A stretch of 43,802 bases of DNA, from the NCBI GenBank assembly GCA_018821305.1, contig JAHJMN010000020.1, positions 1-43,802 on the forward strand. Reading direction: 5' to 3'. The notes beneath the pieces are model-generated. The model had not been told where the DNA came from. It made no database searches and saw only the letters and a list, made by a program, of their open reading frames with translations. Below are positions 1-43,802 of this stretch, one piece after another (the stretch's first letter is position 1; each line of letters opens with the position of its first letter). The position numbers were made by a program, and so were the translations under genes. Origin of the DNA: Myxococcota bacterium (GTDB taxonomy: Bacteria > Myxococcota_A > Polyangia > HGW-17).

Positions 1-1
1 A

Positions 2-84
2 GGGGTTTTCAACTTTTTTGATCGACAAAATACACAGAATCATGTATTATATCGTTGAAATTATTAAAGAAAGGAGAAAACCCC
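2..84 (+). promoter_or_regulatory. inverted repeat enclosing the transposase leader and touching its ribosome-binding site
   Basis: GGGGTTTTC at 2-10 is the exact reverse complement of GAAAACCCC at 76-84, and the A/T-rich bases inside extend the pairing imperfectly. The right arm overlaps the end of the AAGGAG ribosome-binding site. Pairing in a read-through transcript could hide the site, a known way of limiting transposase translation from outside transcription. That role is inferred. Confidence 0.4.
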
Positions 85-86
85 AC

Positions 87-1439
87 ATGAGAATAACCCA
101 GAAAAAGCAATTTTCAATAGATTTCTTACAAAGTTTAAATGGAAAAAAGAGAAAAGTACCAGAATGGATTTTAGGAGTTGAGTATATCCTGACAAAAAGA
201 CCAGAGATTCTTGAATTAATTCAATCTGATTTAAACAGGGGACACAAGAATAAGGCTGGAAGAACAGGAATGACTGCAAGAGCCTTACTGGTTGCAATGA
301 TAGTTCAAAAAAATATGAACTGTAGTTACCGCAAGTTGGAATCAGAAATGCTCAGCAATTTGAATTATATGAGACTTGCAGAGATAAATCCTGGAGATAA
401 TCATTTATTCAGCAAAAGTTCGCTGCAGGCCAATTTGGTAACGATTCAGCCTGAAACGTGGACTAAGATATCCGATGCGACAATAAAATTTGGAATTGAT
501 GAGGATGCTACTTCTTGCGCAGAGGTAAGAATGGATTCAACAACTGTTGCAGTAAACAGCAGTTATCCAAATGACACAAAGCTATTATATCAAGGAATTG
601 AAAGACTTCAAAACCGTGCAAAAAGACTTGCATCGCTGTGGAACGGAAAAAAGCAAATAAAGGATAATAAAAGAAAAGCCAAAGAAGCATATTTGAAAGT
701 ATCATTTAAACAGACTAAAGAAATAAACAAAACCTTGAAAAAGTTAATAAAATTAGCACACAACACAATTCAGATGGCCGAGGATGTTGTTGCTAAATAC
801 AAAAAAATGAAGTTTAAAGAAAGAAAATTTGTTCGTACATTTAATGAGCTTCAAAGCCTTATAGTACAGGTAAAAACGGTAATATTACAAACGGAAACCC
901 AGATGGATGGCGCAAAAAGAATAGATGCTGAGGCGAGAATCCATAGTTACTCGGAGCCTCATGCCCGATTCATTGTTAAAGGAGGCCGGAATCCGGTTCT
1001 TGGAAGAAAATTGTTTCTAATAACGAACCGAGAAGGATTGGTGACAACAGCTAAACTTACCGAGAAAAACAATAATGATAGCGCAATGTTAAAGCAGTTG
1101 GTGGATGCTCATGTTGAACAATACGGAGTCCCTTACAGGATTGCAGGTGACAGAGGCTTTATAAGTGTTCAAAATATACAATATCTCAAAGATTTAAATG
1201 TTAAAACAATTGGCTTGGCCATAAAAGGCACATTTACAAAAGAACACCTTGATATTACTAATAATAATTATCGTTACATGCAACGATTTAGAGCTGGAGT
1301 TGAGGGTAATATATCCCATTTAAAGCGTTCTTTCGGTCTCAGAAAATGTAACTGGAAAGGCGAGAGAAACTTTGAAGCAGGAGTGCTATCCAGTATCGCA
1401 GTCTATAATATTATTAAACTTTCAAAGTTGCTAATTTAA
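87..1439 (+). CDS. DDE transposase of an insertion sequence (IS1182/ISNCY-like)
   Basis: The 450-residue protein looks like a DDE transposase that cuts and joins the ends of its own insertion sequence. A DDE triad can be read: D150 in RMDSTTV, D355 in AGDRGF and E406 in GVEGNISHLKR, 51 residues after the second Asp. Between the first and second Asp lies a Lys-rich helical insertion of about 130 residues, as in IS1182/ISNCY-type enzymes. I chose the ATG at 87 over an in-frame ATG at 18 because AAGGAG at 71-76 precedes it at about 10 nt and MRITQKK starts a plausible N-terminus. The frame is open throughout, so the enzyme may be active. Family placement within the IS4/IS5/IS1182 group is uncertain. 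Confidence 0.9.
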   Translation: MRITQKKQFSIDFLQSLNGKKRKVPEWILGVEYILTKRPEILELIQSDLNRGHKNKAGRTGMTARALLVAMIVQKNMNCSYRKLESEMLSNLNYMRLAEINPGDNHLFSKSSLQANLVTIQPETWTKISDATIKFGIDEDATSCAEVRMDSTTVAVNSSYPNDTKLLYQGIERLQNRAKRLASLWNGKKQIKDNKRKAKEAYLKVSFKQTKEINKTLKKLIKLAHNTIQMAEDVVAKYKKMKFKERKFVRTFNELQSLIVQVKTVILQTETQMDGAKRIDAEARIHSYSEPHARFIVKGGRNPVLGRKLFLITNREGLVTTAKLTEKNNNDSAMLKQLVDAHVEQYGVPYRIAGDRGFISVQNIQYLKDLNVKTIGLAIKGTFTKEHLDITNNNYRYMQRFRAGVEGNISHLKRSFGLRKCNWKGERNFEAGVLSSIAVYNIIKLSKLLI

Positions 1440-1626
1440 TTTGTTTAGAAGGTAAAAAATGCAGAAAAATGGGGGAAAGACGGATTGGTGTATTTAAAAA
1501 CTGTAAAAATTTCAATAAAATGCGTAATGTAGTCGCGAAAACAATGTGCATGAGCGAACTAATTCAGAAAAAAAGCCCGATTTGGCAAATTCACCCTATT
1601 TCAGGCTATTTCAGGACAGTAACTAT

Positions 1627-2427
1627 TTACTTTGTATACCAGATTCTAGCTGTTAATTCATAAACACCAAACTGACTGCCTTCAGAGCAATCGATTTCAT
1701 CTAGAGTATCAACAAGAAGGTAAACCTGCTTTGCGTGTCTATCTTCATTTACATAAGCTACCGATTTAGGCACACAAGCAATAGGTTCGCTCATCGAAGT
1801 ACAATTCTGGCTAAAACATTCATCTAAAAAATACATTACAAAATATCTATCTGGACAAGATTGCGGCCTTAGTTCAACTGTAACCCCAGTTGAGTTTTCA
1901 GGGACATTCACAATAAATATCTGTTCTTTTCCAGAAGAAGCGTATTCGTTACAGCTGCCATTGGACATATCATAATCTTGAGTACCATCACAAATATCAT
2001 GTTGAGAAACAATTGACTCAGAAGAAGCAGGAATTGATGTAGCTGTACATTCAGGTTGAATACAATTTGTCGTTTCTATTTTGCATATTTCAGGGTTGCA
2101 ATAAAGTGTCCCTCCAACAAAGTGGCCCATTGATTCGCATGTCTCCCCGTCAAAGTTTTCACCTTCACATTCTTCAGGATAATCCAAAATTCCATCACCG
2201 CATCGTATCGTTCGACATAGAGAGGTATCCCAGGTACAATCAGCACTGCATTGCAGTGTGCCACCAACAAAATTCCCTACCAAACCACATTCAGGTTGAT
2301 TGTTTCCAGTCTCACATTGTTCGCCTCCTTCGACAATTCCATTCCCACAAGTTTCGGTTTTTTTATCAGAGGAAGTACAACCGGAGATTAAAACGAAGAA
2401 AGTAATTCCAAAATAAACAAGCTTCAT
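1627..2427 (-). CDS. Cys-rich repeat lipoprotein (Myxococcus Cys-rich repeat type)
   Basis: A 266-residue secreted lipoprotein of unknown role. The N-terminus MKLVYFGITFFVLISGC is a lipoprotein signal with lipobox LISGC. Two copies of the CGNGIxEGGEQCE...C repeat follow (about residues 25-100): CGNGIVEGGEQCE and CGDGILDYPEECE, each with a VGGTLxC segment. This is the Cys-rich repeat common in surface proteins of Myxococcota and relatives. The C-terminal half has scattered Cys and looks like a beta-rich extracellular domain. I chose the ATG at 2427, 18 codons inside the longest frame, because the signal peptide begins there. The stop codon lies 2 bp from a TGTCCTGA-type module end. Function is unknown, but a cell-surface location is well supported. 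Confidence 0.85.
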   Translation of the reverse strand: MKLVYFGITFFVLISGCTSSDKKTETCGNGIVEGGEQCETGNNQPECGLVGNFVGGTLQCSADCTWDTSLCRTIRCGDGILDYPEECEGENFDGETCESMGHFVGGTLYCNPEICKIETTNCIQPECTATSIPASSESIVSQHDICDGTQDYDMSNGSCNEYASSGKEQIFIVNVPENSTGVTVELRPQSCPDRYFVMYFLDECFSQNCTSMSEPIACVPKSVAYVNEDRHAKQVYLLVDTLDEIDCSEGSQFGVYELTARIWYTK

Positions 2428-2583
2428 AATTTTTTCCTTTTTCCTAATACAGGAGTATATTTTAACCAAACAACTTGGCAAAGATATAAATACTAATTCA
2501 GAGATAATAAGTCAATTTTTAAACAATCATTCCCCCATTTTTTTATTTTCTGCAGGTGCTTATATACCTGGCCGCACCCATTT

Positions 2584-2793
2584 TTAACTCTGGCGTACTG
2601 TTTCCATGGTGTCTGCCAGACATGCAGGGCAATATTCATTGCTCCTCGACTCTAACCCGCACACTCGACAGCGGTATTTTGCATCCTCCGACTTTTCAGA
2701 TTCACCAACTTCTACAAGCCGTTTTCTCTCAGTTTCTTCCATCCGAACCCTGACAGGATCAACCAATTTCTTTAAAGTATAAACAATAGACAT
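2584..2793 (-). CDS. small zinc-ribbon protein
   Basis: A 69-residue protein with a C-terminal zinc ribbon: YRCRVCG and, 10 residues on, YCPAC give a C-x2-C...C-x2-C metal site. The N-terminal half is charged and probably helical. The ATG at 2793 has a very good ribosome-binding site, GGAGG at 2801-2805 on this strand with a 7-nt spacer, which argues for a real gene despite its size. No partner is evident: the RCC1 lipoprotein is upstream on the same strand (stop at 2833, 39 bp away), so the two may be co-transcribed. It could be a regulator or a small metal-binding accessory protein; the sequence does not decide. Confidence 0.75.
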   Translation of the reverse strand: MSIVYTLKKLVDPVRVRMEETERKRLVEVGESEKSEDAKYRCRVCGLESRSNEYCPACLADTMETVRQS

Positions 2794-2832
2794 TCCACAC
2801 CCTCCGATTTTACCGAAAGAAGTATCTATAAA

Positions 2833-3978
2833 TCATAGAACAGGCTGCTTTATTGGAGTTGGCCTGAGGACTTCCATATCGAAGTTTCCTATACCGAGAT
2901 TTCCATCATTGTTGTGCCCCCAGCAGTACGCACTTCCGTCCTTTTTCAGGGCGCATGTGTGAATCTTACCGGCGGAAATTTTCACAGCATTATCTAAATC
3001 TAATTCAACAGGGACATCGGCATAAACTTTAGTTCCATTACCAATTTGCCCGTAATTATTCAGACCCCAGCATGCAACTTTCCCGCTTTTTCTCAGCGCA
3101 CAATTATGATTATACCCCGACGAAATCGCCTCAACCGATTCAAGAATCTTTACAACATCTTTTGAGCCGTTTCCTTTTTTCCCCAATTTGCCCCAGCAAA
3201 AGACACTACCGGCAACTGTCAATGCGCACGTGTGGTTCTCACCGGCAGAAACTTGCTTCACATTCTCGTTAATTCCTTGAACCATTGTAATATTTTTTGG
3301 TCTTTCAGATGGTGATACCCCAACCTGTCCATAATCATTCTTGCCAAAACACTTTACTTCCCCATCCCGATTTACAATGCATGTATGATTGGCACCGCAG
3401 GCAATCTTTTCAGCATTTAAATTCTCGACTTTTTGTGGCACTTTGCTGAACGGAACATCACTTCCGAGGCCTGTTTGCATGAAATCGTTTCGACCCCAGC
3501 ACCACACACTTCCATCATTTTTCAAAGCACAACTGTGATTTGCTCCGGTGCAGATTGACTTATAAGAAGGCTTGCTCCCTTTGACAAGCACAGGTATTTT
3601 GCTTTCAACATCAGAATCATTGCCAAGTTGCCCCTCTTTATTATAGCCCCAGCACCACACTGTACCTTTGGCTTCAATGGCACAAGTAAATGGATAGCCT
3701 GCAGATAACTGCTTGAATTTTGCATTCTTAATTTTAACCTGCACGGGGAAACTCTGGTTATGCACATCACCTGTTCCAAGACGCCCGTTATTTCCAGCCC
3801 CCCAACAATACGCGCTTCCGTCATTGGACAGCGCGCAAGTGTGATAAGCCCCGGACGATATCTGATGATATTTCAATTTGCACGATTTCCCACACCTGTT
3901 TGAATTTGACCCGGTTGTCTCCCGACAGCCAAAACTAGAAAATAATATAATAATGGTAACAATTAATGCGTTTTTCAT
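2833..3978 (-). CDS. RCC1-repeat (seven-blade propeller) lipoprotein
   Basis: A 381-residue exported lipoprotein (MKNALIVTIIILFSSFGC, Cys18) followed by seven RCC1-type repeats covering almost the whole mature protein. Each repeat carries a version of H-T-C-A-L...G-S-x-x-C-W-G, for example HTCALSNDGSAYCWG, FTCAIEAKGTVWCWG and HSCALKNDGSVWCWG. Seven repeats match the seven blades of an RCC1 beta-propeller. Each blade contributes two cysteines, which could form disulphides in the periplasm or outside the cell. GGGAG lies 6-7 nt upstream of the ATG. Such proteins are frequent in Myxococcota and Bradymonadales; binding partners are unknown. Protein-protein or polysaccharide binding at the surface is a guess. 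Confidence 0.9.
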   Translation of the reverse strand: MKNALIVTIIILFSSFGCRETTGSNSNRCGKSCKLKYHQISSGAYHTCALSNDGSAYCWGAGNNGRLGTGDVHNQSFPVQVKIKNAKFKQLSAGYPFTCAIEAKGTVWCWGYNKEGQLGNDSDVESKIPVLVKGSKPSYKSICTGANHSCALKNDGSVWCWGRNDFMQTGLGSDVPFSKVPQKVENLNAEKIACGANHTCIVNRDGEVKCFGKNDYGQVGVSPSERPKNITMVQGINENVKQVSAGENHTCALTVAGSVFCWGKLGKKGNGSKDVVKILESVEAISSGYNHNCALRKSGKVACWGLNNYGQIGNGTKVYADVPVELDLDNAVKISAGKIHTCALKKDGSAYCWGHNNDGNLGIGNFDMEVLRPTPIKQPVL

Positions 3979-4121
3979 ATATCTCCCTCAAGTCCACACT
4001 AACCTATCACAACTAAACCAAGTTTTCACCAATATACCAATTCCATCACCCTTCACGAAAACCGGAAACCTCCGCGTTTGGATTTACGGGTGTGATCATT
4101 TACGTCGATGTGATTACCAAA

Positions 4122-4398
4122 CGCCGGAATTTCCGCGTTCGCAAGAACGCCTTCATCCATTTCGTCAACCTTGATATGGAAACCGCAAACCCGTGTTCGC
4201 TAGAACACCTTCATCCGTTTCGTCAACCCTGATTACCCAATCGCCGGATTTTCCGCGTTCGCAAGAACGCCTTCATCCATTTCGTCAACCCTTGATATGG
4301 AAACCGCAAATCCGCGTTCGCTAGAACGCCTTCAACCGTTTCGTCAACCCTGATTACCCAATCGCCGGATTTTCCGCGTTCGCAAGAACGCCTTTAAC
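4122..4398. repeat. 120-bp tandem repeat array of GNRA-type hairpins
   Basis: Units start with CGCCGG at 4122, 4242 and 4363, giving a period of 120-121 bp and 2.3 copies. Each unit holds two related halves, each with a hairpin: GCGTTC-GCAA-GAACGC and GCGTTC-GCTA-GAACGC. One hairpin at 4193-4208 reads GTGTTC-GCTA-GAACAC, a paired change that keeps the stem. No credible gene lies in 3979-4638. Bases 3979-4121 hold the RCC1 gene leader and one copy of the GTGATCATTTACGTC module; 4497-4638 shows nothing beyond the leader of the next gene. Confidence 0.85.
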
Positions 4399-4401
4399 TA
4401 G

Positions 4402-4421
4402 CCCGGAGCTTCAGCTCCGGG
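4402..4421. repeat. short hairpin CCCGGAGCT/AGCTCCGGG
   Basis: A perfect 9-bp inverted repeat with a 2-nt loop (TC). The identical hairpin recurs at 7810-7829, in both cases directly before a long GCGCCGCC palindrome, so the two form one composite module. Confidence 0.85.
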
Positions 4422-4441
4422 TAGGCGTGCGTGCGCCCGCC

Positions 4442-4496
4442 TCCCTTTTTCGCTCATATGCGCCGCCGGCGGCGGCGCATATGAGCGAAAAAGGGA
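4442..4496. repeat. 26-bp perfect palindrome, CATATG type
   Basis: Arms 4442-4467 and 4471-4496 are exact reverse complements, with a 3-nt loop (GGC). The arm contains TCATATGCGCCGCC. A sister copy with a 25-bp stem lies at 7849-7903. Two further long palindromes share the GCGCCGCC core but have GTTGCGCCGCC arms (17557-17609 and 28749-28801). Confidence 0.95.
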
Positions 4497-4638
4497 CCTG
4501 GCTCAAACCTGTTCATTAATATTTACGACTAAATTCAATAAATGCGGCCTGAACGAGAGCTAAAATCAAATTTTACTAGTGTCAGGATTGGAAATTTAGT
4601 AAATTTAATCAGTTGGCAGTGAGGCTGGAGGATTCTTA

Positions 4639-6612
4639 ATGATTTTATTTAAAAGATTCTTTGTCTTTTTTGTGTTCAGTGTACTGGTAACCTCATGCAG
4701 GAAAGAAACTACTGAAGTACCAAGAATACCCAGGGCAATCCCCATTGATCAGAGTAGTGGCTCAGAAAATGTAATCATTATGACAGCTGAAGGGAGTACA
4801 CCCAGCTCCTGGACCCATCATACTCATTATTTTGTCTCTGAGTCAGATTTTCATTCTGATGTCAAAGTTTCAGGGTCAATGTATTTTAAATTTTATAGCA
4901 AAATTTCAACTACCATAAATATGACAGAAAATATGTCTCCTCGGAAACTCGGCAGTATAATTGATACGGTTAAAACCCCTGATATTATTATCGAAGTCGA
5001 TGAACATAAAGTTTTGCTTGATGACTTAATAATAAACAAATTGAAAAAATTCAGAAATATCGGTCTTTTTCATATTGGGGGATCAGATAAATCGATAAAT
5101 TTTTTGAAGAAATTTGCAAAAAAGATTCAGAAACCTCTTCATGTAGTAGTCGTATTGGAAAAATCAATTCATTTGGAGAAATTCGTAGATGTTGATAATT
5201 TAGTTTCTCTTAATGTTTATTTATCAGAATGGGAGGACAGTTTTAAAGTCTTCCCTGCTTTCAAGGATTTGAAGAATCTGGAAATTAAAACTCCATGTCC
5301 GCCGAGGTTTGAAAAATTCAAGTACAATTCAATTGTTGATTTAGCCCTGGTTCAGAAAAAACTGAGAACTCTTGTAATACGGCCTCGTGAAGATGCCGAG
5401 GTTGATAAAGACTACTTTCTACAATTAAAAAGAGGACTTCCCAATTTAAAAAAATTTTATATGGCGGGTAGTATTTGTTGGCAAGGAGCAGGATTTAGAT
5501 TTCTGGTTGACAATGAAAATTCAAGAAAATTGAATATGCTTTTCGATCCGTCGGTTAAATCACCAGCGGACTTTATTATTGATGATAAAGAGTATTTTGC
5601 AAAAGTTAATGATCTTTCGGATAAAATCCTTTCTTTTACAAGTGGGGAATTTTCAGTTTTCCGCAGTATTGAAAACATCCAGAAGTTAAATAATTTTAAG
5701 AATTACACTACTCTCTATCTTGAAGTACCTGTTACTGAAGATTCATTAAGATCCATCAGTTCACTTAAGTATATCAAGCACCTCTATTTGACTGGAGATA
5801 CTTTACTGGAACATATTGAGATAAAAGGGCCTGGACTCCTGAAAAGTCTTGCTCTCACAGCTAATAATAAGTCAGGAATAAATATTGAAACGAAAAATCT
5901 GAAAAGCCTTGAGAAATTAACTTTAAGTGGAGAACATATTATAAAGAAAGTCAGTTTACCGGAAAAACTTAAAAAATTAGGAATATATGCTGATGATATC
6001 AAAGCAGATGCTTTTAGCCATTCCGGCTTTAATAATATAGAAAATCTTGACGCCAGACTAACTGACAAAAACTCAAGTGCTGTGTTTTCATTGCTTACGT
6101 TGAAAAATGTCAGGACTGTTGAACTTGATTGCGGACAAAATAGCCACCTTAACCTTAAATCAATTTCCGGTAGCATAGATTTTTTAAGTCTTAGTAATTG
6201 CAAAATTGACCAGGATTCAATTAATACAATCATGAAAAGCAATATAAAAACATTATCTTTTTACTATTGTACTTTTTTGAAAGAGACTTTTTCAATTCAA
6301 TTTGCGAACAGGGCACTTGAAGAACTTACTTTTAAACATCCCAGGGGTGCAAATTCTGATGGGCATAGAATTAAGTTTAATAACTTAAAATACTATGGAA
6401 AACTGAGATTCTTAAGACTTCACAATTTTTATACCGAACCGCAAAGTTTAAAGAATCTTTCAGAAGCTCCAGCTCTTGAGTTATTGGAACTTAACGATGT
6501 TAATTTAGAAAATAACGAAAAAACAACAATTGATTTGAACTCTTCAAAGACGCTTCGTTATATAATAAATTATGACGATAGTATAAAGTTCACTCCGCTT
6601 AGAATGAAGTAA
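4639..6612 (+). CDS. large lipoprotein with leucine-rich-repeat-like solenoid
   Basis: A 657-residue exported lipoprotein: MILFKRFFVFFVFSVLVTSC with lipobox LVTSC (Cys20), then a Ser/Pro/Thr-rich linker. From about residue 120 to the end, short strand-loop-helix units rich in L-x-x-L-x-L recur, such as LKNLEIK, LKSLALTANN, LEKLTLSG and LKKLGIYADD. This looks like an irregular leucine-rich-repeat solenoid, although the strict consensus is not met. GGAG precedes the ATG by 8 nt. It stands alone between two repeat-rich intergenic regions. A surface adhesion or binding role would fit, but no substrate can be inferred. Confidence 0.8.
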   Translation: MILFKRFFVFFVFSVLVTSCRKETTEVPRIPRAIPIDQSSGSENVIIMTAEGSTPSSWTHHTHYFVSESDFHSDVKVSGSMYFKFYSKISTTINMTENMSPRKLGSIIDTVKTPDIIIEVDEHKVLLDDLIINKLKKFRNIGLFHIGGSDKSINFLKKFAKKIQKPLHVVVVLEKSIHLEKFVDVDNLVSLNVYLSEWEDSFKVFPAFKDLKNLEIKTPCPPRFEKFKYNSIVDLALVQKKLRTLVIRPREDAEVDKDYFLQLKRGLPNLKKFYMAGSICWQGAGFRFLVDNENSRKLNMLFDPSVKSPADFIIDDKEYFAKVNDLSDKILSFTSGEFSVFRSIENIQKLNNFKNYTTLYLEVPVTEDSLRSISSLKYIKHLYLTGDTLLEHIEIKGPGLLKSLALTANNKSGINIETKNLKSLEKLTLSGEHIIKKVSLPEKLKKLGIYADDIKADAFSHSGFNNIENLDARLTDKNSSAVFSLLTLKNVRTVELDCGQNSHLNLKSISGSIDFLSLSNCKIDQDSINTIMKSNIKTLSFYYCTFLKETFSIQFANRALEELTFKHPRGANSDGHRIKFNNLKYYGKLRFLRLHNFYTEPQSLKNLSEAPALELLELNDVNLENNEKTTIDLNSSKTLRYIINYDDSIKFTPLRMK

Positions 6613-6655
6613 TCAGATCATATACCGTATTATACCGTATTTCACTTTTAAATCC

Positions 6656-6988
6656 CACTGGGTGAGGTTTTTCCTGAGCGGAGTTGCACAGACGGCTACA
6701 AAAGGGCGGGATGTCTTTCGCCAAATACTGACATTGCGTAATGAAGTCGAGCATGCTGTCATGGATTTGGGCAAGCGAGCGGCCAGCGCCCGACAGGCGC
6801 TGAATGTGCTTTATAGAAGGCCAATTCTTGATGCATCAGTTCTGGAAAAGGCCCTGGAAATCTCTACACCTACAGCAAATAAACTTATCAATAGCTTGTT
6901 AGAAAAAAACATTCTGGTTGAAAAGACTGGTCAGCAGCGAGGACGAATCTATTCCTTTGATCGTTACCTTACACTTTTCCTTAGTTAA
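6656..6988 (+). pseudogene. C-terminal remnant of a Fic-family protein
   Basis: In-frame codons from about 6656 read HWVRFFLSGVAQTA, then a helical stretch, then RPILDASVLEKALEIS, STPTANKLINSLLEKNIL and RGRIYSFDRYLTLF. This is the C-terminal winged-helix part that follows the Fic (AMP-transferase) core in many Fic proteins. The catalytic HxFxDGNGRxxR region is absent, and upstream lies only the tail of an unrelated lipoprotein gene and a 10-bp tandem duplication (TATACCGTAT twice, 6621-6640). No good ribosome-binding site precedes the only candidate start (GTG 6662). I read it as the residue of a deleted defence or toxin gene. Confidence 0.75.
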
Positions 6989-7014
6989 AGAAAACACGTT
7001 ATCTTTAACTAAGG
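6979..7014. terminator. 12-bp perfect hairpin at the end of the Fic remnant
   Basis: CCTTAGTTAAAG (6979-6990) pairs exactly with CTTTAACTAAGG (7003-7014) across a 12-nt loop, and it overlaps the stop codon. There is no T-tract, so it may be a bidirectional hairpin or an element end rather than a classic terminator. Confidence 0.5.
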
Positions 7015-7112
7015 CGTTCACTAAGTAAAACTAAAAAGGGGCATATTCTCACAACATTTCCCGGACCTCACGAACCGGGCTGAAAAGCTTTCGCCTGTGG
7101 GCACAGGCTCAC

Positions 7113-7560
7113 GATCCGCGGATTCAACATCGCGTTGGGATTCAGGGGTGTGGTCATTCACGTCTATGTGATTACCCCGGCGCCGATCCCAGAGCTGAAG
7201 CACTGGGCTAATTAAAGGCGGTCTGCGAACGCTTGTCGCTTCATTTCCCGCACTTCGATTCCCGTTTGCGTTATCCCATGTTGTTTACAATATGATCCGC
7301 GGATTCAACATCGCGTTGGGATTCAGGGGTGTGGTCATTCACGTCTATGTGATTACCCCGGCGCCGATCCCAGAGCTGAAGCACTGGGCTATTATAGGCG
7401 GTCTGCGAACGCTTGTCGCTTCATTTCCCGCACTTCGATTTCCGTTTGCGTTATCCCATGTTGTTTACAACATGATCCGCGGATTCAACATCGAATGGGG
7501 ATTCACGGGTCGAGGTCATTTACGCCTATGTGATTACCCCAACGCCGTCCCGGCTCTTAC
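7113..7560. repeat. 180-bp tandem repeat array of hairpin modules
   Basis: GATCCGCGGATTCAACATCG starts at 7113, 7294 and 7474, a period of 180-181 bp, with the third copy diverging after about 80 bp. Each unit holds a GATTCAGGGGTGTGGTC...GTGATTACCCC module and a hairpin formed by CCCAGAG and CACTGGG. The flanks hold GCCTGTGGGCACAGGC (7094-7109), GAGCCACAACGTGGCTC and a GATGCC/GGCATC-like hairpin. Open frames here are by-products of the repeats: they have no ribosome-binding site, and related sequences elsewhere are out of frame. Confidence 0.8.
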
Positions 7561-7809
7561 GAACCGGGCTGATAAACTTTCGCCTGTGCAAGCACAGGCT
7601 CATGATCAGATTCCAAACACCGGAAAAGAGCCACAACGTGGCTCACACACATTAGCGAAGGGATCAAAGATGCCAGAGGCATCGAAGATCCCTGGAACCC
7701 ACACCCCCCAACCCCGGGACACTGAAGGTGTCCCACAAAAACCGCAAATCCACACCACCACACAATCCAAACATCGGAAAACCGCGTTCGCAAGAACGCC
7801 TTTGGATAG

Positions 7810-7903
7810 CCCGGAGCTTCAGCTCCGGGTCCGCGTACGCCCCCCGCACCCTTTTTCCCTCATATGCGCCGCCGTGGCGGCGGCGCATATGAGGGAAAAA
7901 GGG
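7810..7903. repeat. short hairpin plus 25-bp palindrome (CATATG type), second copy
   Basis: CCCGGAGCT/AGCTCCGGG at 7810-7829 is followed by arms 7849-7873 and 7879-7903, exact reverse complements around a GTGGC loop. This is the same composite as 4402-4496; the spacer and the loop differ, while both arms stay complementary to each other. Confidence 0.9.
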
Positions 7904-7966
7904 GCAAATCCGCACAACAAATCTGATCTTTTCAACACTCCAGAACTCTCCTTTCCTCAAAATTGA

Positions 7967-8431
7967 AAATCAAAACCGGTTGCCTTCGTAATGCAAACTC
8001 GAATGCACGGCACTTGATGCCGCCTGTAAACTGCGTTTTATACTCATAACACTCTGCAAACTCCACTGCCGCGGGGTTCATCCACCTTCAAACAACGCCC
8101 AATCCTGCACCTGCAAGGGCCATAAATAAACACTAATTTTTCAATACAAAGTAAACACCCAACATCATTAATAAAATCCTAATCCCCCTATTATTTTCAA
8201 ATGACATGAAATATTTTCTTTACGAATTATCCCTATAAGTTAAAATAATACTGTTATCCACCCAATCACATTTATCCATCTTATTCCCTGTTATTACAAA
8301 ACCTTAGTTCTCTGCATTAATAATAAACCATGTTTTTCAACAACACATGCATTTGACTGAAACTCCAGTTTATGAAAAAAGGACCCTAGAGACAATGAGG
8401 TACATCCTCAATCAATTATACGGTAAACAAA
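7967..8431. other. AT-rich intergenic leader of the four-gene operon
   Basis: No gene is evident. The region turns from repeat-derived sequence to AT-rich, non-repetitive DNA and ends at the start of the membrane-protein gene. A 29-codon frame at 8395-8484 (ATG at 8395, behind an AAAGGA-like stretch about 14 nt upstream) overlaps the start of that gene in another frame and might be a leader peptide; support is weak. Confidence 0.4.
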
Positions 8432-9571
8432 ATGAATCAAAAAGAACTGACGCACAGCAGCCGATTGAACGGATTTCTTGTTAAACTTATGTTGTTTTAC
8501 GGAATCATAGCCTTCATTTCAATCCTGATGTTTGCTGTTGCGGGTAAAAGTTTCAATCTCTTTTTCAGGGTTTCCGGAGTATCACTTCTAATTGTAACTA
8601 CAGCGCTTTTCTCCGGCGCCCTTGTAGGATTTCTTTTCGGAATACCACGAACTTCTTCATCTGAATCAGATCAAAAAGATAAATATCGAGTTAACACTAA
8701 CCTTGAACAGGTATCCGACTGGCTTACAAAGATCATTATAGGTGTAGGTCTCACACAACTGGTCCGTATCCCCCATTTCCTGAAAAAATACGCACTTTAT
8801 ACATCCTCATCATTCAGCGGGGTACCTGGTTCAACGGCTTTTTCAATTGCCCTCCTCGTTTCCGGATTGATTGCCGGATTTATTCTCTCATACATGTATA
8901 CCCGTGCTTATATGGCTAAAGCCCTGACCAACATAGATATGGAAAAGATATATGAAGATATTGATGCCGCATCAAAACGCTTTAACCAGCAGGAACTTGA
9001 TGAGCATGCTCAAACTCTTGTTCTCAGAATTACAGGTAATTCAGATACTCAAATTAAGCAGACAGACCTGAATGAAGCAATCAAAAAAGCTTCTCATAAT
9101 GCCCGGACAAAAATATTTTACCTTGCCAGAACCTTCAGGAAATCCGCTGGTGATTCAACTGTGGATCTTGTGCGCCCTGTTTTTGAAGCCCTGATTGATA
9201 ATGATACCCAAAACCGATTCTTTCAAAATCACGCCCAGAACGCCTACATTCTTAAAGACCGGAAAACGCCCGATTGGCCCGGCGCCCTTAAAGCCATAAA
9301 CCGCGCAATCGAAATACGGGATCAACGTGGCATAACCGGCTACAATGTTTATGAACTGAATCGCGCAATACTCACCATCGCAACGGATCATGATTTCAAA
9401 TCAGGTCAAAAATCCAGTTCCGATCACACACAAAAAATTCTCAGGGATCTTCGCACTGCTTCATACAGTTTTACCAGTGAAACCTCCCCTGTAAAATCCA
9501 TAAAAACCGGAGACGAAACCATCCACTCCTGGCTGACCCAAAACAACCTGACAGCGGAGGACCTGAAATGA
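8432..9571 (+). CDS. multi-pass membrane protein with cytoplasmic helical domain
   Basis: A 379-residue protein with hydrophobic segments at about 17-40, 45-72 and 135-158 and an amphipathic stretch at 96-115. The second segment ends in GALVGFLFGIPR and is followed by NTNLEQVSDWLTKII. From memory, this motif pair occurs in membrane subunits of bacterial conflict-type proteins such as pYEATS-associated ones; that link is not verified. Residues 160-379 are soluble and helical, with a TPR-like patch (ALKAINRAIEIRDQRG). The gene overlaps the next by ATGA (start 9568, stop 9571), so the two are probably coupled. The ribosome-binding site is poor, which leaves the start codon open. It could be a pore-forming effector or a scaffold for the following lipoproteins. 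Confidence 0.75.
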   Translation: MNQKELTHSSRLNGFLVKLMLFYGIIAFISILMFAVAGKSFNLFFRVSGVSLLIVTTALFSGALVGFLFGIPRTSSSESDQKDKYRVNTNLEQVSDWLTKIIIGVGLTQLVRIPHFLKKYALYTSSSFSGVPGSTAFSIALLVSGLIAGFILSYMYTRAYMAKALTNIDMEKIYEDIDAASKRFNQQELDEHAQTLVLRITGNSDTQIKQTDLNEAIKKASHNARTKIFYLARTFRKSAGDSTVDLVRPVFEALIDNDTQNRFFQNHAQNAYILKDRKTPDWPGALKAINRAIEIRDQRGITGYNVYELNRAILTIATDHDFKSGQKSSSDHTQKILRDLRTASYSFTSETSPVKSIKTGDETIHSWLTQNNLTAEDLK

Positions 9572-10899
9572 AATCTCTGAAAATAGTTATAACTTCATTA
9601 TTTATTTTCGCTGCAGCAACCTCCTCGTGTAAGGAAAAACAATCTTCAGGCAAAGATTCCGAAACAAAGACAGTTAAGCCGTTAGTAATGAAAGCCCACC
9701 CTTCAACTAAAACCGCAGAAAAGCCTACCGTGAAAAAGGCTGAAATAAGCGTGGCATCCGGAAAACCATCCAGTCTTAAAATTTGCTCATTCAATATAAA
9801 ATGGCTCGGGCATTTTAAAGACCGAGAAAATAGCGACCTCGCCAGTGTTGTATCCCCCTGCGATATTGTGGTTGTTCAGGAACTCGTCGCAGCCCCTACC
9901 TGCCCAGCCGGTTATGAAGAATCACATTGCCCAGCAAAAGCATGGAAGCAACCCGCACAGAACGGTGCCAAAGTGAAAAGCGACATAATTAAAGGCGATG
10001 CTGAAACAGATAAATTCGTTAAAGCCATGGCAATGAAAAATTTCCGGTTTTTTATTGCCTCAAAAGACACCGGAAAGAAGGCCAATAGTTCCTCTCCTCA
10101 ATCAGAATGGCCCATTGTGTTTTACAAAGCAAACAAAGTCCGCATTTTACCTGAAGGTTCCATATATATTGATACCGAGGTTACTTTAAACAAGGTCTAT
10201 AGTTATGTACCTCATACATTTTCCTTTAAATCCGTTGATGGAAAAACCGATTTTGTGCTCATTTCAGTACATCTTACGCCAAACAAATCCACAGGCGAAC
10301 AGCAGGTATGTAAGGTAATTTATAAGCCGAAAAAACTACCTGAAAATCCTGTTTTGACATCCGGAAAAGATAAACGGCAACCATCTAAAAATGATCAGTC
10401 CGAAAAAAGGAAATCCGAAATTAATGCAATTCTGAGCTGGATTGAAAAGAAGATCGCAGACGGGAAAGAGAAAGACTACATTATTCTCGGGGATATGAAT
10501 CTTGAAAAAACTGAGTGCCGCGCCCTTGCACAAAGCCTTAAAAACGGCTGGAAGACTCTTAATTCCGACTGCGAATCCACAGTAACATCCAAAGGTAATA
10601 AGCCTTTTGACCATATTTTTGTGAATCAGAACTATTCAACGGAAGCGATGGAATTTTCTTTTTTCAACCTCCGTGAACTCATGCCCCCTGAACCCACTAT
10701 AGATGTTTCGCCCACTCCCGTCATGAATCCAATGACCAAAACCGCAAAACAGCCACGCGGAGCTATTGCAATGGGCACATCGACCATGTCACCAAAATCA
10801 GTTAAAGAGCCGGTAAAAAAACCACCCACATTTTACTGCCTGTATTCAGACCATAATCCCATTTACTTTGAGTGGAGATACACTCGAGACGACGACTGA
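9568..10899 (+). CDS. EEP-family (DNase I-like) nuclease or phosphatase lipoprotein
   Basis: A 443-residue lipoprotein: signal MKSLKIVITSLFIFAAATSSC (Cys21), a Lys/Thr-rich linker, then an endonuclease/exonuclease/phosphatase domain. The family's catalytic residues are all present: N76 (SFNIKWLG), E105 (VVQELV), H235 (SVHLTP), D309 and N311 (ILGDMNLE), D348 (FDHIFV) and D428-H429 (YSDHNP). The domain should therefore be an active metal-dependent phosphodiesterase or DNase acting outside the inner membrane. A Pro/Thr-rich insert of about 50 residues sits before the last motif. GGAGG precedes the start. Its membrane-protein and lipoprotein neighbours suggest that it works in a surface complex; extracellular DNA degradation is the simplest guess. 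Confidence 0.88.
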   Translation: MKSLKIVITSLFIFAAATSSCKEKQSSGKDSETKTVKPLVMKAHPSTKTAEKPTVKKAEISVASGKPSSLKICSFNIKWLGHFKDRENSDLASVVSPCDIVVVQELVAAPTCPAGYEESHCPAKAWKQPAQNGAKVKSDIIKGDAETDKFVKAMAMKNFRFFIASKDTGKKANSSSPQSEWPIVFYKANKVRILPEGSIYIDTEVTLNKVYSYVPHTFSFKSVDGKTDFVLISVHLTPNKSTGEQQVCKVIYKPKKLPENPVLTSGKDKRQPSKNDQSEKRKSEINAILSWIEKKIADGKEKDYIILGDMNLEKTECRALAQSLKNGWKTLNSDCESTVTSKGNKPFDHIFVNQNYSTEAMEFSFFNLRELMPPEPTIDVSPTPVMNPMTKTAKQPRGAIAMGTSTMSPKSVKEPVKKPPTFYCLYSDHNPIYFEWRYTRDDD

Positions 10900-10918
10900 T
10901 AAAGGAAGGACAACAATC

Positions 10919-11770
10919 GTGAAGTTAAAATTATTTCTTTTATTTCTCTGTACCAGTTTTCTGGTGCCATCCTGCGTGGATTCTGAAGCACTTGTAAGCA
11001 ATATACAGATTTTCCCGGATAAGGGCAGTGTGTCAATCAAGGCAGGAGAAACTAAAACTCTTTTCATCCAGTTACTTGATAAGGAAGGAAAAGGGGTCAA
11101 CAACAAAAAGGTTGAAATCGAAATCAGGGATAAAGACGTTATTCAGTTTTCTGACCCGAAAAACGCTGCCGAACTCAAAATCACCGGTACAAGTAAAAAT
11201 GCAACGGATCTTAATGACGTAAATATCGATGGTCTTGTTTCTTTTCAGATTAAAATCCATGATAACCACGCTGGCAATATCTGGGAAACCCAGATTTCAG
11301 TGAAGAGCCTTGAAGATGACGGCTCCGTAACCGACGATGCAAGTGACCTGAAGAAATTTGAAATAAAAATAAAAAGGCAGACAGATGACATCCTTCTACT
11401 TCCTGATTCCGGAGTTGTAGAACTGATAAAGGGTCAAACAATTGAACTTTTCGCCATAGCTCTTGATTCATCCAATCGCGGAATAAACGGTCAGCCTCTA
11501 TTTTTCATGCTTGATGGAACCCCCGGTTTTGAGTTCTCCGACTCCGGCAAAACAGGCGAGTCAATTGTTTTTGAAACCACATCGGAAATTGACATGAACG
11601 GTGCCTTGACTGTTGGCGCAAGTTTAATCCGAGTAAGATATACTGGAGATGCCTCCCCGATGCCCGAAGAAGTAAATCTCTTCACAGGCCCCGCAGCAAT
11701 CGACGGTTCAACCGATTCAAATCTCCTGAAAACCTACAAAATAAAACTAAAATCCCCGGAAGGTAAATAA
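10919..11770 (+). CDS. lipoprotein with two Ig-like (Big-type) domains
   Basis: A 283-residue lipoprotein that starts with GTG at 10919, supported by AGGAAGGA 8 nt upstream and an immediate signal peptide ending FLVPSC. Two related domains follow, each opening with a line such as FPDKGSVSIKAGETKTLFIQ (first) and LPDSGVVELIKGQTIELFAI (second), then LLDKEGKGVNNKKVEIEI and ALDSSNRGINGQPLFFML. This pattern of a strand, 'lxGxgV.gxxV' and a further strand is typical of bacterial Ig-like group 1 domains in adhesins. It lies 19 bp after the EEP gene and 3 bp before the next gene, so it belongs to the operon. It is probably a structural or binding subunit at the cell surface. Confidence 0.8.
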   Translation: MKLKLFLLFLCTSFLVPSCVDSEALVSNIQIFPDKGSVSIKAGETKTLFIQLLDKEGKGVNNKKVEIEIRDKDVIQFSDPKNAAELKITGTSKNATDLNDVNIDGLVSFQIKIHDNHAGNIWETQISVKSLEDDGSVTDDASDLKKFEIKIKRQTDDILLLPDSGVVELIKGQTIELFAIALDSSNRGINGQPLFFMLDGTPGFEFSDSGKTGESIVFETTSEIDMNGALTVGASLIRVRYTGDASPMPEEVNLFTGPAAIDGSTDSNLLKTYKIKLKSPEGK

Positions 11771-11773
11771 CCC

Positions 11774-13147
11774 ATGAGACTGAAAGCAATTTATATAACT
11801 CTATTTTTATTGTTTACGGGATGTTCCTCGAGTAATAATAAGACTACGCCTCCAGAAACAGGCAAAGATGATGTAAAATCAACTCCCCATACAAGACCTT
11901 CTTATTCCTCAAACCCCTGTTCAATAGATAATAGAAAAGTTAAAGAAGATATTGAAAATGGAAAACCTTATATAATCATACAAAGACATCCTGAAGAAAC
12001 TGGTATAAAGGTAACATATAAAAATATTAGAAATATTCGTTTTACTGCTGACGTAAATAGTGAAAATAATAATTGGAGAATAACATTTGACGACAAACCG
12101 GCCTTGAATTCAATATTATCAATAAAATGTTTTTATAAGCAAAAACAAGAATTTTCGACTGCTCTTCAAAAGGAATATATAAATAGAAAAAAAATTATTA
12201 CCCGTCTGAAATCATTTTCAAAACTGTTAAAAATAGGAAATCCTCAAAATATTAAGTCAGAAGCAATGAAAATTTCTACTGACTTTAAACAATTATCAGT
12301 AACTGATTTCGTTTATCCTGAAATAACTTCTGACGGCACAAATATTAAAATTAATGAAAATTGCGAAGTTTACAATACAGGATTAAATATCATTGATGAA
12401 GACTTTAAGAAAATAAGTAAATGCCTGGAACAAAATTTTATTCCTGATCTTGAAAACAAAATGAAGACTTTCAAAAAAAGTTTTTGCGGTGAATACAATT
12501 TCTCCTTGGATAAATATACCAATAAAATTGTATGCTCTAAACGCTCTTTCTCAAAAGTTAGTTTTAAAAATGATGAAAAGAAAATAGATAGAGATATGAT
12601 TAAGTTTACATCCGGCCTTGTATTTTCTGATACTTATTGCAATGGAGAAAATCTTTTCAGATATATAGGAGTGAATAATTTAAAAAATAATTGTTACACC
12701 GCAGCGATCATCCCATTTCTTGCATCATTCGCCCCTTTTGGAGGGCACAGAAATGCCGGTGAAGACCTTGATGGCTTTTGGAATAATTTGAAATATAGAT
12801 TTAAAATTGATATCGGAATAGGAATAAAAAGCATTTTTCAAAAACCCGACCCCAGGCATGATCCCTCATCAAATACAGGACTTTTCCTGGGTATTTCTTT
12901 GGATTTTGGAACAAAATGGCCAATTATGATATCAACTGGAGCCTATATATTTCATAACAACGAAAGCGATAAATTAAATACCAGTTGGTATTTGGGACTA
13001 ACTATTCCTTTGACCCTGTTTATTAATGAATATAAAAGAGCAAAACAAGATTTGGATAAATTAAACGCTATTTTCTCAACAACAACAACCACCGACGGCA
13101 CAGAAGTGGACACAGCAACAGAGAATGCCACGACTACCGTTCATTAA
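11774..13147 (+). CDS. lipoprotein of unknown function with beta-rich C-terminal region
   Basis: A 457-residue lipoprotein: MRLKAIYITLFLLFTGC (Cys17), a polar linker, a helical Lys-rich middle (about 110-290) and a C-terminal region of amphipathic strands such as GLFLGISLDFG, MISTGAYIFHN and SWYLGLTIPLTLF. The strands resemble a small outer-membrane barrel or lid, and they are followed by a Thr-rich tail. The ATG follows the previous stop by 3 bp, with GGAAGG upstream. It is the last gene of the operon. No known family was recognised. Confidence 0.75.
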   Translation: MRLKAIYITLFLLFTGCSSSNNKTTPPETGKDDVKSTPHTRPSYSSNPCSIDNRKVKEDIENGKPYIIIQRHPEETGIKVTYKNIRNIRFTADVNSENNNWRITFDDKPALNSILSIKCFYKQKQEFSTALQKEYINRKKIITRLKSFSKLLKIGNPQNIKSEAMKISTDFKQLSVTDFVYPEITSDGTNIKINENCEVYNTGLNIIDEDFKKISKCLEQNFIPDLENKMKTFKKSFCGEYNFSLDKYTNKIVCSKRSFSKVSFKNDEKKIDRDMIKFTSGLVFSDTYCNGENLFRYIGVNNLKNNCYTAAIIPFLASFAPFGGHRNAGEDLDGFWNNLKYRFKIDIGIGIKSIFQKPDPRHDPSSNTGLFLGISLDFGTKWPIMISTGAYIFHNNESDKLNTSWYLGLTIPLTLFINEYKRAKQDLDKLNAIFSTTTTTDGTEVDTATENATTTVH

Positions 13148-13344
13148 TAATTTTTTGAATTTAGAAAATCAGTTTCCAGTCGTTGTTTGGCGTTTTGTTG
13201 TTAATGCATTCTTCAGTTTCAGAAGTTGAATTCTCTATCTTTATATTCTAAGGCCCTTTTGAGTGTAGTATCCTGCGGCGACGAAATGCCTGATTACATT
13301 CACCCCGGGCAAAACTGCTGTCGGCACTCGGGCGCTACTCTCGT

Positions 13345-13494
13345 ATGGACGATTACATCATAATGATCAAAATAATTCAGAAAACATCAGAATTAAAAAA
13401 AATAAAAGAAACAGATAAAGAAGCAGATAAAGCAAGTGCAAAATTGAAAGAGATGAGCAAAGAGATCAAAGAAATTGATCAAAAAAATATCTAA
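13345..13494 (+). CDS. small Lys/Glu-rich coiled-coil ORF (doubtful)
   Basis: A 49-residue frame (or 43 residues from the ATG at 13363) rich in Lys, Glu and Ile that reads as a heptad-like helix (ELKKIKETDKEAD...KLKEMSKEIKEID). No good ribosome-binding site is visible. It may be a small gene, or the tail of a lost gene next to the cyclase, which is on the other strand. The rest of 13148-13516 holds nothing recognisable. Confidence 0.3.
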   Translation: MDDYIIMIKIIQKTSELKKIKETDKEADKASAKLKEMSKEIKEIDQKNI

Positions 13495-13516
13495 TCTGAT
13501 AAAAGAAATTAAATAA

Positions 13517-14410
13517 TCAATCAAATTTTAGTTCTATATATTCATAATCTCCACATCTTTTTCTAAATTCTTTAATAAATTCTAAATATAAATGAGCGGT
13601 TTTTGTAGTAATTCTTGGATAAAGAAGATCATAATTCATTAATATATATTGACTAAATAAATGATTTCTTTGAAAATCAATTGCTTTAGTTGCAAAAACA
13701 GGATAATCAAAATTTAGTCCTTTATATTTTTTTAATCCAAGATAAAACAAATTTACTTTATGATTTTCAATTGTTTTAAGAAGATATTCGCTTAGTTCAA
13801 TACTGAGAACAGATAGATAAGCATCTGAATCTTTGCTTATTCTAAAACCAATATCTATATGTGGTCCGATAAAGTCAACATCTTTCTCCAGTTTATAATC
13901 CTCAGAAATGTTTTTGAGCTTTTTAAAATATACTACCATTGGAGTAATATCAACTTCTTTTAGATCTTTATAATCTTTTTGTGCTTCTTCAATTGTCTGA
14001 CTGTTGAATGTAGCTTTTAAACTTCTTTCTTGGCTATATACAGCGCCTTTTATTTTAGTAATATTTTCATCTAATATAGTGTCAATTTCGTTAAAATATC
14101 CTACAAAAAAAGTTGATTTTAAGCCCAATTCAAAGAAATTTATATGACAACTTTCTTTTTCAGAAAGAAAATTCTTTAAGAATTTTGTAAAGTTTTCAAC
14201 TAATTGCTTTTCATCAACAAGTTGATAATAAAAAGTAATTTCATCTCCAATTGATTTCCAAAATTTAAAGTCTGTATCTTTTAAAATTTTTTCTTTAAAT
14301 TCATAATATAAATAGAAAAAAGGCTCTTCCCAATTTTCAGAATATTTTAATCTTTGCTTATAATCTGTACTTCCAACGATATCAACACTTACAAAAAGAA
14401 TTTTCTTCAT
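13517..14410 (-). CDS. class III nucleotidyl cyclase, Pycsar PycC-like
   Basis: A 297-residue soluble protein that reads as a class III adenylate/guanylate-type cyclase. FVSVDIVGST places the first metal Asp at D10; FWKSIGDE supplies K52 and the second metal Asp at D56; IGPHIDIGFRIS (181-192) corresponds to the conserved G...aaR helix of the family. The single-domain form without sensor or membrane parts, and the W-K-x-I-G-D-E line, resemble the stand-alone cyclases of Pycsar phage defence, which make cCMP or cUMP. The nucleotide made here cannot be read from sequence. I chose the ATG at 14410 because of a GGAG upstream and because MKKILFVSVDIVG is a typical first strand. No effector gene is adjacent, which is unusual for Pycsar. 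Confidence 0.75.
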   Translation of the reverse strand: MKKILFVSVDIVGSTDYKQRLKYSENWEEPFFYLYYEFKEKILKDTDFKFWKSIGDEITFYYQLVDEKQLVENFTKFLKNFLSEKESCHINFFELGLKSTFFVGYFNEIDTILDENITKIKGAVYSQERSLKATFNSQTIEEAQKDYKDLKEVDITPMVVYFKKLKNISEDYKLEKDVDFIGPHIDIGFRISKDSDAYLSVLSIELSEYLLKTIENHKVNLFYLGLKKYKGLNFDYPVFATKAIDFQRNHLFSQYILMNYDLLYPRITTKTAHLYLEFIKEFRKRCGDYEYIELKFD

Positions 14411-14607
14411 AACAGCAACTCCATTCAAAAAACTGTCGATAATAAAAAGATTGACAAAAACTATTTTCAAAAGATAGTTAAGACAAGGATTTAAAAAATG
14501 TCAAATATTTTAGCAATTAAAATTGGGGGGGTGTGGGGGAGGTTGGTTGCTTGTGACTGATGTTCAGATTTGAGAATTTGTGTGGTCTCTGAAATTGGGT
14601 GCTGGGT

Positions 14608-15309
14608 TTATTCTTCTTCGGGGGTGGTTGGGTCTTCTTCTATTTCCGGGGAGTCGGGGGTTCTTCTGGTGGGTGAGGAGATGCCCATGGAAATCCGGAG
14701 TCTCTTGTTTGCAACTACTGTGCGGGCGGTTTTTGACCACTCCATATACCAGTCCCACATTTCCTCACGGGCTATGGCAAGTTCTTCAGGATTAACTGTC
14801 CAGACATCCATGGGAGCTGTCCAGGTGCTGATAGTATCGAGCTTGGCTGTAACTTCGTTAATTTTGCTTTCATTCAGACCACGAGTTGCTAAAAGAGCCA
14901 TTGCGTCGGTGAATTCCGGCTCAGTTCTGGTGGACATTTCTTTGAGTCGATCGGTGAACTCTCTGACATTCGCGATAACTTCAAGTCCGCTTGTTTTTGT
15001 GAGATTTGTAAAAAGCTCCTGATGAACTCTGGGATATCTTTTCAAAAGGGCTGCATCGGCAACATCAAACCATGTATTTTCCCAGTTATCGATTTCAGCA
15101 ACTATTCCTTTATCATCAATGGTTCCAACCTCAGTTGTCTTTGATTTCAGGCTTCGTCCTGTTGCTTTTCCAAACAACTCCCAGCCCTTTTCGAGTTCAG
15201 TGTCATTAAAGCCACGCTGAAGCATAATGCTTTTAATACGGTTGCTATTAAAAGACATAAGGAATTTGAGCATTTTACTGTACTTCTGATCATAGGTGAA
15301 TTTTGCCAT
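14608..15309 (-). CDS. conserved-looking protein of unknown function
   Basis: A 233-residue soluble protein. The ATG at 15309 has a perfect AAGGAGG at about 6 nt and is preferred to an upstream start in the same frame. It is mostly helical, with an acidic, Pro-rich tail (SPEIEEDPTTPEEE). A helix-turn like FNDTELEKGWELF and several Trp residues are visible, but I recognise no family. It lies upstream of the cyclase on the same strand, separated by 197 bp that include a G-run (14525-14540 on the + strand), so co-transcription is possible but not obvious. A possible weak promoter (TTGATC with TTTATT) lies upstream. Confidence 0.75.
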   Translation of the reverse strand: MAKFTYDQKYSKMLKFLMSFNSNRIKSIMLQRGFNDTELEKGWELFGKATGRSLKSKTTEVGTIDDKGIVAEIDNWENTWFDVADAALLKRYPRVHQELFTNLTKTSGLEVIANVREFTDRLKEMSTRTEPEFTDAMALLATRGLNESKINEVTAKLDTISTWTAPMDVWTVNPEELAIAREEMWDWYMEWSKTARTVVANKRLRISMGISSPTRRTPDSPEIEEDPTTPEEE

Positions 15310-15510
15310 TTTTGCCTCCTTGTGGCTGTTTAAAAAAAGTTCCGTAAAATACGGATGGCAAAAAATAAACCATACCACGACTGTATGATCAACAATTAAG
15401 TAATACTAGTGTGTTGAAACATTTCACTAATAACGGATTTTTCCAGAAATACTGTAACCAGTTGTTTGTAGAAAGCAGATCTCAAAGCCCCTGATTTTTC
15501 AATATATGTA

Positions 15511-15571
15511 GTTACTGTCCTGAAATACAGTTTTTCAAATTTTTTGCCGATTTTTGGCTCAGGACAGTAAC
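15511..15571. repeat. 61-bp module with 13-bp perfect terminal inverted repeats
   Basis: GTTACTGTCCTGA (15511-15523) and TCAGGACAGTAAC (15559-15571) are exact reverse complements around a 35-bp AT-rich core. The same terminus recurs at 35425-35442, 42838-42855 and, inverted, 1608-1625. It is too short to code for anything, so it is a MITE-like or regulatory hairpin module. Confidence 0.85.
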
Positions 15572-15601
15572 CGCAAGGTGTTGAAAATATTACTAGTGGC
15601 C

Positions 15602-16314
15602 TGTTAGGATTTTTAATAAAATCCTTCGCGAAGCGAATTACAGGACACGAACTATGTAGTTGTATGGCATTTTGTAGAAAGAGAGAATAAAAGTTTTATT
15701 TACTGGACTAATCATCGTCCTGGTGCTGCAAGCTTTTTTCCGTAATCCATGCCTGAAATCAAATAAAGCATTCGAAAATATTTTCCGATTTGTTGTCCCC
15801 CTGCTTTTCTCATCGACCCTCCAACGAATTTTTCCGATTCTTCTTCTTTTTTTGTCGATTCTCATGCTTTTTTTATCAATTCCCCGCCTTATTTCATCGA
15901 AAATCCGTCTTTTTTCATCAATTCTCCATGAAAATTCATCAATTCTCCCCCTTTTTCTTCTAAATCCCTGCGGTACTTCATTCAATAAAGTGGGGGCTCT
16001 AATCCAAAAAGCAAGTTTCTCAATCACCGAAGCTGGATTTTTGATGAAAGTTCATGGGGTTCCAATGAAAAAAGTCAAATCTTCATTGATCTAACCGAGG
16101 AGAGCGCATCAATCAAGGGAGGAATTTGACAATTTTCCCCGGGGGCTCATTCAAAAAAGCCCTTTTCCCGATCAAAGATCGCTAAAATCGGAGTAATAAA
16201 GCATTAAACAACAATAAAATTGAAAGTTTAAGAAGGATAAAATACCTAAACACAAACTTTTTAGTTCGTGTCCTGTCATTCGCTGCGCGAAAGATTTTAT
16301 TAAAAATCCTAACA
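15602..16314. mobile_element. 713-bp element with 53-bp terminal inverted repeats
   Basis: Bases 15602-15654 and 16262-16314 are inverted copies matching at 50 of 53 positions; the outer edge begins TGTTAGGATTTTTAA and the inner edge carries TAGTTCGTGTCCTG. The interior of 607 bp has no recognised transposase. A minus-strand frame (15638-16027, 129 codons) encodes a degenerate 7-residue repeat close to RIDEKRR about seven times, i.e. 21-bp repeats. It has no clear ribosome-binding site and ends inside the terminal repeat, so I do not list it as a gene. The whole looks like a non-autonomous element. Bases 15310-15510 hold only the leader of the unknown gene. Confidence 0.7.
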
Positions 16315-16361
16315 TAGTGGATTTAATAATCTTTACCTTTTTCCCACTTTTGTTATTCAAC

Positions 16362-16390
16362 TTGACAAACTGATTTCAAAAGTTGATTAT
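16362..16390 (+). promoter_or_regulatory. probable sigma70-type promoter of the DUF1016 gene
   Basis: TTGACA at 16362-16367, a 17-nt spacer and GATTAT at 16385-16390 (4 of 6 matches to the -10 consensus). It overlaps the 5' end of the frame. A near-copy of the -35 surroundings (CAACTTGACAAA) lies upstream of the nuclease-helicase pair at 18543. Confidence 0.5.
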
Positions 16391-17393
16391 TTTCAGACCA
16401 TGCTCTTACAACGTCCTGGATATAATCCAAAAAGGCAAGACACAAGCTGTTCTGGCAGTCAATGTTGCTCTTGTTGATACTTACTGGAATGTTGGCCATT
16501 ATTTGTTTGATAAAATGAGCGATTCAGGATGGGGTAAAAGTATTGTTCTTGAACTTGCTGCCTGGATTGCTCAAAAAGCCCCTGACATCAAAGGTTTTTC
16601 GGCTCAAAACTTATGGCGAATGAAGCAATTTTATGAAGTTTACCATGGAAATGAAAAACTCTCGGCACTGCTGAGAGAATTGTCCTGGACTCACCATTGC
16701 ATTTTAATTGGACAGTGTAAAACCATGGAAGAGCGTTGTTATTATGCTAATCTATCAGTTTCATCGGGCTGGTCATCGCGCGAACTTGAAAATCAGATTA
16801 AACGCGGTGTTTTTGAGAGAACCGCACTGGCAGACAAAAAACTCTCGCCAGCGGTGAGAGTTTTACCACAGAAAGTTGATGGCATTTTCAAAGACAGCTA
16901 TTTGTTGGATTTTCTTGATTTGCCCGACCCTTATATAGAAAAAGATCTACAATCGGCACTGGTAAAGAATTTGTGTCGTTTTTTGATGGAACTTGGACAT
17001 GGTTTTTCTTTTGTGGGGGAGAAGGTACGCCTGCAAGTTGGAAATAGCGATTTTGAGCTGGATTTATTGTTTTACCACCGTGATTTGCAATGTCTCGTGG
17101 CTTTCGAATTGAAAACGGGAAAATTTGAACCAGCACATTTAGGGCAACTTTCCTTTTATCTTGAGGCGCTCGACCGCGATCACAAACGACCTCATGAAAA
17201 CCCAAGTATCGGGGTTCTTTTATGCCGAAATAAAGATGACGAAGTCGTGGAATATGCGCTGAGTAGAACCCTGTCACCTACTCTTGTGTCAGACTTCGAG
17301 CATAAGTTGATACCCAAGTCCGTGCTTAAACAAAAACTGCATGAATGGGCAGCATTGATCGAAGCCAAAACCTCGGAGGCTGACGATGAGTAA
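16383..17393 (+). CDS. DUF1016/YhcG-family PD-(D/E)XK nuclease, N-terminus slightly short
   Basis: A 336-residue homologue of the YhcG (DUF1016) nucleases, which often accompany type I restriction genes or mobile elements. The N-terminal domain shows VNVALVDTYWNVGHYL, GFSAQNLWRMKQFYEVY and LRELSWTH. The C-terminal nuclease core shows FELDLLFYHRD (D227) and AFELKTGKF (E242, K244), a complete PD-(D/E)XK signature. An in-frame stop lies 12 bp upstream of the TTG at 16383, so the protein starts there or later and lacks perhaps ten residues compared with relatives. The first bases match the leader of the gene at 18699 (ATTATTTTCAGA..ATGCTCTTA), so the 5' end may have been replaced by recombination. 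Its stop overlaps the start of a truncated gene. Confidence 0.85.
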   Translation: MIIFRPCSYNVLDIIQKGKTQAVLAVNVALVDTYWNVGHYLFDKMSDSGWGKSIVLELAAWIAQKAPDIKGFSAQNLWRMKQFYEVYHGNEKLSALLRELSWTHHCILIGQCKTMEERCYYANLSVSSGWSSRELENQIKRGVFERTALADKKLSPAVRVLPQKVDGIFKDSYLLDFLDLPDPYIEKDLQSALVKNLCRFLMELGHGFSFVGEKVRLQVGNSDFELDLLFYHRDLQCLVAFELKTGKFEPAHLGQLSFYLEALDRDHKRPHENPSIGVLLCRNKDDEVVEYALSRTLSPTLVSDFEHKLIPKSVLKQKLHEWAALIEAKTSEADDE

Positions 17394-17463
17394 AGAAAAA
17401 ACAGCCATAGAAGACTCAAAATATTTGAACCACGAAAAACCCTCTTCACATTTCGCCTTGTGA
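17386..17463 (+). pseudogene. 5' fragment of a gene cut off by a repeat module
   Basis: ATG at 17386 overlaps the stop of the DUF1016 gene, with GGAGG at 17375-17379 giving an ideal 6-nt spacing. The frame reads MSKEKTAIEDSKYLNHEKP and ends after 25 codons, at the point where repeat sequence begins. An excellent translation start with such a short frame is best read as the head of a lost downstream gene, possibly a restriction or DNA-processing subunit. That identity is a guess. Confidence 0.5.
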
Positions 17464-17556
17464 AATTGCGGTGCCAGCCTCGGATTTTCCGCGTTCGTAG
17501 AACGCCTGTATTAGCCCAGTGCTTCCCCCTCTGGGGCTTGGCGTTTAAATCCCTTG

Positions 17557-17609
17557 CCTTTCCCCCTTTTGTTGCGCCGCCGCAGGCGGCGCAACAAAAG
17601 GGGGAAAGG
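17557..17609. repeat. 25-bp perfect palindrome, GTTGCGCCGCC type
   Basis: Arms 17557-17581 and 17585-17609 are exact reverse complements around GCA. The same palindrome, with the same loop, occurs at 28749-28801. Both copies are followed by a related stretch (AATCCCAGGGTTAAAACCCTG and GATCCCAGGGTTGAAACCCTG) and by a GGCGTTC...GAA hairpin. Confidence 0.95.
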
Positions 17610-18500
17610 GTGGCTCGCGCGTTTTCCAATCCCAGGGTTAAAACCCTGCGCTATCCAAAGGCGTTCTACGAATGCTTGTCGCATCATTTCCCGCACTTCG
17701 ATTCAGGTTTGCGTTATCCCGTGTTGTTTACAATATGATCCGTGGATTCAGGGTTAAGTCTGGATTCACGGGTGTGATCATTCAGGGTGATGTGATTACC
17801 CCGGCGCCGTCCCGGCTCTTACGAACCGGACTGATAAGCTTGCGCCTGTGGGCACAGGCTCATGATCCGTTCATTCAACATCGCATGAGGATTCATGGGG
17901 GTGATCATTTACGTCTATGTGATTACCCCGGGCCCATGGTCATTCATGTCTATGTGATTACCCCGGCGCCCACCAGGGATCTGCGATGCCTTCCGGCATC
18001 TTTGATCCCTTCGCTAATATGTTGAACCTTGCGTTGCAGGTTCTTTTTCCGGTGTTTCTTTTTGAGGTCGGCGGTTGCATTCCGAATCGCGTAATTCCGT
18101 GGTTTTAGGATCCCCGGATTCATGGTTGAGTCTGGATTCACGGGTGTGGTCATTCAGGGTGATGTGATTACCCCGCCGCCGTCCCGGCTCTTACGAACCG
18201 GGCTGATAAGCTTTCGCCTGTGCAGGCACAGGCTCATGATCCGTTCATTCAACATCGCATGAGGATTCAGGGGTGTGATCATTTACGTCTATGTGATTAC
18301 CCCGGCGCCCACCAGGGATCTGCGATGCCTTCCGGCATCTTTGATCCCTTCGCTAATATGTTGAACCTTGCGTTGCAGGTTCTTTTTCCGGTGTTTCTTT
18401 TGGGGGTCTGCAGATTGCCGCCAGAATCGCGTAATTCTGTGTTTTCTTTGATCCGTGGATTCAGGTTTGCGTTTGGATTCACGGGTTCGAGCATTCAAGT
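17610..18500. repeat. array of hairpin modules with a 372-bp direct repeat
   Basis: TCTGGATTCACGGGTGTG starts at 17759 and again at 18131, and the two following segments match for about 340 bp with indels. Modules include GCCTGTGGGCACAGGC, GATGCCTTCCGGCATC, GAACCTTGCGTTGCAGGTTC and CCCGGCTCTTACGAACCGGG, all hairpins. The GTGATTACCCCG box appears at least five times. No gene is supported in 17464-18698: the frames here have no ribosome-binding site. Bases 18500-18698 are AT-rich leader of the next gene, with a CACTAA/TTAGTG hairpin at 18566-18580. Confidence 0.8.
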
Positions 18501-18545
18501 TTAAATTATCGTATACGCCACCTGAATTTTTTATCGTTTTCCAAC

Positions 18546-18574
18546 TTGACAAAACTATTTTGGATCACTAAAAA
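18546..18574 (+). promoter_or_regulatory. possible promoter of the nuclease-helicase pair
   Basis: TTGACA at 18546-18551, a 17-nt spacer and TAAAAA at 18569-18574. The -10 match is modest and the distance to the start codon is about 125 nt, leaving a long leader. The -35 context CAACTTGACAAA is shared with the DUF1016 promoter. Confidence 0.35.
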
Positions 18575-18698
18575 TTAGTGGACGCATAAATTCGATATCA
18601 GGTTTACAAATATTGATATTACTATTGATAATTACCTGAATAGACAATTTTCAAAGGTAAATTATTTTCAGAAAATGCTCTTAAAAGGAGATTCTCAA

Positions 18699-19568
18699 TT
18701 GAAAAAGGCTCTTTCTACTGAATCAAACGTTCTGCCTGCACTAGATATTAGTGGTTTTCAAATTGATGATCATTGCATTGGGTCAAAATGGAAAGTGGAA
18801 AATGAAGAACGGTTGGTTAGCCTTATTGCAATAGTAGCTATGGGACAATCTCTTCAGGCAGGAACCATTATTAAAAAACTTTTACCATCAATACCTATAT
18901 TTACCTTTGAAAATCTTAAAAACGAAGCAATAATCAAATTCAAAGTTCAGGATAAGGAACAAACTCCACGCACTGGCTATCCTAGATATCAAAGAGATGG
19001 CCTAATATTTGAAATTATATCTTGGATAGCTGCCAAGCAGGTTTCTGGCGACAACTGCTATCTAAAAGACCCGCATACAAGTTCTACCTCCCAAGGCTTA
19101 GATGGCCTTATGATAGAACTAAATGAAGATTGTGACGAAATAATCAAATCCACAATTTTTGAAGATAAGTGTACTGAACATCCAAGACCCACTTTTACTC
19201 AGAAAGTGATACCTGCGTTTATAGCTAGACACGAAAACAAAAGAAGTTCAGATATTATTGCTGCCGCTTCAACTCTCATAAAACTAAGTGGAGTTAATGA
19301 TAATCAAGCCATGTTAATGGCTACAAAAATCATTGATTTATCCTGCAGACATTATCGAGCAAGTTTTGCTTTAACTAGTGATTTTGATACCCCAAATGCA
19401 CAGGGAGAATTGTTCAATGGGTATGACAAAATAGTGAATATAACCCAGAACCAACGAATTGGGGCAAGTCTTATTGTTGATAGTAAATTAAGAGATTGGT
19501 TCGATGCCTTAGCGTCTAAAATAATTAATTACATCGAACAGTTAGATGAGGACGTAATTAATGTTTGA
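18699..19568 (+). CDS. PD-(D/E)XK-type nuclease, Hachiman HamA-like
   Basis: A 289-residue protein, probably the effector nuclease of a two-gene defence system. Residues E105 (DGLIFEIISW), D135 (GLDGLMIEL) and E155-x-K157 (IFEDKCTEH) line up as a PD-(D/E)XK site, like that of the DUF1837-type nuclease HamA. It is followed, with an 8-bp overlap, by a large helicase, and the order nuclease-helicase is that of Hachiman. I chose TTG at 18699, because AAAAGGAG at 18683-18690 sits 8 nt before it; an ATG at 18675 would place this site inside the gene. The C-terminal part is helical. Assignment to HamA rests on size, motif and context, so a related nuclease family is possible. Confidence 0.65.
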   Translation: MKKALSTESNVLPALDISGFQIDDHCIGSKWKVENEERLVSLIAIVAMGQSLQAGTIIKKLLPSIPIFTFENLKNEAIIKFKVQDKEQTPRTGYPRYQRDGLIFEIISWIAAKQVSGDNCYLKDPHTSSTSQGLDGLMIELNEDCDEIIKSTIFEDKCTEHPRPTFTQKVIPAFIARHENKRSSDIIAAASTLIKLSGVNDNQAMLMATKIIDLSCRHYRASFALTSDFDTPNAQGELFNGYDKIVNITQNQRIGASLIVDSKLRDWFDALASKIINYIEQLDEDVINV

Positions 19569-22500
19569 TCAAGAAACTGCTTCACTCCTGAGCAATGCTC
19601 CAGAATTTCCTGAATTAGACCCTAAAGACCTACCACGACTTTTAACAGAGCACTATGCACATATTGTCTCTATGAGACTTGGAGGGAAAAACAACTCAAT
19701 TCAAGAAGATGATTGGACTTTAGATCGTATTGCTGACACCTATGAGCTAGTTGTTTCAATTAGTAATGATCCATCTATTAGGAGATCCTCTGCTTTTGTT
19801 GCAGCAAGTGCTCAGCAGTTGATAGCAAAAAGAGAGGAACTGTTAGAGGAAAATTTTACTTATAGAGAAAATGTAAGTAGAGATCGTTTAGCTCCTGAAA
19901 TTTCAGCTGTCCTCCTATTTCTAGCGGCTGAACAATATGCAGATGCCCTTGAAGCTGCCTCTAAGATAAAAATTGAAAAAGAGGGGCAGCATTATTTGGT
20001 TACCGAGTTAGTCAGGCATATAGTGGATTTGGCAAAGGGTAACCTTACAGATATTATTAATAGAGGCAATATTAGAGCCGATTTTGTTTTACCTCATGAT
20101 TGTAGTATTGAGTTTTCTGCCTTCATTGTATTGGTCCAGTCTTTGGTCGTTGCAATAGAAAATCTATCTAAATTAATCATTGGTGAACATAAAAATGTTC
20201 AAAACCAATCTGTTAGAACGATTTTTGAGAATATCAAATCACTTTCTGCTACAATAAAAAGAGATACTTTGTCCTGCGGAGTTGAATTCACATTTCCCGG
20301 TATTACCCACCTAGCTTCATTATTAACTGCTATGTACGACGGTATCTTTGAATCTTCACTTGCTCGGCTGGAACCACCACAAGGCTCTGAACATGAATTT
20401 TGGCAAAATTGGATTACCTACAGAGCAAAAAAATTTCCGTATATTTGGCCTAATCATAGAAAAGCTCTGGAAGATGGTTTTCACCACAATGGAAAGTCCG
20501 CTGTAATTGTTTTGCCAACAGGAGCTGGAAAAACAACAATTTCATCAATAAAAATTGCTAGTGTTTTATCACAGGGAAAAAAAGTTGTTTTTCTTGCTCC
20601 TACTCACGCTCTTGTTGAACAGCTTACTTTTGACCTACAAGAAATTTTTCCTAAAGATATCCTTGGCTCTACAGTATCAAGTGATTATGACCAGTTTTAC
20701 CAAATTGGAACTGAACTTCCGGAGATAGAGGTTATGACACCAGAACGGTGTTTAGCTATGCTTTCTTTCTCCCCAGAATCTTTTGAAAAAGTAGGACTGC
20801 TTGTCTTTGATGAATGTCATCTACTGAGTCCACAATCTGGAAAAATAAGAAGGTCTCTCGATAGTATGCTTTGTTTGCTGGCATTCAATAGAATTGCACC
20901 AAAGGCGGATACCTTATTTTTGTCCGCAATGGTTAAAAATGGAGAGGAATTTTCAAATTGGATACATCAATTAACTGGTAGAAATTGTATTAGTATTGAT
21001 CTTCTTTGGAAACCAAGTAGACAGGCTCGCGGAGTTGTAATTTATGATAAAATTGATGTTGAAAACATAAAAAAAAGGGCAGTAAGTGTACAACAGAAAC
21101 TTAATAGACTTAATAGAAAGCAAGCCAAGGGTTTAAGAAAGGAATCATCTAATGAGTTGGAAATAAATCCTTATGCTATTTGGGGATTACAGCACAATTG
21201 GTTGGATTTAGAAAATCATAAGGAAATATGCACAATTACACAGTTAACAATCGATAAAGTCTTGCTTTCCGGAAAGCTTACAAAAAATATATATATCACC
21301 CCTAATGTAAATATTGTTGCGTCAAAATTGGCTTCGATAAGTGCTAGTAGCAAACTTAAGACTATTGTGTTTGTTAATCAGAAGTCTCATGCCATATCTA
21401 CTGCAAGAAATATCTCTAAAACGCTCGGTGGAAATATTGTCCCTACGGAAGAAGAAAATCATAGATGGGATGCATTAGATATGGAGCTTGGGGGGCTTGA
21501 ACACTCATTGCTCACCAAGGGCAGTATGGCTGTACCACATAATTCATCCATGCTGTATCTTGAAAGAGAACTGTCTGAACGCATGTATAAACGTGCAGAT
21601 GGGGCAATGGTTATCGTTGCTACTCCGACGCTCGCTCAAGGTCTCAATCTCCCTGCGCAAATGGCTATTTTGGCTGGAGATAAGCGTTCCGAAAATAAAG
21701 GGCGCCAACTTTTGGAGGCACATGAATTATTGAATGCTGCTGCACGAGCAGGCAGAGCTGGGCATCTTGCAAATGGAATTGTATTGCTCGTTCCAGAACC
21801 TATTCTCATGTTTCAAGAAAATAAAAGCTTAAATCGAGATTTAGTTAAAAAATTAAAGTCATTAGTTCCGGAAGATGACAGATGTGTAGAAATATCAGAC
21901 CCAATTTCAAAAATTCTGGATGAAATATCAAATGGTAATACTTTAGATCGTGATGTGTTGTACCTTTTTAATCGCTTGTCGACGCTAAATCTTGCTGAGA
22001 ACGATGAAGGCTCTTTGTTTAATCTAAAGTCTTCTTTTGCTGCATTTCAATCTAGAGCAAGAAATGAGGAACAACGATTTGATAGTCAATTGATAGAGTT
22101 AGAAAACTTTGTCAAGAATAAGGACATCGATGAAATTGACAAGTCTCTATCTGTATTAGCTTCACAGAGCGGATTACCGCCGCTTGTACTTTCACGCTTA
22201 AGGTCTGAGATTTCAAAAAATATCGGTTTTTTGCCTACGTCAGTGAAAGAATGGGTTACATGGCTATTCAATTGGTTTGTATCGGATTCTGAAGCTAAAG
22301 AACTGTTACTTTTTGATGTGAAACCTTCAATCCTCATTGCAACTCACCGAAATAAAGACGTCGATATCCAGAATGATGTTTTAGATGTCTTATCTCAAGG
22401 AATATTTGCTTGGTTAACTGGAGCCCCACTAAAGGATGTAGAGAATGCTTTAGGCGGTAATCCAATTTCGGGCAGTGCAAAATCAAAATCATGTCCAAGA

Positions 22501-22749
22501 GCCAGAGAATTAGTAGGTAAAGTAATACCTAGAGGTCTTTCTTTTATTATGGGTCTGCTGACTCGTATAATTACCGAAATTAATCCATACAATGAACAAG
22601 AAAATCTTTCACCGACCGTGGTAGAAAATCTTAGTATAGCACTTCGGTTAGGTTATGATTCGCCTGAAAAACTAGCTTTTTCAAAGACTAGACCTGACAT
22701 TCTATCTCGTGTCGGAATGCACAAAGCATTCATCAAAAAAAATAGCTAA
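19561..22749 (+). CDS. superfamily 2 helicase, Hachiman HamB-like
   Basis: A 1062-residue DEAD/DEAH-type helicase: Walker A GAGKTT at 321-326, Walker B DECH at 417-420, motif III-like SAM in LFLSAMVKNG, motif V ATPTLAQGLNLP at 687-698 and motif VI RAGRAGH at 729-735. About 300 residues precede the helicase core and about 320 helical residues follow it. Both extensions are larger than in simple helicases and near the size of HamB. The start overlaps the nuclease gene by 8 bp, so translation is coupled. In Hachiman the helicase surveys DNA and unleashes the nuclease on damage or invasion; that function is inferred here. The frame is intact, with a T-rich stretch after the stop. Confidence 0.75.
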   Translation: MFDQETASLLSNAPEFPELDPKDLPRLLTEHYAHIVSMRLGGKNNSIQEDDWTLDRIADTYELVVSISNDPSIRRSSAFVAASAQQLIAKREELLEENFTYRENVSRDRLAPEISAVLLFLAAEQYADALEAASKIKIEKEGQHYLVTELVRHIVDLAKGNLTDIINRGNIRADFVLPHDCSIEFSAFIVLVQSLVVAIENLSKLIIGEHKNVQNQSVRTIFENIKSLSATIKRDTLSCGVEFTFPGITHLASLLTAMYDGIFESSLARLEPPQGSEHEFWQNWITYRAKKFPYIWPNHRKALEDGFHHNGKSAVIVLPTGAGKTTISSIKIASVLSQGKKVVFLAPTHALVEQLTFDLQEIFPKDILGSTVSSDYDQFYQIGTELPEIEVMTPERCLAMLSFSPESFEKVGLLVFDECHLLSPQSGKIRRSLDSMLCLLAFNRIAPKADTLFLSAMVKNGEEFSNWIHQLTGRNCISIDLLWKPSRQARGVVIYDKIDVENIKKRAVSVQQKLNRLNRKQAKGLRKESSNELEINPYAIWGLQHNWLDLENHKEICTITQLTIDKVLLSGKLTKNIYITPNVNIVASKLASISASSKLKTIVFVNQKSHAISTARNISKTLGGNIVPTEEENHRWDALDMELGGLEHSLLTKGSMAVPHNSSMLYLERELSERMYKRADGAMVIVATPTLAQGLNLPAQMAILAGDKRSENKGRQLLEAHELLNAAARAGRAGHLANGIVLLVPEPILMFQENKSLNRDLVKKLKSLVPEDDRCVEISDPISKILDEISNGNTLDRDVLYLFNRLSTLNLAENDEGSLFNLKSSFAAFQSRARNEEQRFDSQLIELENFVKNKDIDEIDKSLSVLASQSGLPPLVLSRLRSEISKNIGFLPTSVKEWVTWLFNWFVSDSEAKELLLFDVKPSILIATHRNKDVDIQNDVLDVLSQGIFAWLTGAPLKDVENALGGNPISGSAKSKSCPRARELVGKVIPRGLSFIMGLLTRIITEINPYNEQENLSPTVVENLSIALRLGYDSPEKLAFSKTRPDILSRVGMHKAFIKKNS

Positions 22750-22873
22750 TTTTTTTTTATATCCATTTTCGAGCTGTTACAGATATTTTCCTTAGAAAAC
22801 CAATGAGATCTTGAACCCTTAAAATTAAATCATTATAATCTATAATATTGCATAGCGTTCTTTTCTCAATAGG

Positions 22874-24541
22874 TTACCTTATACATTGGAGGAGGGTTGT
22901 TTGGGTTTTGGTTTTTGTTTGGATTGATTCTTCGAGGGCTTCACACACGGTCATTAGAGATTCGATTTTTTTTACTATTCGGTGCTGTTCTGCCAATGGT
23001 GGGAGGGGGCAATAGAAGCGTTCTATTTCGGATAAATATAAACAGGGCTGGGCCCCTCCGCGCTTTTTTAAATGGATTTGAGACTGAAGAATCTCTGAAT
23101 CCATTATATTTTTAAGAAATTTACTATTCAGAAATAATGGTTTGATTAATGCGACACTTCTAACTAACGCAAATTTGGAATCTTCAGGCACTAATGAAGA
23201 ACGCCCTATTGTACCACCAACAGAAACAATAAGTAGATCTCCATATTCTGGAAGACATCTCTCTCTAGATTTGAGATAGTATATTTCAGAAATTAAATCA
23301 CAATTTTCAAAATTTAAATATCCATCTCTGACATTTTTTGCTGAGAGTAATCTATATCCTTCCTCAAGACGAGGAGGTGTCTTGTGGTCGCCATCAGTTA
23401 CTTTTGAAGCCACCTCCCCTAGTCTTACCCATTGCCAGGTGTTTGGGATTTTGTGGGGGATTTGTTCTGGTTTTATTGGGGGGAGGGGTTTTGGGGGTTT
23501 GATTTTGCCTTCTTTTATTAGTTTCTTTTTTTCTTTTTCTATTTCTTTCAGGAGGTTTGAGGCGGTGCCTTCGGAGGGGTTTTGGGGGACGAGTTTTCCC
23601 ATTACTGCAAGCTGGAGGATGGCTTTTTTCAGGGACTTGATGTTTTCGGGGGTGGAAAAGAGTTCTTCAAAATTGTCCCGGATGAAGGTCCAGTTCCGGT
23701 TGAAATCTTCTTCGTCGCCAGAGGAGAGAAGCATTTCGATGGCGGCATTTCCTGAGCTCTGGAGTTTCACAGCGGCGGACTTTTTCAGTTCTTCAAGGGC
23801 GTCGCACAGAGCCATGAGAGATTCGATCTTTTTTACTATTCGGTGCTGCTCCGCCAGTGGTGGCAGGGGATGCAGGCTTAAGTTAGCGTCATCTGTACCT
23901 AATCTTGGCATTTTCACTCCATACATTTTATTATCAATGTATAGTTTGAAATAAGCGGCTTTAAAGCAATTGAGGAAAAAGAATCTTGAAATATTAGAAA
24001 ACAGGAAAATTGATACAATCTCTGTAGTACAATAGCCATCATCATCAGCTACTATTACTTTATTTAAATATGGGCGAAGTTTGCCATACAGCAAATCCCC
24101 TTTATAAAATGAATTCTTATTTGATTTAGACATCCTTTCTCTATATTTAAATCTATTTACGATTTTAGATGTATCTTTTTCAATATCTTCTAAATCAAGT
24201 ACCCAGCTATCAGGGAGAATATTCTCAGGACAAACAGTCGAACCATAATTATATACCCCAACCTCCCCTAGTCTGACCCATTGCCAGGTGTCCGGGATTT
24301 CGTGGGGGATTTCTTCCGGTTTTATTGGGGGGAGGGGTTTTGGGGGTTTGATTTTGCCTTCTTTTATTAATTTCTTTTTTTCTTTTTCTATTTCTTTCAG
24401 GAGGTCGGAGGCGGTGCCTTCGGAAGGGTTTTGGGGGACGAGTTTTCCCTGCATTGCGAGAGAGAGTATGATTTCACGGAGCTTTTTTATTCCGTCGGGG
24501 GCATCAAAGGCTATATCGAAGTATTTTATAAGATCATGCAT
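22874..24541 (-). CDS. hsdS: type I restriction-modification specificity subunit HsdS
   Basis: A 555-residue specificity subunit that sets the DNA target of the complex through two target recognition domains (about 95-225 and 378-511). Conserved segments surround them and are near-duplicates: residues 31-94 match 315-377 (MGKLVPQNPSEGTAS, then a Lys/Glu helix, then TWQWVRLGEV), and 226-250 match 512-536 (PLPPLAEQHRIVKKIESLM). The helical segments are the spacers that bind HsdM. The protein is longer than many HsdS because it carries an N-terminal helix (1-30) and a central region of about 65 residues (250-315). The recognised sequence cannot be told from the protein. It is the last gene of hsdR-hsdM-hsdS, 96 bp after hsdM. 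Confidence 0.95.
   Translation of the reverse strand: MHDLIKYFDIAFDAPDGIKKLREIILSLAMQGKLVPQNPSEGTASDLLKEIEKEKKKLIKEGKIKPPKPLPPIKPEEIPHEIPDTWQWVRLGEVGVYNYGSTVCPENILPDSWVLDLEDIEKDTSKIVNRFKYRERMSKSNKNSFYKGDLLYGKLRPYLNKVIVADDDGYCTTEIVSIFLFSNISRFFFLNCFKAAYFKLYIDNKMYGVKMPRLGTDDANLSLHPLPPLAEQHRIVKKIESLMALCDALEELKKSAAVKLQSSGNAAIEMLLSSGDEEDFNRNWTFIRDNFEELFSTPENIKSLKKAILQLAVMGKLVPQNPSEGTASNLLKEIEKEKKKLIKEGKIKPPKPLPPIKPEQIPHKIPNTWQWVRLGEVASKVTDGDHKTPPRLEEGYRLLSAKNVRDGYLNFENCDLISEIYYLKSRERCLPEYGDLLIVSVGGTIGRSSLVPEDSKFALVRSVALIKPLFLNSKFLKNIMDSEILQSQIHLKKRGGAQPCLYLSEIERFYCPLPPLAEQHRIVKKIESLMTVCEALEESIQTKTKTQTTLLQCIR
23411..24451. repeat. 190-bp direct repeats inside hsdS
   Basis: Bases 24260-24451 and 23411-23599 encode the same 64-residue conserved block and are nearly identical in DNA. 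A second shorter pair lies at 23792-23866 and 22934-23008. Together they flank the recognition domains, so recombination between them can delete, duplicate or swap a domain. Confidence 0.85.
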
Positions 24542-24637
24542 GGTAATTTTCCTTCGTAACTGGAAACCTGAAACGCCGGGGGCACGATTTACTAGTTAAC
24601 AGATTGCCGGCGGAGATGTTTATGGTCAGGTTGTCGG

Positions 24638-26083
24638 TCATTTTGGATTTCCCAGACATGCGGAAAGTTCATTTTTCAGAGTGTCTTTGAGTTCATTTAT
24701 CCTGCGGGTCAAGTCATTATATTCTTCTAAAAGTTGGGCAGGATCATGAGACTCAGTGTCAGCTACATGGGGGTTTCGGATATCAAGGTTATAGTTTCGT
24801 TCGATTATTTCATCGACGGAAACGACCCAGGCGTGCTGGTTTACTTCACGGTTATTCCACCAGTCTTTCTCACGGTCGAACTCTTCAATGCGAAGGGGCT
24901 TGGTGCGGGAGTAGGATTTGTAACCTTCAGGATAAGGGTGCTCGAAAAACCAGACTTCCTTTGTGGAGGTGCCTTTTTCGAAGAAAAGAATATTGGTGGC
25001 AATGCCTGTATAGGGGGCAAAAACGCCCTTGGGAAGTCTCACGATGGTGTGAAGATTGAAGTTTTCAAGGAGCTCACGTTTGATGGTGGATTTAACACCT
25101 TCACCGAAGAGAAAACCGTCGGGTAAAACGATGGCGGCCCGGCCGGAAGGTTTCAGAATGTGCATTATAAGGGCGAGGAAAAGGTCGGCGGTCTCCCGGG
25201 TCTGATACTGCCGGGGGAAATTCTGCTCGATGCCGTCTTCTTCCATGCCGCCGAAGGGTGGATTTGTAATGACGATGTCCACACGGTCACGGGGTTTGTA
25301 ATCCCGCAGAGGCCGGGAGAGGGTATTGTCGTGAAGGATGTTTTCAGGGACATCGATCCCGTGAAGCATCATGTTCGTCATGCACAGCAGGTGAGGAAGG
25401 GGCTTTTTCTCGACGCCATGAACGGAAGCCTGCAGAGTTTCGAGGTCTGTGGCGGATTTAGCCTGACGGCGGAGGTGTTCGATGGTGGATGTGAGGAAGC
25501 CTCCGGTACCGCAGGCGGGGTCAAGGATTGACTCGCCGAGCTTTGGATTCAGGATATCAACCATGAACTGAGTGACAGCACGGGGGGTGTAGTATTCGCC
25601 AGCGTTTCCGGCGTTCTGGAGATCCGCGAGGATTTTTTCGTATATGTCGTTGAAGATGTGGCGATCCGTGGAGGAGTTAAAATCAACGTCGGATTCAATG
25701 GTGTTGATGACCTGCCGCAGGAGAGTGCCGGACTTCATGTAGTTGTATGCGTCTTCGAATACGCTGCCGATAACGCGCCCGTGGGGAGTTGTATCGGTGA
25801 CGGACAGTCTTTTGAGGGCTGGGAAGAGGTCGTTGTTTACGAAATCCGTGAGTTCATCACCGGTGATGCCTTCGGGGTTTTTCGCCCAGGTGGACCAGCG
25901 GTGTTTTTCCGCAAGGGGTGACTTGTATCCACTGACAGTTATCTGCCATTCCTGCTCACGATCGTCGAATATTTTGAGGTATAGAAGCCAGGCTAACTGG
26001 CTGATTCGCTGGGCGTCGCCATCAACGCCAACGTCTTTTCGCATGATGTCCTGAATTGTTTTAACTAATGTTCCGATTGCCAT
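24638..26083 (-). CDS. hsdM: type I restriction-modification methyltransferase subunit HsdM
   Basis: A 481-residue N6-adenine methyltransferase of the type I complex. The helical N-terminal HsdM domain (about 1-140) is followed by YYTP (164-167), the AdoMet site DPACGTGGF (188-196) and the catalytic NPPFGG (274-279, the N/D-P-P-F/Y motif). The C-terminal part contacts HsdS and ends in a coiled coil. It transfers methyl groups from S-adenosylmethionine to protect host sites and is required for restriction. I chose the ATG at 26083, with AAGGA 6-7 nt upstream and the usual start MAIGTLVKTI; an upstream in-frame start would add five unlikely residues. A TGTCCTGA-type module lies between this gene and hsdR. 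Confidence 0.96.
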   Translation of the reverse strand: MAIGTLVKTIQDIMRKDVGVDGDAQRISQLAWLLYLKIFDDREQEWQITVSGYKSPLAEKHRWSTWAKNPEGITGDELTDFVNNDLFPALKRLSVTDTTPHGRVIGSVFEDAYNYMKSGTLLRQVINTIESDVDFNSSTDRHIFNDIYEKILADLQNAGNAGEYYTPRAVTQFMVDILNPKLGESILDPACGTGGFLTSTIEHLRRQAKSATDLETLQASVHGVEKKPLPHLLCMTNMMLHGIDVPENILHDNTLSRPLRDYKPRDRVDIVITNPPFGGMEEDGIEQNFPRQYQTRETADLFLALIMHILKPSGRAAIVLPDGFLFGEGVKSTIKRELLENFNLHTIVRLPKGVFAPYTGIATNILFFEKGTSTKEVWFFEHPYPEGYKSYSRTKPLRIEEFDREKDWWNNREVNQHAWVVSVDEIIERNYNLDIRNPHVADTESHDPAQLLEEYNDLTRRINELKDTLKNELSACLGNPK

Positions 26084-26158
26084 ATGGTTCCTTATCAAGT
26101 CCGTTTACGGATCAGGAAGACTTTAAAACCTGAAAAGGGGGTAAACAGACTAATACGA

Positions 26159-26204
26159 GCAGTTCGCGTCCTGAATCCGTTTTAAAGAGAAAGCGGTCAG
26201 GACA
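26159..26204. repeat. TGTCCTGA-type module between hsdR and hsdM
   Basis: GCAGTTCGCGTCCTGAAT at 26159-26176 and TCAGGACATTTTCAG at 26197-26211 form facing termini of the TGTCCTGA repeat class around a short core. It ends at the hsdR stop codon (26212-26214). It resembles the right part of the 157-bp repeats at 35270 and 42838. Confidence 0.55.
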
Positions 26205-26211
26205 TTTTCAG

Positions 26212-28581
26212 TTATGCGCAGTAGAGTGCTTTTTCGAGTTCGCGTACTGCGCGGTTGTATTCATCAAGGCCACCAAAGGATTTGATGATTTCCGTTACTG
26301 TGCCGAAGCCGGGAAACGGGTCGACATTGAGTATGCCCGGTTCTTCAATCTGGATTACTCCCTGATCCGCGTACTTGTCAAGGAGAGAATCCAGGACCCG
26401 GCGGGCGGGCTCACTGTACTTCGAAAAGTAATCAGTTTCGCGGACTTTTTTCACGCGCTGGGAACGTGTCAGGGGTGGCTGATCCCATACGACATGCAGG
26501 ATGAGGTCGAGGGGATCGAGTTCGCGCCCGACATCTTCCGCGAGAGCTTCAAATAAAACGCCTTCCTGCTGAAGGTGGGAAATGATGATTTGTTTCTTTT
26601 CAGCTGCGGTCCAGTATTTGAGGAAAGCGTCCATGGATTCGAACTCGGAAGTCACTGCCCGGCGAGTGTAATCCCGGAGAGATTCGGTTATGAGTTTCCC
26701 TGAAGGGTCGAAGTACTGGTCACGTTCAGCTATGACTTGAACACTTACGTTATTAACGTAATATTTCATGCGCTTTTTGTTGTTTGAAGTATCAGTCAGA
26801 GGTTCGTAATCCCGCGGGTCTTCGGCAGGAATGAGGTTGATCTCATCGCCGGGTTCGTATACTTCGGGAGGCACTGGAGATGCGTCGGGTGAATCGGGCA
26901 CGAAAATCTGGACGGGCTCACCGTCGAAATCAGGATCGGCAAAGTGCTCGGTGGCTTTCTTGAAATCCATGATTGTAAAGTAATACTTGTTGTAATCCTC
27001 GTTGATGCGGGTTCCACGGCCAATGATCTGTTTGAATTCCGTCATTGATCTTATTGTCTTATCGAGGACGATGAGGTGACAGGTTTGTGCATCAACACCG
27101 GTAGTCATCAGTTTTGAAGTGGTGGCGATGACGGGGTATGTTTTCTCCGGGAAAATGAAGTTATCAAGTTGTGCCTTTCCTTCTTTGTTGTCGCCGGTAA
27201 TGCACATGACGTATTGCTCGCTTTTACGGATCTGGTCGGGGTTACAGTTGACGATGGCCTGTCGCATGCGTTCCGCGTGATCGATATCTTCACAAAAGAC
27301 GATGGTTTTATGCAGGGGGTCTGTGGCGGTGAGGAAGTCGGTGATTTTCTTTGCGACAAGGGTCGTGCGTTTTTCTAATACGAGGGTGCGATCAAAGTCC
27401 GATTGGTAGTAGATACGGTCTTCTATTTCATTATTGTTCTTGTCTTTTTGTCCACGTTCGGGCCGGAAGCCTTCGAGATCGCGGTCGAAATCAATACGCA
27501 CAACGCGATACGGGGCAAGGAAGCCGTCCTGAATGCCCTGCTTTAATGAATAGGTGTAAACGGGAGGGCCAAAGTAATCTATATTGGAAACGTATTCGGT
27601 TTCCTTTGGTGTTGCCGTCATGCCGAGGTGAGTTGCGGAGGAGAAGTGGTCGAGGATACGGTGCCACAATCCTTCTTCGTCGGGACTTCCCCGGTGGCAC
27701 TCGTCGATAATGATGAGGTCGAAGAAATCAGGGCTGAAGTTGAGAAAAATGTCTTTGCTCGCTTCGGTTCCTGTGAGGGCCTGATAAAGGGCGAGATATA
27801 TTTCATAGGAAGGGTCAGCTTTGCGGTCCCGAATTTTAGTCATGGCGGAGCCGAAAGGTTTGAAATCGTTACTCATTGTCTGGTCAACGAGGATGTTTCG
27901 ATCCGCGAGGAACAGGATGCGCTTTTTCGTGCGGGATTTCCAGAGGCGCCAGATAATCTGAAAAGCTGTATATGTTTTTCCGGTACCTGTAGCCATTACA
28001 AGGAGAAGGCGGTTTTGCCCTCTGGCTATGGCCTCAAGGGTTTTGTTTATCGCCACCATCTGATAGTAGCGGGGTGTTTTGTTTGAAGAGCCGAGGTGGT
28101 AATCCTGCAGGATTGTCTTTTCGGATTCAGGTGTGAGATTGTTAATAGTTGAATACATGGCCCAGAGGGTTTCCGGTGAAGGAAACTCATTCATGGGGAT
28201 TTCTCTTTCCACTATGCCGTCGGAAGCATAAGGGTTGTGGAAAAGGAACGCCCTGCCGTTTGATGAAAAAGCAAAAGGCACACCGAGCATTTGTGAGTAT
28301 TTTATCGCCTGCTGCATCCCGCTGCCGACGCTGTGAGTAGCATCCTTGGCTTCGAGGACGGCAATGGGAACGTTTGGTTTGTAATAAAGGACGTAATCAG
28401 CTCTTCTCGGGCCGTGTTCATCGTTCGGGTTGGTGATGCGGGAGGCGAGATTCTTCTGGATTCGGATGCGGCCAGCAGTGAGGGTTACTTCTTCTCTGAA
28501 CTGGTTAAGTGTCCATCCGGCCTGAAGGATTGCGGGGGTGATGAATTTGGTACAGATATCTCTTTCGGAAAGTCTGTTCAT
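26212..28581 (-). CDS. hsdR: type I restriction-modification endonuclease/translocase subunit HsdR
   Basis: A 789-residue restriction subunit. The N-terminal nuclease core shows D62 (RADYVLYY) and E77-x-K79 (VLEAKD). The translocase follows: ATGTGKT at 197-203, DECH at 293-296, TAT at 322-324, SKLMTTGVD and QIIGRGTRI, so both SF2 motor halves are intact. It pulls DNA past the complex and cuts when stalled. At 789 residues it is of the shorter HsdR class (EcoKI HsdR is near 1170). I chose the ATG at 28581, with GGGAG about 9 nt upstream and the start MNRLSERDICTKF. It is the first gene of the operon and its leader contains 40 bp matching the left part of the 157-bp repeats. Confidence 0.96.
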   Translation of the reverse strand: MNRLSERDICTKFITPAILQAGWTLNQFREEVTLTAGRIRIQKNLASRITNPNDEHGPRRADYVLYYKPNVPIAVLEAKDATHSVGSGMQQAIKYSQMLGVPFAFSSNGRAFLFHNPYASDGIVEREIPMNEFPSPETLWAMYSTINNLTPESEKTILQDYHLGSSNKTPRYYQMVAINKTLEAIARGQNRLLLVMATGTGKTYTAFQIIWRLWKSRTKKRILFLADRNILVDQTMSNDFKPFGSAMTKIRDRKADPSYEIYLALYQALTGTEASKDIFLNFSPDFFDLIIIDECHRGSPDEEGLWHRILDHFSSATHLGMTATPKETEYVSNIDYFGPPVYTYSLKQGIQDGFLAPYRVVRIDFDRDLEGFRPERGQKDKNNNEIEDRIYYQSDFDRTLVLEKRTTLVAKKITDFLTATDPLHKTIVFCEDIDHAERMRQAIVNCNPDQIRKSEQYVMCITGDNKEGKAQLDNFIFPEKTYPVIATTSKLMTTGVDAQTCHLIVLDKTIRSMTEFKQIIGRGTRINEDYNKYYFTIMDFKKATEHFADPDFDGEPVQIFVPDSPDASPVPPEVYEPGDEINLIPAEDPRDYEPLTDTSNNKKRMKYYVNNVSVQVIAERDQYFDPSGKLITESLRDYTRRAVTSEFESMDAFLKYWTAAEKKQIIISHLQQEGVLFEALAEDVGRELDPLDLILHVVWDQPPLTRSQRVKKVRETDYFSKYSEPARRVLDSLLDKYADQGVIQIEEPGILNVDPFPGFGTVTEIIKSFGGLDEYNRAVRELEKALYCA

Positions 28582-28599
28582 TTGAATTTCTCCCGTCAA

Positions 28600-28646
28600 A
28601 TCTGGAGGCCAATTTTGATAAAAAGCGAATTTCAGGACACGAACTA
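28600..28646 (-). repeat. left part of the 157-bp repeat in the hsdR leader
   Basis: Read on the minus strand, TAGTTCGTGTCCTGAAATTC is followed by TTTTTATCAAAATTG, which matches the first 40 bases of the repeat at 35270 with few differences. The match ends at the ribosome-binding region of hsdR. Confidence 0.75.
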
Positions 28647-28748
28647 ATTATTACAATATCAGCATAAGAGTTTTTTTGAAGTAAAAAAACAGGATAGTTT
28701 TGAGGGTAGAGTCCGAGCCTGCGAATTATATCGTCAAGAAATCTCTTT

Positions 28749-28801
28749 CCTTTCCCCCTTTTGTTGCGCCGCCGCAGGCGGCGCAACAAAAGGGGGAAAG
28801 G
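28749..28801. repeat. 25-bp perfect palindrome, GTTGCGCCGCC type, second copy
   Basis: Arms 28749-28773 and 28777-28801 are exact reverse complements around GCA and are identical to 17557-17609. Downstream lie GATCCCAGGGTTGAAACCCTG and a GGCGTTCTGCGAACGC hairpin. No gene is supported in 28582-29200. Confidence 0.95.
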
Positions 28802-28944
28802 AGGGGCGTGCGCGTTTCCGATCCCAGGGTTGAAACCCTGCGCTATACAGAGGCGTTCTGCGAACGCGGAATTTCCGACGTTTTGCAATTACATAAATGT
28901 GACTTTTTAATGAAATACTTCAGGCAAGCAGGGGCTTTAACCTG

Positions 28945-29142
28945 AGACCGCTTGCGGAATAATAGGATCGAAATCTGGAACTTGAATTAAAAATTACGTT
29001 CTTTGTAATTTTACATTTATATTGAATGTTTATAACCTGATTCTGATCCTGTTTGCCTGACTGCCTGAGTCCCTGTTAAAAAATTTCAGGGAAACAGGTA
29101 ATCAGTAGCAGGATCAGGGCAAGCAGGGGCTTTCTCCTGAAG
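28945..29142 (+). repeat. CCTG/CAGG palindromic repeat, copy A
   Basis: The unit opens with GACCGCTTGCGGAATAA and GGATCGAAA, passes an AT-rich stretch, then a long imperfect hairpin rich in CCTG on the left and CAGG on the right, ending AAGCAGGGGCTTTCTCCTG. It lies between hsdR and rplI. Copies occur at 35000-35248 (inverted), 42643-42821 and 43656-43802. Confidence 0.85.
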
Positions 29143-29200
29143 CTTTTCTTGGTTACTTTTTCATTACTCACGAAGCGGTATATTGAAGATTAGCGGGGAA

Positions 29201-29653
29201 TTACTCGGAGACTACCCATACTTTGAGGGCGGCGTGAACTTCGGAATCGAGTTTCACTTTAATTGTATGAACGCCAAGGGTTTTGAGTGGTTCATCAAGA
29301 TGAATGTTTTTACGATCCACTTTGAGACCCTGACGGTCAAGAGCATCACCGATTTCTTTCGGAGTTACGCTACCGAAGAGTTTATCGTTTTCGCCGACTT
29401 TCTTCTGAATTGTGAGCGTAATTTCTTCAAGTTTAGCTTTGAGGTCTTCTGCTGTTTTGATCAGTTTTGATCTGCGGGCAGTAATGACTTTCTGCTGATG
29501 GTCGAGCTGAGCTCTGTTTTTCTTATTGGCAAGAACTGCATATCCTCTGGGGATAAGATAATTCCGGCCGTAACCTGCACGGACGCGGACGATCTGTCCA
29601 CTGTTTCCAAGATTTGGAACGTCGTCACTTAAAATAATTTCCATGAATCCCAT
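29201..29653 (-). CDS. rplI: 50S ribosomal protein L9
   Basis: A 150-residue large-subunit protein with the L9 signature: N-terminal rRNA-binding domain (MEIILSDDVPNLGNSGQIVRV, then AGYGRNYLIPRGYAV), a long connecting helix (about 45-85) and a C-terminal domain ending HAALKVWVVSE. Length is normal. The start at 29653 is fixed by AAGGAG 6 nt upstream; it adds MGF before the more usual ME. It is the last gene of rpsF-rpsR-rplI, the common bacterial order without ssb in between. Confidence 0.97.
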   Translation of the reverse strand: MGFMEIILSDDVPNLGNSGQIVRVRAGYGRNYLIPRGYAVLANKKNRAQLDHQQKVITARRSKLIKTAEDLKAKLEEITLTIQKKVGENDKLFGSVTPKEIGDALDRQGLKVDRKNIHLDEPLKTLGVHTIKVKLDSEVHAALKVWVVSE

Positions 29654-29676
29654 GGTGAACTCCTTATAATAAAATG

Positions 29677-29916
29677 TTAACCATTCACTGAAAACGGCAT
29701 CAGGGCGACCATTCTTGCTCTTTTTACAGCAACAGTCAGGCGACGCTGATGACGGGCGCAGGTTCCACTGATTCTAGAGGGAACAATTTTGCCACGGTCA
29801 GTTACATAGTTTCTAAGTAATTGAGGGTTTTTGTAATCGATGGGAACATTAATATTTTCACAGAAATAACAGACTTTCCGTTTATTAAAGCGTCTTTTTT
29901 TATCATGCATACCCAT
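29677..29916 (-). CDS. rpsR: 30S ribosomal protein S18, cysteine-containing form
   Basis: A 79-residue small-subunit protein that binds 16S rRNA together with S6. The family core [20 protein letters not shown] and [16 protein letters not shown] is present. Cysteines at 16, 19 and 53 with His56 (C-x2-C-x33-C-x2-H) mark the zinc-binding type of S18; many bacteria carry the Cys-free type. The start lies 2 bp after the rpsF stop, so translation is coupled to that of its partner S6. Confidence 0.96.
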
Positions 29917-29918
29917 TG

Positions 29919-30425
29919 TTATTTCTCCTCGTCATCATCGTCTTCAGAAACTTCATCTTCAGATACATCGTCATCATCGTCAGAAATTTCTGCTTTGGGT
30001 TCGATTCTGTTGTCATAGTCATCTTCGATGGCTCCGATTTCAGAAGCAGCTTTCATCATGTCATCGGTGAATTCTGCAGGACGTGCTGTAGGATCGACGT
30101 TTGCGTCTACAACGATAGTCATATAGCGAATTACGTTTTCGATCATGCGGAGGATGCGTTCTACTTCCGGCATAAGTTCGAAATAGCCGAGGAGTCTACA
30201 GTAAAGGTAGATACCTTTTCTTTCCTTGCGGATTTCATAGGCCAGTTTGCGACGGCCCCAGTTTTCGATACTGAGGATGCGGCCTTCTTTTTTCTCCACG
30301 ACATCAGAAATCCTTTTAATGTAGGTTTTGATGTCTTCCGAGGAGGTGTCGGGTCTGAGGATTACGATAAGCTCGTATTCCCTGACGCTTCCGACTTCAT
30401 CGTAGTAGGATCTTGATAATGCCAT
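29919..30425 (-). CDS. rpsF: 30S ribosomal protein S6 with long acidic tail
   Basis: A 168-residue S6: [22 protein letters not shown], then [18 protein letters not shown], then [11 protein letters not shown] form the ferredoxin-like fold. The C-terminal 45 residues are acidic and low in complexity ([24 protein letters not shown]), extending well beyond the usual 95-135 residues. I chose ATG at 30425 because of GGGAG 8 nt upstream; an earlier in-frame start would have no site. It is the first gene of the operon and is divergent from leuS. Confidence 0.95.
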
Positions 30426-30434
30426 TAAATTTCT

Positions 30435-30456
30435 CCCTTCGGGTTTGCCTTGCGGC
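30435..30456 (-). promoter_or_regulatory. possible S6:S18 leader hairpins before rpsF
   Basis: Read on the minus strand, GCCGCAAGGC (30447-30456) and CCCGAAGGG (30435-30443) form two small hairpins directly before and over the ribosome-binding site. Many bacteria have an S6:S18-binding RNA in this leader with a conserved CCG. The match here is only suggestive. Confidence 0.3.
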
Positions 30457-30515
30457 ATATGCCCCAATCAGTTGAGGAGCAGGAAGTTAAATGAGGATCT
30501 GCTCACAGGGCCGGA

Positions 30516-30544
30516 AAAATAGTGGATTCCTGACAAATTTTCAA
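30516..30544 (-). promoter_or_regulatory. probable promoter of rpsF-rpsR-rplI
   Basis: On the minus strand TTGAAA (30544-30539) and TATTTT (30521-30516) are separated by 17 nt, a good sigma70-type arrangement about 90 nt upstream of the rpsF start. Confidence 0.5.
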
Positions 30545-30717
30545 GATCTATTTTGACTTTTTTCCTGTTTGTTGTAACTGGTTTACTGTAAAATCCGTTG
30601 CTGCTTCAGGTAGCGAGGAGATCCTCCTTCTTCGGGGGGCTTCAAATGGATCGCATTGGTTTACATTATATATAATTCAGTTCCAATATTTGTTGAACTG
30701 GTCAATATGGAGTGAAA

Positions 30718-33279
30718 ATGGATTATTCATTCAGAAAAATTGAAAAAAAATGGCAGAAAAACTGGAAAGAATCCGGTTCTTTCAAATCAACTGTGCTTAT
30801 TGACAAAAAGAAATTTTATGTTCTTGAAATGTTTCCCTATCCCTCAGGAAAACTTCATATGGGACATGTACGTAACTATTCTATTGGCGATGTAACCGCC
30901 CGTACAAGGCGGCGTCAGGGCTTTAACGTACTTTATCCCATGGGTTGGGATGCATTTGGCCTTCCAGCGGAAAATGCCGCCATGAAAGCCAATGTTCATC
31001 CCGCAAAATGGACATACTCAAATATCGACACCATGAGATCGCAACTTCAGGCTCTTGGTTACAGTTATGACTGGGATCGTGAGATCGCCACATGCCACCC
31101 GAAGTATTTCCGATGGGAACAGAAAATCTTTCAGGAAATGTATGAACGCGGGCTTGCCTACCGGAAAACGAGTTACGTAAACTGGTGTCAGGATTGTGCA
31201 ACGGTTCTTGCAAACGAGCAGGTGGAAAACGGCCAGTGCTGGCGTTGCGGTAGTACCGTGGAGCAAAAAGAACTCGTCCAGTGGTTTTTCCGAATTACTC
31301 AGTATGCATCGGAACTTCTGGCAGATCTTGAAAAACTCAAAGAAGGATGGCCTGAAAAGGTTCTCACGATGCAGCGCAACTGGATCGGTGAGAGTTTCGG
31401 TGCCAGGGTAAAATTTGCTCTGGAAACGCCCTGCAACGGAACAGATCATATTGAAATTTTCACTACCCGTGCAGACACCCTGTTCGGTGTTACTTTCATG
31501 AGCCTTGCAGCGGAACATCCCCTTGCTCTGGAGCTTGCAAAAGGGACCGAGCTTGAAGGAAATGTTCGCGAATTCGTTCTGAAAGTTCGTAACGAAGATA
31601 AAATCAAACGCTCAAGTGAAGATTACGAAAAAGAAGGTGTTTTCACAGGGGCATACGCAGTGAATCCTCTTACTGGAGACCGCATTCCCATTTATATCGC
31701 CAATTTTGTACTTATGGATTACGGAACAGGAGCTGTTATGGCGGTTCCGGCCCATGATCAACGTGATTATGATTTTGCCCGTAAATATGGTATCGACTTG
31801 AAGGTTGTCATTAAAAGCGAGGATTCTCCCGCAACTCCCGATGAAATGACCTGCGCCTTTGTGGATGACGGTCTTATGGTCAATTCTCAGGAATTTTCCG
31901 GAACGCCTAACAGGGAAGGTATAAATGGTGTTGTGGAGCGACTTGAAAGAGAAGGTAGCGGCGGAAATACCGTAAATTACCGTCTTCGGGACTGGGGTAT
32001 CAGCCGACAGCGTTACTGGGGTTCTCCCATCCCAATGATTCACTGCGAAAAATGCGGCATCGTCAAAGTTCCACTGGAAAACCTTCCTGTTACTCTTCCC
32101 GACGATGTTAATTGGGCGGATCACAAATCCGGAAGCCCCCTTGCGGCACATCCCACCTGGAAACATGTGAAGTGCCCATCTTGCGGCAGCGATGCTCTTC
32201 GGGACTGCGATACCATGGATACCTTTATGGAGAGTTCCTGGTATTTCCTGCGTTACACGAGTCCGCGATTTGAAGAAGGCCCCTTTGACAAGGAAGCTGC
32301 CAACTACTGGATGGGAGTTGATCAGTACATTGGTGGTATTGAGCACGCTGTTATGCATTTACTCTATGCCCGGTTCTTCACGAAAGTGCTGCGGGATCTC
32401 GGCTATGTTGATATAGATGAGCCTTTCAATCGTCTACTGACACAGGGGATGGTGACTATGGTTACAAACCGGTGCGAAAGCCATGACTGGCTTTTACCGT
32501 CGGAAGTTACCGCTGATGGCAACTGTGTACATTGCTCAAAACCTGTAAATCAGGGACGCGTGGAAAAGATGTCCAAAAGCAAAAAGAACGTTGTGGACCC
32601 CGTAGCTTATATTGAACGCTATGGAGCAGATACCGTGCGCTTTTTCATGCTCAGTGATTCCCCACCGGAGCGCGACCTGGAATGGTCCGATTCCGCCGTA
32701 GAAGGTTCTCACAAGTTTATTCAGCGTGTATGGAAGCTGTTTACGGATGCTCTTGAACTGGATTATTTCAACCAGAAAGCAAGCCCGGCGAAAGATGGTA
32801 TTTTGAAAACTGCCCACAAAGCAGTTAAAAAAGTTACTGCAGATATGAATCGCTTTCATTTCAATACGGCCATTGCGGAAATCCGAGTTCTTTTCAATGA
32901 ACTGGGGTCGAATCAGCCAAAGAATCCACCGGAGATGTCAGCTCATGCGGCGGCACTTTGGATTGGAATACAACTCTTAAATCCCTTTGCACCTCACATG
33001 ACGGAAGAATTGTGGCAACTTTCAGGTCGGTCACAAAGCCTTGTGACAGCTCCATGGCCTGCCTGGGATGAAGAACTGGTAAGTGATTCTACTTTCCTCC
33101 TCGTAGTTCAGGTAAACGGTAAACTCCGGGATAAAATTGATGTTCCCGTAGATGCAGATGCAGCGATTGTCGAAGAAATTGTTAAAAAATCACCGAAAAT
33201 TGCAGAGTTTCTTGAAAAAGGAACCCTTCGGAAATTTATTTATGTTCCCGGTCGTCTTGCGAATCTGGTTATTAATTGA
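30718..33279 (+). CDS. leuS: leucyl-tRNA synthetase
   Basis: An 853-residue class I synthetase that charges tRNA-Leu. HMGH at 47-50 (family HIGH signature, in PYPSGKLHMGHVRNYSIGD) and KMSKS at 617-621 are both intact. A zinc-ribbon insert (CQDCATVLANEQVENGQCWRCG) and the CP1 editing domain (TTRADTLFGVTFM, then VMAVPAHDQRDYDF) are visible, and there is a C-terminal anticodon-binding region. Length matches the bacterial enzyme (about 860). I chose ATG at 30718 over GTG at 30712 because GGAG at 30709-30712 would overlap the GTG. The gene is followed 27 bp later by lysS, so the two probably form one transcript. Confidence 0.97.
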   Translation: MDYSFRKIEKKWQKNWKESGSFKSTVLIDKKKFYVLEMFPYPSGKLHMGHVRNYSIGDVTARTRRRQGFNVLYPMGWDAFGLPAENAAMKANVHPAKWTYSNIDTMRSQLQALGYSYDWDREIATCHPKYFRWEQKIFQEMYERGLAYRKTSYVNWCQDCATVLANEQVENGQCWRCGSTVEQKELVQWFFRITQYASELLADLEKLKEGWPEKVLTMQRNWIGESFGARVKFALETPCNGTDHIEIFTTRADTLFGVTFMSLAAEHPLALELAKGTELEGNVREFVLKVRNEDKIKRSSEDYEKEGVFTGAYAVNPLTGDRIPIYIANFVLMDYGTGAVMAVPAHDQRDYDFARKYGIDLKVVIKSEDSPATPDEMTCAFVDDGLMVNSQEFSGTPNREGINGVVERLEREGSGGNTVNYRLRDWGISRQRYWGSPIPMIHCEKCGIVKVPLENLPVTLPDDVNWADHKSGSPLAAHPTWKHVKCPSCGSDALRDCDTMDTFMESSWYFLRYTSPRFEEGPFDKEAANYWMGVDQYIGGIEHAVMHLLYARFFTKVLRDLGYVDIDEPFNRLLTQGMVTMVTNRCESHDWLLPSEVTADGNCVHCSKPVNQGRVEKMSKSKKNVVDPVAYIERYGADTVRFFMLSDSPPERDLEWSDSAVEGSHKFIQRVWKLFTDALELDYFNQKASPAKDGILKTAHKAVKKVTADMNRFHFNTAIAEIRVLFNELGSNQPKNPPEMSAHAAALWIGIQLLNPFAPHMTEELWQLSGRSQSLVTAPWPAWDEELVSDSTFLLVVQVNGKLRDKIDVPVDADAAIVEEIVKKSPKIAEFLEKGTLRKFIYVPGRLANLVIN

Positions 33280-33305
33280 TATTCGAATAAATGAAAGGAT
33301 ATATA

Positions 33306-34859
33306 ATGTTTGATAAAGCTAAAAGTTGGCCTTTTTCCGAGGCTCAGAGTCTTCTGAAATCCCATGGCCCCTTTAACGAAACAGTCCTGTTTGAAACGGG
33401 TTTCGGCCCCAGTGGCCTGCCTCATATCGGGACCTTCGCGGAAGTTGCCCGTACAACATGGGTACGCAAGGCGTTTGAAAAGCTTACGGGGCAGAAAACC
33501 GAGCTCGTAGCTTTCTCTGATGACATGGACGGTCTGCGCAAGGTTCCCCTGAATCTTCCCAACCGTGAAATGCTTGCGGAAAATCTTGGAAAACCTCTTT
33601 CATCCATTCCGGACCCCTATGGTTGCTGCTCGAGTTTTTCCGCACATATGAACAACAAACTATGCGAATTTCTTGATGCATTCAAGTTTGAATACCGTTT
33701 TCAGAGTTCATCCGCAGCCTACAAAGCTGGTCACTTTGATGAAAATCTTCTGAAGATACTTACAAACCATGAAGAGATTCGTCAGGTTATCGTTCCTACT
33801 TTGCGCGAGGAAAACCGAGGTGAGTGGTCGCCCTTCATGCCTGTATGCCCGAACTGCGGCAAGGTTTACACCACAAGAGTCGCAGAAGTTTATCCCGACC
33901 GGGGAACCCTTAAAAGCGTTTGTGACCGCACCTTCGGAGAAGTATCCGGGTGTGGGCATGAAGCAGAAATTCCTGTTACCGGCGGCAATGTAAAAGTCGG
34001 CTGGAAAATCGACTGGGCTCTTCGCTGGGCAAGTTACGGAATCGCCTATGAAATGTACGGCAAAGACCTCATTGAAAGTGCAAAACTCAGTGAAAAAGTC
34101 TGCCGTAAACTTGGGTCCAAGCCACCAGCTGGACTCTTTTATGAGATGTTTCTCGATGAAAATGGTGAAAAAATATCCAAAAGTGTTGGAAAAGGCTTAA
34201 CCGTTGATTCATGGATGGAATATGCTCCCGTTGAAAGTCTGCTTTACTACATCTGGCAAAACCCCAAAAAGGCCAAGCGACTGTTTTTCGGTATGATCCC
34301 GAAGGTCGTTGATGACTACCTCACGGAAATTCAGAAGTTTCATTCCACAGCTCCGGAGCAGGGCATCGACATGGCCGTATGGCACTTGTTTCAGGGTGAT
34401 GTTCCGAAATATGAATCATCAATTACATTCAGTGTTGTAAACAATCTCGTAAGTGCTGTAGGTGGTGACGACAGGAATGTTCTTAAAGAATATCTTCTGA
34501 AATATGATGAAAAGAGCGCGGATTATCCTGAAGTTATTGATTCAATGCTCGATCGCAGCCTTGCTTTCTACCGGGATTTCATAGTCCCAACGAAGAAGTT
34601 TGAAAATCCCCCGGAACATATGATGGACGCATTCCGTGACCTTCACAGTGCCCTTAAAGCCCTTGATCCATCAGCTCCCCTCGACAATGTTCATTCAATT
34701 CCGTTTGATATTGCAAAGAAATACGAAATTGACCCTCCGGAATTCTTCAAAGCCTTCTATCAGGCAGTATTAGGCCAGGATCGCGGCCCCCGCTTCGGCG
34801 CCTTCACAAAACTAATAGGCATAGAAAAACTGAGTCAACTAATCGAAAAAATCATGTGA
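33306..34859 (+). CDS. lysS: class I lysyl-tRNA synthetase
   Basis: A 517-residue synthetase that charges tRNA-Lys. It is of the class I type: SGLPHIGTF (36-44) is the HIGH site and KISKS (289-293) the KMSKS site, and no class II motifs are seen. A Cys cluster (CPNCGKVYTT...CDRTFGEVSGCGHEAE) forms the zinc insert. Class I LysRS is typical of archaea and occurs in some bacteria, such as alphaproteobacteria and spirochaetes; most bacteria use the unrelated class II enzyme. ATG at 33306 has AAAGGA 6 nt upstream. Its stop codon lies within a hairpin that is repeated twice more downstream. Confidence 0.96.
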   Translation: MFDKAKSWPFSEAQSLLKSHGPFNETVLFETGFGPSGLPHIGTFAEVARTTWVRKAFEKLTGQKTELVAFSDDMDGLRKVPLNLPNREMLAENLGKPLSSIPDPYGCCSSFSAHMNNKLCEFLDAFKFEYRFQSSSAAYKAGHFDENLLKILTNHEEIRQVIVPTLREENRGEWSPFMPVCPNCGKVYTTRVAEVYPDRGTLKSVCDRTFGEVSGCGHEAEIPVTGGNVKVGWKIDWALRWASYGIAYEMYGKDLIESAKLSEKVCRKLGSKPPAGLFYEMFLDENGEKISKSVGKGLTVDSWMEYAPVESLLYYIWQNPKKAKRLFFGMIPKVVDDYLTEIQKFHSTAPEQGIDMAVWHLFQGDVPKYESSITFSVVNNLVSAVGGDDRNVLKEYLLKYDEKSADYPEVIDSMLDRSLAFYRDFIVPTKKFENPPEHMMDAFRDLHSALKALDPSAPLDNVHSIPFDIAKKYEIDPPEFFKAFYQAVLGQDRGPRFGAFTKLIGIEKLSQLIEKIM

Positions 34860-34978
34860 TTTTTTCGATATAACGAAGTCTGGACAACGAAGTTGAACAG
34901 ACAAAAAAAAATCATGTGATTTTTTCGATATAACGAAGTCGGAAAACAAAGTTTTACGACATTAAAAAATCATGTGAT
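34846..34978. terminator. triplicated A/T-stem hairpins over and after the lysS stop
   Basis: AAAAAATCATGTGAT occurs at 34846-34860, 34906-34920 and 34964-34978. The first two continue into TTTTTCGATATAACGAAGTC, an exact 35-bp repeat with a 60-bp period. AAAAAATCA and TGATTTTTT form a 9-bp stem with a TG loop and a T run, as in a terminator. The first copy contains the lysS stop TGA. Confidence 0.7.
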
Positions 34979-34999
34979 ACGATAGTAAATGAAATGCTG

Positions 35000-35248
35000 C
35001 AGGAGAAAGCCCCTCTAAAGCATTCCGCTGCGCGAAATTGCCTACCTGATTGTCCCCTTGCATTTTTGCAAAGCAAAAATTGCCTCCCTGCTACTGCTAC
35101 TGATTTCCTGTGTTCCTGACTTTTTTAACAGGTAATCAGGTAATCAGGAAGTCAGGAAAACAGGGTCAGGAGCAGGGCGTAACCATTTAACATCAAAGTA
35201 AAATTACAAAAATGGAATAAAATATTCAATTCCCCGATTTCTATCCTT
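35000..35248 (-). repeat. CCTG/CAGG palindromic repeat, copy B (inverted)
   Basis: In inverse orientation to the other three, it runs from AGGAGAAAGCCCCTC (35008-35022) through a CCTG/CAGG hairpin (about 35090-35170) to an AT-rich end with TATCCTTTTAAT at 35237-35248. An extra GCATTTTTGCAAAGCAAAAATTG hairpin is inserted at about 35063-35085. No gene is supported in 34860-35442. Confidence 0.8.
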
Positions 35249-35269
35249 TTAATCAGGACACGGACTAGT

Positions 35270-35426
35270 TAGTTCGTGTCCTGAAATTCAATTTTTATCA
35301 AAATTGAGCATGTTTACGAAAACATGCTATTCAGAACACTACAATAATTTCAAGGTCTTCATTCTTAATGTCCTGTGTCGGATTTTGGTGAAAACTTGAA
35401 AAGATCGTATTACAGGACATTAACTA
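35270..35426. repeat. 157-bp TGTCCTGA-ended repeat, copy 1
   Basis: It begins TAGTTCGTGTCCTGAAAT and ends ATTACAGGACATTAACTA. Internal hairpins: CAATTTT/AAAATTG and AGCATGTTT/AAACATGCT. The right part, 35365-35423, is itself a unit with 12-bp inverted ends (TTAATGTCCTGT/ACAGGACATTAA). Copy 2 at 42838-42994 has exactly the same length and is nearly identical over the first 100 bp. Another terminus, TAGTTACTGTCCTGAAAA (35425-35442), continues up to the rsmG stop codon, and a back-to-back terminus TCAGGACACGGACTA lies at 35253-35267. Confidence 0.85.
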
Positions 35427-35442
35427 GTTACTGTCCTGAAAA

Positions 35443-36012
35443 TCAGATATCTTTGCGGAGGAGGAAGTGGGTGCCGTGGTTTTCGATTTCCCAGGTTGCT
35501 TTTACTTCCCAGTGGGGTGCCGTTGCGGCCTGATCGGCGCTTGCTAAAAACCATAAGGTTTTCGCGTTATTTCCCATGAGGTCTTCCCACTCGGGAATAC
35601 TCATGAGAGCGCGGCAAACGGCATTGTCCCATCGATGACCGCAGTCGGGTTTCATCGCTTCATTGCGGATGACCGCCGATGAGCTGCAGGCAACTTTCAC
35701 ATGGTGCAAAAAAGCATATTTCCGGGCGATGACTTCGTAAAGAGTGAAATCAAAATCCGGGAGCAGAATTGATGCTGCAAGGCCCGGAAAACCGCCACCA
35801 CTGCCCACATCAACCCAGCTGCCAACTTCATTTCGAATGGCGTCGGCAAAACAGGCACTGTCAACGAAATGATAGTCAGTTTCGCCTTCTTTTCTTGAAA
35901 TGAGATTTATTTTACGGTTCCACAACGTGAGTTCCCGTCGATAGATTTCAATTTTATCAACAAGTGCTTTATTGAACTTTGTAAATACGGGATAGGAAGA
36001 GAGGTTTTTCAC
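35443..36012 (-). CDS. rsmG: 16S rRNA (guanine527-N7)-methyltransferase RsmG
   Basis: A 189-residue AdoMet-dependent methyltransferase that modifies G527 of 16S rRNA. The Rossmann motif I is clear in WVDVGSGGGFPGLAASILLPD, followed by the acidic residue of motif II in FTLYEVIARKYAFL; the N-terminal helix has LTLWNRKINLIS, the family's substrate-side motif. The sequence is otherwise rather divergent and slightly short (about 205 is usual). The start is GTG at 36012, 15 bp after the rpsA stop; no strong ribosome-binding site is seen, so translation may be coupled. Its stop codon directly abuts a TGTCCTGA-type terminus. Confidence 0.85.
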   Translation of the reverse strand: MKNLSSYPVFTKFNKALVDKIEIYRRELTLWNRKINLISRKEGETDYHFVDSACFADAIRNEVGSWVDVGSGGGFPGLAASILLPDFDFTLYEVIARKYAFLHHVKVACSSSAVIRNEAMKPDCGHRWDNAVCRALMSIPEWEDLMGNNAKTLWFLASADQAATAPHWEVKATWEIENHGTHFLLRKDI

Positions 36013-36027
36013 GATAGTCGTGGGAGA

Positions 36028-37740
36028 TTATTCATCAGTTTTCTTCAGGGATTCCTGAAGTTTTGCACCGAAAACATCGCCAAGAGTGGATTTCGGTCCA
36101 CTGGCGCCACCCTGAAGGGAAGCTAAGCTTTCAGCTCTTCTGGCAGCTTTGATGGAGAGACTGATGCGGCGTTCTTCAGAATCGAGACCGATAACAGCTA
36201 CGTCAACTTCGTCACCGGGGTTGAGAACTGTTTTGGGGTCTTCGATGTGATCATCACTGATTTCGCTGATGTGAACGAGACCGTCAACACCTTCTTCGAG
36301 TTCAATGAAAGCACCGAAATCGAGAACTTTAAGGATTTTGCCCTTTACTACAGTGCCAACACCATACTGAGAAGGAATGCGACTCCAGGGATCCGGAACG
36401 AGCTGTTTGATACCGAGGCTGATTTTGGGTTTTTCCTGCTCGATGTCGATGTTGAGAACAACAACTTCAACTTCGTCGCCCTTGTTGTAGAGTTCGCTCG
36501 GATGACGAACTTTCTGGGTCCAGCTCAGGTCGCTGATGTGAACAAGGCCGTCAATGCCTTCTTCGATTTCAATGAAGATACCGAAGTCAGCTATATTGCG
36601 AACTTTACCCTGTACGCGGCATCCGGTAGGATATTTTTCGCGTAAAACGTCATAGGGATTGGGTTCGAGTTGTTTCATACCGAGGCTGATGCGTGCGTTT
36701 TCGGTGTCGATGTCTAAAACGGCAGCTTCAACGATGTCGCCTTTTTCAAGCATCTGGCTCGGATGTTTGATGTGCTTGGTCCAGCTCATTTCGCTGACGT
36801 GAATGAGGCCTTCAATGCCTTCTTCGAGTTCAACAAATGCGCCGTAATCTTTCAAGCTGACAACTTTACCGCGTACAACTGTACCGGGTTTGTATCTTTC
36901 CTGAGCGCTGATCCATGGATCTTCAGTAATCTGTTTGATACCGAGGGATACTTTCTCATTGTCGGGATCATATTTGAGGACTTTAACCTGAATTTTATCG
37001 TTGACTCTGAGAACTTCTTTGGGATTTGTAACCCGGCCCCAGGACATATCTGTGATGTGGAGAAGTCCATCAACACCGCCGAGGTCGATAAATGCGCCGT
37101 AATCGGTAACGTTCTTTACTGTACCTTCAACTACTTCGCCTTCTTTAAGAATGCTGAGAGTGTTGGCTTTCTGCTCATCTCTCTCTTTTTCGAGGATTGC
37201 GCGTCTGCTGAGGACGATGTTTCCGCGTTTCTTATTGAATTTAATGATTTTGAATTTGTAGGTTTTACCCACAAACTGATCAAGATTCTGTACTGGTCTT
37301 AAATCAACCTGACTTCCGGGAAGGAATGCTTTCACTCCGCCACGGATAAGTACACTGAGGCCGCCTTTAACTTTTTGTTTGACGATACCTTCGATTTCGC
37401 TTTCTTTGTCAAGCGCGCTGGAGATTTCGTCCCACACCTTCATTTTGTCCGCTTTTTCCTTGGAGAGACGGACCATATCATCCCGGCCCTGAAGCTCTTC
37501 CACGAAAACTTCGATTTCGTCGCCTACTTTATTTCTTGTAGAGCCGTCGATTTCTTCAAATTCGTTCAAGGAAATTTCGCCTTCGGATTTGAAACCGATA
37601 TCAACGATAACTTTTCCTTCTTTTTTGCGGATTTCAATGATTCTACCCGTGATCAACTGACCCTGGGTAACGGTACGGTCGGACTGTTCGAGCATCTCGG
37701 CGAAGCTCATCGCGCTGTTTTTGGATTGATCTTTTGTCAT
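36028..37740 (-). CDS. rpsA: 30S ribosomal protein S1 (six S1 domains)
   Basis: A 570-residue RNA-binding protein that recruits mRNA to the 30S subunit. Six S1 OB-fold domains can be counted at about 25-95, 112-180, 198-269, 284-357, 371-446 and 459-532. The last four share the strong pattern DYGAFIDLGGVDGLLHITDMSW or variants (GAFVELEEGIEGLIHVSEMSW); the first two are divergent, as in proteobacterial S1, where they bind the ribosome through S2. The C-terminal tail (533-570) is polar. The length is close to that of the E. coli protein (557). GAGG lies about 13 nt upstream. It is followed by rsmG. Confidence 0.96.
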   Translation of the reverse strand: MTKDQSKNSAMSFAEMLEQSDRTVTQGQLITGRIIEIRKKEGKVIVDIGFKSEGEISLNEFEEIDGSTRNKVGDEIEVFVEELQGRDDMVRLSKEKADKMKVWDEISSALDKESEIEGIVKQKVKGGLSVLIRGGVKAFLPGSQVDLRPVQNLDQFVGKTYKFKIIKFNKKRGNIVLSRRAILEKERDEQKANTLSILKEGEVVEGTVKNVTDYGAFIDLGGVDGLLHITDMSWGRVTNPKEVLRVNDKIQVKVLKYDPDNEKVSLGIKQITEDPWISAQERYKPGTVVRGKVVSLKDYGAFVELEEGIEGLIHVSEMSWTKHIKHPSQMLEKGDIVEAAVLDIDTENARISLGMKQLEPNPYDVLREKYPTGCRVQGKVRNIADFGIFIEIEEGIDGLVHISDLSWTQKVRHPSELYNKGDEVEVVVLNIDIEQEKPKISLGIKQLVPDPWSRIPSQYGVGTVVKGKILKVLDFGAFIELEEGVDGLVHISEISDDHIEDPKTVLNPGDEVDVAVIGLDSEERRISLSIKAARRAESLASLQGGASGPKSTLGDVFGAKLQESLKKTDE

Positions 37741-37908
37741 TTCTTAATTGAACCTCTTGAATGGATTCTCCCAATATGTTGCCATAAAGGAAGTTGCTGA
37801 CACATACTATCAATGAACCCTATTGTCAACAGGCTAAAAGGAAGTTTTTTTGAATATTTCGCTGATTTTCGCTGTTTTTAACTTAGAAAAAAACAGGAGA
37901 TCTCAGAA

Positions 37909-38874
37909 TTAGTCGCCGAGGACGTAGGCGAAAATGAGGGGCGCTACAATCGTTGCATCGGAATGAATGTTAAATCTCGGCGCATCAATATCAAGCTTGT
38001 ACCAGGTGATCTTTTCATTGGGAACAGCACCGGAATAACCACCGTAGGATGTGGTGGCATCGGTAATCTGAGCAAAGAAACTCCACAGTTTGGTGTCTTT
38101 CAGTTCGAGGTCCTGAACAATAAGGGGAACAGCACAAATTGCGAAATCACCAGCGATACCGCCACCAATCTGGAAAAAGCCGATGGAGGCGTCTTTCTGG
38201 GTTTTAAGATACCATTCAACAAGGTGCTGCATCTGATCGGTACCCGTGCGGATAACATTGTGATGGGGCACTTCTTTGGCGATAACCATGGCTGCAAAGA
38301 TGTTGCCGAGGGTTGAATCCTCATAACCCGGTACGAAAACGGGAATGTTCATTTCACAGGCGGCTAAAAGCCAGCTGTGTTCCGGGGGAATCTGATAATG
38401 AGGTACCAGTACGCCAGAGCGGATGAGTTTATACATGTATTCATACGGGAAGTAGCTTTTGCCTTCTGCGCCAGCTTCGTTCCAGAGTTTCAGCATTTCA
38501 CCCTGAAGGATGCGGAAAACGTCTTCCGGGATAGCTGTATCCGTTACACGATTGTAACCTTCATCGCGGATTTCCAGTTCCTGCTCGGGAGTCAGACAGT
38601 AGTAATTGGGAAGGTATTTATAATTATTGTGTTCAATTAAATTGAAAATATCTTCTTCAAGGTTTGCAGCGGTGCAACTGATGGCGTGCACTTTACCTGC
38701 GCGAATCATGCGTGCGAGAATGATGCCGAGTTCACCGGTAGACATGGCTCCGGCGAGACTGACGAGCATTTTGTTACCGTCATCCATGTGCTTTTTATAA
38801 GCTTTTGCAGCATCCAGGGTTTCCCGGGCATTATAGTGCTTGTAATGCTTTTCCATAAACTGAGAAATATTCAT
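37909..38874 (-). CDS. deoxyhypusine-synthase family protein
   Basis: A 321-residue homologue of deoxyhypusine synthase, an NAD-dependent enzyme that moves the aminobutyl group of spermidine. SLAGAMSTGELGIILARMI, CTAANLEEDIFN, FVPGYEDSTLG, QIGGGIAGDFAIC and ITWYKLDIDA are family blocks; the Lys in the last corresponds to the active-site Lys of the eukaryotic enzyme. Bacteria lack eIF5A, its usual substrate, so bacterial members are thought to act on small polyamines (homospermidine or spermidine synthesis). The substrate here is not known. AGGAG precedes the ATG. The gene follows sahH by 35 bp and is likely co-transcribed with it. Confidence 0.88.
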   Translation of the reverse strand: MNISQFMEKHYKHYNARETLDAAKAYKKHMDDGNKMLVSLAGAMSTGELGIILARMIRAGKVHAISCTAANLEEDIFNLIEHNNYKYLPNYYCLTPEQELEIRDEGYNRVTDTAIPEDVFRILQGEMLKLWNEAGAEGKSYFPYEYMYKLIRSGVLVPHYQIPPEHSWLLAACEMNIPVFVPGYEDSTLGNIFAAMVIAKEVPHHNVIRTGTDQMQHLVEWYLKTQKDASIGFFQIGGGIAGDFAICAVPLIVQDLELKDTKLWSFFAQITDATTSYGGYSGAVPNEKITWYKLDIDAPRFNIHSDATIVAPLIFAYVLGD

Positions 38875-38909
38875 TTTTTCTTTTCTCCTGTAATAATAAA
38901 GGGATATGA

Positions 38910-40334
38910 CTAGTAGCGGTAGTTTTCGGGTTTGTAAGGACCTTCTACGGGAACGCTTATGTATTCGGCCTGCGAAGGTGTAAGTCTGGTAAGTCTAACT
39001 CCCAGTTTTTCAAGATGCAGAGCAGCAACTTCCTCATCAAGTTTCTTGGGAAGAGTATAAACATTTATCTCAAGGTCTTTCGTGGCCAGTTCAATCTGGG
39101 CAAGACACTGATTTGTGAAAGATGTACTCATTACAAAACTCGGATGACCTGTAGCACAGCCGAGGTTCACGAGGCGACCCTGAGCTAAAACGATAATGCC
39201 GTTTCCGCTTTCCACGATCCAGCGATCAACCTGAGGTTTAATCTCAATGCATTTGCATTTGGGATTATTCTCGAGGTAAGTCATCTGGATTTCACTGTCA
39301 AAATGCCCGATGTTACACACAATGGCGCCGTCTTTCATGCGTTCCATGTGCTCGCCGCGAATGACATCCATGTTGCCCGTGGCAGTAACGAAAATGTCCG
39401 CGTGATCAACAGCATCCTCAAGGGTTTTCACTTCATAGCCTTCCATTGCTGCCTGCAGAGCGCAAATGGGGTCGATTTCAGTGATTGTAACCCGGGCGCC
39501 GAAACCGCGCATGGACTGGGCGCAGCCTTTACCAACATCACCATAACCGCATACAACGACGGATTTCCCAGCAACCATGATATCCGTGGCGCGTTTGATA
39601 CCGTCTGCAAGGGATTCACGGCAACCGTAAAGGTTATCGAATTTAGATTTAGTTACTGAATCGTTTACGTTGATGGCCGGGAAGAGGAGTTCGCCCTTTT
39701 CCATCATTTTATATAATCTGTGTACGCCTGTTGTAGTTTCTTCGGAAACTCCACGGATTTTCTTGGCCATAGCTGTCCATTTGCCCGGGGTTTCTTTAAC
39801 GGTGTAGTTCAGTCGTTCCATAACAACGGCAAATTCACGGTTGTCAGCTTTAATATTGAGAAGTGAATGATCTTTTTCGCATTTTGTACCGTGATGAATA
39901 AGTAAAGTAGCATCACCACCATCATCGACGATGAGATCCGGGCCAGCGCCATCGGGCCAGGTGAGAGCCATTTCCGTACACCACCAGTATTCTTCCAGGG
40001 ATTCGCCCTTCCATGCATAAACTGCCGCAATACCCTTTTCCGCAACGGCAGCGGCAGCGTGATCCTGTGTGGAGAAAATGTTGCACGATGCCCATCGGAT
40101 ATCGGCCCCAAGTTCATGAAGGGTTTCAATGAGCATGGCAGTCTGAATTGTCATATGAAGGCTGCCCATAACTCTCAATCCCTTGAGAGGTTTTTCCTGT
40201 CCGTATTTCTGCCGTATAGCCATGAGGCCCGGCATTTCGTTCTGAGACAGTTCCATCTCTTTGATGCCCCACTGGGCTAAAGAGAGATCCGCCACTTTGT
40301 AAGAAAGATTGAGATCCAGTTTTAAAAACGTCAT
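38910..40334 (-). CDS. ahcY: S-adenosylhomocysteine hydrolase (adenosylhomocysteinase)
   Basis: A 474-residue NAD-dependent enzyme that splits S-adenosylhomocysteine, the by-product of methylation, into adenosine and homocysteine. Family blocks: [16 protein letters not shown] and [14 protein letters not shown] (substrate side), [18 protein letters not shown], the NAD site [16 protein letters not shown], and the C-terminal end [14 protein letters not shown], which reaches the neighbouring active site. Length is in the range of the longer bacterial form (about 465-475). The ribosome-binding site is weak (GCGAG), and a 6-bp hairpin lies just upstream, so translation may be regulated. The leader shows no recognisable SAH riboswitch. 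Confidence 0.97.
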
Positions 40335-40350
40335 GTTAGACTCGCTTTCT

Positions 40351-40367
40351 GCCTCCGGACGGGAGGC
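40351..40367 (-). promoter_or_regulatory. small GC hairpin in the leader of the hydrolase gene
   Basis: GCCTCC (40351-40356) and GGAGGC (40362-40367) pair around a 5-nt loop about 17 nt before the start codon. On the minus strand the right arm contains GGAGG, a potential ribosome-binding site that would be hidden by pairing. A regulatory role is a guess. Confidence 0.35.
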
Positions 40368-40539
40368 TTGAGAATGCGGAATATACCCGATAAATTAACA
40401 ATGATCAATCGCACGATTACAAAAGTCCGGGGGATTTTAAATTTTAGAGGTAGTAGATCAGAGTGGACAGAGTCAGAAAATATTGTTTGACTATTTTTTT
40501 ATATGATTTACTTTTATGATGCAAATAAGGAGATTAAAC

Positions 40540-41307
40540 ATGAAAACTGTGGGTTTCGTTCTATTTACTTTATTACTTTTCGCTTCCTGTAATCAGAAGG
40601 CATCCCCTGATTCGAGTCACCAGAAGACGACTGCTGATTCGAGCCATAAAAAGTCAACCCCTGAATCTAGTAGTCAAAAGGCGGTTAAAGCACCCTCAGA
40701 CAAGTTAACAGTTATCGGGAATTATTCTTACTGGGAAAACTCCATGTGTTCTCAGAATTGTTCGGTAATATCCGTCGGAAACTTTTACTCTCTGGCAACA
40801 CCGTTACCTGATATTCAGATGCATACCCGGGATGTTTTTGTATTAATTGAAGGAAAATTAAAAACAGTAGAGACACTGGCTACTGTTGCGGGACCAAAGC
40901 CAAAGCACAGTACAGGACAAAAAGTAAAATCTTTAAAATTTGAGGTCAGTAAGCACAAAGTGCTGGATTTTCCATCGATATCTATTGATTCAAAAAATAA
41001 GCAACTGGCAAAAGATAAAGCTGATTTTGAAATAGGCATAACCCTGAAAAATCCCACATCTGAGAAACTGACTCTGTATGTAACCATTGATAAAATGGAG
41101 ACTCAGACTGCTACACTCAATGCCGGCGACACAAAAACGATACAGTACAAAATAACAAACGGAGCTACTGTAAGTGATCACACTTTACATGTTTACAACT
41201 TTAAAAACTCAAATGACGATATCGTTAAAAACCTGAAAGAAATCGAGAAAACAGGCGTCGTAGTTAAAATAGAAAAACGCTTCCCCATAGAATCAATTCT
41301 GAAATAG
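40540..41307 (+). CDS. lipoprotein of unknown function with 9-residue tandem repeats
   Basis: A 255-residue lipoprotein: MKTVGFVLFTLLLFASC (Cys17) and then three copies of a 9-residue repeat (SPDSSHQKT, TADSSHKKS, TPESSSQKA), encoded by 27-bp tandem repeats that probably make a flexible tether. The rest forms a beta-rich domain, with IGITLKNPTSEKLTLYVTI reminiscent of an Ig-like fold, and ends with a helix. ATG at 40540 has AAGGAG 7 nt upstream and is preferred to two upstream ATG codons. Function is unknown; it may be co-transcribed with the following outer-membrane protein 63 bp away. Confidence 0.8.
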   Translation: MKTVGFVLFTLLLFASCNQKASPDSSHQKTTADSSHKKSTPESSSQKAVKAPSDKLTVIGNYSYWENSMCSQNCSVISVGNFYSLATPLPDIQMHTRDVFVLIEGKLKTVETLATVAGPKPKHSTGQKVKSLKFEVSKHKVLDFPSISIDSKNKQLAKDKADFEIGITLKNPTSEKLTLYVTIDKMETQTATLNAGDTKTIQYKITNGATVSDHTLHVYNFKNSNDDIVKNLKEIEKTGVVVKIEKRFPIESILK

Positions 41308-41370
41308 TTCTAACGGGGACTAAGGACTTTTTACAAGATTTAAATTTGACACCAACGAAGGGATAACCAA

Positions 41371-42630
41371 ATGATAATTGCTTTAAGTACAATTTTTACG
41401 GTTTATATTCTTGCTTTTCCAACCCCACCTGCAAAAAATAATATTCAAACCCCTCCCCCAATCAGCAAACACGCCCCTGCAGCGGAAAATGGCAGTACTA
41501 AAAATGTACCGGAGAAAACAAGTCCAGCTTTGCCGGAAAAAAATCCGGTTGGTGAATCTTCTACAGATAAAAGAACCACTCGCAACGATGAAGGTCAGCA
41601 GCAGGTAGAGATATTTGTCGGTTGTCTGGATTCCAATAATGAAAATTACAAACTTGAAAAATGTTTTTTGTACAGGAATCAGATTACAGAAAAAGATAAA
41701 TGGAAATTTTGTAAGATAGAATCTGTAAAAAACCGCATGAAAGGTTTTTGTAAAAAGTTACAGTTAAAACATAGCCGAATTAAGTTTTTCAACAGGTATC
41801 CTGCAGGAAAGCGCAGTTTGCTGTTAGGAAGTTGTTACATCAAAAGAATAAAGCAATACAGCTCAGAGCAGTGTGTTACTTTTCGTAAATCTGTAATGAA
41901 ACTTGAAATCTCTCCAATTCCCTTTTGCTTTTACAAGTCCTCAGGTGAATACTACAGTGCTGATTGTAAGGAACATCGAAAAATAGTATATAGAAGCCTC
42001 CGGGCAGAAGAGGAACCGTACGAGGGAGAAGTCAACGAAGCTCCCCGGGCAAAAGCGCCGCTTATTAAACCCAGCACTCCAAACCCGGGTAAGTCAAATA
42101 AAAATTGGTTTTTCTCAATCTCGATGAATACACCCTTTTGTCAAGGAAGTGATTGTACACAGGATGAATTTGTTTTTAAAAATGGAGCTGGTATTGGATT
42201 CTCAATATTTTACCTTTTCCCAAATAATTTCGCTTTGGGTCTCTCCCTTGACGTGTATTCAATTTTAGCTAAAGACGATAATGATAAAGCAATTGATGAA
42301 ATTGATTTCTCATTAAGTGCCTTTATGCTTGAAGCCCGCTATTATATTCCAACTTCTACGAATTTTAAAATCTTTGGACTGTTTGGCGTCGGGATGGTTC
42401 ACTATACTATAAAAGTCGATCTCGGTTCAATAACAGGAGAGGCAGAAGATTCTGGAAAGGGATTTCGCATTGGAGCCGGATTCGAATATGCATTTGGTCC
42501 AACATTTTCCATGGGGATGGCTTTTTATTATCAGGGACAGTACTGGGATGAGGGTGAGAAAGCCGCGCTTTTTGAAGAACACGATATCAACCTCTTCAAT
42601 ATTGGTGCTCATTTAATCTGGCACTTCTAA
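41371..42630 (+). CDS. outer-membrane beta-barrel protein with Cys-rich N-terminal domain
   Basis: A 419-residue exported protein. The signal peptide (about 1-20, MIIALSTIFTVYILAFPTPPA) is followed by a Pro-rich linker, a Lys/Cys-rich domain (about 78-220, eight or more Cys) and a C-terminal domain of about 175 residues made of alternating strands: WFFSISMNTP, GAGIGFSIFYLFPN, LGLSLDVYSIL, FMLEARYYIP, FGLFGVGMVHYTI and others. It ends HLIWHF, with the terminal Phe used as the sorting signal for outer-membrane insertion. The barrel resembles the small OmpA-type eight-strand family. It is strong evidence for a Gram-negative cell. The Cys-rich part might bind a partner in the periplasm. Confidence 0.85.
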   Translation: MIIALSTIFTVYILAFPTPPAKNNIQTPPPISKHAPAAENGSTKNVPEKTSPALPEKNPVGESSTDKRTTRNDEGQQQVEIFVGCLDSNNENYKLEKCFLYRNQITEKDKWKFCKIESVKNRMKGFCKKLQLKHSRIKFFNRYPAGKRSLLLGSCYIKRIKQYSSEQCVTFRKSVMKLEISPIPFCFYKSSGEYYSADCKEHRKIVYRSLRAEEEPYEGEVNEAPRAKAPLIKPSTPNPGKSNKNWFFSISMNTPFCQGSDCTQDEFVFKNGAGIGFSIFYLFPNNFALGLSLDVYSILAKDDNDKAIDEIDFSLSAFMLEARYYIPTSTNFKIFGLFGVGMVHYTIKVDLGSITGEAEDSGKGFRIGAGFEYAFGPTFSMGMAFYYQGQYWDEGEKAALFEEHDINLFNIGAHLIWHF

Positions 42631-42642
42631 CTCGTTTTCAAA

Positions 42643-42821
42643 ATAAAAGGATCGAAATTGGAAAATAGAATTAAAAATTACGTTCTTTTAAATTATTAAT
42701 TGATATTGAATGGTTACGCGCTGCTCCTGATCCTGTTTCCCTGACTTCCTGATTGCCTGTTAAAAAAATCAGGAAATCAGGGGTACAGGGAATCAGTAGC
42801 AGGATCAGGCAAACAGGGGTC
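42643..42821 (+). repeat. CCTG/CAGG palindromic repeat, copy C
   Basis: It begins 12 bp after the stop of the outer-membrane protein gene with AAAAGGATCGAAATTGG, passes an AT-rich part, then a CCTG/CAGG hairpin centred at about 42765-42780 (loop TTAAAAAAA), ending CAGGCAAACAGGGG. The 42631-43077 gap contains only this copy and the 157-bp repeat that follows. Confidence 0.85.
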
Positions 42822-42837
42822 ATATAGATTCAGTAAG

Positions 42838-42994
42838 TAGTTACTGTCCTGAAATTCAATTTTTATCAAAATTGAGCATGTTTACGAAAACATGCTATTC
42901 AGAACACTACAATAATTTCAAGGTCTTCATTCTTAATGTCCTGTGCAGAAATTCGGCTTAAACTTGAAAACTTGGTATTTCAGGACATTAACTA
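42838..42994. repeat. 157-bp TGTCCTGA-ended repeat, copy 2
   Basis: It begins TAGTTACTGTCCTGAAAT and ends ATTTCAGGACATTAACTA. Length and internal hairpins match copy 1 at 35270-35426; the two differ mainly at the left terminus (TTAC for TTCG) and after TTAATGTCCTGTG, where about 35 bp diverge while the inverted ends stay paired. Confidence 0.85.
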
Positions 42995-43077
42995 TATAAC
43001 AGAAATTGATATAAAAAAACTAACTCCGGTCGGTTAATCATTGCTTTTGTCACAGGAAAGTAAGAGGGTGAATGTTA

Positions 43078-43653
43078 ATGAAGTTGGAAGCAAAAAAGAA
43101 ATATGAAGAAGAAGAGACGAAACGTCGCATCGAACGAAAGGACGATGAGCGAAAAACCACTAAGGAATTCAGGAAATTTTATTTTTCTTTAATTTTGGGT
43201 GGTTTGGTAATGGTAGCAGGGATAATAGTTCATAGCATTCATCCAGACTGGACAAAAACCACAGGGGAAATTACTGATATAAAGTATAAATATTCTGGAG
43301 GGAAAAATACCAGACACTTCGTTCAGATAAAATACAGGTATCTTCCACCGGATAAACCAGATTTTGTCACATCAGACAAATGGTGTTTTCCTTCCAGTTT
43401 TAAAAAATATGGCAAAAAAATCAAGGCCATGAAGTTCATGTCAACTATCAAAAAAGGAGACCTTATTAAAGTCTGGTACAATCCTGATAATAATATTAAA
43501 AGCACATGCAATATGAAAACACAAGTTAAACATCCTAAAACAGCATACGGTCTTTTTGGTTTTGCGTTTTTTATCTGTATGTTATCAGTGGTATGGTTTG
43601 TTTATTTCTCTAATCGAAAAAGACGGAATAAAAAACCAACCCCGTCAGGATAA
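43078..43653 (+). CDS. DUF3592-like membrane protein
   Basis: A 191-residue protein with a charged N-terminal helix (MKLEAKKKYEEEETKRR), one transmembrane segment (about 36-56), a domain between the two segments (GEITDIKYKYSGG, then VQIKYRYLPP, then KKGDLIKVWYNPDN) and a second transmembrane segment (about 162-184) before a Lys/Arg tail. The middle fits the DUF3592 pattern of small membrane proteins. ATG at 43078 is preferred to ATG at 43072, because GAGGG at 43064-43068 is 9 nt from it but only 3 nt from the other. Function is unknown. A CCTG repeat starts just after its stop. Confidence 0.8.
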   Translation: MKLEAKKKYEEEETKRRIERKDDERKTTKEFRKFYFSLILGGLVMVAGIIVHSIHPDWTKTTGEITDIKYKYSGGKNTRHFVQIKYRYLPPDKPDFVTSDKWCFPSSFKKYGKKIKAMKFMSTIKKGDLIKVWYNPDNNIKSTCNMKTQVKHPKTAYGLFGFAFFICMLSVVWFVYFSNRKRRNKKPTPSG

Positions 43654-43655
43654 TT

Positions 43656-43802
43656 AGACCGCTTGCGGAATAAAAGGATCGAAACGGGAAAAGTGAATGT
43701 TTTCATCCTGCCATTTGTAATTATGCTTTTATGTTGAATGTTTATGACCTGATCCTGAACCTGTTTTCCTGACTACCTGAGTCCCTGTTAAAAAATTTCA
43801 GG
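43656..43802 (+). repeat. CCTG/CAGG palindromic repeat, copy D (cut by the window end)
   Basis: It begins right after the preceding stop codon with AGACCGCTTGCGGAATAA and GGATCGAAA, as in copy A, and runs into CCTGATCCTG and TTTCAGG at the window end. The right half of the hairpin lies outside. Confidence 0.85.

What the first reader, a model, noticed from the sequence alone, without database searches (positions are those of the whole stretch)
4122..4398. Compensatory change in GNRA-type hairpins of a 120-bp tandem array
Hairpins GCGTTC-GCAA-GAACGC and GCGTTC-GCTA-GAACGC repeat along the array, and one copy is GTGTTC-GCTA-GAACAC, changing both strands of the stem together. This favours selection for (or a mechanism preserving) the folded form, in RNA or single-stranded DNA.
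Basis: seen in the sequence. Interest (0 to 1): 0.5.

Follow-up and report, generated by a model that had tools for sequence, protein, structure and literature searches.

The report
Transposase-end hairpins, kept as DNA
The hairpin array is made of copies of the DNA ends of a small bacterial single-strand transposase, and the same kind of unit seems to be listed elsewhere as a small RNA, so the paired changes are more likely traces of a mobile DNA element than of an RNA.

Summary
In detail: five hairpins at 4135-4391, one with both stem strands changed (4194, 4207). One paired change in a five-hairpin array is weak alone (about 0.01 by my arithmetic), and in this genome broken H2 stems outnumber re-paired ones (14 against 2 of 70). 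The hairpin is the outer one (H2) of a scattered unit, H2 - linker - TAG - H1 - long palindrome P. The unit flanks two Y1 (HUH) transposase genes in inverted orientation. P pairs at 97% of cells although its letters differ widely between copies. In 80 named relatives of the transposase, flanking hairpins favour C(GNA)G or C(GNNA)G loops on one predicted strand (52 loci against 7, 21 ties). This fits single-stranded DNA loops and not RNA GNRA loops. Rfam's 'sRNA' Acido-Lenti-1 (RF01687) matches the unit below threshold in the window and, above threshold, flanks 6 of those 80 genes. Best reading: DNA ends of a TnpA-Y1 'subclass 1.2' element, a group for which the 2018 survey lists no REP. Transposition itself is not shown.

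The parts
4073..4134 (+). Flanking dispersed repeat (...GGTGTGATCATTTACGTCGATGTGATTACCAAACGCCGGAATTTCC) that precedes H2 in many copies
   Evidence: (most of 87 genome matches lie at query 14-94)
4135..4150 (+). H2 hairpin, GCGTTC-GCAA-GAACGC
4193..4208 (+). H2 hairpin with paired change, GTGTTC-GCTA-GAACAC (changed bases 4194 and 4207)
4255..4270 (+). H2 hairpin, GCGTTC-GCAA-GAACGC
4314..4329 (+). H2 hairpin, GCGTTC-GCTA-GAACGC
4376..4391 (+). H2 hairpin of the complete terminal unit, GCGTTC-GCAA-GAACGC
4392..4401 (+). Linker ending in TAG at the foot of H1 (position of the GTAG guide in REPs; resemblance only)
4402..4421 (+). H1 hairpin, CCCGGAGC-TTCA-GCTCCGGG
4377..4421 (-). Sub-threshold full-length match to Rfam RF01687 Acido-Lenti-1 (28.6 bits, cut-off 37, E 1.6e-4)
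4442..4496 (.). P, perfect 27-bp-arm palindrome (arms 4442-4468 and 4470-4496)
   Evidence: covariation
7784..7829 (+). Second complete H2-TAG-H1 unit of the window, with its own P downstream

Best explanation
The array is built from the end sequence of a small single-strand-DNA transposable element. The element encodes a Y1 (HUH) transposase with the Y---Q--HH signature (TnpA-Y1 'subclass 1.2'). Each end is a unit of hairpins: H2 - linker - TAG - H1 - palindrome P, in opposite orientation on the two sides of the gene. Inferred mechanism: when the strand is exposed, for instance on the lagging strand, H2 and H1 fold in single-stranded DNA and the transposase recognises that fold. It can act in trans on solitary units, which spreads them as REP-like repeats; the window array is such a solitary unit whose outer hairpin was then duplicated in tandem. 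Stem letters can drift provided both arms change together, because transposition-competent copies must fold and/or because hairpin-templated repair copies one arm onto the other. Shown: the anatomy, the inverted flanking of transposase genes, the dispersal, the covariation, the strand-specific C(G..A)G loops across species, and the match to Acido-Lenti-1. Inferred: recognition, cleavage, movement, and which of the two forces keeps the arms paired.
For: Two of the three Y1_Tnp genes of this genome (C84, C8) have the unit on both sides in inverted orientation. Their proteins pass the IS200/IS605 model (78.6 and 81.1 bits, cut-off 55), and P0001 matches ISHp608 transposase by sequence (E 1.2e-8); DH.H, WQ and Y...Q..HH are invariant in 8 aligned relatives. 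One copy, with both ends, sits inside a CRISPR array, which points to mobility. The congener G001 lacks both the transposase, at the cut-offs used, and the unit (1 of 20 genomes has it). In 76 named relatives with both flanks, upstream matches the reverse complement of downstream (score >=50) in 34, against 3 of 380 cross-locus pairs and 0 of 64 far flanks. C(G..A)G hairpins: 170 of 432 on the predicted strand, 43 on the other, about 1 each in shuffled flanks; by locus 52 against 7 with 21 ties, far flanks 3 and 3 of 131 hairpins. DNA loops GNA and GNNA with any N are described as extraordinarily stable (PMC4686876, passage). RF01687 above cut-off flanks 6 of 80 transposase genes: 12 matches, all within about 410 bp. 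RF01687 and TnpA co-occur in 6 of 9 RF01687-positive genomes against 29 of 280 others (Fisher 1.3e-4; 5 of 8, 7e-4, without the own genome).
Against: Movement, cleavage and binding are not shown. H2 alone in this genome has more broken than re-paired stems, and further pair types in H2+H1 do not exceed shuffles (8 against 9.7). 42 of 76 named loci score below 50 in the inverted-flank test, and upstream against downstream in direct orientation also reaches 50 in 21 of 76, perhaps because flanks hold self-palindromic arrays. Only 32 of 80 loci have the loop type on both sides, and 28 of 80 do not favour the predicted strand. RF01687 reaches its cut-off at 6 of 80 loci and nowhere in this genome (0 of 126 weak matches; at that loose limit 4 of 14 control genomes also ring). 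Two of the 12 matches (L191) have the other orientation. 3 of 9 RF01687-positive genomes have no TnpA at the cut-off used. The DNA energy model sees almost no strand difference (-4.7 and -4.7, -5.7 and -5.3 kcal/mol). P was picked by its palindromicity (55 of 72), which biases its score upward. The genome counts are not independent by descent.
Confidence: 0.78

Rival explanations
1. It is a structured RNA (a member of Acido-Lenti-1, classed in Rfam as an sRNA gene, or an mRNA-stabilising or attenuating hairpin), and the paired change reflects selection on the RNA fold.
For: Full-length match to RF01687. The 2010 paper's table rates the motif 'probably' RNA (table row seen). RNA folding energies are strong on both strands (-24.6 and -23.1 kcal/mol, z -5.35 and -3.26). 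In the RNA direction some copies form C(UUCG)G loops.
Against: The unit flanks a transposase gene in inverted orientation, so the 'RNA' strand mostly points away from the gene on both sides (10 of 12 matches). Loops obey G..A on the opposite strand, with GNRA in only 13 of 78 tetraloops, and UUC loops (GAA on the rule strand) are a minority, 20 of 170. Own units show no strand preference relative to neighbouring open frames (8 same, 14 opposite among the 22 of 74 in tandem contexts; crude calls). Promoter-like and terminator-like matches around the array are no more than in shuffles and none lies in it.
Confidence: 0.12
2. The paired letters are kept not by selection but by hairpin-templated mutation: during replication or repair one arm of a near-palindrome is copied onto the other, so a single event changes both arms.
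For: P varies widely in sequence yet stays 97% paired, which suits a copying process. The changed window copy is one of two B units in a tandem array and lacks its own H1 and TAG, so selection for transposition on that copy is doubtful. The mechanism is known from E. coli and phage work (recalled, no call).
Against: A copying process alone does not explain the fixed strand of C(G..A)G loops, nor the 14 H2 copies that stay unpaired.
Confidence: 0.4
3. The paired change in the window is two coincidental transitions.
For: 14 of 70 H2 copies carry unpaired changes.
Against: Other paired changes exist in H2: TCGTCC/GGACGA in two anchored units and a further perfect copy in the same L094 array. H1 and P covary. 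CpG is not depleted.
Confidence: 0.15

Closest known systems
REP / RAYT (REPtron, BIME) systems of TnpA-REP class 2
   Same: Y1 HUH transposase gene flanked by inverted hairpins, with many solitary copies elsewhere in the genome; stems vary by complementary changes (PMC3733652, sections on GTAG families and on tyrosine transposases; PMC2817692, abstract; PMC6006769, section 12 and first part of section 15)
   Different: Two conserved hairpins per unit plus P; ATAG, TTAG or CTAG rather than GT[AG]G in this genome; the transposase has Y---Q--HH rather than Y---NP and fails the REP-transposase model (23-25 bits against 80)
TnpA-Y1 subclass 1.2 (Quentin et al. 2018, PMC6006769)
   Same: DH[IV]H, WQ, Y---Q--HH; the 80 relatives kept are mostly Bacteroidota, with Planctomycetota, Acidobacteriota and others (titles)
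   Different: That survey lists 'no' REP for this subclass and says it is generally without IS200-type terminal structures; here inverted hairpin ends are found. It names Cyanobacteria as a main host group; I saw none among the 80 titles
Acido-Lenti-1 RNA (Rfam RF01687)
   Same: H1 - CTA - linker - short H2 on the opposite strand, full 46-position match
   Different: In this genome below the family cut-off; here the unit is a transposase-end repeat, whereas Rfam classes it as an sRNA gene
IS200/IS605 elements (IS608, ISDra2)
   Same: Y1 transposase of that family; subterminal hairpins recognised on one strand (PMC6006769 passages, PMC8266576 sections 3 and 27)
   Different: Ends are inverted copies of a two-hairpin unit; I saw no tnpB-like open frame in the ~2 kb read around the C84 and C8 copies, but ran no search for one

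Membership tests
REP/RAYT (class 2 TnpA-REP) | Y1 transposase gene flanked by inverted hairpin repeats | tested here: met
   (C84, C8); 34 of 76 named relatives
REP/RAYT (class 2 TnpA-REP) | many dispersed solitary copies of the repeat | tested here: met
   79 H1 places, at least 46 H2-H1 matches (40 of 59 candidates scored)
REP/RAYT (class 2 TnpA-REP) | GT[AG]G at the 5' foot of the hairpin | tested here: not met
   58 distinct own units: TTAG 30, ATAG 26, CTAG 1, ATTG 1. GTAG does occur in some relatives (L191; many Bacteroidota flanks)
REP/RAYT (class 2 TnpA-REP) | Y---NP motif / NCBIfam NF047646 | tested here: not met
   Y---Q--HH; 23-25 bits against cut-off 80
TnpA-Y1 subclass 1.2 | DH[IV]H, WQ and Y---Q--HH motifs | tested here: met
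   definition from PMC6006769 Table 1
TnpA-Y1 subclass 1.2 | subclass-specific C-terminal domain and placement in the subclass tree | not tested
   the authors' profiles are not at hand
TnpA-Y1 subclass 1.2 | no REP or terminal structures | tested here: not met
   this is the point that differs from the survey
IS200/IS605 family (protein) | NCBIfam NF033573 above cut-off | tested here: met
   78.6, 81.1, 63.8 bits against 55
IS200/IS605 family (element) | strand-specific excision and insertion via ssDNA | not testable with these tools
   needs biochemistry
Acido-Lenti-1 (RF01687) | score above the gathering cut-off of 37 bits | tested here: not met
   window 28.6; 0 of 126 matches in the own genome. 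Met by 12 matches at other TnpA loci
Acido-Lenti-1 (RF01687) | two hairpins with CTA after the first | tested here: met
   full-length match 1-46, consensus and alignments
Acido-Lenti-1 (RF01687) | is an expressed RNA | not testable with these tools
   no expression data; strand context shows no preference
GNRA tetraloop hairpin (RNA) | third loop base a purine | tested here: not met
   19 of 70 own loops are GNRA; 13 of 78 tetraloops in relatives; of 39 loci with a tetraloop 37 have GNYA and 8 GNRA

The most novel reading that the evidence does not exclude
Acido-Lenti-1 is not an RNA family. It is the single-stranded-DNA recognition unit of a widespread group of Y1 transposases (subclass 1.2) that was thought to have no REPs. 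In this group the hairpin is selected as DNA, through C(GNA)G/C(GNNA)G mini-hairpin loops on one strand, and comparative-genomics RNA screens mistook its covariation for RNA structure.
Probability: 0.62. Interest if true: 0.72.

Novelty: new variant of a known kind. Interest (0 to 1): 0.6.

Why it matters
If right, it gives a subclass of HUH transposases its missing DNA partner, with a simple loop rule that can be tested by a cleavage assay. It also takes a named 'small RNA' off the list of candidate RNAs and warns that compensatory changes alone cannot tell RNA hairpins from DNA hairpins. A 2026 paper (PMC13298647, passage) still suggests a regulatory role for Acido-Lenti-1 copies next to protease genes; under this reading those copies would be mobile repeats.

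Tried and rejected
RNA families at curated cut-offs: no match in the window; no tRNA or tmRNA. The permissive Rfam scan gave two further, chance-like matches (veev_FSE, E 0.2; sot2652, E 0.36). Intrinsic terminator or promoter at the array: none beyond shuffles. CpG hypermutability: CpG observed/expected 0.97. Exact unit pattern outside this genome: 0 of 58 other relatives, 0 stretches in genome contigs and 0 in viral contigs; the last two tools may leave out the own genome. DNA or RNA folding energy as a strand test: differences too small to decide. Neighbour-gene orientation: crude open-frame calls, no preference. A covariance model R1 was built but not used for a search. Literature: no paper linking Acido-Lenti-1 or subclass 1.2 with transposase hairpin ends was found by searches, in a library that lacks most subscription papers and all preprints; only the outlines, passages and sections named in the report were read.

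Rows dropped or limits before counts: 4 of 74 H1-anchored units had no H2 (interrupted) and were left out of the H2 tallies. The anchoring used a fixed list of H1 loop letters, so other H1 types are missed. 4 of 80 named loci had under 200 nt on one side. 17 of 72 units had no palindrome scoring 10 or more. Units identical around H1 were merged and identical rows merged again for the pair counts (58 of 70). Genome searches scored only part of the candidates (40 of 83; 40 of 59; 150 of 611; 20 per genome with stricter filters), so these counts are lower bounds and absences are at those limits.

Full report
Observation. The array at 4111-4394 has a 121-bp period and 2.4 copies and holds five hairpins of one type, here called H2, at 4135, 4193, 4255, 4314 and 4376. 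The copy at 4193 is GTGTTC-GCTA-GAACAC; its counterpart one period on, at 4314, is GCGTTC-GCTA-GAACGC. The two units differ by six substitutions and two one-base indels, and two of the six are the paired change. By my arithmetic such a pair has a chance of about 0.01, so alone it is suggestive and no more.

What it belongs to. The hairpin is not private to the array. With up to three mismatches the 16-mer has 84 matches in the 5.22-Mb genome against 54 for the reversed control, and 22 are exact; the window is contig 216. The last H2 of the array (4376-4391) continues into a linker ending in TAG (4392-4401), a second hairpin H1 (4402-4421), a spacer, and a perfect palindrome P with 27-bp arms (4442-4496). 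The same H2-TAG-H1 order, often with P, recurs through the genome: 79 places match an H1 pattern against 6 for its reversed control, and a looser regular expression on the fetched stretches gives 74 distinct anchored units. At least 46 matches to the H2-H1 stretch lie in this genome and none in 19 other relatives, including a 95%-complete congener.

Transposase. Of the three Y1_Tnp genes in the genome, two (C84, C8; 85% identical) carry this unit on both sides in inverted orientation. Both proteins pass the IS200/IS605 model (78.6 and 81.1 bits, cut-off 55) and miss the REP-transposase model (23 bits, cut-off 80). Their DHIH, WQ and Y---Q--HH motifs are those that Quentin et al. 2018 give for TnpA-Y1 subclass 1.2, for which their Table 1 says 'no' REP (PMC6006769: sections 12 and 31, first part of section 15, and passages). 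The C8 copy, with both ends, lies inside a CRISPR array with spacers of 34-38 nt, which suggests that the whole element moves. The third gene (C131) is 34% identical and has one P-H1-H2 unit in the stretch fetched (L094), about 2 kb upstream.

Covariation. I tested each hairpin. P: 41 distinct copies by 20 pairs, 97.3% Watson-Crick (best of 300 shuffles 61.7%), 233 both-side-changed cells of 820 (best shuffle 69); P was chosen by its palindromicity (55 of 72 units), which inflates this, though by eye it lies at a similar distance from H1 in most units. H2 plus H1 on 58 distinct units: covariation score 0.153 against 0.082 in shuffles (0 of 500) and at most 0.076 when slid; 50 both-side-changed cells against 16.8; 91.7% of cells paired against 87.6%; pairs with a both-side change 5 against 3.2 (10 of 500 shuffles reach it). 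The number of further pair types, 8, is below the shuffled mean of 9.7. H2 alone is weaker: 54 of 70 intact copies unchanged, 14 with changes that break a pair (9 of them the GACCGC form), 2 with paired changes (TCGTCC/GGACGA).

RNA or DNA. On the strand that reads H2-TAG-H1, 65 of 70 H2 loops begin with G and end with A: GTA, GCAA, GCA, GCCA, GTAA, GTCA, GAA. Only 19 of 70 are GNRA. DNA mini-hairpins with GNA or GNNA loops, any N, are described as extraordinarily stable (PMC4686876, passage). In the flanks of 80 named relatives of the transposase (the best 80 of 573), 170 of 432 hairpins have C(G..A)G loops on the predicted strand (gene strand upstream, opposite strand downstream), 43 on the other strand, and about 1 each in shuffled flanks; 13 of 78 such tetraloops are GNRA. 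By locus, 52 favour the predicted strand, 7 the other and 21 neither (p = 1.4e-9), while flanks 1.2-1.5 kb away give 3 and 3 of 131 hairpins. The folding programs see little strand difference, so this argument rests on the loop rule and not on computed energies.

Generality. In 76 of those 80 loci with both flanks, the upstream flank matches the reverse complement of the downstream flank with a score of at least 50 in 34, against 3 of 380 cross-locus pairs and 0 of 64 far flanks. Direct-orientation matches also occur in 21 of 76, perhaps because many flanks hold arrays of palindromes. The architecture H2 - linker - TAG - H1 recurs with different letters, for example in Planctomycetota (L183, L189, L209) and Acidobacteriota (L200, L202). 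Many Bacteroidota loci instead show a short hairpin followed by GGTAGAAA without a clear H1 (read by eye). Looser relatives in the own class also show flanking hairpins of other sequences (read by eye).

Acido-Lenti-1. A permissive Rfam scan of 4000-4600 gave RF01687, Acido-Lenti-1 'sRNA', on the minus strand at 4377-4421, all 46 model positions, 28.6 bits (cut-off 37), E 1.6e-4. The own genome has 126 matches at E <= 1, none above the cut-off; at that limit 4 of 14 control genomes also have matches, none above the cut-off. In 398,689 bases around the 80 transposases, 12 matches above the cut-off lie in 6 loci, all within about 410 bp of the gene; the five downstream are on the plus strand, and five of seven upstream are on the minus strand, with two exceptions in L191. 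In 289 genomes of the class, 9 have RF01687 at E <= 1e-4 (0 of 14 control genomes) and 35 have the transposase at E <= 1e-12; 6 of the 9 have both (Fisher p 1.3e-4; 5 of 8 and 7e-4 without the own genome; relatedness not corrected). In one of them (G027, contig 192) an above-cut-off match at 605-651 follows the gene at 104-547. Weinberg et al. 2010 list the motif as probably RNA, probably not cis-regulatory, in Acidobacteria and Lentisphaerae (PMC2864571, table row). None of the papers of the held library that name it links it to a transposase in the passages I saw; PMC7682815 was seen in a listing only.

Mechanism. I think most likely that TnpA recognises folded single-stranded H2-TAG-H1, as TnpA-REP and IS608 TnpA recognise theirs in a strand-specific way (PMC8266576, sections 3 and 27), and moves its own element or solitary units in trans. 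TAG at the foot of H1 sits where REPs have their GTAG guide; that is a resemblance, not a test, and the own units read TTAG, ATAG or CTAG. The window array is then a solitary unit whose outer hairpin has been multiplied in tandem. Whether pairing is kept by selection on folding or by hairpin-templated repair I cannot decide; for the changed window copy, which lacks its own H1, the second is at least as likely.

Limits. No binding, cleavage, excision or transcript was shown. Target sites were not determined. Many counts are lower bounds because the searches score a limited number of candidates.

Noticed in passing
L092 (G000:C8:13000-15060): A transposase element with both ends sits inside a CRISPR array (repeat GCTTCAATGGAGCCGCTTCTTTTCAGAAGCGGAAAT, spacers 34-38 nt). 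The repeat before it lacks its last 3 nt, and a block of right end + 36 nt + repeat is duplicated.
   Followed up: partly
window 17984, 18323 (minus); L094 3620-3690: A second repeat type, GGGATC...GATGCC-GGAA-GGCATC...GATCCC followed by another hairpin, obeys the same C(G..A)G loop rule in the window; a similar repeat lies about 0.7 kb 3' of the C131 transposase.
   Followed up: partly
L096 1102, 1931, 2396; L099; L100: A third hairpin type, CGGCTC-GTGA-GAGCCG, in the same mosaic repeats, with the same loop rule.
   Followed up: no
L094 480-630: Another small H2 array with a different stem (TCGTCC-GCAA-GGACGA twice, a third copy with one unpaired position).
   Followed up: partly
window 7188-7224, 7369-7402: Units without P and with an H2 stem broken at one pair (GACCGC subfamily), in a 181-bp tandem array at 7113-7551.
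   Followed up: partly
window 34846-34978: A tandem array with a ~60-bp period, not examined.
   Followed up: no
window 2833-3978 (minus): Protein of RCC1 repeats next to the array.
   Followed up: no
L040, L091 ~285-420, L094 ~1165, ~3550 and ~3780-3855: Recurrent TAGTTCGTGTCC and TAGTTACTGTCCTG...CAGGACAGTAACTA sequences, also beginning with TAG, seen at several sites (by eye).
   Followed up: no
L182-L261, Bacteroidota loci: Short repeats of the type GTCCC-GTA-GGGAC GNAATATTGGTAGAAA flank many of these transposases; no H1 is obvious there (by eye).
   Followed up: partly
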